From NCBI RefSeq assembly GCF_029889745.1, contig NZ_CP123639.1:1214501-1278500 (forward strand): a stretch of 64,000 bases of DNA, read 5' to 3'. The first letter of the stretch is position 1. The number at the start of each line of letters is the position of its first letter. This document shows, piece by piece, positions 1-64,000 of this stretch. Source of the DNA: Ligilactobacillus faecis (GTDB lineage Bacteria > Bacillota > Bacilli > Lactobacillales > Lactobacillaceae). The notes below the pieces were generated by a model that was not told the origin of the DNA, made no database searches, and was given only the letters and a program-made list of their open reading frames with translations. The position numbers and the translations under genes are program-made.

Positions 1-88
1 TTAGTAGTTCTTCTAGACATAAAAAATCCCCCTAGAGTGATCACAGAATCTTTATTATTTCCGTGTCCACTCTAGGGGAATCATATCA
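1..88 (-). mobile_element. IS3-family (IS150-like) element, terminal part only
   Basis: These bases match the right end of the complete IS3-family element at 40385-42065, including the terminal ...GGGGAATCATATCA. The reverse complement of 1-20 gives the first codons of orfA (MSRRTT...), so the element continues off the left edge. The outer boundary is placed at 88 because the two copies stop matching there. The IS abuts the nrd terminator hairpin, with only two bases between them. It has the same orientation as the second copy, so the two are direct repeats about 42 kb apart. Confidence 0.9.
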
Positions 89-89
89 A

Positions 90-115
90 CTCGCCTAAAT
101 AGGCGAGCTTTTTTT
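90..115. terminator. nrd operon terminator hairpin abutted by an IS
   Basis: A 7-bp stem, CTCGCCT/AGGCGAG with loop AAAT, is followed on the plus strand by seven T. On the minus strand, which is the nrdF transcript, the hairpin is followed by only two T before IS sequence starts. The U-tract expected for nrdF was therefore displaced by the IS3 insertion. Confidence 0.7.
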
Positions 116-118
116 GGA

Positions 119-1069
119 TCAAAATTCGTAATCACTATCTTGCATAGCTTCAACGTTACCTAAGAGATAACCATTCCCGACTTGGGAGAAGAAATCATGA
201 TTCGAGGTAGAAGTCGAGATCCCGTTCATCACGACTGGATTGACGTCTTCAGCTGTGTCTGGGAAAAGGGGATCCATGCCAAGGTTCATCAAAGCTTTAT
301 TGGCGTTATAGCGTAAGAACACTAAAACATCGTCAGTCCAACCAACTTGATCATATAAGAGGTGGGTGTATTTTTCTTCATTTTCATAAAGATCATAGAG
401 CGTTTCATACATCCATGTTTTGAACTCTTCTTGTTGAGCTTCTGAAAGTTCGTTGAAACCAAGTTGGAACTTGTAGCCGATGTAGGTACCATGGACCGAT
501 TCATCGCGTAAGATCAATTTGATGATCTCCGCTACGTTAGCCAGTTTATTATGCCCTAACCAGTAAAGTGGGGTATAAAAACCAGAGTAGAAGAGAAATG
601 TTTCTAAAAAGACCGAAGCGACTTTCTTTTGGAGCGGTGTTCCGTTTTGGTAAAGATCATTGATCTTTTGGGCCTTGTATTGCAAGATCTCATTTGTATC
701 TGTCCAAGCAAAGATCTCTTCGATCTCTTTTGGTGTGTTCAAAGTAGAAAAGATCGAAGAATAACTTTTAGCGTGGACAGATTCCATAAATTCGATGTTA
801 TTCAAAACAGCTTCTTCTTGTTGCGTGCGACTGTCAGCTTTTAAAGCTGACATCCCATCTTGTGATTGGAGCGTATCAAGCAGTGTCAAGCCCCCAAAGA
901 CTTTAGCCACCACATCTTTATCGGCCTCCGATAATGTCCGCCAGTCAGCAAGATCGTTTGAAAGTGGGATCCGCGTATCGAGCCAAAATTGCTCTGTCAG
1001 TTTTTCCCATGTCGCTTTATCGATCTGGTCTTCTAAGTTGTTCCAGTTGATCGCTTTATAATTTTCCAT
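119..1069 (-). CDS. nrdF: Ribonucleoside-diphosphate reductase class Ib, beta subunit NrdF
   Basis: Small (R2) subunit of the class Ib ribonucleotide reductase. It carries the dimetal-tyrosyl radical cofactor that NrdE needs to reduce ribonucleotides to deoxyribonucleotides in the cytosol. The 316-residue length is typical. The ligand-rich helices of the ferritin-like fold are visible, e.g. the E-x-x-H context in NIEFMESVHAKSYSSIF and the later LILRDESVHGTYIGYKF helix. It is the last gene of nrdH-nrdI-nrdE-nrdF, 15 bp after nrdE. An IS3 element lies just beyond its terminator hairpin. Confidence 0.96.
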   Translation of the reverse strand: MENYKAINWNNLEDQIDKATWEKLTEQFWLDTRIPLSNDLADWRTLSEADKDVVAKVFGGLTLLDTLQSQDGMSALKADSRTQQEEAVLNNIEFMESVHAKSYSSIFSTLNTPKEIEEIFAWTDTNEILQYKAQKINDLYQNGTPLQKKVASVFLETFLFYSGFYTPLYWLGHNKLANVAEIIKLILRDESVHGTYIGYKFQLGFNELSEAQQEEFKTWMYETLYDLYENEEKYTHLLYDQVGWTDDVLVFLRYNANKALMNLGMDPLFPDTAEDVNPVVMNGISTSTSNHDFFSQVGNGYLLGNVEAMQDSDYEF

Positions 1070-1084
1070 ACTAAATAATCCCCC

Positions 1085-3256
1085 TTAGATCACACAGCTC
1101 TCGCATTCGTTGACGCCGACTTCATCTTGGGTATCGGTGAAGGTGCGCACGTAATAGATCGATTTGATCCCTTTATGGTGTGCATAATTACGTAAGATCG
1201 AAAGGTCACGTGTCGTCATCTTATCTGTACGACCTGCTTTCCAAGGATAAAGTCCTTCTGGGATCGAAGAGCGCATAAAGAGCGTCAGACTCATCCCTTG
1301 ATCGACGTGTTCTTGAGCCGCTGCATACGTATCGATGACTTTGCGCATATCCATATCATAGGCTGGAGCATAGTATGGTAAAGTCTCATTTGAAAGATAT
1401 GGCGCCGGGTAGTAGATCTTCCCGATCTGACGCTCTTGGCGTTCTTCGATCTTATTGATGATCGGATGGATCGAAGCTGTCGTATCGTTGATGTAGGAGA
1501 TCGAACCGTTTGGTGCGACAGCTAAGCGATTTTGATGGTAAAGGCCATCGCGTTTGATCGCTTCTTTTAATTCTTCCCAGTCGGCTTTAGTTGGGATAAA
1601 GACTCCGGCAAATAAAGCTTTGACTTTCTCCGAAGTTGGCGCATAGTCGTGCGTCAAATATTTATCAAAATATGCGCCTGAAGCGTAAGCACTCTTGTAA
1701 AAATCAACAAAAGTTTCAGAACGCTCTTTGGCGATCTGATTGGAAGCTTTTAAAGTCCAATAGTTCAATAACATGAAGTAAGTACTTGTAAATTCAAGGG
1801 CTTCAGGTGAACCATAGTGGATCTGATTTTTAGCTAGAAAAGCATGTAAGCCCATCGCGCCTAGACCGATCGAATGGGCGGCTTTATTGCCAGCTTGGAT
1901 CGAAGGAACAACATCGATATTGGAATTATCTGTTACAAAAGTCAAAGCCCGGACCATCGTTTCGACTGAATTTCCAAAATCAGGAGAAGCCATCAAATTG
2001 ACGATATTTGTCGAACCAAGGTTACAACTAACGTCAGTACCTAAAACTTCATAATCTTGCGTATCGTTTATTTTGGATGGTGTTTGAACTTGTAAGATCT
2101 CAGAACAAAGATTGCTCATGATGATCTTACCTGCGATCGGATTAGCTTTGTTAGCAGTATCAATGTTGATCACGTATGGATAACCAGATTCTTGTTGGAG
2201 CTTTGAGATCTCTTCTTCAAGTAAACGGGCCGAGATCTTCTTTTTAGTGATCGTTTTGTCAGCCACTAAAGCATCGTATTCAGCTGTGATATCGACATAT
2301 GAGAAAGGTTTGCCATATTTTCTTTCAACATCATAGGGATCAAAGAGGTACATCGCTTGATCGTTTTTAGCCAATTCGTAAAATTTATCGGGCACGATCA
2401 CCCCTAAAGAAAGTGTTTTGACGCGGATCTTTTCGTCGGCATTTTCTTTTTTAGAGGCTAAAAAGTCGATGATGTCGGGATGAAAAACATTCAAATAAAC
2501 GACACCAGCCCCTTGACGTTGTCCTAATTGGTTGGAATAAGAAAAACTATCTTCTAATAATTTCATGACAGGCACGACCCCAGAAGCAGCACCTTTGATC
2601 CCTTTGATCGGTGCTCCGGCTGAACGTAAGTTGCTCAATGTGATCCCAACGCCACCACCGATCCGTGAAAGCTGTAAGGCTGAGTTGATCGCGCGCCCGA
2701 TCGAATTCATATCATCAGTCACTTGCAGTAAGAAGCAAGAAACCAGTTCGCCCCGACGGCTCCGACCGGCATTCAAAAAACTTGGTGTTGCTGGTTGGTA
2801 GCGTTGACTGATCAGCTCATCGGCTAATTTCAAAGCTAACGCTTCATCGCCATCGGCAAAATAAAGCGCGTTGACAGCCACACGATCGATAAAGTTTTCA
2901 AGATAGTACTGACCATCATCTGTCTTTAAAGCATATTGAGTGTAAAACTTATACGCTGCCATAAAGGTTTTGAAATGGAAATCAGCTTCTTTGAGGTGCG
3001 CATAGAGTTTTTCAATGAAAGAAAATTCGTATTTTTGGATAAAATCGGCTTCTAAATAATTATTTTCAAGTAAGTACTCAAAACGCTCTTTGAGTGAAGC
3101 AAAGCGCATCGTATTTGGCACGACATTTTGTTCTAAAAATGCTTTTAGTGCTGCTTGATCTTGATCAAGTTGGATCTGACCATTGAGGGGGATGTTCAAA
3201 CGATTATTTAGGTCATAATACGTAACGTTATTGGTATCGAGGTCTTTAAGACTCAA
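1085..3256 (-). CDS. nrdE: Ribonucleoside-diphosphate reductase class Ib, alpha subunit NrdE
   Basis: Large catalytic (R1) subunit of class Ib ribonucleotide reductase, 723 aa, the usual NrdE length. Visible landmarks are the active-site cysteine in [14 protein letters not shown], the central NLCSEILQ segment with its conserved Asn/Cys/Glu, and the C-terminal pair NECESCVI that exchanges electrons with the glutaredoxin-like NrdH. It lacks the long N-terminal ATP cone of class Ia enzymes. The start overlaps the end of nrdI by 11 bp, which suggests translational coupling. Confidence 0.97.
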
Positions 3257-3620
3257 GTTTATTCACCGCTTCCTTAAAATTTTCAACATCGCGAGGCGTA
3301 CCGTTGAATTCAAAAGCATAAATGATCGGTGCTTTGAATTTAGCCGCCAAGTCCTTGGCTGTAAAAATAAATAATTCTGCAAAATTGCGATTACCAGTGC
3401 CCACGATCCCTTTTAAAAATTGGGCATTGTTGTTGTATTCTAAAAATTCAGTGACAGGGTAGGTGATCTCATCTTCATAAGTCGGAACGATCAAAACAAA
3501 CGGTTCTGTCACTTCAATTAAAGGATCGACTGGAGTGATCTCAAACGCATCGACGTCTGGACCAAGTTTTTTGACAAAGCGCCGAGTCTGGCCGGTCACA
3601 CTAAAAAAGGCGATCTTCAT
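3246..3620 (-). CDS. nrdI: NrdI flavodoxin-like protein
   Basis: Flavodoxin-like FMN protein that assists assembly of the manganese-tyrosyl radical cofactor of NrdF (family knowledge). At 124 aa it has the expected size. The N-terminus [15 protein letters not shown] is the FMN phosphate-binding loop, and [12 protein letters not shown] is the second flavin-contacting loop. It overlaps nrdH by 4 bp and nrdE by 11 bp, so the operon is tightly packed. Confidence 0.94.
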
Positions 3621-3847
3621 TGAATCGCCAGCTTCTTTAGGAGATCAGGTCGAAAACCATTGATGATCGGAGAATGGTCTTGTTCGATCACAGGCACAGT
3701 GCTCAAACCTTTTTCTTTTAAATAACTGATGTATTCAGGGTGATCAGAGATGTTATGTTCGCCAAATTCAATGTTATTTTCGAGTAAGAATTTTTTGGTC
3801 ATCTTACATTGGATACAGTTATCTTTTGTATATAGATCTAAAGCCAT
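3617..3847 (-). CDS. nrdH: Glutaredoxin-like protein NrdH
   Basis: Thioredoxin-fold electron donor for NrdE, 76 aa from the chosen start. The redox motif is Cys-Ile-Gln-Cys in [15 protein letters not shown], and the C-terminal [12 protein letters not shown] matches the NrdH family. A longer reading frame begins at 3898, but the ATG at 3847 (MALDLYTK) is preceded by AAAGGGG and gives the normal length. First gene of the nrd operon. Confidence 0.93.
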
Positions 3848-3881
3848 TATTAAAAACCCCTTTGAATTGATTGTGTAATTT

Positions 3882-3954
3882 AGTATACCATAAATCAATA
3901 AAATTTCTACAATATCTAGTGCTTGTTTTGCACAACAGGTCGCAGATGTTGTGT
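3882..3954 (-). promoter_or_regulatory. nrd promoter with two candidate NrdR boxes
   Basis: Read on the minus strand, a -10-like TATACT lies at 3882-3887. Upstream are GCACTAGATATTGTAG (3907-3922) and ACACAACATCTGCGAC (3939-3954), 32 bp apart. The first fits the NrdR box consensus (acaCwAtATaTwGtgt) well; the second fits only in its left half. Paired boxes spaced by about three helical turns over the -35 region are the usual NrdR arrangement. An additional inverted repeat, CACAACA...TGTTGTG, overlaps the distal box. Confidence 0.55.
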
Positions 3955-3971
3955 TTTTGGCTTAAGGACGC

Positions 3972-4002
3972 AAAAAAGAGCTCGAAAAATTTTTTCGAGC
4001 TC
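3972..4002 (-). terminator. Terminator of the LysM/Apf-like gene
   Basis: The stem GAGCTCGAAAAA/TTTTTTCGAGCTC is followed on the minus strand by six T. It lies about 20 bp after the stop codon of the LysM gene and separates it from the nrd promoter. Confidence 0.8.
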
Positions 4003-4021
4003 GGTGTAATTATTTTAAATC

Positions 4022-4621
4022 TTAGTACCAACCGTTTGCAAGCCAAAATGACTTAGCTGCTTGCCAAGAACCGTAACGGTTAGACACATAGTTATCAGCG
4101 ACACGTTCTTGATTTTCAGGAGAGTAGTCTCCGCCAAGATAAGAATCAGTCAATTGATATTTACCATAGTAGCGCCCGTTTTGCGCTGTGTAAGAACCAC
4201 CTGATTCGACGTTTGCGATCCATGCTTTAGCACTTGCTTCTGCGTCACTAGCAGGTGCAACAGGTGCTTGCACTTGAGGAGCTTGTGTTTGTTGTTGTGG
4301 TTGAGCTTGTGCTTGTGCTTGTTGTGGTTGTTCAACTTCAGCTGTTGGTGTTTGAGCTTGTGCCTGAACTTGTTGCACTGGTTGTGAATTGAAGACGCCG
4401 TTGTTACCAACTTCTAAGCGTTGACCAACGAAGATCAAGTTAACGTTTTGCAGTTTGTTAGCTTGTTCGATCGCTTCGATCGTTGTGTTATGTTTTAAAG
4501 CAAGTTCAGAGACAGTATCTCCTGCTTGAACAACGATCTCATCAGCATTAACAGCAGTTTGTCCTAAAGTAACTAAGCCAGATAACGCGGCCGCTCCTGT
4601 AACAACTTTCTTCATTTCCAT
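4022..4621 (-). CDS. LysM-domain aggregation-promoting-factor-like secreted protein
   Basis: Predicted secreted cell-wall protein of 199 aa. A signal peptide ends near AVNA-DEI. A LysM peptidoglycan-binding domain follows (about residues 28-71, IVVQAGDTVSELALKHNTT... to VGQRLEV). Then comes a low-complexity linker rich in Gln, Ala and Pro (about residues 78-125). The C-terminal 70 residues (AKAWIANVESGGSY... to SFWLANGWY) match the transglycosylase-like end of lactobacillar aggregation promoting factors and related muralytic proteins. The ATG at 4621 is chosen because AAGGAG lies 10 nt upstream; a TTG six bases further upstream is less likely. It has its own terminator. Confidence 0.82.
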   Translation of the reverse strand: MEMKKVVTGAAALSGLVTLGQTAVNADEIVVQAGDTVSELALKHNTTIEAIEQANKLQNVNLIFVGQRLEVGNNGVFNSQPVQQVQAQAQTPTAEVEQPQQAQAQAQPQQQTQAPQVQAPVAPASDAEASAKAWIANVESGGSYTAQNGRYYGKYQLTDSYLGGDYSPENQERVADNYVSNRYGSWQAAKSFWLANGWY

Positions 4622-4820
4622 AAACAAAACTCTCCTTAAAATTTATACTTTATCTATTCACTGTTCTACTATTTCATTTCTTTACACTAAGCAGTATACC
4701 TTTTTTATATAACACATACATTCCGATAAAATTACAATTTGTCACGATTATGTGACAAATATTACGTTTGAAATTTTTAACATAAAAAAATTAATTAAAT
4801 TTTCCTAGATCTAGCTACTT

Positions 4821-4891
4821 TTGAGAATCATTTTTTTCAGTTATACTTTTAAGTAAGTATGAAATGAAAGGAAGACTAGAGAAGACTCTAG
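4821..4891 (+). promoter_or_regulatory. Candidate ackA promoter and leader hairpin
   Basis: TTGAGA (4821) and TATACT (4842) form a short-spaced promoter-like pair. The strong purine-rich AAAGGAAG (about 4866-4873) is some 30 nt from the ackA ATG, too far for normal use. A small hairpin, CTAGAG-aaga-CTCTAG (4876-4891), lies between them and would shorten the distance if folded. Only a weak AGAAG lies closer to the ATG. Confidence 0.4.
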
Positions 4892-4903
4892 AAGTATAAG
4901 TAG

Positions 4904-6085
4904 ATGCCAAAAATTTTATTAATGAATGCTGGAAGCTCATCAGTTAAATGGAAGTTATTTGAATTGACGGATGAAAGCGTGGTCGCCAAAGGCTTAGTCG
5001 AACGGATGCTTGCTAAAGGTTCAAAATTTGAGATCAAATACGGGACTGAAGTTTATCAGGAAACAACGGATAACTTGACTTATGAACGTGCGGCAGAAAT
5101 GATCTTAGAAAAATTGACTGCGTTAAAGATCACGTCGTTAGCTGATATTGCTTGCGTGGGCCACCGCGTTGTCGCTGGCGGACAAACTTTTAAAAAGGCT
5201 ACGCGAGTTGATGCAGATGTGATCGCGCAGATCCTAGCTTTAAGCGATCATGCGCCTTTACATAATCCGATGGAAGCCAAATATATCGAATTGATGCAAC
5301 AAGTTTTGCCAGATGTACCACAATATGCAGTGTTTGATAGCCAATTCTTTGCTCAGATGCCTGAAGAAAATGCGATCTTTAGCTTACCTTATGAATTGAC
5401 TAAAGAATATGGGATCAGACGTTATGGTGAACACGGGATCAGTCATGAATATCTCGTGCATAAAGCAGCGCAACTACTTGAAAGACCTTTAGAAAAACTC
5501 AAATTGATCACCCTTCATTTAGGAAGTGGTTCGTCTGTTTCAGCTACAAAAGATGGTCAAGCTTTTGCCAGCTCGATGGGTTTTACGCCTTTGACTGGCT
5601 TGACGATGGGGACACGGGCTGGTGATGTGGATCCATCGTTAGTACCATTTTTGATGGAAAAACTTTCACTTTCAGCTAGCGAAGTTTTAGAATTGTTCAA
5701 TGAAAAGTCAGGTCTCTTAGGTCTTTCAGGTTATTCTGATGACATGCGCGATATCAAAGAAAAGAGTGCTACTGATGCGCAGTGTCGTTTGGCACTTGAC
5801 GTTTATGAAAATAAGATCGTTGGCTATACTGGCAGCTATTTTGCTCAACTAGGTGGGGCGGATGTACTTGTTTTTGCTGGCGGGATCGGTGAAAATAATG
5901 CTTGGTTACGCCAAGATATCTGTGCTCGTTTAGCTTGTTTAGGTGTTGAATTAGATCAAACGTTAAATGAGCAAGGGCAAGAAGGCGTGATCTCAACGAG
6001 CGCTTCCAAAGTCAAGGTCTTGTTGCTGCCAACAAACGAAGAGCTAGCAATGGTCCAACAGATCAAAGCGCAACTTGAAAAATAA
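4904..6085 (+). CDS. ackA: Acetate kinase
   Basis: Interconverts acetyl phosphate + ADP and acetate + ATP in the cytosol, the energy-yielding end of the phosphoketolase/Pta route in lactobacilli. 393 aa, typical length. The N-terminal phosphate-binding loop LLMNAGSSSVKWKLF fixes the start. Other family signatures are VGHRVVAGG, THLGSGSSVSA, TMGTRAGDVDP and FAGGIGENN. It is monocistronic between the divergent LysM gene and prs. Many lactobacilli carry two ackA paralogues, and this window cannot show whether this is the only one. Confidence 0.96.
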   Translation: MPKILLMNAGSSSVKWKLFELTDESVVAKGLVERMLAKGSKFEIKYGTEVYQETTDNLTYERAAEMILEKLTALKITSLADIACVGHRVVAGGQTFKKATRVDADVIAQILALSDHAPLHNPMEAKYIELMQQVLPDVPQYAVFDSQFFAQMPEENAIFSLPYELTKEYGIRRYGEHGISHEYLVHKAAQLLERPLEKLKLITLHLGSGSSVSATKDGQAFASSMGFTPLTGLTMGTRAGDVDPSLVPFLMEKLSLSASEVLELFNEKSGLLGLSGYSDDMRDIKEKSATDAQCRLALDVYENKIVGYTGSYFAQLGGADVLVFAGGIGENNAWLRQDICARLACLGVELDQTLNEQGQEGVISTSASKVKVLLLPTNEELAMVQQIKAQLEK

Positions 6086-6109
6086 GCCAAACAACGATTT
6101 TAGATATGC

Positions 6110-6169
6110 TATAATCATAGTGTGGTGGATAAACACCGGCAAAGACAGGGAACGAAACTGGAGGAAATT
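6110..6169 (+). promoter_or_regulatory. prs promoter -10 and short leader
   Basis: A TATAAT (6110-6115) precedes a roughly 50-nt leader that contains a small hairpin, GGTG-gataaa-CACC (about 6123-6136), and the strong Shine-Dalgarno CTGGAGG seven bases before the ATG at 6170. No riboswitch family was recognised in the leader. Confidence 0.5.
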
Positions 6170-7141
6170 ATGAAAAATAAGCAAGCAAACGGCCAACTCA
6201 AGTTGTTTGCGTTAAATTCGAACCAAGAGTTAGCGCAAAAGATCGCTGATCAGCTCGAAGTCAAACTTTGTGATGCTTCCGTCAAACATTTTAGTGATGG
6301 CGAGATCCAGATCAATATCAACGAAAGTGTGCGTGGGGATGATGTCTTTATCCTCCAATCTATTTCAGATCCAGTTAATGAGAATTTTATGGAATTGATG
6401 GTCATGATGGATGCTTTGCGGCGCTCAAGTGCTGGTTCGATCAATGCGATCATCCCTTATTATGGGTATGCTCGGGCCGATCGTAAAGCGCGCTCACGGG
6501 AACCGATCACAGCTAAACTGATCGCAAACTTCATTACTTTAGCCGGAGCTGATCGTGTGATCGCACTTGATCTCCATGCAGGACAACTACAAGGCTTTTT
6601 CAATATTCCAGTCGATCATTTATTAGCGATCTATGAACAAGCTGAGCATTTCAAACAAGCAGGGATCTGCCAAGATGTTGTCGTTGTTGCGCCAGACCAT
6701 AATAGCGTCAAAGGCGCTCGTAACTTGGCCGATCTTTTGAAAGCTCCGATCGCGATCGTCGATAAACGGGATGAAAATCGGTTAGACATTGAAAATTCAA
6801 CAGTTATCGGTGAAGTTTCAGGCCACAATTGTATCGTTTACGATGATATGATCGATACTGGCGCTAAGATGGCTGATGCCGCAGCTGCTTTAGCTAAGGC
6901 TGGGGCCAAAGATATTTATGCTTGTGCAACGCATGCTGTCTTTTCTGGTAATGCTGTTGAAGAACTCAAAGATTCGGCTTACAAAGAGATCGTTGTGACT
7001 GATACGATCGCCTTACCTCAAGCAAAGCAATTTGATAAATTAAAAGTTTTATCTGTGGCACCGATCTTTGCCAAAGCGATCGATCTGATCTATCATAACA
7101 ATTCAGTCGATTCACTTTTTAACCAAAAAGATAATATTTGA
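6170..7141 (+). CDS. prs: Ribose-phosphate pyrophosphokinase (PRPP synthetase)
   Basis: Makes PRPP from ribose 5-phosphate and ATP for nucleotide, histidine, tryptophan and NAD synthesis. 323 aa from the ATG at 6170, which has a proper GGAGG and gives the normal length; an in-frame codon at 6122 would add 16 atypical residues. Family motifs are the flexible loop YYGYARADRKARSREPI, the VDHLLAIYE segment and the PRPP-binding loop VYDDMIDTGAKMADAA. A strong terminator follows. Confidence 0.95.
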   Translation: MKNKQANGQLKLFALNSNQELAQKIADQLEVKLCDASVKHFSDGEIQININESVRGDDVFILQSISDPVNENFMELMVMMDALRRSSAGSINAIIPYYGYARADRKARSREPITAKLIANFITLAGADRVIALDLHAGQLQGFFNIPVDHLLAIYEQAEHFKQAGICQDVVVVAPDHNSVKGARNLADLLKAPIAIVDKRDENRLDIENSTVIGEVSGHNCIVYDDMIDTGAKMADAAAALAKAGAKDIYACATHAVFSGNAVEELKDSAYKEIVVTDTIALPQAKQFDKLKVLSVAPIFAKAIDLIYHNNSVDSLFNQKDNI

Positions 7142-7150
7142 TCTATCATT

Positions 7151-7193
7151 AAGGCTTGCTCAGTGTATTTTGACACTAGCAAGTCTTTTTTTT
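7151..7193 (+). terminator. prs terminator
   Basis: The stem AGGCTTGCT/AGCAAGTCT (one G-U pair) contains an inner AGTGT/ACACT pair and is followed by a run of eight T. Confidence 0.85.
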
Positions 7194-7236
7194 GAAAAAT
7201 GTTAAGCTAGTAAAAAATGAAAGGAAGGTCTGATAG

Positions 7237-10200
7237 ATGAGTCTAGGATTTATTTTAGGAAAGGCTTCGACTGATCGCCAAGCGGTACTGCTAGAAGAGA
7301 TCAGTAAATGTCAAAAAGAAGATCCAAAAGCTAAGATCTATTATTTAGTTCCGAATCATATCAAATTTGATTCAGAAGTTCGTATTTTAGAACATTTAGC
7401 TAAGCAAAATGAAGCCCACGATCTGTTTGCAACGACAGCACTCCAAGTTTTGTCATTCTCACGTTTAGCTTGGTACTTTATGAAAGATCGCCCCGAGTAT
7501 CAAGCCCCGCGTCTTAGTCAAGCCGGTGCTAATATGCTCGTTTATAAAATTTTACGTGAGCAAAAAGAAAAGTTGACGCTCTTTTTCAGTGAACAAACGC
7601 GTCCGGGGTTTATCACGAAATTAGCTAAGCAGCTCTTAGAGTTGAGTACGTCTTTGATCACAAGTGAAGATCTAAAACAAAGTTATCAAGCATTGGAAAA
7701 AGAGATCTCAGAACAAGATCTTTTAGCTAAATTACATGACCTTTTTGTAGTCTACCATGAATTTGAACAGTTGAGTCAAGGTAAAGTTTTTGGGACAGCG
7801 CCGTTATTGGTCGCGCTAAAACAGCACCTTGAAAAAATGGATCTGAGCCATAGTTACTTTTTTCTAGATGGTTTCTCCCAATTCAATGCTAGTGAGATGC
7901 AAGTTTTAGAAAGCTTGATGTTACATGCTAAAGAAGTCAAAGTGGCTTTAGTTTTAGATAAAGCTTATGTTGAGAAGGCGCCTGAAACAAGTGAGCTCTT
8001 TTATCGAGCAGGCCTGACATATCATCGGTTATATCAAAGTGCGCGGAGTGCTCAAGTCCCAGTTTTACTTGATCAAAAAGCAAAAGTAACGCGGGTCAGC
8101 TCAGATCTAGTCGAATTAGAGAAATATTGGATCGCTTCCAATAAACTCATTGGCGCGCAAACACCAGCTGAGCTGAATGGAGATCTACAAGTGATCGCTG
8201 CCGATGACCGCGTCGAAGAAGTTCGCTATCTTGCAACGACGATCCGGCAACTTGTTTTAGAAAAAGGCTATCGTTATCGTGACATCTTAGTTTTGAGTCG
8301 CCATTTAGATCCGTATAAAAATATTTTAGAACCAACATTCAAGCAATTTGACATCCCAGTTTTTATCGATCTCCAAAAGAAAATGAGCGATCATCCGCTT
8401 GTTGAATTTTTAAATGCTTTATTATTAGTTGAGCAACGTGGTTATCGTTATGAAGATCTGATGCGCCTTTTAAAAACAGAGCTTTTGGTGCCTAAAGATC
8501 TATCCTTAGCTGAATTTCGTAATGACCTTGATCTAGCTGAAAACCAAGTTTTACGCTTTGGCTATCAAAAAAAAGGTTGGCTTGAAAAAGACTGGGTCTA
8601 CTCACGGTTTATGACTAATTTAGGGACACGCACAAAACTTGAAGATGAGATCACTCAAAAGATCAATGTGATCCGGCGTTTTGTCAGTCAAGTGTTACCG
8701 CCATTTTATGAAAAATTAGCCACGGCCCAAAATGGGCAACAGGCAGCGGAAATTTTATTGGCGTTTTTACAGACAAATGGGGTCTTGGATCAATTGGAAA
8801 ATTGGCGCCAAGCAGCGCTTGAAAACGACGATCTCAATGCATCTAGACGAGAAGAACAAGTTTGGGGCGTTTTTTGTGATCTATTAGATGAATATGTTGA
8901 AACTCTTGGAGAAGAACCATTTGTAGTCAATGATTTTTTAGAACTTTTAAAAGCTGGCTTTGAAGGGGCGACTTATAGTCAAGTTCCAACGACGCTTGAT
9001 CAAGTCGTGATCTCAGAAACCGGAATGGTCCAACCAGAAGATAAAAAGATCGTTTTTCTTTTAGGTGCGACTGATCTAGTAATGCCAGATGTGGCAGTCA
9101 ATGAGACGCTTTTAAGTGATAAAGAGCGAAGCGAATTAAGTACACGCCTGACGAACGAACAGTATTTAGCTGATAATACAGAGCAAATTTTAGCTAATGA
9201 ACCTTTTTTGAACTATCTTGCCTTTTTAACGCCAACAGAAAAGCTCTATTTGAGTTATCCGTTGACGAGTGGCGATGAAGCTGAGTTAAAATGTTCACCT
9301 TATGTCGAACGGATCAAAGATGCGTTGGAGCTACCTTTACTGCGGGTCTCCTTTAACAATAGTTTTGAAAATGTCACTGCTCATTTAGGAACAAAGCGAA
9401 CGACCTTGAGTGAGCTTTTAAGACTAGAACGTTTAGCTTATGAGAAAAGACAAGATCTCAGTGATGAGTGGCGGTATGTCCGTCAAAAGCTTCAGTCTGA
9501 GGATCTTTTTGAGCGCTTAGAAGAGAGTCTACGCTATAAAAATATTCCAGAACGTTTGAGTGCAGCAAGCGTCAAAGGTCTATATGGAACAAAGCTCAAC
9601 ACTTCGATCTCACGTCTTGAAGATTTTTATGCTGATCCATATGAATATTTCTTAAAATATGGGCTTGGTTTACGTGAACGTGAGATCTTTGAGCTCAATG
9701 CTGCTAATACAGGTGAGTATTTCCATACGCTGTTAGATACGTTCTTCAAGTTGCTTTTGCGCGAACGGCGTGAGTTGAAGCAGCTCTCAGCTAAAGAATT
9801 TGATCAGTATTTCACGCGTTCTTTAGAATCGATCGCGCAGATGCCTCAATTTGCGATCTTAGATAGCTCAAATCGCATGCGTTTTTTAACGCGTCAGTTG
9901 AATAAAACCGCTAAGCAAGTAGGCTATGCGATCAAGCAACAAAGAAATTATAATGATGTCCAAACACTTCAAACAGAAGTTTTATTTGGGCATATTGGAC
10001 AAGAAAAAGGTCTAGCAGGATTAGAGTTTTTGACGCCAAGCAAAAAGCTCGTCCAAGTGCGCGGAAAGATCGACCGGATCGATGATCTTGTAGTTGAAGG
10101 TAAGCATTATTTGAGTTTAGTCGATTATAAATCAGGGGCCAAAAAATTCGAGCATGCTAAAGCTTACTTTGGTCTGGCCTTACAATTACTGACTTATCTG

Positions 10201-10767
10201 GATGCTTTAGCTAAAAACAAGCAACTTATCGTCTCAGAGACAGATCCAGACAAGATCGAGCTTGCAGGAGCTCTTTACATGCATTTATATGATCCAACTT
10301 TTAAACAAAAAGAGCTCTATACGCGTGACTATGCAACAGAAGTGCTGAAGAAAAATAAATACCAAGGTCTTTTAGTCGATCAAGCTGCAGTTTTAGAAAA
10401 ATTAGATGCTAGATTGGTCGATGAGACTGGACCGTCTTTGATCTATCCGTTCCGTAAAAATCGGGATGGGACTTATAGAGGCTCAAGTGCTCAAAACCAG
10501 CTTTTGACGTTTGAACAACTGCAAGCTTTACTAACTCACAATGAAGAATTGATCAAACAAGCAGCTGAGATGATCTTTGCTGGGCGGATCGATCTAGCAC
10601 CAGCTCGTTGGAGTGATGGCTCAGCCTTGACCTATAGCCCATATGAGGCGATCATGCAGTTTGATGCAATGTTACCAGAAAATAACTATTATCGGTTACC
10701 AACAGAAAATACGGCTGATATTTTACGCTTTTTAGCTGAAGAGCAAGGAAACCAGGAGGAAAAATAA
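7237..10767 (+). CDS. rexB: ATP-dependent helicase/deoxyribonuclease subunit B (RexB/AddB)
   Basis: Subunit B of the RexAB/AddAB helicase-nuclease that resects double-strand breaks for RecA recombination and degrades linear foreign DNA. 1176 aa, family length. The N-terminus FILGKASTDRQ occupies the Walker A position of AddB but lacks a clean GKT/GKS, as in lactic-acid-bacterial RexB. The C-terminal nuclease domain shows GKIDRIDDLV and LVDYKSGAKKF (RecB-type D...DYK). No cysteine cluster for the AddB iron-sulfur site was seen near the nuclease motif. The TAA shares its last base with the ATG of rexA, so the two are coupled. Confidence 0.95.
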   Translation: MSLGFILGKASTDRQAVLLEEISKCQKEDPKAKIYYLVPNHIKFDSEVRILEHLAKQNEAHDLFATTALQVLSFSRLAWYFMKDRPEYQAPRLSQAGANMLVYKILREQKEKLTLFFSEQTRPGFITKLAKQLLELSTSLITSEDLKQSYQALEKEISEQDLLAKLHDLFVVYHEFEQLSQGKVFGTAPLLVALKQHLEKMDLSHSYFFLDGFSQFNASEMQVLESLMLHAKEVKVALVLDKAYVEKAPETSELFYRAGLTYHRLYQSARSAQVPVLLDQKAKVTRVSSDLVELEKYWIASNKLIGAQTPAELNGDLQVIAADDRVEEVRYLATTIRQLVLEKGYRYRDILVLSRHLDPYKNILEPTFKQFDIPVFIDLQKKMSDHPLVEFLNALLLVEQRGYRYEDLMRLLKTELLVPKDLSLAEFRNDLDLAENQVLRFGYQKKGWLEKDWVYSRFMTNLGTRTKLEDEITQKINVIRRFVSQVLPPFYEKLATAQNGQQAAEILLAFLQTNGVLDQLENWRQAALENDDLNASRREEQVWGVFCDLLDEYVETLGEEPFVVNDFLELLKAGFEGATYSQVPTTLDQVVISETGMVQPEDKKIVFLLGATDLVMPDVAVNETLLSDKERSELSTRLTNEQYLADNTEQILANEPFLNYLAFLTPTEKLYLSYPLTSGDEAELKCSPYVERIKDALELPLLRVSFNNSFENVTAHLGTKRTTLSELLRLERLAYEKRQDLSDEWRYVRQKLQSEDLFERLEESLRYKNIPERLSAASVKGLYGTKLNTSISRLEDFYADPYEYFLKYGLGLREREIFELNAANTGEYFHTLLDTFFKLLLRERRELKQLSAKEFDQYFTRSLESIAQMPQFAILDSSNRMRFLTRQLNKTAKQVGYAIKQQRNYNDVQTLQTEVLFGHIGQEKGLAGLEFLTPSKKLVQVRGKIDRIDDLVVEGKHYLSLVDYKSGAKKFEHAKAYFGLALQLLTYLDALAKNKQLIVSETDPDKIELAGALYMHLYDPTFKQKELYTRDYATEVLKKNKYQGLLVDQAAVLEKLDARLVDETGPSLIYPFRKNRDGTYRGSSAQNQLLTFEQLQALLTHNEELIKQAAEMIFAGRIDLAPARWSDGSALTYSPYEAIMQFDAMLPENNYYRLPTENTADILRFLAEEQGNQEEK

Positions 10768-13700
10768 TGGCACAAATAACTTTTACGCCTGGACAGGAAC
10801 GGGCGATCAAAGCGCGGGGACATGATATTTTAGTGGCCGCTTCAGCTGGTTCGGGAAAAACCCGTGTCTTAGTTGAACGTGTGATCGCTAAATTAAAAGA
10901 AGGCATCGAGATCGATTCGATGTTGATCTTGACCTTTACTGAAGCGGCTGCCCGTGAGATGAAAGAGCGGATCCAAAAAGCTTTACGTGTAGCCTTTAAT
11001 GAAGAAAAAGATGAAGCAAAAAAGCATTTTTATTTGCGCCAACTAGCGAAAGTCAATTTGGCTGATATCAGCACGATCGATGCTTTTTGTTTGAAGATCG
11101 TCAAAAGTTATTACTATGTTTTAGATCTTGATCCTGATTTTCGTCTATTGACAGATGAAACTGAGCGAACGCTTTTGCGCGAAAGCGTTTGGGAAGATGT
11201 TCGGGAACGTTTATACGGAAAAAATGATCCACTTTTTGAACAGTTGACGCTCAACTTTTCAAATGACCGTAGTGATGAAGGTTTGACTGAACTGGTGATG
11301 GAATTATTTGATTTTGCCAATGTCAATCCTGATCCTAAAGCTTGGTTGAATAAATTAGCTGATAATTACACGCTAGTTGAAGATGATCTTGATCAAAGTC
11401 CTTTTTATTTGCAAGAATTTCAACCTTTTGTCGTTTACGAACTAAAACAGATCGTCGCTAAATTAGAACAAGCTAGCGCGCTTTTAGAAACTGCGCCAAA
11501 TGAAAATGATAAATTGACTAAGTTGAGCGTCTTATATGCTACAGAAGCAGAAGAATTACTAACTTTGAGCCACCAAGTAAAACAAGGATGTGGTTTTGAC
11601 GAACTCTACCAGCGCTTGAATGCAGTGAAATTCAAACGTGCTCCAGCTGTCCGGAATTTAGAAGCAGATCAGATCGAAGTAAAAGAGCAAGCAAAACTAT
11701 TGCGCGATGAAGCTAAAGACCGCTTTACTAAACTATGTGAAACGTATTTTAATAGCGATAAAGCACAAGTGACGCAGACTTTTTCAGCCGCACAAAAATT
11801 AGCCCAAAAGGCAAGTGAGGTCGTGGCTTTATTTGCTAAAGCTTATCAGACTGAGAAAAAAAGACGTCATGTTTTAGAATTTAGTGACTTAGAGCATCTA
11901 ACGTATCAGATCTTACAAACTGTCACAGAACAAACGAACGTTCGCCAATTACTTAAAGAAAAATACCAAGAGATCATGATCGATGAGTATCAAGATACAA
12001 ATCAGTTGCAAGAAGCGATCTTAACAACGATCTCAAGTAATAATATGTTTATGGTAGGGGATGTCAAACAGTCGATCTATGCCTTTCGTTTAGCTGATCC
12101 GACCCTATTTTTAGGTAAATATCGGACATTTGCTTTGCCTGAGACGTCAGGTGAACGGATCATTTTAGCCGAAAACTTTCGTTCAGCTGAAAATATCACG
12201 CAAACGACAAACTTCATTTTTTCACAGATCATGGATGAACAGATCGGTGAGATGGATTATGATAAAAGTGCGCAACTTGTTTATGGTTTAAAAGATCACC
12301 CTAAACTGACACTTCCGACTGAAGTATTGTTATATACGTCAGAAGAAGATCCGCTTGTTAAAAAGAAAGATGCGCGCCCACAGATGCGTTGGGAGCATGA
12401 CCCAGAGCAGCTGACAGAAACATTTGAAGTCAATAGTAATTTAGAAGGGCAGATCGCTTTAGTCGCTAAAAAGATCAAAGATCTCCACGATGAAGGCTAT
12501 GAGATCTATGATCGTGAAACTGGAAAAATGCGCCCGCTAGATTATGGCGATATTGCGATCTTATCTGAGACCAGAAGTGAGCATTTATTATTATCAGAGG
12601 AACTCAAGCGTTTAAAGATCCCATTTTATGTGCAAAAATCACAAAACTATTTTCAAACGACTGAGCTACGGATCATGTTAGCCTTGCTTTCTCTCATCGA
12701 TAATCCGTACCAAGACATCGAACTTGCAGCTGTTTTACGTTCGCCGATCGTTGGCTTAAAAGAAAACGAATTAGCTTATTTACGGATCAACGATAAAACG
12801 GGTGATTATTATCAAGCAGTCTTGAAGTTTTATCAAGATGAAAAAAATAAAGCAAAAGAACCTTTTGTGCAAGAGCTCTATCAAAAGGTCGCGCATTTTA
12901 TGAAACAATTGACTTATTTTCGTGATTTAGCGCACCAAAATGAACTTGCCGAACTTATTTTAGCGATCTACACGGAAACTGGCTTTTTAGATTATGTTGG
13001 AGGAATGCCTGGTGGAGCCAAACGCCAAGCTAATTTGCATGCGCTCTATGAGCGGGCCGCTCAATATGAGCAAAGTAGTTTTAAGGGCTTATTTCAGTTT
13101 ATTCGCTTTATCAAGAAGATGCAGGAGAAAAAAGATGATCTGGCTGAAGCAGTCACGAAAACGACAGATAATGCAGTCAATGTGATGACGATCCATGGAA
13201 GTAAAGGTTTGGAGTTTCCAGTCGTCTTTTTGATCGACGCTGCGAAAAAATTTAACACGCGTTTTCTTGATAGAAAATATCTTTTAAGTGAAAAAAGTGG
13301 CTTAGCTTTGACTTATCTTGAACCAGACAAACGGATCGAATATGAGACCTTGGTCAAATTACTAGCGCGTGAAGAAGCCAAGAAAAAAAGTGCAGCTGAA
13401 AAAATGCGTTTACTTTATGTTGCTTTGACACGAGCGCAAGAAAAACTCTTCATCGTTGCAGGCTATAAAACAAAAGAAGAAGCTGTAAAGGTGCTCGAGC
13501 AAGCCAAGCATTCAACGAACCGACTTTTAGACGATGAATTGCGGGCTAATGCTAAGAGCTTTATGGATTGGATCTTACCCGCATTATATCGCAAAAAAGA
13601 AATAACTGATGCACTAGCGCTACCAGAGGCTTATTTAACTGAAACTTTAGTCGCAGTAGAAGCTGAGCTGACTTTAAGCTTTAGCACTTATAATGATCTG

Positions 13701-14510
13701 GTATCTTCTGAGCTTGAAGCTAACAAACTGACACTTGATGAATGGCTCAAGTTACAAGTTCCAAGTAAGACTTATCCTAAGATCGATCAGATCTTAGGGG
13801 GGATCTATCCTAAACAAGTCGCAACGAAGACAACAGCTTATCAAGCCGTTTCTGAGATAAAACGTTTATTTGATGATCCTGATCTAGAAAAAATGCAACG
13901 CTTATCTTTAAATAAAGAAGCAGGGGCTTTACGTAAAGTCGGTGAATTTAAGACCCCTAAATTTATGACGACAAAAGTTCAAGTTACCCCTGCAGAAGTC
14001 GGGACAGCTGTTCATTTGATCTTGCAAAAAATGCCGTTGACAAAAGAGCCGACGCTCCAAAGTGTTAAAGGGCTCTTAGATGAATTAGTCAGAGGTCAGT
14101 TAATCAGCCCTGAAGTGGCCCAAAAGATCGAACTAGAAAAGATCGTCTTATTTTATCAAAGTGATTTAGGAAAACAGCTTTTAGCCTCACCCAAAGCAGT
14201 AGAACGTGAAGTGATGTTTTCGATGACTTTACCTGCAGGTCAAGTTTTTGCTGAACTTTCAGCCGATCTGACTGATCCGATCTTAGTCCATGGGATCATG
14301 GACGGCTATGTCATCACCCAAGATGATGAGGTGATCTTATTTGACTATAAGACTGATAAAGTTTTAGGCAAAACTGGGATCCAAAAGATCAAAGAGCGTT
14401 ATCAAGGACAGTTGAACCTTTATCAGCTGGCATTGGAAAAGATCTTAGGCAAAAAAGTCACGCATAAATATCTTTATTTATTAGATAATGCCCAACTCGT
14501 AGAAATTTGA
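10767..14510 (+). CDS. rexA: ATP-dependent helicase/nuclease subunit A (RexA/AddA)
   Basis: UvrD-type SF1 helicase plus RecB-type nuclease; partner of RexB in double-strand-break processing. 1247 aa. Visible motifs: Walker A ILVAASAGSGKTRVLVERV (about residues 21-39), LTFTEAAAREM, Walker B MIDEYQDTNQLQEAI, GDVKQSIYAFRLADP, motif V TIHGSKGLEFPVVF, motif VI LLYVALTRAQEKL, and the C-terminal nuclease motif ILFDYKTDKV. The start overlaps the rexB stop by one base. No terminator remains after it: an IS1182-family element begins 6 bp after the stop codon. Confidence 0.96.
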   Translation: MAQITFTPGQERAIKARGHDILVAASAGSGKTRVLVERVIAKLKEGIEIDSMLILTFTEAAAREMKERIQKALRVAFNEEKDEAKKHFYLRQLAKVNLADISTIDAFCLKIVKSYYYVLDLDPDFRLLTDETERTLLRESVWEDVRERLYGKNDPLFEQLTLNFSNDRSDEGLTELVMELFDFANVNPDPKAWLNKLADNYTLVEDDLDQSPFYLQEFQPFVVYELKQIVAKLEQASALLETAPNENDKLTKLSVLYATEAEELLTLSHQVKQGCGFDELYQRLNAVKFKRAPAVRNLEADQIEVKEQAKLLRDEAKDRFTKLCETYFNSDKAQVTQTFSAAQKLAQKASEVVALFAKAYQTEKKRRHVLEFSDLEHLTYQILQTVTEQTNVRQLLKEKYQEIMIDEYQDTNQLQEAILTTISSNNMFMVGDVKQSIYAFRLADPTLFLGKYRTFALPETSGERIILAENFRSAENITQTTNFIFSQIMDEQIGEMDYDKSAQLVYGLKDHPKLTLPTEVLLYTSEEDPLVKKKDARPQMRWEHDPEQLTETFEVNSNLEGQIALVAKKIKDLHDEGYEIYDRETGKMRPLDYGDIAILSETRSEHLLLSEELKRLKIPFYVQKSQNYFQTTELRIMLALLSLIDNPYQDIELAAVLRSPIVGLKENELAYLRINDKTGDYYQAVLKFYQDEKNKAKEPFVQELYQKVAHFMKQLTYFRDLAHQNELAELILAIYTETGFLDYVGGMPGGAKRQANLHALYERAAQYEQSSFKGLFQFIRFIKKMQEKKDDLAEAVTKTTDNAVNVMTIHGSKGLEFPVVFLIDAAKKFNTRFLDRKYLLSEKSGLALTYLEPDKRIEYETLVKLLAREEAKKKSAAEKMRLLYVALTRAQEKLFIVAGYKTKEEAVKVLEQAKHSTNRLLDDELRANAKSFMDWILPALYRKKEITDALALPEAYLTETLVAVEAELTLSFSTYNDLVSSELEANKLTLDEWLKLQVPSKTYPKIDQILGGIYPKQVATKTTAYQAVSEIKRLFDDPDLEKMQRLSLNKEAGALRKVGEFKTPKFMTTKVQVTPAEVGTAVHLILQKMPLTKEPTLQSVKGLLDELVRGQLISPEVAQKIELEKIVLFYQSDLGKQLLASPKAVEREVMFSMTLPAGQVFAELSADLTDPILVHGIMDGYVITQDDEVILFDYKTDKVLGKTGIQKIKERYQGQLNLYQLALEKILGKKVTHKYLYLLDNAQLVEI

Positions 14511-14516
14511 ACATGA

Positions 14517-16318
14517 AAAAAGAGGCTGTGACATAAGTCTACAAAATAAAGCTGGATGTATGGAAACCTTCGTGTTTCATATATCCAGCTTTTGAATTAT
14601 AATCAAAGAAAAAAGGTAGCCACGCCCGGCTACCTCACAATTACCCTCGAAAGGATAACATAAAATGATACACAGTCATTATAACATTAATCAGACTATT
14701 TTGAACATCTCTTTAGAATATATTCCTGAAAAAAATCATCCAGCTCTCTACATCAATGAACTTGTTGAAAGTTTAGAACTCAAGTATAACTATCAATTTG
14801 GACGCCCTCGTGAATATGATCTAGCTGCTATGCTAAAGCTCACTTTACTTGCTTATAGCTATGGTATCTTTAGTAGTCGAAAAATTGAGAGATTTGCTCG
14901 CGAAAATAAGCCTGCTGGTTGGTTGATCGCTGATCAAGTCCCTTCTTATCGAACTATTTGTCGTTTTCGGATCTCTGATGAGTTAGCTACCTTAACACAA
15001 GAGAGTTTAACTAAATTGACAGCTTTTCTAAAAAAACATAATCTGATTGATGACATTTCTTTCATTGACGGTACGAAGATCCTTGCGGATGCTAATAAGT
15101 ATTCTTTTGTCTGGAAGAAAAATGTCGTTCGTTTTGATGAGCTCAATCGTCAAAAAGTTGTTGAACTTTTAGGCGAGCTCCACGAAGCTAAAGTTATCGG
15201 AAAGATCCCCAAAGGATCTGACCTGACTTTGGAAGCATTAGATGTAATAATTGCCAAGTTTGAAGATTATCTAGTTGCTTTAGATCAAAAAGTCGAAGAA
15301 ACTAGACAAGTATCGCCGAACCCTGCGAAACAAGAACGTCGAAAATTAAAGGCAACCTACAAAAAACTATTAACGCGTAAAGAAAAAATGCAAAATCACC
15401 AAAAACAAAAAGACATCCTTAGAGAACGAAATAGTTACTCTAAAACTGACCATGATGCTACTTTTATGCGTGTAAAAGAAGATCCAATGTTAAACGGACA
15501 ACTAAAACCTGCTTATAATCTTCAAATTGCTACTAGTAACCAGTTTATTACCGGGTATAAGTTATTTGCTAATCCAACTGATACAAGAACGCTTCCTACT
15601 TTTATTGACCATTTGAATGACAATGGCGTACTTGGTTCAACTATCGTTGCTGATGCTGGGTATGGTTCTGAGAGTAATTATCGTTTTTGTGACGATAATT
15701 ACGGTGATCGCACCGTTTTGATCCCTTATGGGACAATGCTCAAAGAGAATAGTCGCAAATGGAAAACTGATGATCATAAAATCATGAATTGGTCTTATAA
15801 TGAAAAAGATGACTATTATTTAGACCTTAACGGTGTTAGATTCAATTTTTCAAACTATTCTAAAAGAACTGATAAGTATGGATTTACTAGAGATTTTAAA
15901 GTATATACTGCTGAAAAATTTGATGATGATCATTTGATAGATCCCCGAGCCTTAACTAAAAGTGGACACGTAAGGAAGATCATGGTCAATAATGCCTGGG
16001 AATATTTTAAAGCACAACAACGAGCTTTACTTTCATCTTCTAATACTGGATCAATCTATGCACGGCGCAAAATTGATGTTGAACCTGTTTTTGGAAGATT
16101 GAAGGCTTCTTTGGGATTCAACCGATTCTCAGTTAGGGGGAGCGAAAGAGTCGAAAAGGAAATGGGCATTGTAGTTTTGGCAATGAATATCAACAAATTA
16201 GTCACAGTAGTGACCAAGATAAACAAAATACGTAAAGAAAAAGTATCTCAGAAATCAAATTTTCGATTTCTGAGATACTTTTCTCTTATAGAGACTACTT
16301 ATGTCACAGCCTCTTTTT
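14517..16318 (+). mobile_element. IS1182-family element A, 1802 bp
   Basis: Terminal inverted repeats begin AAAAAGAGGCTGTGAC and share at least 20 bp. One transposase gene fills the element. Inside the left end a hairpin with stem AAAGCTGGAT/ATCCAGCTTT (14548-14593) is followed by T. Inside the right end a 17-bp stem, AAAGTATCTCAGAAATC/GATTTCTGAGATACTTT (16240-16282), is also followed by T. Both can act as terminators. The element fills the whole gap between convergent rexA and the P-type ATPase, 6 bp after one stop codon and 5 bp before the other. No convincing target duplication is visible; ATGA occurs on both sides but offset by one base. Confidence 0.9.
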
Positions 16319-16320
16319 GA
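14665..16320 (+). CDS. IS1182-family transposase (element A)
   Basis: DDE transposase of 551 aa. The N-terminal region (about residues 40-115, GRPREYDLAAMLKLTLLAYSYG) is the DUF772-type domain. FIDGTKILADANKYSFVWKK carries the first catalytic Asp, TIVADAGYGSESNY the second, and EPVFGRLKASLGFNRF the final Glu. The reading frame runs through the internal right-end hairpin and the inverted repeat, and its TGA is completed by two bases outside the element. The C-terminal residues after KINKIRKEK are therefore structure-encoded rather than conserved. It appears intact and may be active. Confidence 0.93.
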   Translation: MIHSHYNINQTILNISLEYIPEKNHPALYINELVESLELKYNYQFGRPREYDLAAMLKLTLLAYSYGIFSSRKIERFARENKPAGWLIADQVPSYRTICRFRISDELATLTQESLTKLTAFLKKHNLIDDISFIDGTKILADANKYSFVWKKNVVRFDELNRQKVVELLGELHEAKVIGKIPKGSDLTLEALDVIIAKFEDYLVALDQKVEETRQVSPNPAKQERRKLKATYKKLLTRKEKMQNHQKQKDILRERNSYSKTDHDATFMRVKEDPMLNGQLKPAYNLQIATSNQFITGYKLFANPTDTRTLPTFIDHLNDNGVLGSTIVADAGYGSESNYRFCDDNYGDRTVLIPYGTMLKENSRKWKTDDHKIMNWSYNEKDDYYLDLNGVRFNFSNYSKRTDKYGFTRDFKVYTAEKFDDDHLIDPRALTKSGHVRKIMVNNAWEYFKAQQRALLSSSNTGSIYARRKIDVEPVFGRLKASLGFNRFSVRGSERVEKEMGIVVLAMNINKLVTVVTKINKIRKEKVSQKSNFRFLRYFSLIETTYVTASF

Positions 16321-16323
16321 TGA

Positions 16324-18981
16324 TTAACGTTCATCTTGGTAGATAAAACGACGTTGGAAAAATTTAACGACTTCAACGATCAAGACCATCAAGACCCCAG
16401 CGCCTAAGACGATCAACCATTGTTGGAGCGCAAGCGTTGTTACGTGGAATGTTTGGTTGAAGGCGGGGACAAAGATCGTCATTGCTAGCAAAATAGCTGA
16501 GCTGATGACCGCTAAGTTGAAATATTTGTTATTGAATGTTTCTTTTCTAAAGATCGTTCCGTGGATCGATTTTGAGTTAAAGGCATGGAACAACTGTAAG
16601 ACCCCTAAAGTTGCATAAGCCATCGTCAATGCATCGGCATGGATCTGAGCTGACGTATGGTGGAAAGGATAGTTAAGAGCGATCCAGTAAACACCAAGTG
16701 TCAAGAGACCTTCTAAAAGACCTTGATAGATGATACTTGAGCCAACGCCATTTGATAAGAAATTCGACTTACTTCCGCGGGGCTTTTGTTGCATGATGTT
16801 CTTTTCACCTTTTTCGACGCCTAATGCGATCGCAGGGAATGTATCGGTGACTAAGTTGATCCATAAGATCTGAACAGGAGCAAAGATCGACCAGTTGAGC
16901 ATCGTCATCATAAAGAGCGTCAAAACTTCCCCTAAGTTAGCTGAGAGCAAGTATTGGATCGCTTTTTGGATATTAGCAAAGACTTTACGACCTTCACGGA
17001 CCGCTAAGATGATCGTGGCAAAGTTATCATCAGCTAAAACGATATCAGAAGCATTTTTTGAAACTTCAGTCCCAGTGATCCCCATACCGACCCCGATATC
17101 AGCCGTTTTTAGAGCAGGGGCATCATTGACACCATCACCCGTCATCGCGACGATCTTGCCGTGGGCTTGCCAAGCTTTGACGATCCGCACTTTATGTTCA
17201 GGAGCAACACGGGCATAGACCGAATAACGGTCAACATTTTGTTTGAGCTCTTCATCTGACATCGCGTCTAGTTCGCGCCCCGTGATCACTCCAGCTGTAT
17301 CTTCAGGTGTGATGATCCCTAAGCGCAGTGCGATCGCCCGCGCAGTATCTTTGTGGTCACCGGTGATCATCAAAGGTCTGATCCCAGCAGATTTTGCTTC
17401 AGCGACAGCATCTTTAACTTCAGGACGTTCTGGGTCGATCATACCGATCAATCCAACAAAGATCAGCTCATTTTCATAATTTTTAGCTGTTTTTTCTTTA
17501 GTTGTATCAGTCAAAGGTTTGTAAGCAAAGCCTAAAACTCGTAAAGCTTCTAAAGCTAGATCATGGTTGACTTTTAAGATCTTTTCTTTGTCTGCTTTTG
17601 TTAATGGTCGGATCTCGCCATTTTCTTCGATCTGAGTTGCTTGCCGTAAGATCTCATCGACAGCCCCTTTAGTCATCAAATAAGTTTGGCCGTTATTTTC
17701 AACTAAGGCAGACATCATCTTGCGCTCAGAATCAAAGGGGATCGAATCAACGCGTGGAAAAGCTTTTTGAACTTGTTTGATATCGAGCCCTCGATCAAGG
17801 TAATACTGGATCAAAGCTGTTTCTGTCGGATCGCCCACAAGACCATCTGGTGTTTCTTGGCTATCGTTTGCTAAGATCATGATCTGAGTCAATTTAGACT
17901 CTGGCGAGATCTCAAAGGCAGAAGCTTGGACAAGATCTGTTTGTGGCGTATAAAGCTGTTCGACTGTCATCTTGTTTTGAGTCAAAGTCCCAGTCTTATC
18001 AGAAGCGATGATCTCGGTCGTACCTAATGTTTCGACTGCAGGTAACTTACGAACAAGCGCATGCCGTTTAGCCATTGCTTGTGTTCCTAAAGCAAGTGTG
18101 ATCGTTACGATCGCAGGGAGACCTTCTGGGATCGCTGCGACCGCTAAAGAGATCGCTGTAAGTAACATATCTAAGACCGATTCACGCCCAGTTACGACTC
18201 CAAAGACAAAGATCACAACAGCAATGACTAAGATCAAGACTGTTAAAACTTTACTCAAATGGGTAATATTTTTTTGTAAAGGAGTCACTGAATTATCGAC
18301 TTCATCAAGCATCGTAGCGATATGTCCAACTTGGGTATTCATCCCAGTCGCAAAAACAACTGCTTCTGCAGTCCCATAAGTCACGCTTGTGTTCATAAAG
18401 CATAAGTTATGTTGTTCACCTAAAGGTGGTTCAGTCTCAGTCATAACAGCGGCATCTTTGTCGACTGGTACGGATTCACCTGTTAAAGCAGCTTCTTCAA
18501 CTTTAAGTGAGTTAGCACTCAAGAGGCGCATATCAGCAGGAACGATATCGCCAGCTTCAAGTAAGACGATATCGCCAGGAACAAGTTCGTCACTTTTGAC
18601 TTGTAAGATCTTACCGTTACGGCGGACACGTGAATATGGGGTGGTCATCTCTTGTAAGGCATCGATCGCATTTTCAGCTTTAGCTTCTTGAAAAACGCCA
18701 AAGACAGCATTCAAGATCACGACTAAAAAGATGATCAAAGCATCTGAGACTTCGCCCGCAAACATGGCAACTAAAGCAGCGACCATCAAGATCACGATCA
18801 TGAGATCTTTGAACTGCGCAATGAATTTTTGGAGCAAAGTCGTATGCTTTTTAGCTTCTAAAACGTTAGGACCATATTGGGCTTGGCGTTCTTTAACTTG
18901 TGCCTCTGTGAGACCAGTTGCTTGACTAGTCAATTTTTCCAGTGTTTGTTCACTAGTAAGGTTATAATATTTTGTTTTCAA
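16324..18981 (-). CDS. Cation-transporting P-type ATPase, Ca2+-type (P2A)
   Basis: P-type ATPase of 885 aa, most likely exporting Ca2+ (possibly Mn2+) across the cytoplasmic membrane. Features in order: N-terminal cation ATPase domain, TM1-2 (about 58-95), TGES actuator motif (167-170), TM3-4 with the P2-type ion-binding PEGLP (285-289), phosphorylated Asp in DKTGTLT (D328), the nucleotide-binding domain, [13 protein letters not shown], and C-terminal TM5-10. The start is TTG at 18981 with AAAAGG nine bases upstream; no ATG fits. A 17-codon ORF and a structured leader lie directly upstream. Substrate specificity cannot be settled from sequence alone. Confidence 0.92.
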
Positions 18982-18996
18982 TCAAAAGAGCCTTTT

Positions 18997-19050
18997 CTAT
19001 AACATGTGAGTAAACATAGCCATGACTAGCAGTGTTTCAAGAAAGATCAT
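18997..19050 (-). CDS. 17-codon hydrophobic leader ORF upstream of the Ca2+-type ATPase
   Basis: Encodes MIFLETLLVMAMFTHML, preceded by AAGAAAGGAAA six bases before the ATG. It ends 15 nt before the TTG start of the ATPase on the same strand. The peptide is almost entirely hydrophobic and could be a membrane micropeptide, or a regulatory leader whose translation controls access to the weak TTG start. No similarity was recognised. That it is translated is inferred from the ribosome site and position only. Confidence 0.5.
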   Translation of the reverse strand: MIFLETLLVMAMFTHML

Positions 19051-19200
19051 AGATTTCCTTTCTTAAAAATAGGTGCTAAAACGAAATAATGCATTAAATA
19101 TTCGACTCACATCAGAGCTTTCTTGCGAATATTTAGTCTGGCTATATACTATGGAACTGTTTTTGCAGTGAACGTTGACCCCTCCTTAAATTTTTTTTAT
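19051..19200 (-). promoter_or_regulatory. Structured leader of the P-type ATPase
   Basis: A perfect 10-bp inverted repeat, TAAATATTCG (19095-19104) and CGAATATTTA (19126-19135), with a 21-nt loop lies upstream of the leader ORF. Further upstream the minus strand has AAGGAGGGGTCAACG (about 19180-19194). The segment was compared by eye with the yybP-ykoY manganese riboswitch because such switches often precede P2-type ATPases; the conserved core was not found. Confidence 0.4.
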
Positions 19201-19287
19201 CGTTTACAAAACAATCGTATCATAAGAAGGAAAGAAAGAGAAATTATCTGAAGGTAAAGAAAGTGTAAATTTAGTGTAAATGTAAGT

Positions 19288-19334
19288 AAAAAAATAAATC
19301 CACATGTGCACACTACTGACAGCGGCCCATGTGG
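19288..19334 (-). terminator. Terminator-like hairpin downstream of the 46-aa gene
   Basis: The stem CCACATG/CATGTGG (19300-19306 with 19328-19334) is followed on the minus strand by an A/T stretch with seven consecutive T. Between it and the 46-aa gene (19335-19458) is a non-coding 3' region with a long-range inverted repeat, TTGAGTT/AACTCAA, around a GC-rich core. Confidence 0.55.
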
Positions 19335-19458
19335 AGCTATTGATATCCAATTAATTGAACTAAAGTTGAGTTATCGACGCAAAACGCGCGCATGCTTTCG
19401 CCGGATAAAGACAACTCAATTTTAAGCTCCACTTGGCGAAGTGCCTCGTGTTGCTCAA

Positions 19459-19599
19459 TTATTTAGCAGCTTTTTCTGCTTCTTCACGTTCTTTTAAGAA
19501 ACTCAAAACAGCTTGGTGTTCTGCACGACGTTTCTTCACGTTCTTTTGGTTAACTGGGCGACGGTCGTTACCTACGCCGACGTGTGTATTTTGTGACAT
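19459..19599 (-). CDS. Unrecognised 46-aa basic protein
   Basis: Short gene with a strong ribosome site (GGGAGG, eight bases before the ATG). The product begins MSQNTHVGVGNDRRPVNQ, continues with a Lys/Arg-rich NVKKRRAEH segment and ends in a Glu-rich charged helix EREEAEKAAK. It is highly charged and without membrane segments. The composition suggests a nucleic-acid- or ribosome-associated protein, but no family was recognised and no function is assigned. It has its own 3' hairpin about 125 bp downstream. Confidence 0.7.
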   Translation of the reverse strand: MSQNTHVGVGNDRRPVNQKNVKKRRAEHQAVLSFLKEREEAEKAAK

Positions 19600-19757
19600 G
19601 GACAGTTCCCTCCCTTTATTTAATCAATACATCTTTACATTTTAGCGAAAATTTCTTTAAGTTTCAAGGGTAAATCAAAAGAACCTGCTTGACAGATAGA
19701 AAAAGAGCTACTACGCTAAAAAAGTTATCCTTATAAAAATAGAAAGATTGAAGAAAG

Positions 19758-21302
19758 ATGAGTATTTTAGAAGTAAGTGGCTTAACGATGGGATTTGCTG
19801 AAAAAGAACTCTATACGGATGCTTCATTTACTTTAAATAAAGAAGATCATATGGGGATCATCGGGCAAAATGGGGCAGGTAAATCGACTTTGATCAAATT
19901 GCTTACTGGTCAACTTTTAGCAGATGCTGGTCAGATCAAGTGGCAAAAAAAGACTAAGATCGGTTATTTAGACCAGTATGCTGAATCAGCACATGAACTA
20001 ACGATCGGAGCTTTTTTGCGCAGTGCTTTTAACGAGCTTGATGAGATCGCTGAAAAACAAGCAAAATGTTATGCAGATTACGCGCAAACACTAGATGAAC
20101 GTTTATTAGAAAAAGCCGGTAAGTATCAAGAACAACTCGAAGCTGGTGATTTTTATGCGTTAGATGTCCAGATCGAGCGGGTCATGACTGGTTTAGGGAT
20201 CGATGCGTTAGGCAAAGAACGTCAAGTCAGTCAATGTTCTGGCGGACAACGCTCAAAGATCATTTTAGCTAAACTCTTGTTGGAAGAGCCAGACGTATTG
20301 CTTTTAGATGAACCAACGAACTATTTAGATACAGAACACATCGAATGGTTGATCGAATATTTGAATGCTTTTTCGGGGTGTTTTATGGTCATTTCGCATG
20401 ATTATGATTTTTTAGAAAAGATCACCAATACGATCATCGATGTTTCTTTTGGTAAGATCACGAAGTATACTGGGAGTTTTAAAAAGGCACTCAAACAAAA
20501 AGAACTAAAAAAAGAAGTTCAGTTGAAAGCCTATGAAAAGCAACGACGCCAGATCGAAAAAGATGAAGCTTATATCAGAAAGAATAAAGCTGGCACAAGG
20601 GCAGCGATGGCGCGCTCACGTCAAAAACGCCTAGATAAGTTAGAACGATTAACCCCTCCAAGTGATAATCTTCAAGCTAAATTTAATTTTCCTTACATTG
20701 AACTACTTTCAGCTACGACGCTTAAAGTTGAGAACTTATCAGTTGGTTATGAACGTCCGTTGCTTTCACCAGTGACATTTTCATTAAGTCACGGAGAAAA
20801 AGTCGTTTTAAAAGGCTTTAATGGTATCGGAAAATCGACTTTGATCAAGTCGATCTTAGGTCAATTAAAGACTTTTGGAGGAACGGTCCAGTTTGTCGAT
20901 GCGACTGTGATCAATTACTTTAACCAAGAGCTCAGCTGGGAAGATAAAACTTTGACGCCTCTGCAGCTTTTGCAAAATATATACCCTAAATTAGAACCAA
21001 AAACGATCCGGCAACGTTTAGCACGAGCAGGGCTAAATGCTACTAATATTTTGAAACCGTTAGAACTTCTAAGCGGGGGCGAACAAACAAAAGTCAAGTT
21101 GTGCTTGCTCGAACTAAAACCAAGTAATTTCTTGATCTTAGATGAACCAACGAATCATTTAGACGATGAAACTAAAGCGGCTTTGAAGCAAGCTTTGCTT
21201 GATTTCCCAGGAAATATTTTACTTGTGACCCATGAAGAGAGTTTTTACGCTGGATTAGCAGACAAAATTTTTGACGTTGAACAAGTCAGTTTGCGAAAGT
21301 GA
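19758..21302 (+). CDS. ABC-F family ATPase (YkpA/YbiT-like)
   Basis: Soluble ABC protein of 514 aa with two nucleotide-binding domains and no membrane segment. ABC-F proteins act at the ribosome as translation factors or antibiotic-protection proteins. Domain 1: Walker A GQNGAGKSTLIK (about 35-46), a slightly atypical signature QCSGGQRSK, Walker B VLLLDEPTNYLD. The charged interdomain linker (about 235-295) includes KNKAGTRAAMARSRQKRL. Domain 2: GFNGIGKSTLIK, LSGGEQTKVKL, LILDEPTNHLD. It resembles housekeeping YkpA/YbiT-type proteins more than known resistance subfamilies, but that is a judgement by eye. Confidence 0.88.
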   Translation: MSILEVSGLTMGFAEKELYTDASFTLNKEDHMGIIGQNGAGKSTLIKLLTGQLLADAGQIKWQKKTKIGYLDQYAESAHELTIGAFLRSAFNELDEIAEKQAKCYADYAQTLDERLLEKAGKYQEQLEAGDFYALDVQIERVMTGLGIDALGKERQVSQCSGGQRSKIILAKLLLEEPDVLLLDEPTNYLDTEHIEWLIEYLNAFSGCFMVISHDYDFLEKITNTIIDVSFGKITKYTGSFKKALKQKELKKEVQLKAYEKQRRQIEKDEAYIRKNKAGTRAAMARSRQKRLDKLERLTPPSDNLQAKFNFPYIELLSATTLKVENLSVGYERPLLSPVTFSLSHGEKVVLKGFNGIGKSTLIKSILGQLKTFGGTVQFVDATVINYFNQELSWEDKTLTPLQLLQNIYPKLEPKTIRQRLARAGLNATNILKPLELLSGGEQTKVKLCLLELKPSNFLILDEPTNHLDDETKAALKQALLDFPGNILLVTHEESFYAGLADKIFDVEQVSLRK

Positions 21303-21376
21303 CTCGTTTGACAAGCTCAGCAGGTATCTGTATCTTAAGAAAGGGACGTAATTATTAGAAAGGATCTTGTGGATCT

Positions 21377-22108
21377 ATGAAGAAAATCAAGTGGATGCAG
21401 TGGGGAGTAGCTGGTATTTTAGTTCTCCTTGCTGGGTATAGTATTTTGCATGTGCATCGCGCAGAACAAAAAAATGCGATCAAAGTTGAACGGCAGGCTA
21501 AAGTTCAGAAAAAGGAAGACAAAAAAGTCAAAGATCTAAAGAAAGAACAGGCTAAAAATATGCGTTTACCGATCGCATGGGATCAACCTTCTGAACTTTT
21601 ACCATATCCAGATATCAAACAAGCAGTTCATTCAAAAAAGAAGGCCGAACGGATCTGGTTACTAGTTTCTCCAGAAAAACAACGTGTTTACGTACGTCAA
21701 GGACCATATACACTGTATACGATGTATGCTTCGATGGCTCAAAATTTTGCTAGTACCAAAGATTATCAACAAACGCCAACGGGTGAATTCAAATTACAAA
21801 AGCAACGTGGGGCAGAATATTTTGATGCGACAAGAAATTACGGGGCTAAATATTGGACTTCATTTAAAGGTCAAGGACTATATCGCTTCGAGTCTGTACC
21901 TTTTGATCAAGCAGGTCAGGTGCTCATGGCACAAGCTGAACGATTAGGGAAACGTCCAACAAAAAAGAAAAATATCGAAGCGTATGGAAGTATTCGCTTG
22001 AGTGTTCCAGATGCAGAGTGGATCATGAAAAATCTACCGCCAAACACGAAAGTCTTTATTGAAGAAAAGCATCCAAAGCATGACCCGTGGGAATTGATGA
22101 AAGACTAA
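21377..22108 (+). CDS. L,D-transpeptidase-fold protein with replaced catalytic residues
   Basis: Membrane-anchored YkuD-fold protein of 243 aa. An N-terminal TM segment (about 8-25) precedes a Lys/Glu-rich stalk (about 30-62) and the domain from about residue 93. The catalytic signature SHGCIRLS of active enzymes reads AYGSIRLS here (residues 202-209), so His becomes Tyr and the nucleophile Cys becomes Ser205. The upstream conserved His of LFHSVP is Glu172 (RFESVP). The rest of the fold is well kept and closely parallels the convergent intact paralogue at 23681-24331. It is most likely a pseudoenzyme with a binding or regulatory role at peptidoglycan. Confidence 0.85.
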   Translation: MKKIKWMQWGVAGILVLLAGYSILHVHRAEQKNAIKVERQAKVQKKEDKKVKDLKKEQAKNMRLPIAWDQPSELLPYPDIKQAVHSKKKAERIWLLVSPEKQRVYVRQGPYTLYTMYASMAQNFASTKDYQQTPTGEFKLQKQRGAEYFDATRNYGAKYWTSFKGQGLYRFESVPFDQAGQVLMAQAERLGKRPTKKKNIEAYGSIRLSVPDAEWIMKNLPPNTKVFIEEKHPKHDPWELMKD

Positions 22109-22111
22109 AAA

Positions 22112-22133
22112 AAGCTTAGTGCACACTAAGCTT
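22112..22133. repeat. Terminator hairpin, left copy flanking IS1182-type element B1
   Basis: A 22-bp perfect palindrome with arms AAGCTTAGTG/CACTAAGCTT. It is repeated exactly at 23651-23672, on the other side of the IS. Without the insertion it would be the bidirectional terminator of the two convergent L,D-transpeptidase-like genes, with an A-tract before it and a T-tract after it. Here the A-tract is kept and the plus-strand T-tract is lost. Confidence 0.92.
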
Positions 22134-23650
22134 CAGAATGTAGACTAAGTCATCAGAGTATGTGCTCTGGTGACTTTTTTTGTATAATTAAAGAAAACGA
22201 TTACGGAGGTATTTGTCATGCTTCGCAAGAGTGATCCCAATCTCAAACGCCGTGAATATGCTCGTACTTCTCTAGATGATTTGGTCCCAAAAGATCATTT
22301 ACTCCGTAAAATTGATCAAATTATTGATTTCTCTTTTATTTATGATCTTGTCGAAGATTCCTATTGTAAAAATAACGGTCGTCCTAGTCTTGACCCTGTA
22401 CTACTCATAAAGATTCCTTTGATTCAAAATTTATTTGGTATCCGTTCTATGCGTCAAACGATCAAAGAAATTCAAGTTAATGTCGCTTATCGATGGTTTC
22501 TAGGACTAGGTTTAAATGATCCTGTCCCTCATTTCTCTACTTACGGTAAAAACTATAAAAGAAGATTTGCTGAAAGCCATGTAATAGAAGCTATTTTTGC
22601 TCATATTTTGAAACTCTGCTTAGAAAATGATCTTATCGACACAACTGATATTTTTATTGATGGAACTCATTTGAAAGTTGCTGCTAACAGCCGTAAATAT
22701 ACTACTGAAGTTATTGAAACTAAGTCAAAATTTATGAGTGAAGATCTCGAAAAAGAAATAAATGTAGATAGAGCTAAACATCAAAAGAAACCCTTAAAAG
22801 AAGAAAAACCTAAAAAAAAACTAGACAAGTAAAAATATCTAAAACTGATCCTGATAGTGGATGGTTTCATAAGGGTGAACACAAACAGGTTTTTGCCTAT
22901 AACGTTCAAGCTGCCTGTGATAAAAATGGGTGGCTCTTAGCTTATGTGGTCGGTGCGGGAAATATCCATGATACGCAACTTTTTCCTGAAATATTTGAAA
23001 AAGTACGGAAGTACGACCCACAATATATTATCGCTGATTCTGGCTATAAAACACCCACGATCGCACACTTTTTACTATCTCAAGGCATAATTCCCATTCT
23101 TCCTTATAAACGCCCAAGGGGCAAAGTTGGTACGCTTAGACCCAAAGATTTTGTTTATGATGAATATTATGATTGTTATTTATGTCCTGGCGATCAAATC
23201 TTAATGTACTCCACAACTAATCGAAGTGGTTATCGTGAATATAAAAGTGATCCTACAATCTGTGAAAAATGTCCTTTACTGCACAAATGTACACAAAGTA
23301 AAAATCATCAAAGAGTTATCGCTCGTCATGTTTGGCAAGATAGTATGGAAAAATGTGAGGATATCAGGCATCAAACTGGCTCAAAATTAAAGTATGAAGC
23401 GCGAAAGGAGACGATCGAAAGAAATTTTGGTTCGGCAAAAGAATATCACAACTTGAGATACGCCCGAGAAGTAGGAATTGATAAAATTCTAGCTAAAGTC
23501 GGGTTGATATTTGCGTGCCTAAATCTAAAAAAACTGGTAAAAATACTGGGGAAAAACCCTGTTATATTCGTATATTTCAAAGTATATAGTTATAAAAATA
23601 CATAAAAAAACAAACTCTATCCGATTTGAATAGAGTTTGTCTACGTTCTG
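22134..23650 (+). mobile_element. IS1182-family element B, copy 1 (1517 bp), inserted in a terminator
   Basis: The ends are CAGAATGTAGAC... and ...GTCTACGTTCTG (inverted repeat). The element is flanked on both sides by the complete 22-bp hairpin AAGCTTAGTG/CACTAAGCTT. Inside the left end is AGTCATCAGAG/CTCTGGTGACT followed by seven T (22148-22181). Inside the right end is ACAAACTCTAT/ATAGAGTTTGT with an adjacent A-run (23610-23640). These would stop readthrough entering from either side. A TATAAT at 22183-22188 lies just inside the left hairpin, ahead of the transposase. The element limit could slide by 4 bp because both targets end in AAGC/GCTT. Confidence 0.92.
22218..23605 (+). CDS. IS1182-family transposase in two overlapping frames (element B, copy 1)
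   Basis: The first frame (22218-22832, 204 aa) holds the DUF772-like N-terminal domain and the first catalytic region DIFIDGTHLKVAAN. The second frame continues from the A9 run near 22813 through HKGEHKQVFAYNVQA, IIADSGYKTPT (second Asp), the zinc-finger-like CEKCPLLHKC, and ERNFGSAKEYHNLRYA (final Glu) to 23605. Joining them needs a -1 shift at CCTAAAAAAAAAC. The other copy (44806-46322) has the same A9 and the same split, which favours programmed frameshifting or transcriptional slippage over random decay. Confidence 0.85.
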
Positions 23651-23672
23651 AAGCTTAGTGCACACTAAGCTT
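23651..23672. repeat. Terminator hairpin, right copy flanking IS1182-type element B1
   Basis: Exact second copy of the 22-bp palindrome at 22112-22133, followed by a T-tract. For the minus-strand L,D-transpeptidase gene, its hairpin is now followed by IS sequence instead of U residues. Confidence 0.92.
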
Positions 23673-23680
23673 TTTTTAGT

Positions 23681-24331
23681 CTAATCTTTGACTACGACTT
23701 TTGTTCCAGTCGGTAGATTTTCACTCATCCATTTTGAATCAGGAACACTGAGACGGATACAACCGTGTGAAGCTGGTGTTTTGCCAAGCTTCTTTGCTTC
23801 TGTTACATTGTAATCACCATTAGCATCTGTTGGAACAGAATGGAATAGGTAGATGCCGTGATCTTTCCAAGAGATCCAGTTATTTGCGCCTTCATTCAAT
23901 GAATTGTTGAAAAAAGAAGCACCACGTTCGGGTTCAATGTAAAATGTTCCTGTTGGTGTATAGCTGATAGTCTTTCCTGTTTCTTTGTCACGGTGGTAAG
24001 CACCACCAGAAGAATACATCGTGTAAATAACTTTATCGCCAGACATCAAATATGTTCGATTTTTCTTAAGTTCGACTTTGATCCAAAAGTCTTTGACTTG
24101 GCTGAGGTCTGGATAAGGCTTTGTTTCTGAGGATTTTTGCCAATCGATCGGAGTGCGCAACGTTGAGTTTTGAGACTTTTGTTTAGTTGCGGTCACTAAA
24201 ACACTGTTATCTTTAGTCGTGGTAGCCGTTGTCGCCTCATGTGGCAAAGCAACACGATAGATCAAATAGCCACCACAAATGATGACGATCAGTGCTGCGA
24301 TAAGATAAAAATAGGAACGACGTTGTTTCAT
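23681..24331 (-). CDS. L,D-transpeptidase (YkuD), intact active site
   Basis: Membrane-anchored extracellular enzyme of 216 aa that can form 3-3 peptidoglycan cross-links or attach proteins to the wall. N-terminal TM segment (YFYLIAALIVIICGGYLIYRV), short stalk, then the YkuD domain with YTPTGTFYIEPERG, LFHSVP and the complete signature SHGCIRLS (His and Cys nucleophile present). The ATG at 24331 has GAAAGG eight bases upstream; the frame stays open to 24376 without a better start. It converges with the catalytically altered paralogue at 21377-22108. Confidence 0.92.
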   Translation of the reverse strand: MKQRRSYFYLIAALIVIICGGYLIYRVALPHEATTATTTKDNSVLVTATKQKSQNSTLRTPIDWQKSSETKPYPDLSQVKDFWIKVELKKNRTYLMSGDKVIYTMYSSGGAYHRDKETGKTISYTPTGTFYIEPERGASFFNNSLNEGANNWISWKDHGIYLFHSVPTDANGDYNVTEAKKLGKTPASHGCIRLSVPDSKWMSENLPTGTKVVVKD

Positions 24332-24463
24332 GCTAAAGACCTTTCTTTTGTTTGCTAAGTTATTTTTATTATACAAATTTTAGAGACATTTGTCAGTGGC
24401 ATAAAGAAAACTTAAAGTGTAGACTAGAAGCGAAAGTTCTTTTTCATGAAAGGAAATGATAGG

Positions 24464-25882
24464 ATGAATGAAAGTGCTTGTACTTCGATCTTAGTTGGGA
24501 AAAAGGCGACGATCGATGGTTCGACAATGATCGCCCGTAATGATGATACGTTTTTACCTTTGACACCACAGCGGTTTATAATGCAATCAGCTTATCAGGA
24601 TGAAAAAAGAGTGTGGGCTTCGACGCAAAATAATTTTAAAGCCGCTTTACCGACTTCAGGTCAAAGAACAACGATGACACCAAATGTTGATGTTTCTGGT
24701 CTTGGTTATTTTGGAGAAAGCTCGATCAATGAAAAAAATGTTGCGATGTCTGCAACTGAGTCGGTCTATGCTTCACCACGTGCTTTAGCCTATGATCCGT
24801 ATGTCAAAGATGGGATCGCAGAAGATTCGCTCCAATCTTTAGTCGCTCCGTACATAGATTCTGCGCGCGCAGGGGTGCGTTATTTAGGTGAATTGATCCA
24901 AAAATATGGTTCTCCTGAAGGTAATGGGGTCTTATTTGCCGATAAAGATGAAGTTTGGTATATGGAGATCGTCACAGGTCATCATTTTGCAGCGACTCGG
25001 ATCCCAGATGATGCGTATGTGATCACGGCCAATCAAGTCGCACAACAAGAGATCGATTTTAATGATCCAGAAAACTATATGTGGTCTGAAGGGCTAGCTG
25101 AATTTGTTGAGAAACACCATTTGAATCCGGCCAGCTCAGGGTTTGATTTTCGCAAGATCTTTGGGACAGATACTAAAAAAGATCGGCACTACAATACACC
25201 TCGTGTTTGGTACGGTCAACGCTATTTGAGTGGTAAACAAGACTTAGGTCCAACTTCAAGCGAGTTACCGTTTATTTGTCATGCTGATCGCTTATTGAGT
25301 GTAGCTGATCTAGAGTATGTCCTAGCTTCACACTATAACGAAACGCAATATGATCCTTTAGGAACAGGGAGTGAAGCTGATAAATCACGTTTTCGCCCGA
25401 TCTCGTTGAACCGTACGCAAAATTCACATATTTTACAGATCAGAAACGATGTTCCAACTGAGCAAGCAGCCTTGATGTGGATCTGCTTAGGGATCCCATC
25501 ATTTACACCTTACGTGCCCTTTTATACGAATGCAGATGATACTGATCCAAGCTATAGTCAAACTTCGCTTGAGTATGATATCAAAGATGCTTACTGGATG
25601 TATCGCACACTTTCAATGCTCGTTGAAGCTCATTACGATCATTTTTCTCAGAAAAATATCGATTACCTCACAAAATTAACAGAAGCTAAATATGCCTTTT
25701 TAGCTCAAAGTGATGCAGAAGCTAAAGTTCTTTCAGGGCAAGCTTTAACTGATCTATTGACTGAGAAAAACCATGAATTAGTTGCTTTGATGAAAAAAGA
25801 GACGATGCAAGCGATCGCTGAGCTAGTAACGTCTGGCTTAGAACTTTCTAAGCTTACTTTTGACATGGACAAAAATTTATAG
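24464..25882 (+). CDS. pepD: C69-family dipeptidase (PepD-type)
   Basis: Cytosolic Ntn-hydrolase of 472 aa that cleaves dipeptides of broad specificity. The short propeptide MNESA precedes Cys6, expected to become the N-terminal nucleophile after self-processing (ACTSILVGKKATIDGSTMIARNDD). The C69 pattern continues with EDSLQSLVAPYIDSARAGVRYLG and VWYMEIVTGHHFAATRIPDDAYVITANQ. The ATG at 24464 is preferred over 24446 because AAAGGA is correctly spaced and the Cys position matches the family. Confidence 0.9.
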   Translation: MNESACTSILVGKKATIDGSTMIARNDDTFLPLTPQRFIMQSAYQDEKRVWASTQNNFKAALPTSGQRTTMTPNVDVSGLGYFGESSINEKNVAMSATESVYASPRALAYDPYVKDGIAEDSLQSLVAPYIDSARAGVRYLGELIQKYGSPEGNGVLFADKDEVWYMEIVTGHHFAATRIPDDAYVITANQVAQQEIDFNDPENYMWSEGLAEFVEKHHLNPASSGFDFRKIFGTDTKKDRHYNTPRVWYGQRYLSGKQDLGPTSSELPFICHADRLLSVADLEYVLASHYNETQYDPLGTGSEADKSRFRPISLNRTQNSHILQIRNDVPTEQAALMWICLGIPSFTPYVPFYTNADDTDPSYSQTSLEYDIKDAYWMYRTLSMLVEAHYDHFSQKNIDYLTKLTEAKYAFLAQSDAEAKVLSGQALTDLLTEKNHELVALMKKETMQAIAELVTSGLELSKLTFDMDKNL

Positions 25883-25961
25883 TAAAGTGACCAGTGGATT
25901 TTTTGTAATTTACGCAACTTTTGTGTAGAATGTTGTCAAGATCAAAATGGGATGTGAGAAA

Positions 25962-26438
25962 ATGGAGATCAAAGTTAGCGACTTTATTACGGCGATCACC
26001 GAAGAAAAGTACAAAAAAGATACGATCGTTGCTAAACTTGAACAAGTGGAAAAGTTCGGGCTAGCTGAGAGTTTAGCCCCGATCATTGAAAAAGAAAGTG
26101 AAGCGATCAAAGAAGCTCAGTTAGAACAAGCTGAGTTGATGCTCGAAACAACGACTGATCCGATCTATATCCGCTTGGAAACGGGGATCATCAATTTACC
26201 GTTTGAAAATATCAATCGGGTCAGCAATTTTTTCAATGATCCTGAACAAGAAGTTCCTGTTAATGTTTATCTAGTCGTCGTATCACCTGCATTAAATGCT
26301 TCTGGTTTACATATCATGCAGATCTGTCCTGCTAAAGATTTTGCGGCGGGACAGGGACAAGAAGCGGTTTTGATCGCAGTTGCTGAAAGTTTAAAAACGA
26401 TCCAAGAAAATAATGCCGCCAAAACGCCGGCTGTTTAA
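25962..26438 (+). CDS. Conserved-looking cytosolic protein of unknown function
   Basis: 158 aa from the ATG at 25962; the frame opens at 25947. The N-terminal half is charged and helical, with the stretch EKESEAIKEAQLEQAELML. The C-terminal half looks like beta strands (PIYIRLETGIINLPFENI, VPVNVYLVVVSPAL, LHIMQICPA). No signal peptide or TM segment. The family was not recognised. Codon use matches the neighbouring core genes. It lies 80 bp after pepD, and a strong terminator follows. Confidence 0.75.
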   Translation: MEIKVSDFITAITEEKYKKDTIVAKLEQVEKFGLAESLAPIIEKESEAIKEAQLEQAELMLETTTDPIYIRLETGIINLPFENINRVSNFFNDPEQEVPVNVYLVVVSPALNASGLHIMQICPAKDFAAGQGQEAVLIAVAESLKTIQENNAAKTPAV

Positions 26439-26450
26439 AAAAGAATGCTA

Positions 26451-26489
26451 AAAAACAAGGTGAGGACTTAAAGATCATCTTGTTTTTTT
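26451..26489 (+). terminator. Terminator after the unknown gene at 25962
   Basis: The stem AAACAAGGTGA/TCATCTTGTTT, with a loop of about 11 nt, is followed by a T-run. Confidence 0.8.
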
Positions 26490-26615
26490 AGTTAATAAAT
26501 TTTTTTCTTTTTGAAAATTAATAATTATCATTTTTTATTTTGTGATAAAATCTTGAAAATAAAGGATTTTTGAACTGATTGGCTAGAAAAATTTTTGAAA
26601 AATTAAAAAACTGTA

Positions 26616-26644
26616 TTGACAAATGAGATAATTAACGATAATAT
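26616..26644 (+). promoter_or_regulatory. metNIQ promoter
   Basis: TTGACA (26616-26621) and TAATAT (26639-26644), spaced by 17 bp, directly upstream of the T-box leader. Confidence 0.75.
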
Positions 26645-26650
26645 CAAAAC

Positions 26651-26935
26651 AACAATAAATGAATAACTAAAAAACGTTGATGAGAAGAGTAGCTGTGTCG
26701 GAGTAGATTTAACAGAGACCTCTGGGAGCTGAAAAAGAGGATCGAAAAAACCAGTGAAGATGAGCTCGGAGTTTGATTGTTGGTGCAAGCTTGCGGTCCG
26801 TTTTAATGCGATATAATTTGAGACTACTGTCATTGAGGTAGTAGTTGATGAGCCTATTTTTGAGAAAAAATAGGAAAATAAGGTGGTACCGCGAGTTTTC
26901 GTCCTTTGTAGGATGAAAGCTTTTTTTTTGCTCTA
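26651..26935 (+). promoter_or_regulatory. T-box riboswitch, probably methionine-specific
   Basis: Leader of about 285 nt ahead of metN. The invariant T-box AAGGTGGTACCGCG is at 26880-26893. The stem I AGAGA-type motif is in ACAGAGACCTCTGGGAGCTG. The intrinsic terminator AGTTTTCGTCCT/AGGATGAAAGCT plus nine T (26894-26930) overlaps the antiterminator. A specifier-like AAGATGA at about 26758-26764 contains ATG, which fits tRNA-Met and the downstream methionine importer. Uncharged tRNA-Met would favour antitermination. Confidence 0.9.
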
Positions 26936-26967
26936 ATATCAAATAAATCATAGAAAGTAGTGGTCAA

Positions 26968-28008
26968 ATGATTGAATTTAAAAATATCTCAAAAACATTT
27001 GCAACAGCTGAAGGACAAGTCACTGCTGTAAAAAATGTCGATCTGTCGATCAAAGCAGGTGAAGTTTTTGGGATAGTTGGGTTCTCAGGTGCTGGGAAAA
27101 GTACCTTGGTCCGCATGTTAAGTGGTTTAGAAGTCCCAACAAGTGGTGAAGTCATCATCAATGGAACGCGGACCGACAATTTAAAAGGGAAAGCATTGCG
27201 GGAACAACGCAAAAAGATCGGGATCATTTTTCAACATTTTAATCTTTTATGGTCTCGAACAGTGCTTGAAAATATCGAGTTCCCCTTGGAATTACTTGGA
27301 GTCGATAAAGTCACGCGACGTAAAAAAGCTACCCATTTGGCCCAACTAGTGGGACTAGGTGATCGCATCCATGCCTATCCAGCTCAATTGTCAGGCGGAC
27401 AAAAACAACGCGTCGGGATCGCTCGTGCTTTAGCCAATGATCCCGATATCTTGATCTCAGATGAAGCAACAAGTGCGCTAGATCCCCAAACAACGGATGA
27501 AGTTTTAGATCTTCTCGACGAGATCAACCAAAAACTACAATTGACGATCGTGATCATCACGCATGAGATGCATGTGATCCGCCGTTTAGCAGATAAGGTA
27601 GCTGTGATGGAAGCTGGGCAAGTCATCGAAGAAGGACCTGTTTCAAAAGTTTTTACCCATCCACAACAAGAATTGACAAAGCGCTTTGTCAGTGCTGAAG
27701 TTGATCCTAAACAAACAGCTGATGTTCAACAAGTTGTGGCTAACTTGTTGAAAAAGAATCCTGAAGGTAAATTAGTAGAATTAAAATTTCATGGGCAAGA
27801 AGTTGAACGTCCAGTCGTCAATGAATTAAGTAAAAGATTTCCTGAATTAGAGATCAGTATTTTGGAGGGAAATATCCATCAATTAGCTGATAAAGGAACG
27901 ATCGGTTCGCTCTTCGTTCAATTTGTCGGACCAAAAGAACAGATCAAGGAAGCATTAACGCTCGTAGAAGAATTTCAAGTGGAAGCGAAGGTGATCGAAC
28001 ATGAATGA
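26968..28008 (+). CDS. metN: Methionine ABC transporter ATP-binding protein MetN
   Basis: ATPase of the methionine uptake transporter, 346 aa. Walker A GFSGAGKSTLVRML (about 38-51), signature LSGGQKQRVGIARAL, Walker B DILISDEATSALDP, and a C-terminal NIL-type regulatory domain (about 260-340) that senses intracellular methionine. First gene of metN-metI-metQ behind the T-box; overlaps metI by 8 bp. Confidence 0.96.
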   Translation: MIEFKNISKTFATAEGQVTAVKNVDLSIKAGEVFGIVGFSGAGKSTLVRMLSGLEVPTSGEVIINGTRTDNLKGKALREQRKKIGIIFQHFNLLWSRTVLENIEFPLELLGVDKVTRRKKATHLAQLVGLGDRIHAYPAQLSGGQKQRVGIARALANDPDILISDEATSALDPQTTDEVLDLLDEINQKLQLTIVIITHEMHVIRRLADKVAVMEAGQVIEEGPVSKVFTHPQQELTKRFVSAEVDPKQTADVQQVVANLLKKNPEGKLVELKFHGQEVERPVVNELSKRFPELEISILEGNIHQLADKGTIGSLFVQFVGPKEQIKEALTLVEEFQVEAKVIEHE

Positions 28009-28687
28009 ACAAGGCTTAGCTTCATATTTCGATTTTAGTACCGTCAACTGGCCAAACATGTGGGCAGCGACGTGGGAGACGATCTGGATGACAGTCGTTT
28101 CAGTCGTGATCGTGGCGGTCTTAGGGTTACTGTTAGGACTATTGTTATATGAGACATCTGATAGTCAAAGTTTAGCTGTACGCGGCTTGAACTGGATCGT
28201 GGCCTTATTTGTAAATGTCTTTCGTTCGATCCCATTCATCATTTTGATCGTTTTACTTTTACCAGTAACACAAGTGATCGTTGGTGCGATCACTGGAGCT
28301 AAGGCGGCGATCCCTTCGCTTGTTATCTCAGCGGCTCCGTTTTACGCTCGGTTAGTCGAATTGGCTTTCCACGAGATCGATGGTGGAGTTTTAGAGGCAG
28401 CTGAAGCGATGGGCGCGACTAAATGGCAGATCGTCTACAAAGTTTTGATCCCTGAAAGCTTACCAGCCTTAGTTTCTGGGATCACAGTCACGGCGATCTC
28501 TTTGATCGGTTATACCGCGATGGCAGGAGCGATCGGTGCTGGGGGCTTAGGTCAGTTAGCTTATACAGACGGGTTCCAATCGTATAACAACGCGATAACT
28601 TTAGTTGCAACAGCAGTGATCGTCGTGATCGTCTTTATTTTCCAATTTATCGGTGATCGTTCTGTTAAAGCATTAGATAAACGTTAA
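28001..28687 (+). CDS. metI: Methionine ABC transporter permease MetI
   Basis: Inner-membrane permease of 228 aa with about five TM helices. The coupling motif EAAEAMGATKWQIVYKVLIPESLP identifies the binding-protein-dependent transport family. Overlaps metN by 8 bp and is followed after 21 bp by metQ. Confidence 0.96.
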   Translation: MNEQGLASYFDFSTVNWPNMWAATWETIWMTVVSVVIVAVLGLLLGLLLYETSDSQSLAVRGLNWIVALFVNVFRSIPFIILIVLLLPVTQVIVGAITGAKAAIPSLVISAAPFYARLVELAFHEIDGGVLEAAEAMGATKWQIVYKVLIPESLPALVSGITVTAISLIGYTAMAGAIGAGGLGQLAYTDGFQSYNNAITLVATAVIVVIVFIFQFIGDRSVKALDKR

Positions 28688-28708
28688 AATTTAAAAGGAG
28701 GAATTATC

Positions 28709-29539
28709 ATGAAAAATTTTAAAAAGATCTTAGGGGCTACTTTAGCCACAGCAGCAGTAGTTTTTGGGGGCGCGCTTTTTAGTCAACGTGCCCAAGCAGA
28801 TACAACATTGACGGTGGGAGCTTCTTCTTCACCACATGCTAAAATTTTAGAACATGTCAAACCTGAGTTGAAAAAAGAAGGGATCGATTTAAAGATCAAA
28901 GTTTTCAACGACTACATTTTGCCAAACAAAGCTTTAGCTAATAAAGAATTAGATGCAAACTATTTCCAACATACACCATTTTTGACAAACTGGAACAAAA
29001 AGAACAATGGGACTTTGATCAATGCTGGTGGTGTTCACCTTGAACCGATCGGTGTTTATTCAAAGAAATATAAAAACCTAAAAGATCTCCCGAAAAATGC
29101 TACAGTTTATGTTTCAAGCAATGTCGCTGATTACGGTCGGGTCTTACAGATCTTTAAAGATGCAGGTCTGATCACTTTGAAAAAAGGTACTGATCTGACA
29201 AATGCAACTTTTGATGATATCAAAACAAATAAGAAAAATATTCAATTCAAGCATACCTTTGAAGCTAAATTGATGCCAAAACTTTATGAATCAAATGAAG
29301 CCGATGCTACAGTGATCAATGCTAACTATGCTGTACAAGCTGGGATCAATCCTGCTAAAACTGCGATCGCTCTAGAAAAGAAATCTTCACCATACGTCAA
29401 CATCATTGCGGTACGTAAAGGCGATAAGAACAAAACAGCGATCAAAAAATTAGTCAAAGCACTTCAATCTAAATCAACACAAAAATGGATCGAAAAAGAA
29501 TTTGACGGTGCTGTTTTACCTGCTAAAAGCACAAAATAA
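28709..29539 (+). CDS. metQ: Methionine-binding protein MetQ/NlpA, without a lipobox
   Basis: Substrate-binding component of MetNIQ, 276 aa. The N-terminal signal has a basic start and a hydrophobic core, and probably ends at the AQA site before DTTLTVG. The family hallmark TVGASSSPHAKILEHV follows, with YFQHTPFL and YAVQAGINP further on. MetQ of Gram-positive bacteria is normally a lipoprotein with a Cys at the cleavage site; no Cys is present in the signal region. The protein may be secreted, or retained by an uncleaved signal. AAAGGAGG sits nine bases before the ATG. Confidence 0.92.
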   Translation: MKNFKKILGATLATAAVVFGGALFSQRAQADTTLTVGASSSPHAKILEHVKPELKKEGIDLKIKVFNDYILPNKALANKELDANYFQHTPFLTNWNKKNNGTLINAGGVHLEPIGVYSKKYKNLKDLPKNATVYVSSNVADYGRVLQIFKDAGLITLKKGTDLTNATFDDIKTNKKNIQFKHTFEAKLMPKLYESNEADATVINANYAVQAGINPAKTAIALEKKSSPYVNIIAVRKGDKNKTAIKKLVKALQSKSTQKWIEKEFDGAVLPAKSTK

Positions 29540-29547
29540 GTAGAAAA

Positions 29548-29573
29548 AGGCTAGGACGATCCTAGTCTTTTTT
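29548..29573 (+). terminator. metNIQ terminator
   Basis: The stem AGGCTAGGA/TCCTAGTCT with a 3-nt loop is followed by six T. Confidence 0.82.
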
Positions 29574-29667
29574 GTTTTTACTGGGAATATTTTTTCTTTT
29601 AGACAAAAGATGATATTATTATAGATAAGAAACCTAAGTTTAATTTTTGAAATGGGGATGGAAATAT

Positions 29668-31002
29668 ATGTCTAGTGGTCAGGCGTTAACCAATCTGATC
29701 ATCATTTTAGTTGTTTTTTATTTTGCAGCCTTTTTTGTGGCGGCTGAATTTGCGATCGTCTCGGTCCGCAAAAGTGCGATCGAAAGTGCACTTGAAGCAG
29801 GAAACGGTAATAAGCGTAAGCTCAAGTTAGCCTTAAAGATGGTCACGAATATGAATGAGTATCTTTCAACGACCCAAGTCGGGATCTCAACAACAGGGAT
29901 CATTTTAGGGTGGATCGGGGCTGATACTTTGACAAAGATCTTGACTGATCTTTTAGGTTTTATGCCGATCAATCATGCGACGACTGTTGCGATCAGTGCT
30001 GTTTTAGGGGTCGTGATCTTGACTTACCTTGAAGTGGTCGTAACTGAGATCGTACCTAAAAACATCAGTATCGATATGCCCCTTAAAGTGATGATGTTTA
30101 TCGTCACACCGTTACATTATTTTCATGTTGCCTTTTATCCGTTTGTCTGGTTATTGAATGCTTCAGCTTCAGGGATCGTGCGCTTAGTTGGCTTAAAACC
30201 AGCTGGCGAGGGGCAAGATGTTTTGTCACAAAATGAGATCTTGAATATTTCACGGAATGCGGTAACTGGTGGGGCGATCGATAAAGATGATTTTGTCTAT
30301 ATGCAACGGGCTTTTGAATTCAATGATAAAGTTGCCAAAGATATCATGATCGATCGGACGAGTTTAGAAGTGGTCGATATCACCGATACGGTCCGGGATG
30401 TGATCAATAAGTATTTAGATAAAAAATATACTCGTTATCCAGTCGTGGCTAACAATGACAAAGATAAGATCTTAGGTTACGTTTATATCTACGACATGAT
30501 CCGTCAAGCACAAGTTGATGATTCAGTTCGGATCAGTAAGTTGATGCGGACGATCATCACGGTACCTGAAGTAACTCCGATCCAGAAATTATTACAAAGT
30601 ATGATCCAAAAGCAGACCCCGATCGTTGTCGTCCTTGATGAATATGGGGGCACTAGTGGGATCGTAACTGACCGTGATATTTATGAAGAACTCTTTGGAA
30701 CAGTTCGTGATGAAGCTGATGATGTGATCGAAGAAGATATCGTCGATAATCATGATGGAACTTATCGGGTCTCAGGGAAGACGACATTGTATGATTTTGA
30801 ACGTTACTTCAATGTTTCGATCAAAGATTTTCAAGAGGCTGAAAGTGTCACGATCGCTGGATATCTCTTAGAAAATTACAAGATCAAACTTGGAGCAGTT
30901 GTGACGTTAGGCGACTTAGAGATCAAAGTCACTGACTTTAGCCGCAATTATATCGAATGGCTCGAAGTCAAGAATCAAGCTCAAACAGAAGAAACAAAAT
31001 AG
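29668..31002 (+). CDS. CNNM/CorC-family membrane protein (DUF21-CBS-CorC_HlyC)
   Basis: Integral membrane protein of 444 aa from the ATG at 29668. The N-terminal DUF21/CNNM transmembrane domain (about 1-180) includes FFVAAEFAIVSVRKSAIESALE and EVVVTEIVPKNISI. A pair of CBS domains follows (about 205-335; MIDRTSLEVVDIT, IVVVLDEYGGTSGIVTDRDI), then the C-terminal CorC_HlyC domain (about 350-430; DGTYRVSGKTTLYDFERYF). Members are linked to Mg2+ or Co2+ efflux. An in-frame codon at 29647 would add seven residues; the later ATG has GGGGATGG upstream. Monocistronic with its own terminator. Confidence 0.87.
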   Translation: MSSGQALTNLIIILVVFYFAAFFVAAEFAIVSVRKSAIESALEAGNGNKRKLKLALKMVTNMNEYLSTTQVGISTTGIILGWIGADTLTKILTDLLGFMPINHATTVAISAVLGVVILTYLEVVVTEIVPKNISIDMPLKVMMFIVTPLHYFHVAFYPFVWLLNASASGIVRLVGLKPAGEGQDVLSQNEILNISRNAVTGGAIDKDDFVYMQRAFEFNDKVAKDIMIDRTSLEVVDITDTVRDVINKYLDKKYTRYPVVANNDKDKILGYVYIYDMIRQAQVDDSVRISKLMRTIITVPEVTPIQKLLQSMIQKQTPIVVVLDEYGGTSGIVTDRDIYEELFGTVRDEADDVIEEDIVDNHDGTYRVSGKTTLYDFERYFNVSIKDFQEAESVTIAGYLLENYKIKLGAVVTLGDLEIKVTDFSRNYIEWLEVKNQAQTEETK

Positions 31003-31008
31003 TGTCAG

Positions 31009-31043
31009 ATAAGTGTTCAAGTCAACTTGAGCACTTATTTTTT
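31009..31043 (+). terminator. Terminator of the CNNM/CorC gene
   Basis: A 13-bp stem, ATAAGTGTTCAAG/CTTGAGCACTTAT, with loop TCAA and a T-run. Confidence 0.85.
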
Positions 31044-31115
31044 ACTAGTAAAAAGAATAAACGATGAGGTAAAATAAGTTCAAAGACGAGCTATTTTAGA
31101 TCGAGGAGGAAAAAA

Positions 31116-31529
31116 ATGAAGCAAGTGGCCGCAGCAGTGATCGTTTCTGAAGGAAAGATCTTAGCAGCTAAACGTAAAAAAGAGCGTCTCGGTGGAGGCT
31201 TTTGGGAGTTTCCAGGCGGAAAAGTCGAATTGGGCGAGACGGCAAAAGAAGCTTGTAAGCGTGAAGTCAAAGAAGAGCTGGGCGATGAGTGTCAGGTCTA
31301 TGGACGTTTACCTGTAAAGCGTACTTATCAAATGCCTTATGGAGAATTGACGATCGACTTTTTTTGGACAAAACTTTTGACAAAAAATTTACACTTAGTC
31401 GCAGCTAGCGAATATCGGTGGCTCAAACCGACTGAGTTAGCTGAAGTAAAATGGCTCGAAGCTTCTAAAGAAGCACTGGAATTGATCAAACAAACTGATC
31501 TAGAAAAGGTGATCTCAAATGGAAAATGA
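31116..31529 (+). CDS. Nudix hydrolase, MutT-like (8-oxo-dGTP pyrophosphatase type)
   Basis: 137 aa. The N-terminus MKQVAAAVIVSEGKILAAKRKK and the complete Nudix box GKVELGETAKEACKREVKEELG are typical of MutT-type sanitising enzymes that hydrolyse oxidised nucleoside triphosphates. GAGGAGG lies upstream of the ATG. The 3' end overlaps the start of the PLD-helicase gene by 11 bp, so the pair is probably co-translated. The exact substrate is inferred. Confidence 0.87.
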   Translation: MKQVAAAVIVSEGKILAAKRKKERLGGGFWEFPGGKVELGETAKEACKREVKEELGDECQVYGRLPVKRTYQMPYGELTIDFFWTKLLTKNLHLVAASEYRWLKPTELAEVKWLEASKEALELIKQTDLEKVISNGK

Positions 31530-34401
31530 AGCTTTAAAAGAAGCACTTTTAGCAGGACTGATCGATAGCGAGCAGTATGAGGCTAACGATAATTATGGCC
31601 CTAAATTGATCACTAATAATGCGACCGAGACTGTGTGGGAATATTTACAGCAAGAACTTTTGACCTGTCAAAAATTTGTGTTAGCGCCTGCGTTTATCAC
31701 AAGCGAGATGTTAGTTGCGTTAAAAATAACATTAGCGCAATTATCCCAAAAAGGCGTGCACGGGACGATCTTGACCTCGGACTATTTAGGTTTTAATACG
31801 CCTGAAATGTTTACGGAATTATTGAAACTGCCAAATGTGACAGTCAAGATCGTTCAGACCCCAGGCTTCCATGCTAAAGGTTACTTCTTTTGGCATAAAG
31901 ATCATCAAACAGCGTATATCGGGAGTTCAAATTTTACCCGCCAGGCATTATTGAAAAATAGTGAATTGAACCTAAAGATCTCGAGTCAAACTAAAGGACG
32001 GTTGGCCCAAGAGATCTTTACCCAGTTAGCGAACTTTGAACAAGAAGCGCTTGTGCTCGATCAGACTTTTATTACAAATTATCGCAAAAATTACGTAGCT
32101 CCAGTGATCCAAAGGCCAAAACAGCGACCAAGCAAACTGGCGCCAAATAAAATGCAGACCGAAGCTTTGAAAAAACTCCAAATTTTGCGTACAAAAGAAA
32201 AGGCCAAAAAAGCTTTGATCATCTCAGCGACTGGAACTGGGAAGACTTATTTAGGTGCTTTTGATGTTAAAAATTATGCTCCAAAACGCTTTTTATATGT
32301 CGTTCACCGCGAACAGATCTTACACAAGACGTTGGAGAGTTTTCAAAAGGTTTTAGGGGGAGCTCGTTTTGATTATGGAATCTATGGTGGAGGACAGCAT
32401 GAAAAAAAGACGAAGTATGTATTTGCAACGATCCAAGCATTAGCGCGTCCTGAAAATTTAGCGCAATTTGCTGCCGATGAGTTTGATTATATTTTAGTTG
32501 ATGAAGCCCATCACGTTGGAGCAGCTAGTTATCAACGCTTGATGGCTCACTTTGAGCCAGCTTTTTGGCTAGGGATGACAGCAACACCAGAACGTATGGA
32601 TGATTTTGATGTTTATCAAGCTTTTGATCATCAGATCGCTTACGAGATCAGTTTAGAAGACGCCCTTGCAGAAGAAATGTTGTGTCCCTTTGATTATATC
32701 GGAGTCACTGATTACGAATTTTTAGGGGAGACAGTGTCTGAAAAGGCGACTTTGAGCCAATTGACTGCCCCAGAGCGAGTCAAGCATATTTTAAAACAGC
32801 TTGCTTACTATGGAAACGAGACAAGTCGTGGAGGCCTTGTTTTTTGTAGTCGACAAGATGAGGCCAAAGCGCTGGCCAAGGCATTCTCTGCTCAAGGCTA
32901 TCCGAGTTTAGCGTTGACTAATAATGATAGTTCAAGTGCTAGAAAAAAAGCCGTCCAAAAATTAGAAGCTGGACAACTTAAGTATTTGATCACAGTTGAT
33001 ATTTTCAATGAAGGGATCGATATCCCTTGTGTCGATCAAGTGGTCTTATTGCGTAATACGCAGTCAAAGATCGTTTTTGCCCAGCAATTAGGACGCGGGT
33101 TGCGACGTTTTCCTCAAAAAGAAAGTGTTCTCGTGTTGGACTTTATCGGTAATTATAAAAATAACTATTTGATCCCACAAGCTTTGACAAATGACCGTTT
33201 TTTAAATAAAGATCGGTTGTTAGCAGATCTGAAAAAGACAGTCGTCTATCACTTGGCAACGATCAATTTTGATCTGATCTCGCGTCAACGGATCTTTGAA
33301 GCGATCGCTAGCACTAAACTTGATGCGCTCAAACGCCTGCGTCAAAGCTATGAGCGCTTGAAAAAGAAATTAGGTCGGACTCCATGGCGTTATGATTTCT
33401 ATCAAGAAAATGAGCTTGATCCGCAGATCTTTACGCAAAATCAAAATTTAAATGGATATTACGCTTTATTGAAACGTTTAAAAGTCGTTGCGGCGCTTCC
33501 GAAAAAAGCTGAGCAATATTTATATTTTTTGGAAAACGAACTTCTGAATGGGAAAAGAAAGCATGAATTACTTTTGCTAGAAGCGCTCCTAGCTAAAAAT
33601 AGTCTTTCGCAAACAGAATTTAGGCAGCTTTTAAGGCAAAATAACTGTTATTGTGATGAACAAGTGCTCGCTTCAGTGCAAGAGATCTTATCTTTACGCT
33701 TTTTTGCAGTCAAAGCAGGGAAAACACTTCGGCAAGATCTTTACGGAAAAGAGCCACTGATCGTTGTAAAAGATGCGACTTATATGTTTAATGAAACTGT
33801 ACGTAACTTTTTACAGCTAGAACTTTTTAAAACGCATTTTATAGATATCATCAAAACAGGTCTTGCTTTGAGTGCTGAATATGCAAGCGAGCGACGCTTC
33901 ACATTGTATCAAAAGTATACGCGTAAGGATGTCTGTCGTTTACTTGATTGGCGTAAAGACATCAGCGCCCCACTGTATGGTTATCGCGTGGTCGCAGATG
34001 TTTGTCCGATCTTTATCACTTATCGACCGCAGACACTAAAGCATGGTTATCAAAATGAGATCACTAATAATGAACAGATCAAGTGGTATACGCGGAGTCC
34101 CCGTTCCTTGGCTTCTAAAGAAGTTCAAGAGCTTTTAGCACAAGATGAGCAAGGGCGGGCAAAAGTGCAACTTCCGCTATTTATCAAACCAACGGATGCC
34201 TTTCAAGCGGAATTTTATTATGTTGGGCAAGCAACGATCGATCCTAAGTCGGTCCAAGAAGAAGAGTTGCTCAAAAACGGAAAGAAACGTAAAGCAGTCA
34301 GCATGAAGTTATGCTTTGAAAAGCCATTGCCGTTATGGCTCCAAGCTGAATTAAAAGCAGCTGAACATCAAAGTCAAGATCGCAGTGATCACGAATATTA
34401 G
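31519..34401 (+). CDS. PLD nuclease - SF2 helicase - DUF3427 protein
   Basis: Cytosolic multidomain protein of 960 aa. Residues about 1-185 form a phospholipase-D-type nuclease half-site: H118-x-K120 in GFHAKGYFFW and GSSNFTRQALLKNSELN. The SF2 helicase follows, with Walker A SATGTGKTYLG (about 235), DEAH box ILVDEAHHVGAAS, GMTATPERMD, and motif VI QQLGRGLRRFP. The C-terminal 350 residues fit the DUF3427 region. This architecture is common in Firmicutes and suggests repair or restriction of damaged or foreign DNA. Overlap with the MutT-like gene suggests a joint role in coping with altered nucleotides or DNA (inference). Confidence 0.83.
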   Translation: MENEALKEALLAGLIDSEQYEANDNYGPKLITNNATETVWEYLQQELLTCQKFVLAPAFITSEMLVALKITLAQLSQKGVHGTILTSDYLGFNTPEMFTELLKLPNVTVKIVQTPGFHAKGYFFWHKDHQTAYIGSSNFTRQALLKNSELNLKISSQTKGRLAQEIFTQLANFEQEALVLDQTFITNYRKNYVAPVIQRPKQRPSKLAPNKMQTEALKKLQILRTKEKAKKALIISATGTGKTYLGAFDVKNYAPKRFLYVVHREQILHKTLESFQKVLGGARFDYGIYGGGQHEKKTKYVFATIQALARPENLAQFAADEFDYILVDEAHHVGAASYQRLMAHFEPAFWLGMTATPERMDDFDVYQAFDHQIAYEISLEDALAEEMLCPFDYIGVTDYEFLGETVSEKATLSQLTAPERVKHILKQLAYYGNETSRGGLVFCSRQDEAKALAKAFSAQGYPSLALTNNDSSSARKKAVQKLEAGQLKYLITVDIFNEGIDIPCVDQVVLLRNTQSKIVFAQQLGRGLRRFPQKESVLVLDFIGNYKNNYLIPQALTNDRFLNKDRLLADLKKTVVYHLATINFDLISRQRIFEAIASTKLDALKRLRQSYERLKKKLGRTPWRYDFYQENELDPQIFTQNQNLNGYYALLKRLKVVAALPKKAEQYLYFLENELLNGKRKHELLLLEALLAKNSLSQTEFRQLLRQNNCYCDEQVLASVQEILSLRFFAVKAGKTLRQDLYGKEPLIVVKDATYMFNETVRNFLQLELFKTHFIDIIKTGLALSAEYASERRFTLYQKYTRKDVCRLLDWRKDISAPLYGYRVVADVCPIFITYRPQTLKHGYQNEITNNEQIKWYTRSPRSLASKEVQELLAQDEQGRAKVQLPLFIKPTDAFQAEFYYVGQATIDPKSVQEEELLKNGKKRKAVSMKLCFEKPLPLWLQAELKAAEHQSQDRSDHEY

Positions 34402-34487
34402 AAAACGATTTTTATAAAATTAAAGATTTTTCCCCAAAATAATGAGTCAAAGGGTTGCAATCGTAAAGATTTTTTTGTAAATTATAA

Positions 34488-36011
<1,524 letters not shown>

Positions 36012-36021
36012 TAATAAAGAG

Positions 36022-36088
36022 AGTCTCTGTCAAACAAGAGAGACTGGTAGATACTTCCTACAAAGTACTTTGTGGGAAGTATTTTTTT
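36022..36088 (+). terminator. guaB terminator, double hairpin
   Basis: A first stem, AGTCTCT/AGAGACT (36022-36045), precedes a 16-bp stem, ATACTTCCTACAAAGT/ACTTTGTGGGAAGTAT (36051-36082), followed by seven T. The second hairpin strongly resembles one inside the ISL3 element at 53754-53787 (ACTTCCTACAA/TTGTGGGAAGT plus T-run). Confidence 0.8.
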
Positions 36089-36513
36089 GTGTCCCGCCTT
36101 GATAGAAGCGATCAGGCTCAGGCGCTCAAAAAAGAGCTGTGATAACTTATCTGAGATTTACGATAATGAAGATAAGTTTTTCCAAGGCGCCATGCTTTCG
36201 CAGGAAAATTTTTTGAATATACGTTTCACATATGCTGTCATAAATGAGAAGTAACTTTTTTAGGAAAATTTCTGCTATATACTAGCTTCATAAAGTGAGC
36301 GAACAGATCAAAGAAATGAGGCAGATCAATATATCTAAGGTAGTGTGGTAGACGCTGCCTTTTTTTGTGGGAAAATTCCCAGCAGTTGAAACTTTGTTCT
36401 CCTACTTGAAAGGAAGTCTCACTTTTCTAAAAAATGCTGAAAGCGAATACATTAAATGCTATGCTTAGAGTGTCAAAGGAGTTAAAGCTTTTTAGGAAAG
36501 GTAGTGAGTTTAA
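36089..36513 (+). ncRNA. Non-coding interval with a candidate small RNA (about 36290-36367)
   Basis: No convincing ORF. A foldable segment at 36118-36195 has the outer pair GGCGC/GCGCC around AACTTATCT/AGATAAGTT. An extended -10 (TGCTATATACT, 36273-36283) is followed about 75 bp later by a terminator with stem GGCAG/CTGCC and seven T, ending near 36367. That is a plausible short untranslated RNA, or an attenuated leader of the downstream PTS gene. The segment GCGCCATGCTTTCGCAGGA (36186 onward) closely resembles GCGCGCATGCTTTCGCCGGA near 19388. No known RNA family was recognised. Confidence 0.4.
36438..36451 (+). promoter_or_regulatory. Candidate CcpA cre site upstream of the PTS gene
   Basis: TGAAAGCGAATACA matches the cre consensus TGWAARCGYTWNCW at 12 of 14 positions. 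It lies about 65 bp before the PTS start, next to a TGCTATGCT -10-like element, as expected for glucose repression of an alpha-glucoside operon. Confidence 0.6.
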
Positions 36514-38121
36514 ATGATGGAGAAGATCCAACGCTTTGGGGGAGCGATGTTTACACCCGTGTTACTCTTTTCTTTTGCAGGGATCATGGTCTCGATCGCG
36601 ATCGTTTTGACTAACCCGTTATTAGTTGGCACTCTCGCAACTAAGGGAACGCTCTGGTATAACTTTTGGAAGATCGTTGAAAATGGTTCGTGGACTGTTT
36701 TCAATAATATGGAGCTTTTGTTTGTGATAGGGTTACCGATCGGGTTAGCTAAAACAGCGAATGCACGCGCGGTCATGGAAGCAGTTGTGACGTATTTGAC
36801 CTTCAATTATTTCATCAATACGATGTTGCAATTATCAGGGTCAAGTTTTGGCGTTAATTTCAAGCAAGCAGCTGGTGGAGACAGTGGCCTAAAGTTGATC
36901 GCAGGGATCAAAACGTTAGATACCGGGATCATCGGTGCGATCTTTATCTCAGCGCTAGTCGTGTATTTACACAATCGCTATTTTGAAAAGAAATTGCCAG
37001 ATTTCTTAGGGATCTTTCAAGGATCGTCTTATGTTGTCGTGTTAGGTTTCTTCTTGATGTTGCCGGTTGCTTTATTGACTTGTTTTATCTGGCCAAAGGT
37101 CCAATTGGGGATCGGGTCTTTACAAGCGCTTTTAGCAACTTCAGGTGTCGTTGGCGTTTGGATCTATACTTTCTTAGAACGGATCTTGATCCCGACTGGA
37201 CTACATCACTTTGTGTATACACCATTTGTTTTTGGACCAGCTGTCGTCGAAGGAGGGATCACGCAGTATTGGTTTGCACACTTAAATGAATTTTCACATT
37301 CAACGAAAGCCTTGAAAACTCTTTTCCCAGAAGGTGGCTTTGCCTTACATGGGAATTCAAAAGTTTTCGGTGCTCCTGGGATCGCAGCGGCCTTTTATTT
37401 CACCGCTCGGCCTGAAAATCGGAAAAAAGTGCTTTCGATGCTGATCCCTGTTACTTTGACGGCTGTCTTATCGGGGATCACCGAGCCACTTGAATTTACT
37501 TTCTTGTTCTTATCACCACCGTTGTTTGCGATCCACGCTGTCTTAGCGGCGACTTTAGCAGCGACGCTTTATACCTTTGGAGTCGTTGGTGATATGGGGG
37601 GAGGCTTGATCGATCTCTTGACTAGAAATTGGATCCCAGTTTTTTCAAATCACGCTGGGATGGTCGTGACCCATATCGTGATCGGTTTGATCTTTACGCT
37701 TATCTGGTTTGTTGTCTTTAAATTCTTGATCGAAAAATTCAATATCATGACGCCAGGACGTGACTTAGATCAAGAAGCAGATATCAAACTTTATTCCAAA
37801 CAAGATTATAAAGATAAACAAGCTGGAAAAGCGCCAGCTAGTCAAAGTCAAGCTCAAAGTCCAAATGCGCAGTATCGAAAGCAAGCAGCGATCTATCTTG
37901 AAGCGGTCGGCGGAAAAGACAATGTCGAGAAGGTGAACAACTGTGCGACACGGTTACGTTTGACGGTCAAAGATCCAAGTTTAGTTGGATCTGATGCAGC
38001 GTTTAAAGCTGGCGGAGCTCACGGAGTGGTAAGAAAAGGTAATGCTTTACAAGTTATTGTTGGTTTAGATGTTCCACAAGTCAAAGAACAGTTTGAAGAA
38101 TTAATGAAGATCAATGGATAA
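36514..38121 (+). CDS. PTS transporter EIICB, alpha-glucoside/maltose type
   Basis: Membrane permease of 535 aa. The EIIC domain (about 1-425) has some ten TM segments and motifs HHFVYTPFVFGP and GITEPLEFTFLFLSP. A Gln/Ser/Ala-rich linker (about 435-455) leads to a C-terminal EIIB domain with the phosphorylated Cys in VEKVNNCATRLRLTV. There is no EIIA domain or separate EIIA gene nearby, so it must take phosphate from a EIIA encoded elsewhere. It lies 14 bp before a GH4 6-phospho-alpha-glucosidase, which indicates uptake of maltose-like alpha-glucosides. A cre-like site lies upstream. Confidence 0.9.
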   Translation: MMEKIQRFGGAMFTPVLLFSFAGIMVSIAIVLTNPLLVGTLATKGTLWYNFWKIVENGSWTVFNNMELLFVIGLPIGLAKTANARAVMEAVVTYLTFNYFINTMLQLSGSSFGVNFKQAAGGDSGLKLIAGIKTLDTGIIGAIFISALVVYLHNRYFEKKLPDFLGIFQGSSYVVVLGFFLMLPVALLTCFIWPKVQLGIGSLQALLATSGVVGVWIYTFLERILIPTGLHHFVYTPFVFGPAVVEGGITQYWFAHLNEFSHSTKALKTLFPEGGFALHGNSKVFGAPGIAAAFYFTARPENRKKVLSMLIPVTLTAVLSGITEPLEFTFLFLSPPLFAIHAVLAATLAATLYTFGVVGDMGGGLIDLLTRNWIPVFSNHAGMVVTHIVIGLIFTLIWFVVFKFLIEKFNIMTPGRDLDQEADIKLYSKQDYKDKQAGKAPASQSQAQSPNAQYRKQAAIYLEAVGGKDNVEKVNNCATRLRLTVKDPSLVGSDAAFKAGGAHGVVRKGNALQVIVGLDVPQVKEQFEELMKING

Positions 38122-38132
38122 TGGAGGAATAA

Positions 38133-39476
<1,344 letters not shown>

Positions 39477-39501
39477 GATAACTTTAGACGATCGTTAGTC
39501 T

Positions 39502-39520
39502 TATGCTATAATTTAGCATA
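39502..39520 (+). promoter_or_regulatory. Palindromic operator over the rpiR -10 box
   Basis: TATGCTATAATTTAGCATA is an imperfectly centred inverted repeat (TATGCTA/TAGCATA) that contains the TATAAT of the promoter for the RpiR-type gene. This suggests negative autoregulation or control by the encoded regulator. A related TAAATGCTATGCTTAG occurs before the PTS gene at about 36453-36468. Confidence 0.5.
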
Positions 39521-39544
39521 GTCTTAATGATCGGGGGAAAAAGC

Positions 39545-40297
39545 ATGACACTTGAGGAATTGATCACAGATCATCAGAAAAAGCTCGGCGATCTGGATAA
39601 AGTCATCTTACGTTATGTGTTAAATAATAAGGAAGTTGTTAGTCAGATCAGTATCACAGATCTGGCGAAAGCGACCTATACTTCGAAATCGACGATCTTG
39701 CGACTTGTACGCAAATTGGGTTTTGCTGGCTTTTCAGAATTTAAATATTTTTTAAAAGCTAGCGTCAAAAAAGAAAAGGCACCGACAGAGATGTTTTCTG
39801 AGTTGCAGTTAGCCGACATCATTCAGACGATCAAAGGGCTAGAACATGTCGAATGGGAAGCACTGACGGATCATCTGCGCAATGCGAGCACGATCTATTG
39901 TTACGGGACAGGTTTTGCTCAGCGAAAAGCGTTAGATGAATTTGCTAAAAATCTTTTACAGTTAGGGAAACGCGCTTTGACGATCCCGAATAAGACAGAA
40001 CTAGATATGGCGATGGAGATGATCACAAAAGATGATGTCGTGATCATTGCTTCGCTCAGTGGTGAGACTGAAAATATCAAAGAAAATCTCTTTATGTGGA
40101 CGTTAAAAAATGTCCCTGTGATGAGTATCACACGTTTTGGAGAAAATACTTTTGCTAACCACTCTGACTTTGCGCTCCACTACAAAGTAACACCTTTTTC
40201 CGTCTTCAAAGAAAAGAAAGTCGAGTCGTTAGTTGCATTAGCCGTAGTCGTCGATTATATTTTCCGTAAGTTGACAGAATCGATGTTAGAGAAATGA
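39545..40297 (+). CDS. RpiR-family transcriptional regulator
   Basis: 250 aa from the ATG at 39545 (GGGGGA upstream; the frame opens at 39527). The N-terminal HTH_6 domain (about 1-75) includes SITDLAKATYTSKSTILRLVRKLGFAGFSEFK. The C-terminal SIS sugar-phosphate-binding domain (about 100-230) includes IYCYGTGFAQRKALDEFAKNLLQLGKR and VVIIASLSGETENIKENL. It follows the PTS/GH4 pair and probably senses the phosphorylated sugar. It is followed after 11 bp by the IS-disrupted membrane gene. Confidence 0.9.
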   Translation: MTLEELITDHQKKLGDLDKVILRYVLNNKEVVSQISITDLAKATYTSKSTILRLVRKLGFAGFSEFKYFLKASVKKEKAPTEMFSELQLADIIQTIKGLEHVEWEALTDHLRNASTIYCYGTGFAQRKALDEFAKNLLQLGKRALTIPNKTELDMAMEMITKDDVVIIASLSGETENIKENLFMWTLKNVPVMSITRFGENTFANHSDFALHYKVTPFSVFKEKKVESLVALAVVVDYIFRKLTESMLEK

Positions 40298-40426
40298 GGT
40301 GGAACAAATGCTCACAAGAACTTTTAAGCGCCCAGAATTTTTGCACAAACTTTTGTTAGGTTATTGGGTCACAACGAGTATCATTGATCTGAGACCCGTC
40401 AAGTGAACAACTAAATAATTAAAATT

Positions 40427-41341
40427 CTAGGCAGCCTGATTCCGGTATTCTTCTGGAGTCAGGCTGTTTAGTTTTATTTGGTAACGTTGGGTATTGTAGA
40501 ACTTGATATAGTTTTCGATCATTTCTACAAGTTCTCCATATGTTTCACATTTTAGCCAATAATAACATTCTGTCTTGAAATGACTCCAAAAACTTTCCAT
40601 TGGTGCGTTATCGATACATTTCCCCACTCGAGACATACTTCTTGTAACACCATGCCTTGAGGTCAACCGAAGATATTCCTTTGAAGTATATTGAAATCCA
40701 CGATCACTGTGAAGAAGTAGATTAGCTTCATTTAAATGCGTGAATGCTTTTTCTAAAGTCTTCATGACAAGCCGATTATCATTTCTTTTACTAATTTCAA
40801 AACTTATGATAGATCCATCGTATAGATCTTTGATCGCACTTAAATAAGCTTTTTGTCCTAAGCCATATTCTAAATAAGTGACATCAGTCACCCACTTTTG
40901 ATTAGGTCTAGTAGCGGAAAAATCACGACCTAAAGTATTTTCTTCGTAGTTTAAATGTTCTGAACGAGTACAACCTCGGCGTTTGCGACGAATTACTGAA
41001 TATAAACCAAGGACTCTCATTAAGCGACGAATACGTTTGAAGTTATATTGTTTTTGATACTTTCGATTGATAAGAAGAGTCATTCTTCTAGAACCGTAAA
41101 TTCCATTTAAAGCATGAAATTCTTTTTTTATGATCTCACTTAACCATTCATTTTCCAAAGTACATTGTGATTTTGGAGCAGTTAAATAACGATAATACCC
41201 TGAGCGCGATACATTTAAGATCGCACAAAGGATCCAGAGTTCAATTTGTGGAAACTCTTTAAGAACTTCCTGAATAGCTTTAAAACGCAGATTTTTAGGT
41301 ATAAAGCTTATCTCCTCCTTTCGAGTTCGTCCAATTTTTTT
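40427..41341 (-). CDS. IS3-family transposase OrfB (expressed by -1 frameshift from OrfA)
   Basis: Integrase-type catalytic part of the OrfAB transposase. From the slip site it reads IGRTRKEEISFIPKNLRFK..., then ELWILCAILNVSRSGYYRYL, HALNGIYGSRRMTLLI, and the DDE core: WVTDVTYLEYG (Asp), LLHSDRGFQYTS (Asp), and DNAPMESFWSHFKTE (Glu). It ends at 40427. The first internal ATG (41158) would truncate the protein; the family expresses it as an OrfA-OrfB fusion. Confidence 0.93.
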   Translation of the reverse strand, partial: KKIGRTRKEEISFIPKNLRFKAIQEVLKEFPQIELWILCAILNVSRSGYYRYLTAPKSQCTLENEWLSEIIKKEFHALNGIYGSRRMTLLINRKYQKQYNFKRIRRLMRVLGLYSVIRRKRRGCTRSEHLNYEENTLGRDFSATRPNQKWVTDVTYLEYGLGQKAYLSAIKDLYDGSIISFEISKRNDNRLVMKTLEKAFTHLNEANLLLHSDRGFQYTSKEYLRLTSRHGVTRSMSRVGKCIDNAPMESFWSHFKTECYYWLKCETYGELVEMIENYIKFYNTQRYQIKLNSLTPEEYRNQAA

Positions 41342-41997
41342 AAAACGATATTTTCTGCTTCTAGATATTTATTACGTTCTTTCAAACGTAGGATCTCAAG
41401 CTTGAGACGCTCAGTTTCAGAAAGAGTCTTATAATCACGATCTTTAACTGTTTTACCACGATTATCGTATAATGCCTTTTCGCCATCTACTTCAAACTTT
41501 TTGACCCAATTATAGACTTGGGAATAAGAAACATTATATTTATCGATCGCTTTGTGATAATTCTTATTATTAGCAAGTGTATACTGAACTATTTCGAGCC
41601 GTTCCTTAAAAGTAGTTTTACGTCCATGTTTCATTCTATTACGACCTCCAATGGTAGCTTTAAAGCCTTTTCCATTAGTATACAAGTTGATCCATTTACG
41701 TAAAACCGAAACACTCGAAATATTGTATTTATCACAAATTTTCTTTGGTGAACGTCCATTTTCTAAATATTCTAGAACCGCAGTTGTTTTTAATTCAACT
41801 GAATATTCTTTCCAGGTTCTAGACTCTTTTAAGCCATCTAAACCGCCAGCTTTGTATTTTCTGATCCAATTATCAAATGTATTTTTAGAAATGGTATATT
41901 TCCGGCAGATAAAGTACTTACTATATTGTCCACTAAGATACTCGGAGACTGCCTGGTATCTTTCTTCAAGTGTATGTTTAGTAGTTCTTCTAGACAT
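41308..41997 (-). CDS. IS3-family transposase OrfA
   Basis: 229-aa DNA-binding protein from the ATG at 41997 (MSRRTTKHTLEERYQAV). It has repeated helix-turn-helix units (YTISKNTFDNWIRKYKAGGLDGL, YNISSVSVLRKWINLY, YNVSYSQVYNWVKKF) and a C-terminal leucine-zipper-like coiled coil (ETERLKLEILRLKERNKYLEAENIVLKKL). An A7 slip site (41335-41341 on the complementary strand) near its end moves ribosomes to orfB. Confidence 0.93.
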   Translation of the reverse strand: MSRRTTKHTLEERYQAVSEYLSGQYSKYFICRKYTISKNTFDNWIRKYKAGGLDGLKESRTWKEYSVELKTTAVLEYLENGRSPKKICDKYNISSVSVLRKWINLYTNGKGFKATIGGRNRMKHGRKTTFKERLEIVQYTLANNKNYHKAIDKYNVSYSQVYNWVKKFEVDGEKALYDNRGKTVKDRDYKTLSETERLKLEILRLKERNKYLEAENIVLKKLDELERRR

Positions 41998-42437
41998 AAA
42001 AAATCCCCCTAGAGTGATCACAGAATCTTTATTATTTCCGTGTCCACTCTAGGGGAATCATATCACATCCTGTTTAGTTATCTCTTTTTACGCGCTGCTG
42101 AGCAAGGAAAAGAGCTGAGCATGTTATTAAAAACATTCCCTGAACTAGCTTTAGGAGTCCTTATGGCAGGGATCAATGTTCTTTTGGCAGCAGGACTGTG
42201 GCGGATCGCACCGAGTGAACGCCCACTATATTTAAGTTTAGCTTTGATCCAACAGGGGGTGAGCTTGAATTTCTTGGGAATTTTGTTGATCTACTTCTAT
42301 CAGCGTCAAGCAAATTATCGTTTTTGGCAACGCCCAACTAAAGAGCAGCTGAGCTTATCCATAAGTTTTGGAGTGCTTTTACTACTGACGCTACTTGTTT
42401 TACTTTTGCGCTTACGCCTATTGTTAGCATAAGATCG

Positions 42438-42470
42438 TCCCATAAGTCTTTGGCTTATGGGATGTTTGTT
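42438..42470 (+). terminator. Terminator after the disrupted membrane gene
   Basis: The stem CCCATAAG/CTTATGGG with a 7-nt loop is followed by a T-rich stretch. Confidence 0.65.
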
Positions 42471-42588
42471 TGCCATATTTTATCCGAAAACGGTTGAGTG
42501 TTGATTTGATCTCATGAGCTAGCATAAAATGGAATCAATAGATATATTTTCATTAAAAAGACTGCAGAGATAGAAAGGCGATAGGTAC

Positions 42589-43344
42589 ATGGCTAAAAAA
42601 GAGATCGGACATCACTTCTTAGCGCGCTTAGGCAAAAAACGTTTGCGCCCAGGTGGGATCAAAGCTACTGATTGGTTGATCGCACACGGTGGCTTTTCCA
42701 AAGAGAGTAAAGTTTTAGAGGTCGCATGCAATATGTGCACGACTTCGATCGAATTAGCACAGACTTACGGTTGTCAGATCATTGGTGTCGATATGGATAA
42801 AGAAGCTTTAAAAAAAGCTGAACAAAACATCAAAAAAGCTGGCTTGACTGAAAAGATCCACGTGCAACAAGGCAATGCTTTAAAGCTATCTTTTCCAGAT
42901 AATTCATTTGATATCGTCGTCAACGAAGCGATGTTGACGATGCTTCAGGGAAAGGCTAAAGAAAAAGCGATCAAAGAGTATTTTAGAGTTTTAAAACCAG
43001 GTGGGCGGCTTTTGACCCATGATGTTTCGTATACAGCACAACAAACAGAGGCTAAATTACAGCAGTTGAGCCAAACGATCAATGTTCATGTCGAGCCGTT
43101 ACACGTTGAGCAGTGGCAAAAACTCTTTTTACGAGCTGGTTTTTCGAGTGTGCAAGCGACTTACGGGAAGATGACTTTGATGTCACCAGCGGGGATGATC
43201 CGCGATGAAGGCTTGTTTGGAGCTCTTAAGATCGCGCGTCGTGGGCTGAAAAAAGAAAATCGTCCGCAATTTATGAAGATGTATAAATTCTTTAATAAAG
43301 TCGGTAAAGAACTGCGCTATATCGCGGTAGTCAGTGTTAAATAA
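42589..43344 (+). CDS. Class I SAM-dependent methyltransferase
   Basis: Cytosolic methyltransferase of 251 aa. Motif I is unusual (VLEVACNMCTTSIELA instead of a glycine-rich loop). It is followed by the acidic IIGVDMDKEAL, VQQGNALKLSFPDNSFDIVVNEAMLTML (motifs II-III) and EYFRVLKPGGRLLTHDV (post-I/motif IV). The C-terminal part (about 190-250) is basic. The substrate is unknown; it belongs to the Methyltransf_11-like group with small-molecule substrates. It stands alone between two terminators. Confidence 0.8.
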   Translation: MAKKEIGHHFLARLGKKRLRPGGIKATDWLIAHGGFSKESKVLEVACNMCTTSIELAQTYGCQIIGVDMDKEALKKAEQNIKKAGLTEKIHVQQGNALKLSFPDNSFDIVVNEAMLTMLQGKAKEKAIKEYFRVLKPGGRLLTHDVSYTAQQTEAKLQQLSQTINVHVEPLHVEQWQKLFLRAGFSSVQATYGKMTLMSPAGMIRDEGLFGALKIARRGLKKENRPQFMKMYKFFNKVGKELRYIAVVSVK

Positions 43345-43399
43345 GGCATAGCTGATAAATTGTGTTCAAGATAAAGCTCTTTAGAAAGGTTATTTGAAA

Positions 43400-43751
43400 A
43401 TGGACATTATCATTATACTTTGGCTATGTTGGGCGCTACGATTATGATCAAGCAAAACGTCACGGGAAAGCTATTATTAATTTTCGCAAGCGCCGACGCA
43501 GGAATTGGATCAACGGGATCTTGATCTATATCATCTGTGTTTTAGGCTTATTTGCCTTTATTTTGTATAAATTTGATCCGATCGGACAGACATTGCGCTA
43601 CTTTGAAGCGGTGCAACAAGAACAAGTCCAAGCTTCACAAAAAATGAGCGAACGACTCAAAAAAGAAAGTGAAAGTATCGAAAAAGCGCAACAAGAGCTT
43701 GAAGAAGCAAGCGAGGCACAAAACGACTATTATCCAGAAGAAACTGAATGA
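43400..43751 (+). pseudogene. Frameshifted gene for a single-pass membrane coiled-coil protein
   Basis: A ribosome site (AGAAAGG) precedes the ATG at 43400, which reads MDIIII and soon meets a stop. From the third base of that region, another frame reads YFGYVGRYDYDQAKRHGKAIINFRKRRRNWINGILIYIICVLGLFAFILYKFDP and continues to 43751. It has a basic stretch, one TM helix and an acidic coiled coil (SQKMSERLKKESESIEKAQQELEEASEAQ). The joined frame has no start codon before a TTG at 43521. One extra base near 43420 explains this. A shorter protein from the TTG is possible, but its ribosome site is poor. Confidence 0.6.
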
Positions 43752-43752
43752 T

Positions 43753-43782
43753 AAAAACGACTGGGAGCTCTTAGTCGTTTTT
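43753..43782 (+). terminator. Terminator after the coiled-coil gene
   Basis: The stem AAAAACGACT/AGTCGTTTTT; the T-run is part of the stem. Confidence 0.75.
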
Positions 43783-43963
43783 GGTTACTGATCAAGTTTG
43801 CATACTTTAAATTTGAAGTTACGACAATTTTCTCAAAAGGATACAAAGTAAACAAAAGTTGACTAGAAGTCTGCCAGACTTAGTCACAGGGATATCTGTG
43901 TCAATTGATAGCGCTTTATTGTAAAATGATAAGTGTTAGAAAGCAGAAAGTAGGATGTTATTT

Positions 43964-44773
43964 ATGGATATTAAGCTGATAGCGATCGATATCGATGGCA
44001 CATTAGTTGATTCGCAAGGAAAATTAACAAAAAAAGTGATCCAAACGATCAGACAAGCAAAGGAAAAAGGGATCAAAGTCGTTTTATGCACGGGACGCCC
44101 ATTGCCAGGGGTCAAACCGTTACTACAACAACTAGGTCTAGACGATCAAGATGACCAATATGTTGTTTGCTTTGGTGGGGCAGTCGTTGAAACGACAAGT
44201 GGCAAGACGCTTTTCCAAAAAGGGATCACTTACGATGATTTTGTCGATCTAGAAGCGATCGCACGTAAATTGCAACTGCATTTTCATGCGATCAGTACCG
44301 ATCGGATCTATACCTGTAATAAAGACCTTGGTTACTACACGCTTTATGAAGCCAATCTCGTTTCGATGGGGATCTCATACCGTACTCCAGATGAATTGCG
44401 TGACGTGCCCTTAGTCAAAGCAATGTTTGTGGAAGATGCTGCGATTTTAGACCCTGCGATCGCAAAACGTGAATATTTTGCTCCGCTAAGCGAGCGTTTA
44501 GATCTGATGAAAACAGCTAGTTTTTATTATGAAGCCTATGCAAAAGGTGTCAATAAAGGCAGTGCACTTGTAAAACTGTGTGAGATCTTAAAGATCACAC
44601 GCGAAAATGTCATGGCGATCGGGGATGAAGAAAACGATCTGTCGATGCTTGAATTTGCCAAATTAGGAGTGGCGATGGAAAATGGTATCCCAGCCGTCAA
44701 AGAGATCGCCGATCAGATCACTGCTGACAATGATCACGATGGCGTTGCATTGGCGATCGAAACAGTTCTTTAG
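43964..44773 (+). CDS. Cof-type HAD-superfamily phosphatase
   Basis: Cytosolic sugar-phosphate phosphatase type (HAD IIB), 269 aa from 43964. Motif I IAIDIDGTLVDSQ (nucleophile Asp), motif II VLCTGRPLPG, the Lys in the NKGSALVKL region, and motif IV VMAIGDEENDLSMLEFAKLGVAMENG. A start at 43955 would add three residues; the later ATG has AGGA at better spacing. The natural terminator after it is disrupted by the second IS1182-type element B insertion. Confidence 0.9.
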   Translation: MDIKLIAIDIDGTLVDSQGKLTKKVIQTIRQAKEKGIKVVLCTGRPLPGVKPLLQQLGLDDQDDQYVVCFGGAVVETTSGKTLFQKGITYDDFVDLEAIARKLQLHFHAISTDRIYTCNKDLGYYTLYEANLVSMGISYRTPDELRDVPLVKAMFVEDAAILDPAIAKREYFAPLSERLDLMKTASFYYEAYAKGVNKGSALVKLCEILKITRENVMAIGDEENDLSMLEFAKLGVAMENGIPAVKEIADQITADNDHDGVALAIETVL

Positions 44774-44782
44774 CGATAATTT

Positions 44783-44805
44783 AAGCGTCCTAGTAAAGGG
44801 CGCTT
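44783..44805. repeat. Terminator hairpin of the Cof gene, left copy flanking IS element B2
   Basis: A 23-bp hairpin AAGCGTCCT...AGGGCGCTT with loop AGTAA, duplicated exactly at 46323-46345. The left copy has lost its T-tract because the IS begins directly after GCTT. Confidence 0.92.
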
Positions 44806-46322
44806 CAGAACGTAGACAAACTCTATTCAAATCGGATAGAGTTTATTTTTTTATGTATTTTTATAACTATATACTTTGAAATATACGAATATAACAGGGT
44901 TTTTCCCCAGTATTTTTACCAATTTTTTTAGATTTAGGCACGCAAATATCAACCCAACTTTAGCTAGAATTTTATCAATTCCTACTTCTCGGGCGTATCT
45001 CAAGTTGTGATATTCTTTTGCCGAACCAAAATTTCTTTCGATCGTCTCCTTTCGCGCTTCATACTTTAATTTTGAGCCAGTTTGATGCCTGATATCCTCA
45101 CATTTTTCCATACTATCTTGCCAAACATGACGAGCGATAACTCTTTGATGATTTTTACTTTGTGTACATTTGTGCAGTAAAGGACATTTTTCACAGATTG
45201 TAGGATCACTTTTATATTCACGATAACCACTTCGATTAGTTGTGGAGTACATTAAGATTTGATCGCCAGGACATAAATAACAATCATAATATTCATCATA
45301 AACAAAATCTTTGGGTCTAAGCGTACCAACTTTGCCCCTTGGGCGTTTATAAGGAAGAATGGGAATTATGCCTTGAGATAGTAAAAAGTGTGCGATCGTG
45401 GGTGTTTTATAGCCAGAATCAGCGATAATATATTGTGGGTCGTACTTCCGTACTTTTTCAAATATTTCAGGAAAAAGTTGCGTATCATGGATATTTCCCG
45501 CACCGACCACATAAGCTAAGAGCCACCCATTTTTATCACAGGCAGCTTGAACGTTATAGGCAAAAACCTGTTTGTGTTCACCCTTATGAAACCATCCACT
45601 ATCAGGATCAGTTTTAGATATTTTTACTTGTCTAGTTTTTTTTTAGGTTTTTCTTCTTTTAAGGGTTTCTTTTGATGTTTAGCTCTATCTACATTTATTT
45701 CTTTTTCGAGATCTTCACTCATAAATTTTGACTTAGTTTCAATAACTTCAGTAGTATATTTACGGCTGTTAGCAGCAGCTTTCAAATGAGTTCCATCAAT
45801 AAAGATATCAGTTGTGTCGATAAGATCATTTTCTAAACAGAGTTTCAAAATATGAGCAAAAATAGCTTCTATTACATGGCTTTCAGCAAATCTTCTTTTA
45901 TAATTTTTACCGTAGGTAGAGAAATGAGGAACAGGATCATTTAAACCTAGTCCTAGAAACCATCGATAAGCGACATTAACTTGAATTTCTTTGATCGTTT
46001 GACGCATAGAACGAATACCAAATAGATTTTGGATCAAAGGAATCTTTATGAGTAGTACAGGGTCAAGACTAGGACGACCATTATTTTTACAATAGGAATC
46101 TTCGACAAGATCATAAATAAAAGAGAAATCAATAATTTGATCAATTTTACGGAGTAAATGATCTTTTGGGACCAAATCATCTAGAGAAGTACGAGCATAT
46201 TCACAGCGTTTGAGATTGGGATCACTTTTGTGAAGCATAATGAGCACCTCCGTAACCGTTTTCTTTAATTATACAAAAAAAGTCACCAGAGCACATACTC
46301 TGATGACTTAGTCTACATTCTG
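44806..46322 (-). mobile_element. IS1182-family element B, copy 2 (1517 bp), inserted in a terminator
   Basis: Same length and nearly identical sequence as 22134-23650, in opposite orientation. The ends are CAGAACGTAGAC... and ...GTCTACATTCTG. It is flanked on both sides by the complete 23-bp Cof terminator hairpin. Internal end hairpins with T/A tracts are conserved, at about 44815-44845 and 46279-46310. As with copy 1, the junctions read GCTT|CAGAA and TTCTG|AAGC. Confidence 0.92.
44851..46238 (-). CDS. IS1182-family transposase in two frames (element B, copy 2)
   Basis: Start at the ATG 46238 with GGAGG upstream. The first frame ends at 45624 and the second continues to 44851, joined by a -1 shift at the same A9 run as in copy 1. 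The proteins differ from copy 1 by very few residues near the start (e.g. MLHKSDPNLKRCEYAR and LKAAAN). Catalytic regions are as described for copy 1 and none are lost. Confidence 0.85.
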
Positions 46323-46349
46323 AAGCGTCCTAGTAAAGGGCGCTTTTTT
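46323..46349 (+). terminator. Terminator hairpin of the Cof gene, right copy with its T-tract
   Basis: Second exact copy of the 23-bp hairpin at 44783-44805, here still followed by T residues. In the uninterrupted chromosome this would terminate the Cof gene, 10 bp after its stop codon. Confidence 0.9.
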
Positions 46350-46410
46350 ATCAAAATAGTAGTTTACTCAATAAATAATTAAAGCATGTTGGAACTTAGC
46401 AACGAACTTT

Positions 46411-46772
46411 ATGGATCTGAAAGAGATCTGGAAATTTTGTCGTGCTTGCGAAAAGATCAGGAAAATATATCACGATGTAGACACTATTCATTTAGATACT
46501 GAAATGTTAAGCTATGTAAAAAAGAAGGGAAACTGTGATGGCAAAAGTATCGATACGATCCTAGATTTCATGGAAAAACTTACTTGTCAGATCTTAAGCG
46601 TGATTTAAAGATGTTAGGGATCGATTCGAGAACTGTTTTTCCAGAGGTGGAAAATATATCGGATAGTATCATACCATCTTCAAGCACGCAAACTTCGCGC
46701 GATGATCTGCGTGCGATCTGTGAAAGAGCACAGTTGTCTGAAAAGAAGAGTTTTGAGGGGGAAATAAAATGA
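46411..46772 (+). pseudogene. Frameshifted C-terminal remnant, possibly of an FRG-domain protein
   Basis: One frame (46411-46608) reads MDLKEIWKFCRACEKIRKIYHDV... to LDFMEK. Adding one A in the A5 run near 46574 joins it to the frame ending at 46772, giving LDFMEKTYLSDLKRDLKMLGIDSRTVFPEVENISDSI. This ending resembles the C-terminus of FRG-domain proteins (leucine-rich helix, LGI...S...FPEVENI), a domain often found in toxin-like or defence proteins. The N-terminal part is missing. Its stop codon overlaps the start of the immunity gene (ATGA). The family assignment is tentative. Confidence 0.45.
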
Positions 46773-47122
46773 CAGAAAAAGTTAATGTAAATTACGTAAA
46801 AGAAGTAATTCACGAATTGTACAACAGTTTAGCAGAACGTCCAGAAAAAAGTTCAGGATTATTAGATATTTTAGATGTATTGAGACAAGTCTATAAAAAG
46901 ATCGATCAAGAAGAATATCCTGAATATCTAGTCGATCGGCTTGTCAAATATATATATATGGTCGGTTTTAATAACCGGATCCGCTTTTTAGGTGAAGATG
47001 GAAAGCTTTTGGTAAAGCTAAGTGATGTTGCTAAAAAGGCAGGTCTAAATAGTAGGTATAGAGCAGACTATTCGGATAAATCACAATTTTACGGTTTTTT
47101 TGAAGATTTTCCAAGACGATAA
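46769..47122 (+). CDS. Class IIa bacteriocin immunity protein (enterocin A immunity type)
   Basis: 117-aa soluble four-helix protein expected to protect the cell against pediocin-like bacteriocins by binding the mannose-PTS receptor complex (family knowledge). The segments VIHELYNSL, LLDILDVLRQVYKKI, YLVDRLVKYIYMVGFNNRIRF and especially YRADYSDKSQF match the EntA_Immun family closely. No double-glycine leader peptide or bacteriocin gene is visible nearby, so it is an orphan immunity gene. GAGGGGG lies upstream and the ATG overlaps the preceding stop. Confidence 0.82.
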   Translation: MTEKVNVNYVKEVIHELYNSLAERPEKSSGLLDILDVLRQVYKKIDQEEYPEYLVDRLVKYIYMVGFNNRIRFLGEDGKLLVKLSDVAKKAGLNSRYRADYSDKSQFYGFFEDFPRR

Positions 47123-47299
47123 AAAAGCGCTTTGTCAACGGCACTTGGGTCCGTCAAGGATACTGTTTAAATAGAAAAATAGTTTATGCGGTTTGAAGTG
47201 AGGGAGAAATATAAAATTTATGATAGTTTAGAATAATATTAGTGATAAAGATTATTTAGAACTAGCAATTTACGCAGTATTAATAGGGAGATATATCAT

Positions 47300-48142
47300 A
47301 TGTTAAATTGGATTTCAGATAATGGTGATTTAGTGTCTACAGTAATTTTTGGTGTAGCTTCTGTAATTTTTGGTGTTGTTTCAATTCGTTTTTCTTCAAA
47401 AAGTGCTGAATTGCAGCGAGTGGCTAATGAGCTTGCTACTCAATCTAAGGAATTATCGGCTATTTCAAATAGCATTAGTGAGATAAGTGCTCCATTGATT
47501 GCTCAATTTAGTGATTTTTCGATATATAATATTAGGTATCATGGTGCTCCAATACAAAGGAAAAATATGGAAAAAGATAGGTATTATCAAATTAATTTAG
47601 AGTTATCTGGTTGTATACAAGTTAATCATGGTGAAATTGATACGATTTATATAGCTAATGTTTTTAATAATGGTATAGAACTAATAAATATAATTAAAGA
47701 TAAAAATATTTATAATAATGATGGCATGTCAGTCACGCTAAACCATCTTGATGTTAATCTTAAAGACTTGTCAAGTAGTAAGGAAATAACGCAAATTGAT
47801 TTTTATATTGTTATAGTAGATAAAACGATGAAAATCAGTATTTTTGCTGTGATTTTAAAAGTGGAAAGCTACATTCAAAAAGGTAAGCCAGAAAAAATCA
47901 ATGAAAATACATTGCGATATACTACATCCTTTAAGATGCCAGAATCTTTGAATGACACCAATGTAAGTAAGAAAATAGATGAATTTATGTTAATAGAGGA
48001 TAAATATTTAGTAGCTACAAACAATATTGAGTTTTGTTCAATTAAGGGAAGCAAATACAAGGAGCTGGATAGTATAGATAATATTGAGTATCTAAAAAAG
48101 ATTTCTGCAATCAGAAAATTTATTAGTGCTAATTTTAAATAA
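47300..48142 (+). CDS. Membrane-anchored protein of unknown function
   Basis: 280 aa, low GC. Residues about 10-30 form one TM segment (STVIFGVASVIFGVVSIRF). A coiled coil follows (about 34-60, SAELQRVANELATQSKELSAISNSISEIS), then a mostly beta-strand soluble domain (about 65-200) and a charged C-terminal tail. No catalytic motif or family was recognised. It lies between the immunity gene and IS1182 debris in an AT-rich region unlike the core genes in codon use, so it was probably acquired horizontally. Confidence 0.6.
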   Translation: MLNWISDNGDLVSTVIFGVASVIFGVVSIRFSSKSAELQRVANELATQSKELSAISNSISEISAPLIAQFSDFSIYNIRYHGAPIQRKNMEKDRYYQINLELSGCIQVNHGEIDTIYIANVFNNGIELINIIKDKNIYNNDGMSVTLNHLDVNLKDLSSSKEITQIDFYIVIVDKTMKISIFAVILKVESYIQKGKPEKINENTLRYTTSFKMPESLNDTNVSKKIDEFMLIEDKYLVATNNIEFCSIKGSKYKELDSIDNIEYLKKISAIRKFISANFK

Positions 48143-48840
48143 AAGAACAAATAATAATTACAATTAGAGAGACTGTGACGTAAGTCTCTAAAAAACGGTC
48201 TCCTTGATGAGGCTGCGTTTATTGATAATATTAAAATCCTTGTTAATGCAATAAATTCTCGTTTGTTTGGAAGAAAAATACTATTATGTTTTGAGCCACA
48301 ATCGGGTGTGACATGCCTAATGTGATCGAGGTGACGAGTTACGATTTAGACTTAGGCGATAGGCAAAATTAAATATCTGCCGTATCGCCTAGACCTAAAG
48401 AACTGGTAGATATGGTTTATGAATGAATTGGGGGATAAAGCTGCCAATAATATTTCCTTGCTGGATAGCCATGGGATGATGATCACTACTGATGACTTGC
48501 ATCATGCACCTGCATCTTGGAAACGGTTGAATTGAGGGCTGAGATCGTATATAAAGAAGCTGTTTTTCAGGGATTGGGATTGTTGCAGAGATGTCGGTCT
48601 AAAGGAGTGGTTGTGGAATGGGAAAACTTGTGCTGGCTTCGGATAAAGTGGGGCAGTTTTTTAATCCCCAAACAAAATACTAGAGTAAGACCAATCATAA
48701 GGAATTCTCATGTTAAAAGATTGTGGATTTTGTTCTTAGTTTGTTTTGACAGTAATTATTCGGAGTTTTCTAGCTTGAACAAGAATGACATTATATAATA
48801 GTAATAGATTTATGAGCAAGCTCAAAGGTGAGGGGAAATT
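48143..48840 (+). other. Interval with an IS1182 element-A-type remnant and unassigned debris
   Basis: 48168-48190 matches the left inverted repeat of IS1182 element A (GACTGTGACGTAAGTCT). 48205-48285 then aligns with the transposase segment FIDGTKILADANKYSFVWKKN, with internal deletion and frameshifts. 48286-48780 holds no intact gene. It contains a hairpin, TTAGGCGAT/ATCGCCTA (about 48349-48396), and short open stretches broken by stops. A 93-codon frame at 48517-48798 has no convincing start or composition. Confidence 0.65.
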
Positions 48841-50910
48841 ATGGAAGATAATAAAATTTTTTATGAAGTAAGTAGCTATTTGAGAGAATCTGATTCGTTT
48901 AAAAAAATTATTGAAAGAATCGAAGAAATACAATCTATACCTAAAGACAATATTTTTATAATAGATCGACCAATAATGGATTCGGGAAATTATGAATATT
49001 TATACGAATTAGGATTTTTAATACTTATAAAGAACTATAAGATTATGTTTGTGACTCTAGATAAAAATCCTAGTAATGATGGCTTTATTGAATATATAGA
49101 AGATTTTTTAGAAGATACAGGTGCATTAGCTAGAAAGTATTCTTACACACAATTAATTGGACGAACAAGAGACTGGAAAAAAAGGGGGGTCATAGATAGT
49201 TTTTCAATTAATGCTGATAATGTAAAGGAAGTAATAGAGGCAAATAAATTAGGGGATATTGAATCTAGAGTGTCAAATTTAATAATCTCATTATTAACGG
49301 GAAGTATCAATGATATATCAACCATCGATAGTAGTACTTTCGAGAGAAAGCAAACATTACTAGAATCTGTAAAAAATAGGATAACATTATTTGATACTAA
49401 TCAAACCAGATTTGTCTATCAAGAAAATGAAAATCAAAAAGTTATTAGGATACAAGGCCTTGCAGGTGCAGGTAAGACAGAACTATTGTTGCACAAATTA
49501 AAGAAGATATATACGGAGAATAAAGATAGTAGGATAGCTTTTTCATGTTTTAATAAGGTTTTAGCCGATAAATTAAGAGGGAGAGTTCCGGAATTTTTTG
49601 ACTATATGAAAGTTGACGAACAGATAAATTACAATAGGCTATTTATTGCCTCCAGTTGGGGATCGCGGAGTAATCCTAATAGTGGATTGTATACAAAGAT
49701 ATGTAGCCATTATAATTTACAATGGCAACCATTTTCACATATAAAATCAAAAAAAGAAATATGGGAAGATGCTATAGCCGAATTAGAAAAATTAGGGAAG
49801 ATAGAACCGCTTTTCGACTATATTTTATTAGATGAGAGTCAAGATTTTGAAGATGAATATATAAAATTATGTGAATTAGTAACAAGAAAGAAAGTATATG
49901 TTGCAGGTGATATTTTGCAAGATATTTTTTCTATTAATAAAGGGATGGAGAATGCGGGAACAGATTTTATATTAAATAAAGTGTATAGAACAGATCCAAG
50001 AACTGTACTTTTTTCGCATGTTTTAGGCTTTGGTTTATACGAAAAAAGAGCAGTACGCTGGTTAAGCGAAAATGAATGGCGAATGTCGGGTTATGATATT
50101 AGGAAGTTAAATGAAGGTAAATACCATTTAAGTAGGGAACCGTTCAATAGATTTGGGGAAGATATGGAGGTAAGTAATTATAAGGCAGTTATAGTGAAAC
50201 AAGTGGTTACAAACCAGATGGACTCCGTAATAGATACTATTGATAAGTTAAAAAATAAATATGAGGAAATCTTGCCGTCTGATATTGCTGTAATATATAC
50301 AGAATTTGATAGAAATGTAGGTGAACAAGCCCTTGATCTAAAGAAAACTATATTTAAGAAATTTTCTTGGAATTCGGTGATTGCACCGTATGAAAAGAGA
50401 ATAAATGAGGCTGATGAAGTTTTGATTACTAATATAAATAATGTAAAGGGGTTAGAATTTTCTTTCGTTATCATTGTCAATAATCGAAGAATTAAAGAAA
50501 TAGATGATGAAACCCTTGCAACAGACATACGATATAGAAATGCGCTATATATGGCATTAACCAGATCTTTTGTCACTTCTACGATTATTTTTTCTAAAGA
50601 TGATGTATCTAATACATATTTTGAGAAAATATGTAATTTAGCAGAGAAATTAAATAATGATGGGGCACAGCTAGAAATTTTAAAACCAGATAACATTATA
50701 AATGAAAAGGAATTATATAATTTAAGTGGTTTAAGAGTTAAGTCACAGTTGGATGTGATAGAAGAATGTTTTGATGAATTGGAAATTGCTAAAAACCTTA
50801 GGAACAAATATGCAGATATACTCCCTCAAAGTAAAAAAATTTCAAATGGAACTACTGATAAGGAGATTATTATGGGGGTAATAAAGAAACTTATTGAAGC
50901 AGGGGTATAG
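48841..50910 (+). CDS. SF1 (UvrD/Rep-like) helicase with a novel N-terminal domain
   Basis: 689 aa. Residues 1-195 form an N-terminal region with no recognised motif. The ATPase core follows: Walker A GLAGAGKTE (206-214), motif Ia AFSCFNKVLADKL, Walker B LLDESQDF (329-336), motif III AGDILQDIF, YRTDPR, motif V NNVKGLEFSFVII (533-545) and motif VI ALYMALTRS (568-576). The C-terminal 100 residues are charged. GGTGAGGGG precedes the ATG. It overlaps the next gene by one base. Coding density, low GC and the neighbouring Abi-like remnant and RM system suggest a defence role (inference). It is not a GajB match by context, because no OLD nuclease gene is present. Confidence 0.72.
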   Translation: MEDNKIFYEVSSYLRESDSFKKIIERIEEIQSIPKDNIFIIDRPIMDSGNYEYLYELGFLILIKNYKIMFVTLDKNPSNDGFIEYIEDFLEDTGALARKYSYTQLIGRTRDWKKRGVIDSFSINADNVKEVIEANKLGDIESRVSNLIISLLTGSINDISTIDSSTFERKQTLLESVKNRITLFDTNQTRFVYQENENQKVIRIQGLAGAGKTELLLHKLKKIYTENKDSRIAFSCFNKVLADKLRGRVPEFFDYMKVDEQINYNRLFIASSWGSRSNPNSGLYTKICSHYNLQWQPFSHIKSKKEIWEDAIAELEKLGKIEPLFDYILLDESQDFEDEYIKLCELVTRKKVYVAGDILQDIFSINKGMENAGTDFILNKVYRTDPRTVLFSHVLGFGLYEKRAVRWLSENEWRMSGYDIRKLNEGKYHLSREPFNRFGEDMEVSNYKAVIVKQVVTNQMDSVIDTIDKLKNKYEEILPSDIAVIYTEFDRNVGEQALDLKKTIFKKFSWNSVIAPYEKRINEADEVLITNINNVKGLEFSFVIIVNNRRIKEIDDETLATDIRYRNALYMALTRSFVTSTIIFSKDDVSNTYFEKICNLAEKLNNDGAQLEILKPDNIINEKELYNLSGLRVKSQLDVIEECFDELEIAKNLRNKYADILPQSKKISNGTTDKEIIMGVIKKLIEAGV

Positions 50911-51668
50911 TGGAGATGCGATTTTATATACATGAAAAACAAAGTAACTTTATTAGAAGTTCGATTGTTAAAAATACATGCAAGACAGATATAAAGAAAA
51001 AATTAGATAAAATAAATAACTTCCACTTAAAAACAAAAGATGAAATAATTCTTTTTGTGTTGCATATTTATATTGTTTTATTTGAAGGAAGTTACAGTGG
51101 AGATATAAAAGATTCAGGATATAGTTTTGAAATTCTAAAAAAGCAAGGTAGGATTATTGTTTTTCTAAAAGATAAATATTTTTCAGTGCATCTTCCATTT
51201 AATATAATATTTGATGAATTTGATAAAATAAGTGATGTGAAAACTAGAGAAGAAAAAATTAGTATAGACATACATGTATTGAGAATATTGAAAATTTTTT
51301 GGGGAAAATTAATAGTTGAGGAAAATTTAGGAAAGACAATACTCAACTATAGTGCAACTGTTGAAGATGTTCATGGGGAGTATGTCAGGGATACTAAGTG
51401 TAATTGTAACTTTGATGATGTAGAAAAAGCTTTATTTGAGTTATTAGAGTATGATAGTTCGTATATAAGATTTGATATAGATTATGAGCGTGAAAAATAC
51501 TATAATCATCCACCGTTTCATTTTGATACTGACTATAGGGATTATATTAGTTATAAGATTGGACTGGATAGGAAGATAGATGAAAAAAAATTTTTAGATT
51601 TGTTAGAAAAAGAAACGGATTGTCAATTTATATATATTGATAAAAAACCGCCTAAAAGGAATAACTGA
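50910..51668 (+). CDS. Unrecognised protein coupled to the SF1 helicase
   Basis: 252 aa if read from the GTG that overlaps the helicase stop by one base, or 250 aa from the ATG at 50916. Rich in Lys, Asp and Tyr, with no signal peptide or TM helix. Notable segments are IDIHVLRILKIFWGKLIVEENLGKT (amphipathic) and the C-terminal FHFDTDYRDYISYKIGLDRKIDEKKF. One Cys-x-Cys (CNCNFDD) is present. No catalytic signature was recognised. Tight coupling makes it a likely partner of the helicase. Confidence 0.6.
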   Translation: MEMRFYIHEKQSNFIRSSIVKNTCKTDIKKKLDKINNFHLKTKDEIILFVLHIYIVLFEGSYSGDIKDSGYSFEILKKQGRIIVFLKDKYFSVHLPFNIIFDEFDKISDVKTREEKISIDIHVLRILKIFWGKLIVEENLGKTILNYSATVEDVHGEYVRDTKCNCNFDDVEKALFELLEYDSSYIRFDIDYEREKYYNHPPFHFDTDYRDYISYKIGLDRKIDEKKFLDLLEKETDCQFIYIDKKPPKRNN

Positions 51669-51672
51669 AAGT

Positions 51673-52470
51673 ATGATGGATCTAAGATATGTTGTTTGGA
51701 AGGGTGCATTAACTATTAGAGTTAAAAAGGTACTGTTTTTTGGAAATAACAGTTCAATAGAAATTGGGGATTGAGGAGAGCAAATGTTAAAAAATTTTAA
51801 GTTGTTAAAAACGAAGAAAATCATTGCAATTTTGATCGGTGATGAAGCATTAGATAGAATTGAACATAAGTAAAGGTTTTAGAACATATGAGATAGATTT
51901 GAGACTTCCATATTTATCAGGTAGGAATATTTGTGATGTTACGACTAAATTTGGAAAATATATAGATTATGGTAGTAGAAGTAGATGGGAGTATATGTAT
52001 GAATTGATCATGGGATACAATCTAAAACTATATCGACCATAGTAGCCTATTTTTTCAGCAAGACTAACTTTACTGAACATGGAAAAGAGTATAATCAACT
52101 AAATAATAATAGAAGTCGTATGGAATATTACAATATAGCAACAAAGGAAGCTGTACTAAAAATCAATGAGCTACTGAGTCTTAGTGGGAGAGAGTTATTG
52201 TTATAAAATATGTAGATAGTGAAGTGGAGTTATCTATGGATAGTATTAAGGAAGTAGGACAGAATTATATAAAAAAACTTTCTGATAAAATAGATAAAAA
52301 CTTAGTATGATATTGTGTTGACTCAATATAGAACTCTACTAGAAGAAATATTTATATACGCTCTTGAAAAACGAGGAGTTGAAGCAAATACTCGCGGTAA
52401 TATACGAAGATTATATAGGTTGGTTAAACAAAATTATAATATGGATCAGCTAACTAAAGTCCCTTATTGA
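51673..52470 (+). pseudogene. Decayed abortive-infection (AbiJ/Abi_C-like) gene
   Basis: Fragments on the plus strand in shifting frames. A 33-codon ORF lies at 51673-51774. A good ribosome site (GAGGAGAG) precedes the ATG at 51784 (MLKNFKLLKTKKIIAILIGD...), soon stopped. Then comes FRTYEIDLRLPYLSGRNICDV...YGSRSRWEYMYELI (51874-52042), resembling AbiJ-type N-terminal domains. SVELSMDSIKEVGQNYIKKLSDKI-like and TQYRTLLEEIFIYALEKRGVEANTRGNIRRLYRLVKQNYNM follow (up to 52470), resembling the Abi_C domain. Several stops and frameshifts break it. Family recognition is by pattern only. Confidence 0.5.
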
Positions 52471-52719
52471 CCAATCGTTCAGAGGTGACCCTATTTTTTA
52501 GTGATAAATCAAAAACTGCGTAATGAATAATATTACACAGTAAAAAGTATAGAGTCGCCCGACAACTTGTGTCAAAGCTGTGGAAGTCTATATGAAAGAA
52601 GGAAAAGGCCAAGCGATCGAGTGGCTCAGAACAAAAGATCGAAAGAATATCGAAAAACTTGGACGTATCGTAGTTGCTTGTGGGACTATATGGGAATAGG
52701 AAAGAGTGAAAACCAGCCG
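52471..52719 (+). other. Short interval with an unassigned coding fragment
   Basis: Contains one open stretch (about 52572-52700) reading VYMKEGKGQAIEWLRTKDRKNIEKLGRIVVACG before a stop, with no start or recognisable family. It looks like the end of a lost gene carried with the IS debris. Confidence 0.4.
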
Positions 52720-53712
52720 AGAAACTGGATTTTTTGGTAGAAAAATACTATTCGCTATGATGATTTAAATCGTCAAAAAGCTCAAAAATTATTGAAAGAG
52801 ATCAAAGAATAGATCGGCAATATTGATTTTACTGATGATCTGACGGTCGATCATTTTGAGGAGATCTGTGCCCGATTAGAACAGCGGATTGAATATTTGA
52901 ATGAAAAAGTCGAAGAGACTAAGAATGTTTCTCCTAATCCTGCGAAGCAGGAACGATGTACTGCCAAGAAATACTTAAAACAAACACGAGAGCGAAATAG
53001 TTATTCTAAAACTGACAATGACGCCACTTTCATGCGTATGAAAGAAGATTCAATACAAAATGGTCAAAACAAACCTGGCTATAATCTCCAAGTCGCTGCT
53101 AATAATCAATTTACTTTGGATTATACACTTGCGTCTAATTCAACTGATATGCGTACTTTGATTCCATTTTTAGAAAAGATGGATGCTGATGTTGTCCAAG
53201 GTACGATAGTCGCTGATGCTGGTTATGGGTTTGAACCTAACTCCGAGTTTATCGAAGATAAATTAGGAGTGCTTGATTATCTTATTCCATATAATACGAT
53301 ATTAAAGGAAGAAATCAAACGTTGGAGATCAGATGAGCGCAAAATGATGAATTGGCATTATAACGCTGAAGATGATTACTATATAGATCCAAATGTATTG
53401 ACCAAAAAAGAAAACGTCAGAAAGATCTATATCAATCCACAATGGGAATGTTTCAAGTGGAAAGTAAAAACAAACTTTTCAAATATTGAAAAAAATAAGA
53501 TCTATCGTAGAAGAAAGTATGAAATCGAACCTATTTTCGGTAATTTGAAGGCTTATTGGGGTTTTACTCGATTTACCGTACGAAGTAAGAAAAAGGTAAA
53601 TCGTCAGATGGGAATAGCGTTAATAGCATTGAATATGTGGGAAATGTCCACTAGTAGTTCAAAAATATCACCAAATAATAAAAACAAAAAGAAGATCACT
53701 CGAATTTTTTGA
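52720..53712 (+). pseudogene. Decayed IS1182 element-A-type transposase
   Basis: Begins in the segment corresponding to YSFVWKKN (FW-stop-KNTIRYDDLNRQKAQKLL) and contains several stops. It then has a long open part (52897-53712) with YSKTDNDATFMRMKED, GTIVADAGYGFEPNS and EPIFGNLKAYWGFTRF, which parallel the intact transposase at 14665-16320. The 5' part and some internal residues are missing. The first 20 bases of similarity (52733-52752) repeat the last 20 of the left remnant at 48266-48285 with one mismatch. Confidence 0.85.
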
Positions 53713-53719
53713 AAAATTC

Positions 53720-55150
53720 GGGTATCCGTCAACTGATATGGATATTCCGATAAGCACTTCCTACAAGAAATTGTGGGAAGTGTTTTTTTACGCAAATATA
53801 CAATCAATTCGTAAAAATAAAAATTGTTGATTAGCAAAACCGTAACAACTTCGTTTTAAGAGTTTGATCTTTCGATTGATACCGCTAAGGGACCATTAGA
53901 GTATTTTGAAGTTACACTATTTATTAGATAGATACGATTTTTACGGAAAGTACGAATGGTCGTATCCATCTCTGTATTGGTGCGCTCATAACTATCAAGA
54001 ACCTCATTCAAAGTAGTAATGTCTTTATTCTTCAAAGCTAAGGTAATATCTTGGTAAGTCTGATAAACTATTTTGAATTCAGAAAATTTATTGATGATCA
54101 AGTCGATTGCATTCTGTTGAGTCATATATTCATTGATCCCCCTAAGATAGACAACATTTTTAGGGTCGATCTCATCAGATTTCTTATGGAATAAACGCCA
54201 CTGTGATTTGAGAATCTTGTATTCTCGACTACGCTTATTGAGTGACCTAGTGAGAGCGATTCGACAACTGTCTAAAGCACGTCCGGCTAGCTGAACGATA
54301 TGAAACCGATCAATAATAATCTTGGCATTCGGGAAAAGTTGGCGAATGAAGCGCTGGTATTGAGCGTTTAGATCAATGACGACCGATTCCACTTGATCAC
54401 GTTCAAACTTTGAGTAACGATTTTCAAAATAATTGATAATGGTAGAAGATAGTCTATCTGGGAGTTTAACAACTAACTTATGAGTTTGTGCATCACAACA
54501 GATAAAAGAAGTTGTATTTTTAATCGAACGAAATTCATCAAAACAAAGATTCTTGGGCAAAACAGGCACTCGATATTGAGGTTTGATTCGTTCTACAATA
54601 GTTCTTCGAACACTACTAGCAGAGCAATGACAGATGCGAGCGATAAGTTCACCGTTCAAACCTTCCCTAGCCAATAACATGATCTGATTTTTTAGTTTAC
54701 GAGAAAGAGTTTGATTAGGCTTAGTCAATCCAGAGGTCGCACCGAAAGTTGTGCGACAATTTTTACATTGATAGCGTTGTTTACGAAGGATCATTTCATA
54801 ACGTATACCGTTTAAACTTGGCAAACGTACGTGAGCTTTGGCAAAACCATTTTTATTAACAGTGGCAAAGCCACAATTTCGACAACGATTGATAGGATAA
54901 GATAGTACAGCTTTGATCAAAACTAATTTCTCTGTGCCATTATATAAATTATCGATAACATCAATAACTTTGAGATTAGGGTCTTTAATATTTAGAAGTT
55001 TTAGTATACAATCGTTATGGGACATTTAAATTCTCTCCTTTACGTGGTTTGTGGTGAATTCATTGTATAACGAGAGGGCATTAAATGTCCTTTTTTTTGC
55101 GCAAAAAAACTGGCATGGATGAAAAATTCCATACCAGAAAGTGTATACCC
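53720..55150 (-). mobile_element. ISL3-family element, about 1431 bp
   Basis: Terminal inverted repeats start GGGTATCC...CTGATATGGA (53720) and, from the other side, GGGTATAC...CTGGTATGGA (55150), with most positions agreeing over 25 bp. One frameshifted ISL3 transposase gene lies inside. No 8-bp target duplication was seen. Near the left end, inside the element, is the hairpin ACTTCCTACAA/TTGTGGGAAGT plus T-run (53754-53787) that resembles the guaB terminator. Confidence 0.75.
53788..55025 (-). pseudogene. ISL3-family transposase with a C-terminal frameshift
   Basis: 389 codons are open from 55025 to 53856. N-terminal zinc-finger CRNCGF...CKNCRTTFGA, HTH (GELIARICHCSASSVRR), DDE region with FDEFRSIKN, VVIDLNAQYQRFIRQLFPNAKIIIDRFHIVQL and the last motif KYSNGPL. 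After NGPL the frame reads AVSIERSNS and stops. A +1 shift restores the conserved GINRKIKLLKRSCYGFANQQFLFLR to a stop at 53788. One lost or gained base near 53892 explains it, so the catalytic end is probably disabled. Confidence 0.85.
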
Positions 55151-55291
55151 ATTTTCGCAGAGCTTCGTGTATCTTATTTTATTACGCAGTTTTTTTAATG
55201 TATCATTATCTGGATACATCAAAGAAGAGCCTTAGCGGTAGTTTTTCTTGTGTATCCTACCACGAAAATTCAATTAGAAAGTATAGTATCT

Positions 55292-55612
55292 ATTATGTTT
55301 TCTTCGAATTATACTGCAAATTCAATTGATCCGCATCTTAAGTTTGGTGGCGGTTCTATTAGAGGTATCAAATATCTTATTTTTCCTGCTGCTATTGATT
55401 TCTTACCCTAAGAATTAGCTAGTTTTAGATGCCATAATTGTGGAGATACTGCTTCATATCGTAAAGGTTTTATTCCTAAACATTTTATAAGAGTTTCTTC
55501 TGTCAATGCGACATATCAAACTGCTATTGCTGCTCACTCTAATAGATTATGCTGTCGTAACTGTAATTCTACTTGCCACGTAGGTTCTGTTTGTTCAGTA
55601 AAAATATTTTGA
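55292..55612 (+). pseudogene. N-terminal remnant of a second ISL3-type transposase
   Basis: Reads MFSSNYTANSIDPHLKFGGGSIRGIKYLIFPAAIDFLP, a stop, then FRCHNCGDTASYRKGFIPKH...TAIAAHSNRLCCRNCNSTCHVG. This is the N-terminal zinc-finger region of an ISL3-family transposase distinct from the one at 53788-55025. The rest of the gene is absent. The neighbouring 55151-55291 and 55613-55798 hold no recognisable gene. Confidence 0.7.
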
Positions 55613-55798
55613 TCAATTGAAAAAATTGGGGATTTATTATAGGATGATTACTAAGCTAAAAAATGAAGAAATTGAACTAGGATATTATTGCAAATCAAAT
55701 TAGTCGCAGTTAAGGAAAACTTGGAATTACTTTTATATTATCCAGTTGGAGAGGAATAGTGAACTAACGCTAAAGAATCGCATAATAGCAACAAATAA

Positions 55799-55843
55799 AC
55801 CAGCTAAATTTGTCTTTGATGGTCAATTTTAGCTAGTTTTTTT
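55799..55843 (+). terminator. Terminator-like hairpin upstream of the regulator remnant
   Basis: The stem ACCAGCTAAATT/AATTTTAGCTAGT with a loop of about 14 nt and seven T. Confidence 0.65.
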
Positions 55844-55932
55844 ATTTTATCGTTTAGAATTTTTCGGTGTATCATATTAACCTTTAAGGGTAGCTGATTT
55901 TACGCTAAAATATTAAACAAAGGAGGTCTAAA

Positions 55933-56202
55933 ATGGTAGAGTTTACTCTTGGATCTCTTGCTAATGATACTTTTAAAATCTTTAAAAGAAAATCAAGTTG
56001 AAGTGAAAGTAGAACACTATATACCACTATCTCAACAAGAGATAGCAATATTAACCACATGTCTAAATTAAAGACAAATCGACTGCTGCGTGAATTGATC
56101 GAAGGAGGTTATGTAAGTTCCTATCAAAATAAGCGTGGTAAATATGTTATTACTGAAAAAGGTCATAAGGTACTGAGACTTTTTCAAAGAAGAAATGTGT
56201 GA
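55933..56202 (+). pseudogene. Broken winged-helix-type regulator upstream of the type III RM genes
   Basis: AAAGGAGG and the ATG at 55933 start MVEFTLGSLANDTFKIFKRKSS, then a stop. A second frame from the ATG at 56059 reads MSKLKTNRLLRELIEGGYVSSYQNKRGKYVITEKGHKVLRLFQRR, the recognition helix and wing of a small winged-helix protein. At least one frameshift separates them. It ends 26 bp before mod and may once have controlled the RM operon. Confidence 0.5.
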
Positions 56203-56228
56203 TAATAATATTTTAATGGGAAAGGTAA

Positions 56229-58241
56229 ATGAATAAGATGAAAAAAGAATTAGAAAATCTCCTTACCCACCAAGAATTCTTGGTGGGTGGGAAACTCAAT
56301 AAGAACAGACTGGCAGAGCTGGCAAGAACTTACAACCCAACTTTACTTAATGTTTTGATGAGTGATGATAATATCTCACAGCATTTTTTCAGTAAGTTGG
56401 AAAATGATGTCTTAGTATTCAAAAAAGATACATTTCTCCAGTTTCTTAATAATAAAGAATTTCTTCCAGACAGTTTTACAGCTTATAAAACTAAAATTGG
56501 GTTAGCTACAGAGAGTCAGTATCTTTTAGAAAATAAGAATGTTGTTCTTAATTTTCCTTACAAAGACTGTGTATTGGAAGGTGGGCAGAATAAGGAAGAT
56601 GCAAAACGACAAGAAATTTTCTTTAATGAGACATTAGCACCAACAGAAATAAATCGACTATTAGATGACAAAGTCTTAACAAACTTCAAACGTTTTGATG
56701 AAAATGGGGAGCATAAGCTTGAAAATTTATCTGACACAGATAACCTCATTATCAAAGGAAATAATCTTATTGCTCTGCATAGTTTGAAAAAACGTTTTGC
56801 TAGTAAGGTTAAACTGATTTATATTGATCCACCTTATAATACAGGGAATGATAGCTTTAATTATAATGACAACTTTAATCATTCCACTTGGCTGACCTTT
56901 ATGAAGAATAGGCTAGAAGTAGCTAGAGAGTTGTTGAGTGCTGATGGAATGATTTTTGTTCAAACTGACGATACAGAGCATGCTTATTTAAGAGTTTTAA
57001 TGGATGAAATATTTGAAAAAAAATATCTCAATACAGTTGTTATAAAATCAAAAGCTTCATCAGGTGCAAGTGGTGGTGGTGAAGATAAAAGGTTGAAGAA
57101 AAATACAGAGTTTATTTTGGTTTATGCAAACAATGAAGCTCAGATTAAAATTCAACAAAAGCCGTTCCCGTTAGTTGATTATATTACTGAAAGAAAAGAG
57201 TCTGGAAGAACTTTTGCATATACCAATGTGCTTGTGAATTCTGGAGAGTTGGTAAAAATTGGAGAAACTGTAGATGGTCGAGGAGATGTTATTGAACTTT
57301 TTAATGTCAGAGGCTATGAAACTAAATCTGTCAAGAAGATAATGAAAGAAGAAAATATTTCTGAAGAAGAAGTTTATAAAAAATACTTGGATAGAATCTA
57401 TACTACAGAAAATGCTCAAACTTCTATAAGGGATAGGGTAAGGGATGCAGTTGATGACAATGGTTATACAATCGCTAGGTATAGACCAGTATCTGGCAAG
57501 AATAGAGGGAAATTAATTGATGTTGGGTTTATTGGAACGACAAAACGATTAGTGAGCTTTTTGAAAGAAACAACATTTATCGATGAAGGAGTTGTTTATA
57601 AAACAGAAAAAGCTGGCACACTTTGGGAAGATATTTCTTGGAGTAGTATAAAAAATGAAGGTGGAGTTACGCTTGATAATGGAAAGAAACCTGAAAAATT
57701 ACTTCAGAGAATCATTGCAAGTGCAACAGAAGAAAATGATATTGTATTAGACTTCTTTGGTGGTTCGGGTTCTACGGCAGCTACTGCTCACAAAATGGGA
57801 CGACAGTATATCTCTATTGAACAAATGGATTATATTGAAGACAAAATTGTTGAACGTTTGAATAATGTTATTAAAGGTGATGCTACCGGTATCTCTAAAG
57901 ATGTCGAATGGAAAGGTGGAGGTTCATTTGTCTATGCCGAACTAAAAAACGATGCACAGGATTTTAAAAATACCATCATAAACGTCACTACTACCGAAGA
58001 ATTACTTGAACTATTTGAATTGGCTAAAGAATCTTCATTTTTGTCTTATCGTGTTGATCCTAAAAAGCTAAAAAAAGACGAGTTTGAAACCCTTTCTTTG
58101 GCTGAACAAAAACAAGTCTTGTCTGATATTATTGACAATAACAACCTTTATGTTAATTATTCTGATATTGACGATGGAGATTACCATATCTCAGAATACG
58201 ATAAACGTTTAAATCATCAGTTTTATCAAGGAGGTCAATAA
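56229..58241 (+). CDS. Type III restriction-modification methyltransferase (Mod)
   Basis: Adenine-N6 DNA methyltransferase and specificity subunit of a type III RM system, 670 aa. Beta-class motif order: catalytic DPPYNTG at 200-206, target recognition region about 260-480, then the SAM-binding motif VLDFFGGSGSTAATAHKMGRQYISIEQ (about 507-533). The frame is intact. A 24-bp perfect palindrome (56265-56288) lies within codons 13-20. The upstream AAAGG is six bases before the first ATG, and a second ATG follows at 56238. Three bases separate mod from res. Confidence 0.94.
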   Translation: MNKMKKELENLLTHQEFLVGGKLNKNRLAELARTYNPTLLNVLMSDDNISQHFFSKLENDVLVFKKDTFLQFLNNKEFLPDSFTAYKTKIGLATESQYLLENKNVVLNFPYKDCVLEGGQNKEDAKRQEIFFNETLAPTEINRLLDDKVLTNFKRFDENGEHKLENLSDTDNLIIKGNNLIALHSLKKRFASKVKLIYIDPPYNTGNDSFNYNDNFNHSTWLTFMKNRLEVARELLSADGMIFVQTDDTEHAYLRVLMDEIFEKKYLNTVVIKSKASSGASGGGEDKRLKKNTEFILVYANNEAQIKIQQKPFPLVDYITERKESGRTFAYTNVLVNSGELVKIGETVDGRGDVIELFNVRGYETKSVKKIMKEENISEEEVYKKYLDRIYTTENAQTSIRDRVRDAVDDNGYTIARYRPVSGKNRGKLIDVGFIGTTKRLVSFLKETTFIDEGVVYKTEKAGTLWEDISWSSIKNEGGVTLDNGKKPEKLLQRIIASATEENDIVLDFFGGSGSTAATAHKMGRQYISIEQMDYIEDKIVERLNNVIKGDATGISKDVEWKGGGSFVYAELKNDAQDFKNTIINVTTTEELLELFELAKESSFLSYRVDPKKLKKDEFETLSLAEQKQVLSDIIDNNNLYVNYSDIDDGDYHISEYDKRLNHQFYQGGQ

Positions 58242-58244
58242 AAT

Positions 58245-60890
58245 ATGGCTTTTACTTATAAAATATATAATGTAGCTAGTGATAATGGTTTTATTGACTT
58301 TAAGAGGAACATTCCTGATGAAATAACGACAAACTTAAAGTACCCGCTTCGTCCTTACCAAAAAGAAGCTCTAGGTCGGTATCTTTATTATAAAGATGAT
58401 GAGAAGCACCACACGGATCCTGAACAAGTCCTTTTTAACATGGCAACAGGTTCAGGGAAAACACTCTTAATGGCGGCTGTAATGCTTGAGAAATATCGCC
58501 AAGGAGAAAGAAATTTCATCTTTTTTGTTAATAACGACAATATTTTAACAAAAACAAGATCAAACTTTTTAGCAGGAAACGCCAATAAATACCTATTTGA
58601 TGAAAAGATTGTCATTGATAATCAAATTGTTACTGTCCGAGAAGTTAGCGATTTCTCTGATAGTCGTGATGATAGTATCAATATTGTTTTTACTACAATT
58701 CAAAAACTTCATCAGGATTTAAATACACCTAGAGAGAATAGACTCTCTTTCGAACAGTTCAAAGATATTTCAGTCGTTCTATTGGCAGATGAGTCACATC
58801 ACTTGAACGCTGGCTTGAATTCATCTGAAAAGGAAGATAACACAAGTTGGACATCAACAGTCGATAACATTCAAAGGGCAGCTAAGAAATCTAGTATATT
58901 TGAGTTTACGGCAACCGTTGACTTGACGGATATTAACATCGCTCAAAAATACGAAAAATCGCTTATATTCAAATATGACCTTAAGGAGTTTCGTTTAGAT
59001 AAATATTCTAAGGATGTTCTTTTCCATCTTGTAGATGGTGATGCTAATAATAGAATGCTTCAAGCTATTCTTATTAGTCAGTATCGCAAGAAGATTGCCT
59101 TAAAAAATAATATCAATCTCAAGCCCTTAATTATGTTTAAGTCTAAAGTGAAAAAAGAAAACAAAGGAAACTTAGATAATTTTTTAGAACTTTTAGAGAG
59201 ATTATCTGTTGAGCAAATCGCTAATCAAAGACAAATCATTAGAAATAATGACTTAGAAAAAGCAGGAATTCTTACAAAGGCGTTTGAGTATTTTGAAAAT
59301 AATAATATTTCAGATCAGGATTTAATCGAAGAATTGAAAGATGATTTTCGCCAAGAACGTTTACTCTTACTTGACAGCGACAACAAGACGAAGGATAATT
59401 TAACGACTATTAACACATTAGAGGATCCACGAAATGAAATAAGGGCAATTTTTGCGGTTGATATGCTGAATGAAGGATGGGATGTGCTTAATCTCTTTGA
59501 CATAGTTCGTCTTTATGACACTCGTGATGGGAAAATCACTAAAAAAGGGTTTAAAGCAGGAAAAACAACAAATGCAGAAAAACAACTAATTGGTCGTGGA
59601 GCACGCTACTATCCTTTTGTGATTGATGATAAAGAGGATGAAAAATATACTCGTAAGTTTGACGATAATGAAACTAAAGAATTACGTGTTATTGAACAAC
59701 TCCATTACCATTCAGCAAACAACCCTCGTTATATTTCAGAACTAAAACAAGTTTTGAGAGAATCTGGTATTTTTGATGACATCACCCTTGTAAAACGAGA
59801 ACTAAAGCTTAAAGACTCGTTCACTAAAACAAGGACCTATAAAGATGGTGTTGTATGGATGAATAAGAGACTTTCTCGTGAAGAATACTTAGAGGAAGTA
59901 CAGGAAAGTTTAGATGAGGTTTATATTCCCAAATCTTTTGAAGTAGAACTTCCAACTTTATCTACATTTGATATTGAAGCTTTTGAAGAAGATGACAGGA
60001 ACATAAATTCTACAACAGCTATTGATTTCAAACTTGAAAAAGTCATTCCTAAAAATATTGTTCGTACAGCTATCAATCGAAATAAGAAATTTACTTTTGA
60101 TAATTTAAGAAAATATATTTTTGGTCTCGGTAGTATATCGTTGTTTATCAAGATGTTAAAAGATATTGATTTACGAGTAATTTGTCAGTATAAAAATCCG
60201 AAAGAATTAACAGCTGACGATAAACTCTATGTAGTTGAAAAACTTTTGAAATCAATTGAAAAAGATTTAATTCCAACAGAGGAACGTTTTTATGGTTCCG
60301 AAAAATTTGAAAAGACACCAATTAAGAAAGTGTTTGAAACATCGATTATTAGGAAATATAGTATTGATGAAAACAGTGAAGCTGAATTTGGTGTTTCTCA
60401 AAAAGACAGTAGTGAAACCAAAATCTTTGAAGACTTAGACACTTTAGATTGGTATGCTTACGATGATAATTTTGGAACTAGTGAAGAAAAATATCTTGTT
60501 CGCACAATCAAAAGTTTGATGTCTGATCTTGAACAAAAGTGGACGGACATTTACTTGTTAAGAAACGAAAAAGCTGTAAAAATATACAGTTTCGATAAAG
60601 GTCAAGCCTTTGAACCAGACTTTTTAATGTTTGCGAATGATAAGAAGACTGGGAATGTCTCTTGGCAAATCTTTATAGAACCAAAGGGACGGCAATTTTT
60701 AGACTCAAATCAAACGTTTGAAAATGGTAAAGAAGGTTGGAAATTGAAATTTTTACAACAAATTTCTGAACGAGATAATGCCCGCATACTTGTCGATGAT
60801 GAGAAACATCGAATTATTGGGCTGCCATTTTACAATGAAGAGATTACTAAAGAAGAAGTTAAGACCACTTTACGAGAACTAGGTTCTTAA
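58245..60890 (+). CDS. Type III restriction enzyme (Res)
   Basis: Restriction subunit of 881 aa that works in complex with Mod and cuts at a distance between two inversely oriented unmethylated sites. SF2 helicase: LRPYQKEALGRYL, Walker A NMATGSGKTLLMAA (about 65-78), DEAH-variant LLADESHHLNAG, FTATVD, NEGWDVLNLFDIVRL, and motif VI QLIGRGARYYPF. The C-terminal endonuclease region has the PD...E-x-K pattern in AFEPDFLMF and WQIFIEPKGRQF. The ATG has AAGGAGG upstream. The frame is intact, so the system is likely functional. Confidence 0.94.
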   Translation: MAFTYKIYNVASDNGFIDFKRNIPDEITTNLKYPLRPYQKEALGRYLYYKDDEKHHTDPEQVLFNMATGSGKTLLMAAVMLEKYRQGERNFIFFVNNDNILTKTRSNFLAGNANKYLFDEKIVIDNQIVTVREVSDFSDSRDDSINIVFTTIQKLHQDLNTPRENRLSFEQFKDISVVLLADESHHLNAGLNSSEKEDNTSWTSTVDNIQRAAKKSSIFEFTATVDLTDINIAQKYEKSLIFKYDLKEFRLDKYSKDVLFHLVDGDANNRMLQAILISQYRKKIALKNNINLKPLIMFKSKVKKENKGNLDNFLELLERLSVEQIANQRQIIRNNDLEKAGILTKAFEYFENNNISDQDLIEELKDDFRQERLLLLDSDNKTKDNLTTINTLEDPRNEIRAIFAVDMLNEGWDVLNLFDIVRLYDTRDGKITKKGFKAGKTTNAEKQLIGRGARYYPFVIDDKEDEKYTRKFDDNETKELRVIEQLHYHSANNPRYISELKQVLRESGIFDDITLVKRELKLKDSFTKTRTYKDGVVWMNKRLSREEYLEEVQESLDEVYIPKSFEVELPTLSTFDIEAFEEDDRNINSTTAIDFKLEKVIPKNIVRTAINRNKKFTFDNLRKYIFGLGSISLFIKMLKDIDLRVICQYKNPKELTADDKLYVVEKLLKSIEKDLIPTEERFYGSEKFEKTPIKKVFETSIIRKYSIDENSEAEFGVSQKDSSETKIFEDLDTLDWYAYDDNFGTSEEKYLVRTIKSLMSDLEQKWTDIYLLRNEKAVKIYSFDKGQAFEPDFLMFANDKKTGNVSWQIFIEPKGRQFLDSNQTFENGKEGWKLKFLQQISERDNARILVDDEKHRIIGLPFYNEEITKEEVKTTLRELGS

Positions 60891-61244
60891 TGAAGCACTA
60901 ATAATATTCTGTAAACAAAAGGAATATCCTTTTGATTTCATCGCCTCCAAATCTTCTTCATCAATAAGATGGTCGCAGTCTTTTGCTAATTGTTGATAGA
61001 GAATATCTTGGATCTTATCTTATTTCAATATCAATGAAACTAAAGATCAGTGAACCAATCTCTTATAACATGGGATATGACATTCTTTTGCGATGGCATA
61101 TAACCATGTTTTAGGCAAGACTAAGATGTATTCCCAGTACCGCATCTTTTCATTGAACTTGAAATAGGGATGTTTAATTGCTTTTCTAGCCATATCTGCT
61201 TCTTCTTTTAAGATTTCCAAATAACATGAACTTGGTTTTAGTAG
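60891..61244 (-). other. Decayed coding debris after the RM genes
   Basis: The minus strand shows interrupted frames: ARKAIKHPYFKFNEKMRYWEYILVLPKTWLYAIAKECH (about 61075-61195) and, after stops, QLAKDCDHLIDEEDLEAMKSKGYS (about 60920-60995). They look like one broken small gene of unknown function. No intact ORF or clear terminator is present. Confidence 0.45.
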
Positions 61245-62460
61245 TTACTCCAATTCTTTTTGCCTTACTTCGTTTGAAGTGAGGTTTTTCTTTGTTTTCA
61301 AAATCTCAATAAAGATATTTCCGACATCTGTTTGAGAAGTTGGAAAGTAACCATTGTGGACTCTCCAATTATGTATATACGTGAAGAAACTGATGTAGTA
61401 CTGTAAATATTTAGTAGAAGCATTGGCCATAAATATACTGCTTAATCTCGTTGTGTAATGCATTAACACGACCAAGTGATAATGCATTCTGATATTTCAA
61501 TTCAGAAAAAGTATTCAACAGTAAGTCACCTCTAATTGTTATTCGTTCAATCGTTTCTTCATAATAGAGATGTTCTGTAATTTTCTTGTTGATTATTTTC
61601 GCTAATTCAATGGTAGCTTGAATAATATATCAATTATCCGTAATAAATTTTAAGTAGTTAGACGGTTGGGATATTCCTCAATTGATAGTAATCTTCATAA
61701 ATATTATCTGTATCACTACAAAGAAAAGAGATATTGGCAAAGTAGTTATCAAACAAATCAAAGAATAGCTCAGGAAAGAGTTTTTCAAGATTAGATACCT
61801 TACAAGTACGATAACTATGATTATCTATAGTTGTAACTACTGTAGCAAACTTGCTATTCACCACACCGAATTTAGAGGGATTTCTGGCATATCTTGGTTT
61901 ACGTTCAATCTCTTTGTCAAGAGTTGATGTTAATTCACGGCTCTCTTTTTGTCTTTCACAGATAAAGGTTTCATCAACTTGAACAACACCGGTTAGCTTT
62001 GGTACAGGCATTGTTGTTAGGACATGGATTAATTTTAATTGTTACATCCAAACGTTTTTGGAATCAATTCCATCGCAACCATAGTCATTAGTCAGCACGT
62101 TAATGATGAGAAACTGTTAATCGTCATTTCAAGAACATTAGTCCAAGTCTCCCAATGCCGGCGTGTCTTCTCTAAGATGGTATCTGTAAAACGAGTAAAT
62201 CTCCTTCCACACTCCTTCCACTTGAACTGTTGGATATTATTTTTAGTCCAGTTTTTTAACAATATTAAGATAATTAAAATTAGGACAGCTAGAATTCACT
62301 CCTAATTCGATCAAACGTAGTAATGGTTAATTTTTAACTCACTAGAAAAGTCTTTGTATTGAGCGATTAAATAGCGTTTAGCAATATTTTTGAATTGAAC
62401 GAATGGTAAGTGTTCAATAAAGATGATAATATCGTCCAATTCCAAGGCCTTCTTAGACAT
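61245..62460 (-). pseudogene. Decayed DDE transposase (IS1595/ISXO2-like, tentative)
   Basis: Fragments of one gene on the minus strand. The N-terminus MSKKALELDDIIIFIEHLPFVQFKNIAKRYLIAQY is at about 62460-62350. The best-preserved part (62011-61658) has TGVVQVDETFICERQKESRELTS, RNPSKFGVVNSKFATVVTTID and LFPELFFDLFDNYFA. A C-terminal piece, ISFFTYIHNWRVHNGYFPTSQ, is at about 61400-61330. Stops and frameshifts separate the parts. VDETF is the usual first catalytic Asp context of such transposases. The family name is a guess from that motif. Confidence 0.6.
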
Positions 62461-63309
62461 AACTAGCCCCTCCTGACAATAAAAAGTTCGATTGGCTAAA
62501 CCATAATTATGTTATAAAAATACCGTTAATTCACAACGAAAGAACTCATAAAATTGGAACAATTGTCTAAACTAGAGCTATCATATCAATATTTGTAACC
62601 ATCACATCATTTTTTGATAATATAAAATTACTTCTAAGACTAAAAAGTTATTATCGAGATATGATACTATATGATTAGTATACATTAAAATGTTTTTAGG
62701 CTCTTTGTTAGCCGCCGTTGTGTGAAGAGTAAATTTTTCACAGGACTTCTTGTGTATTTTCCAGGATCGAATATGAACTATCTTTATGGAACACATCTGT
62801 GGAGATAAATCAGTAAATTTCGTCAGTTCTATCTGTGAGTGATGAATTGCTGTCAAAAAGGGATGATGTGGATATATAATATTCACGATCATTGATAGTA
62901 TACGGTGTTTGGGTAAAACATACAAATACCTTAAATATATTAGTTCTAGAGCGTTAGCATCTTATTTACTACCACGATATTTCTTATCAGACAACTGGAT
63001 CTTTTTCAGCTTTAGTAAAAGTATAGAGATAGTAATTGGAAGAATAATAATCTTTACTAAACTAGGCTATATCTTTTTACTTGAAAAATAGGGAATTAGT
63101 AAATAAGGAAATATGGAGATCTGGAATAGAAAAGGTATCTGAACAAAGGTAAAAAAACTAAGGTGAGATTAAAAATGACGCAAAAAGATATAGAACAGTA
63201 AATTTTCTTCAACTTAGCTAATATTATACTAAAGAAGTTGAAAAAAATGAGTATATTGAGGGCTTTTTCTTAGGGCCTGAATTGTCAAATCAAGTTAGAA
63301 AAAAACTAC
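62461..63309. other. AT-rich interval without a recognisable gene
   Basis: Only short frames are open. A 107-codon minus frame (62602-62925) and a 60-codon plus frame (62909-63091) lack ribosome sites and recognisable motifs. A short plus-strand start at about 63175 (MTQKDIEQ) stops at once. A GGCTCTTTGTTAGCC stretch near 62700 resembles the ends of some ISL3-type elements but has no partner here. Confidence 0.4.
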
Positions 63310-64000
63310 TTACTCATTCGTAATATACTTTATGAATACTTCTAGTGGGGTTCTATAGTTTAAACTTTTACGTGGAATATTGTTTCTATAGCTAGCTACT
63401 TGTTGGACATAGTCAGTGGGGAAATCACTGAGGTCCATATCTTTTCCTAGTCCATCTTTCCTAAGTAATCCATTCGTATGTTCATTTAGTGCGCGTTGGT
63501 TAGGAGCACCTACATCAGCAAAGTAAGTACTGATATCATGCTTATTAAAAATATCTTTCCACTTAGAAAATTCCTTACCATTATCAAAAGTGATCGATTT
63601 AAAGAGTCCTTTAGGAGCAACAGAAAGTAAAGCATCAAGTTTCTCAAAGATAGCTTTATCCGTCTTATGGCGTGTACTCAAAATGATGACAGCCTTAGAC
63701 TTCCGTTCAACTAATGTCATTACTGCACCATGGTGGTTTTTACCTTGGATCGTATCAGCTTCAAGATGTCCAAATTCATTATGGTAGTTGGGATAGTCCT
63801 GATGCCGCTCTGAAAGGGACCGACCTAGTCGTCCAGCTTTTCCACGGCGTTCAACGTAACCATTTGGATGTCTTTTTCCTTTCATTGGAAGCAAGGTCAC
63901 ATCTAGAACGTTAGAGCGCTTGAAGATGCGATAAAGCGTACGCATTGAGCAACTGATATGTTTTTCATTACGTCCGATGATCGTATCAGGAGTCCAACCT
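63310..64000 (-). CDS. IS30-family transposase, C-terminal part (runs off the window)
   Basis: The minus-strand frame is open from beyond 64000 (GWTPDTIIGRNEKHISCS...) to 63310. The DDE core is visible: GHLEADTIQGKNHHGAVMTLVERKSK (first Asp), SITFDNGKEFSKW (second Asp) and ALNEHTNGLLRK (Glu, with NENTNG altered to NEHTNG). The C-terminus SLNYRTPLEVFIKYI is typical. Nothing in the visible part is broken, so the element may be intact beyond the edge. Confidence 0.92.
   Translation of the reverse strand, partial: GWTPDTIIGRNEKHISCSMRTLYRIFKRSNVLDVTLLPMKGKRHPNGYVERRGKAGRLGRSLSERHQDYPNYHNEFGHLEADTIQGKNHHGAVMTLVERKSKAVIILSTRHKTDKAIFEKLDALLSVAPKGLFKSITFDNGKEFSKWKDIFNKHDISTYFADVGAPNQRALNEHTNGLLRKDGLGKDMDLSDFPTDYVQQVASYRNNIPRKSLNYRTPLEVFIKYITNE

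Follow-up and report, generated by a model that had tools for sequence, protein, structure and literature searches.

The 64,000-nucleotide stretch of Ligilactobacillus faecis DNA analyzed here (the window; contig NZ_CP123639.1) carries two copies of one insertion sequence, each lying between direct repeats of a hairpin, and the two hairpins differ in sequence and in length. What does this element recognize in its target, and how does a hairpin come to stand on both sides of it? The second of the two, copy 2, occupies 44806..46322 on the minus strand (1517 bp). It is flanked by exact 23-bp repeats of AAGCGTCCTAGTAAAGGGCGCTT at 44783..44805 and 46323..46345, each of which pairs symmetrically as a hairpin with one mismatch in the stem. 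The target was the terminator-like hairpin of a putative Cof-type phosphatase gene (43955..44773, plus strand), 9 bp from its stop codon in mechanically called ORFs. Copy 1 of the same element (22134..23650, plus strand) differs from copy 2 at 22 of 1517 positions and lies between 22-bp copies of another hairpin at 22112..22133 and 23651..23672. Both hairpins sit right after a stop codon and, by sequence, have the appearance of terminators. A second insertion of the same element into a duplicated 23-bp terminator-like hairpin, as the preliminary description had it, is thus confirmed, except that the end given there, 46349, lies four T's too far; the right repeat stops at 46345.

In the transposase orientation the ends of copy 2 are CAGAATGTAGAC...GTCTACGTTCTG, with the gene on the minus strand, and these ends were used to set the borders of all copies in this genome. 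The terminal CAG...CTG is common to 17 copies in different targets. Flanking hairpin repeats of this kind are beyond chance: among 607,061 segments of the same lengths from the 64-kb window, 1644 (0.27%) pair as well as the worst of the genome's own duplications, a level reached by 17 of 17 of the latter. An Rfam search over the whole window gave no matches. An 88-bp sequence with an inverted repeat lies at 1-88 and 41978-42065 of the window, and the genome has 20 full copies of it; it may mark the end of a different insertion sequence. Its copy at the start of the window adjoins a terminator-like hairpin.

Copies and transposase in the L. faecis genome

Searching the whole genome gave 17 full copies, no two of them at the same hairpin. 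There is also one 44-bp fragment (L018, 1501-1544), lying outside any full copy, which corresponds to the transposase-proximal end with its inward hairpin. All 17 full copies have exact flanking repeats of 21-34 bp, and each repeat is one whole hairpin. In 15 of them an automatic gap-free stem search found the axis of the hairpin to coincide exactly with the centre of the repeat; in the remaining two (window copy L002, and L017) a stem mismatch defeats this search, and the pairing strings are symmetric. The hairpin lies within 10 bp of a stop codon at 14 of the 17 copies, with mechanical ORFs of at least 70 codons, and the copy at L004 is additionally crossed by a short ORF of 231 bp.

Both window targets end in AAGC/GCTT, and it had been suggested that the true border might be shifted by 4 bp, with duplications of only 14-15 bp. 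The other copies refute this shift. Their ends remain CAG...CTG and their repeats begin with AAAG, AGTC, GAAG, GGAC and others; overall AAGC opens the repeat in 5 of 17 copies, and AAA, AGT, AAGT, GAAG or GGAC in the rest. Since not all targets begin with AAGC while the element ends stay constant, AAGC/GCTT belongs to the target and is ruled out as the end of the element. Constant AAGC/GCTT ends together with targets that are not hairpins were looked for in the other copies and not found.

We looked for unoccupied versions of these sites. None was found for the window's own copies. For copy 2 the search extended to sister species, with the Cof gene matched in 15 of 26 genomes of the genus (L. 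faecis included). Three Cof loci were inspected (in genomes G003, G024 and G011); two have no evident terminator hairpin after the gene and so are of no use as empty sites, and in the third no gene end was found.

The transposase is encoded in two halves on the minus strand. ORF A (45624..46247) contains the DUF772 half (PF05598, E = 5.6e-23; NF033551, E = 3.5e-58) and ORF B (44851..45510) the DDE half (PF13751, E = 4.4e-22; NF033551, E = 8.5e-56); the coordinates of ORF B run from its first start codon, and its frame stays open further 5'. At the junction of the two frames is a run of nine A (45636..45644, minus strand; T9 on the plus strand), and both the run and the split are found in 17 of 17 copies. 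Programmed frameshifting or transcriptional slippage at this run is the likely reading. The material consulted on frameshift gene clusters discusses a DUF772 cluster annotated as IS1182 transposases (PMC3711429). The site is likely to be particular to this element; we rejected it as a trait of the clade, because eight or more consecutive A were present there in just 3 of the 135 relatives. Eight of the 17 copies are identical at 1518 bp and three others are identical at 1517 bp; since identical copies carry the split frame, elements with it have probably moved recently.

Scored separately, the two halves give 197.7 and 189.8 bits against NF033551, each below the 270-bit cut-off set for the whole protein. 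The relative L023, whose best segment is 58.7% identical to ORF B, scores 458.8, above the cut-off. Both the DUF772 and the DDE_Tnp_1_6 domains that characterize the IS1182 family are present, and the transposase falls within the IS1182-family tree, its sister group being six transposases from streptococci and their phages. On its domains and its position in the tree, the element is assigned to the IS1182 family. The structure predicted for a related transposase of Streptococcus varani (mean pLDDT 82.6) has piggyBac and Tn5 as best Foldseek matches, with E values from 5e-5 to 3e-4 and low TM-scores (0.29-0.37). Mos1 and ISCth4 are also near it among solved structures, all DDE-type and again with low TM-scores. 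A search of solved structures by sequence gave a single chance match (E 0.16).

Each end of the element contains a terminator-like hairpin facing inward, at 46280..46309 on the minus strand in the transposase-proximal end and at 44818..44844 on the plus strand in the other. Of 106 distinct elements, 85 have such a hairpin within the outermost 130 bp on the left, 84 have one in the corresponding part on the right, and 72 have both; among internal segments the figure is 35 of 444. With these built-in hairpins and a doubled host hairpin whose T-tracts point outward, the transposase gene would be insulated from outside transcription, probably on both sides.

Hairpin duplication among related elements

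Loci of relatives were collected from genome searches, from named phage and plasmid records and from scans of genome and viral contigs; the genome scan retained the best 80 of at least 580. The queries were mostly the branch's own protein, and the sample is thus a sample of this branch. We examined 78 + 99 loci and placed both ends in 65 + 84; some of the 13 + 15 dropped loci lie at contig edges and in others the end motif was unrecognised. Once copies with identical flanks had been taken out, this left 152 distinct ones for which both ends could be placed, 17 from L. faecis and 135 from elsewhere. Of 293 testable ends, 273 directly adjoin a hairpin (no more than two mismatches, and a foot no further than 2 bases away), compared with 365 of 3786 positions chosen at random in these loci; with a stricter hairpin score the counts fall to 239 of 293 ends and 84 of 3786 positions. 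The remaining 20 ends have no hairpin at the first threshold.

Of the 152 copies, 103 retain an exact repeat of 12 bp or more. These repeats are 16-40 bp long (median 25) and comprise 103 different sequences. The hairpin axis coincides with the duplication centre in 98 of the 103, and mean pairing, 0.937 in register, drops to 0.31-0.49 if the pairing frame is shifted by 1-3 bases. Five repeats are off-centre by 0.5-2.5 bp (L111, L114, L162 and L179 among them), and one copy, L141, is an exception with an 11-bp repeat and no clear hairpin. The proposal, made from the two window copies, of a rule by which the duplication is as long as the hairpin targeted is therefore supported by 17 of 17 copies in the genome and by 103 distinct duplications, own and related. 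No exact repeat of at least 12 bp is found in the other 49 copies, many of which have different hairpins on each side, as judged by eye, or ends at contig edges. Recombination between copies or assembly can explain these, with recombination traced in the pair L147/L148 alone. The latter are inverted copies about 11 kb apart in one genome whose target hairpins are swapped, the arrangement that recombination between copies would be expected to give.

That the target is a terminator, as first proposed, is borne out in part. An A- or T-rich tract is present on at least one side of 95 of the 103 duplications, so the targets are mostly terminator-like; eight have no such tract on either side, and a strict terminator is not what is used. 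The base pair at the hairpin foot is A-T in 81 of 103, and some sequence preference therefore exists. In 94 of 103 the foot sits 0-3 A-T pairs below the first pair of another kind; the A-T foot pair and this position suggest where the junction sits. At least one further pair can be added just outside the repeat, through the A and T tracts, in 77 of 103, and the foot is therefore not simply the end of all possible pairing.

Comparison of occupied and empty sites is possible for two relatives. In element-free IncC plasmids, the match of the left flank with its repeat and the match of the right flank with its repeat share exactly 18 bp, which is the length of the repeat; this holds for 15 of 15 IncC records among the matches listed, with 949 and 900 records matching the two flanks. 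The empty site in phage Javan90 and the occupied one in phage Javan87 give an overlap of 26 bp, again the repeat length, and the two phages are identical across the 682 and 781 bases compared. Since the overlaps equal the repeat length, the empty site holds one hairpin and insertion makes the second.

A copy on a Cetobacterium plasmid (Fusobacteriota) has a hairpin duplication, as do five of five further plasmid copies tested, which the tree does not cover: two from Enterococcus faecium (one annotated ISEfa7) and one each from Aminobacter, Rhizobium and Providencia. In a tree of 74 transposases, thinned of near-copies from 102 rows, the 53 hairpin-duplicating ones form one clade (SH-aLRT 96); only copies with a clear duplication were counted on the duplicating side, and there are several long branches, so that the deepest order of the other rows is unsure. 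A phylum-wide search with the family model gave 21 multi-copy IS1182 groups, six of them with hairpin duplications (G568, G686, G893, G584, G886 and G750). None was seen by eye in the other 15, among which G730 gave no alignment. Duplication of the whole hairpin is the rule across a branch of IS1182.

A member of the family that behaves differently resides in the same genome. This second IS1182 element (G000:C1, e.g. L033 and L053-L058) is 1826-1827 bp long with a single frame, has the ends GGGGCTGGG and is present in at least seven copies, several of which lie between A-rich and T-rich flanks. A duplication longer than 1 bp was found in 0 of 7 copies. Across 28 copies of five such groups, a count which omits three of six fetched G069 copies, no 12-bp repeat was found; 22 have no repeat, five have 1 bp and one has 6 bp. 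The two flanks of the non-duplicating elements pair with each other at 5.36 of 10 positions, against 4.42 when shuffled, and none of 5000 shuffles reaches the observed value. The effect is modest and the flanks are A/T-rich, but such pairing fits the stumps of a removed hairpin, the outcome described for IS1272, and these elements likely replace the hairpin.

How a hairpin might be doubled

DDE enzymes join the 3' ends of the element to the target, and once the gaps are filled the duplication has the length that separated the two points of attack. Normally its length is fixed, set by the spacing of the two active sites. In the branch described here insertion takes place at one hairpin, which afterwards flanks the element in full on either side, and the duplication follows the hairpin over 16-40 bp. 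We think it probable that the transposase recognizes the shape of an extruded hairpin or cruciform, not its sequence, and attacks at the 5' feet. The palindrome would extrude as a cruciform, on either strand one 3' end of the element would attack at the hairpin's 5' foot, and gap repair would then copy each hairpin strand. At the four-way junction the 5' feet are adjacent, whatever their separation on linear DNA. This position is favoured because the distance between attacks equals the hairpin at any length, without significant helical phasing, and the feet are adjacent on the cruciform. Terminators are the commonest strong hairpins between genes, which would account for landing just after stop codons.

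An alternative is that the hairpin is recognized only during transcription, at a paused polymerase or in an R-loop, or in single-stranded DNA at a replication fork. Most targets are terminator-like (95 of 103 have a tract on at least one side), as transcription would have it; in the transposase orientation, however, the 3' side is T-rich in 73 of 103 and the 5' side A-rich in 77 of 103, with no evident orientation bias relative to the terminator. Eight targets lack both tracts, and both strands need a symmetric attack, so that we regard this route as unlikely.

Recognition of an inverted repeat on ordinary linear duplex DNA, by a transposase dimer with flexible spacing, would suit the two-fold symmetry of the targets and the frequent A-T foot pair (81 of 103). 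Against this, the 103 targets are 103 different sequences of 16-40 bp, and their lengths show no significant 10.5-bp phasing (resultant 0.128; 95% point of a smooth null, 0.175), which counts against two fixed sites on linear DNA. We judge this explanation to be quite improbable.

Selection alone, with insertion anywhere and survival in harmless terminators, is very doubtful: 14 of 17 hairpins in L. faecis do lie in such a harmless place, within 10 bp of the stop codon of a mechanical ORF, but selection cannot set a duplication to the exact length and axis of the hairpin (98 of 103), nor its variable length of 16-40 bp, and hairpins without A/T tracts are also used (8 of 103). That the hairpins are part of the element and travel with it, as the AAGC/GCTT shared by both window targets might hint, is effectively ruled out because each of the 17 copies has a hairpin of its own, even though eight of the elements are identical, and because the relatives' empty sites already contain a single hairpin.

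Recognition of an extruded hairpin, with attack at the 5' feet, can be carried further, to a reading whose merits we see as evenly balanced. Two kinds of IS1182 branch would act on the same extruded terminator cruciform at opposite feet, this clade at the 5' feet, with doubling of the hairpin, and IS1272-like elements at the 3' feet, with its deletion. Duplication length would then be an in vivo record of the base pairs extruded, and the duplication together with the inward terminators would make the element self-insulating.

Comparison with known systems

Targeting of hairpins within IS1182 is already known. The sections consulted of two papers (PMC4923244, PMC5678879) describe insertion of the staphylococcal IS1182-family elements IS1272 and TnSha1 into hairpins, often terminators, with no sequence consensus, and both cite Siguier et al. 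2015 for some IS1182 members targeting palindromes, as the copies in L. faecis and their relatives do. The family, the hairpin targets and the frequent use of terminators are common to these elements and ours. According to the same sections, IS1272 removes the stem-loop wholly or in part and duplicates nothing, whereas here two hairpins are kept at 17 of 17 copies. In the portions of Wan et al. 2017 consulted (PMC5678879), attack on a cruciform is drawn; pathway a is proposed for IS1272, and a hypothetical pathway b, for which those portions give no natural example, predicts duplication of the whole stem-loop. Such duplication is found in the L. faecis copies, in their relatives and in the before/after pairs.

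The variable, target-dependent length of the duplication suggests that it is DNA structure, and not sequence, that is targeted. The natural insertions, over 100 in number, thus make up a record of hairpins that may extrude in vivo, which are otherwise hard to study. Elements of this type may already be entered in ISfinder with long repeats. Clade-wide duplication of whole hairpins, its separation on a tree and before/after pairs were not found in our literature search, most subscription papers falling outside its scope. The sole description of whole-hairpin duplication met there is the model in the consulted part of PMC5678879; its absence elsewhere in print does not follow from this.

ISEfa7 of Enterococcus faecium (IS1182 family; named from the record annotation), with a transposase about 48% identical to the S. 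varani query relative, is similar in that L334, the sole annotated copy tested, has the ends CAG...CTG and lies between duplicates of a 20-bp hairpin; it differs in having a single reading frame according to the annotation. In the accounts consulted, ISPpu9 and other elements found in REP palindromes likewise insert into palindromes. Elements of the ISPpu9 type have a different (IS110-type) transposase chemistry and a repeated target sequence. Doubling a terminator, not breaking it, suggests a route to high copy number at little cost to the host. The second IS1182 element of L. faecis shares with the first its family, its genome and flanks of which one is often A-rich and the other T-rich, but not the duplication; as duplicating and non-duplicating relatives in one genome, the two form a matched pair in which the determinant of the outcome can be sought.
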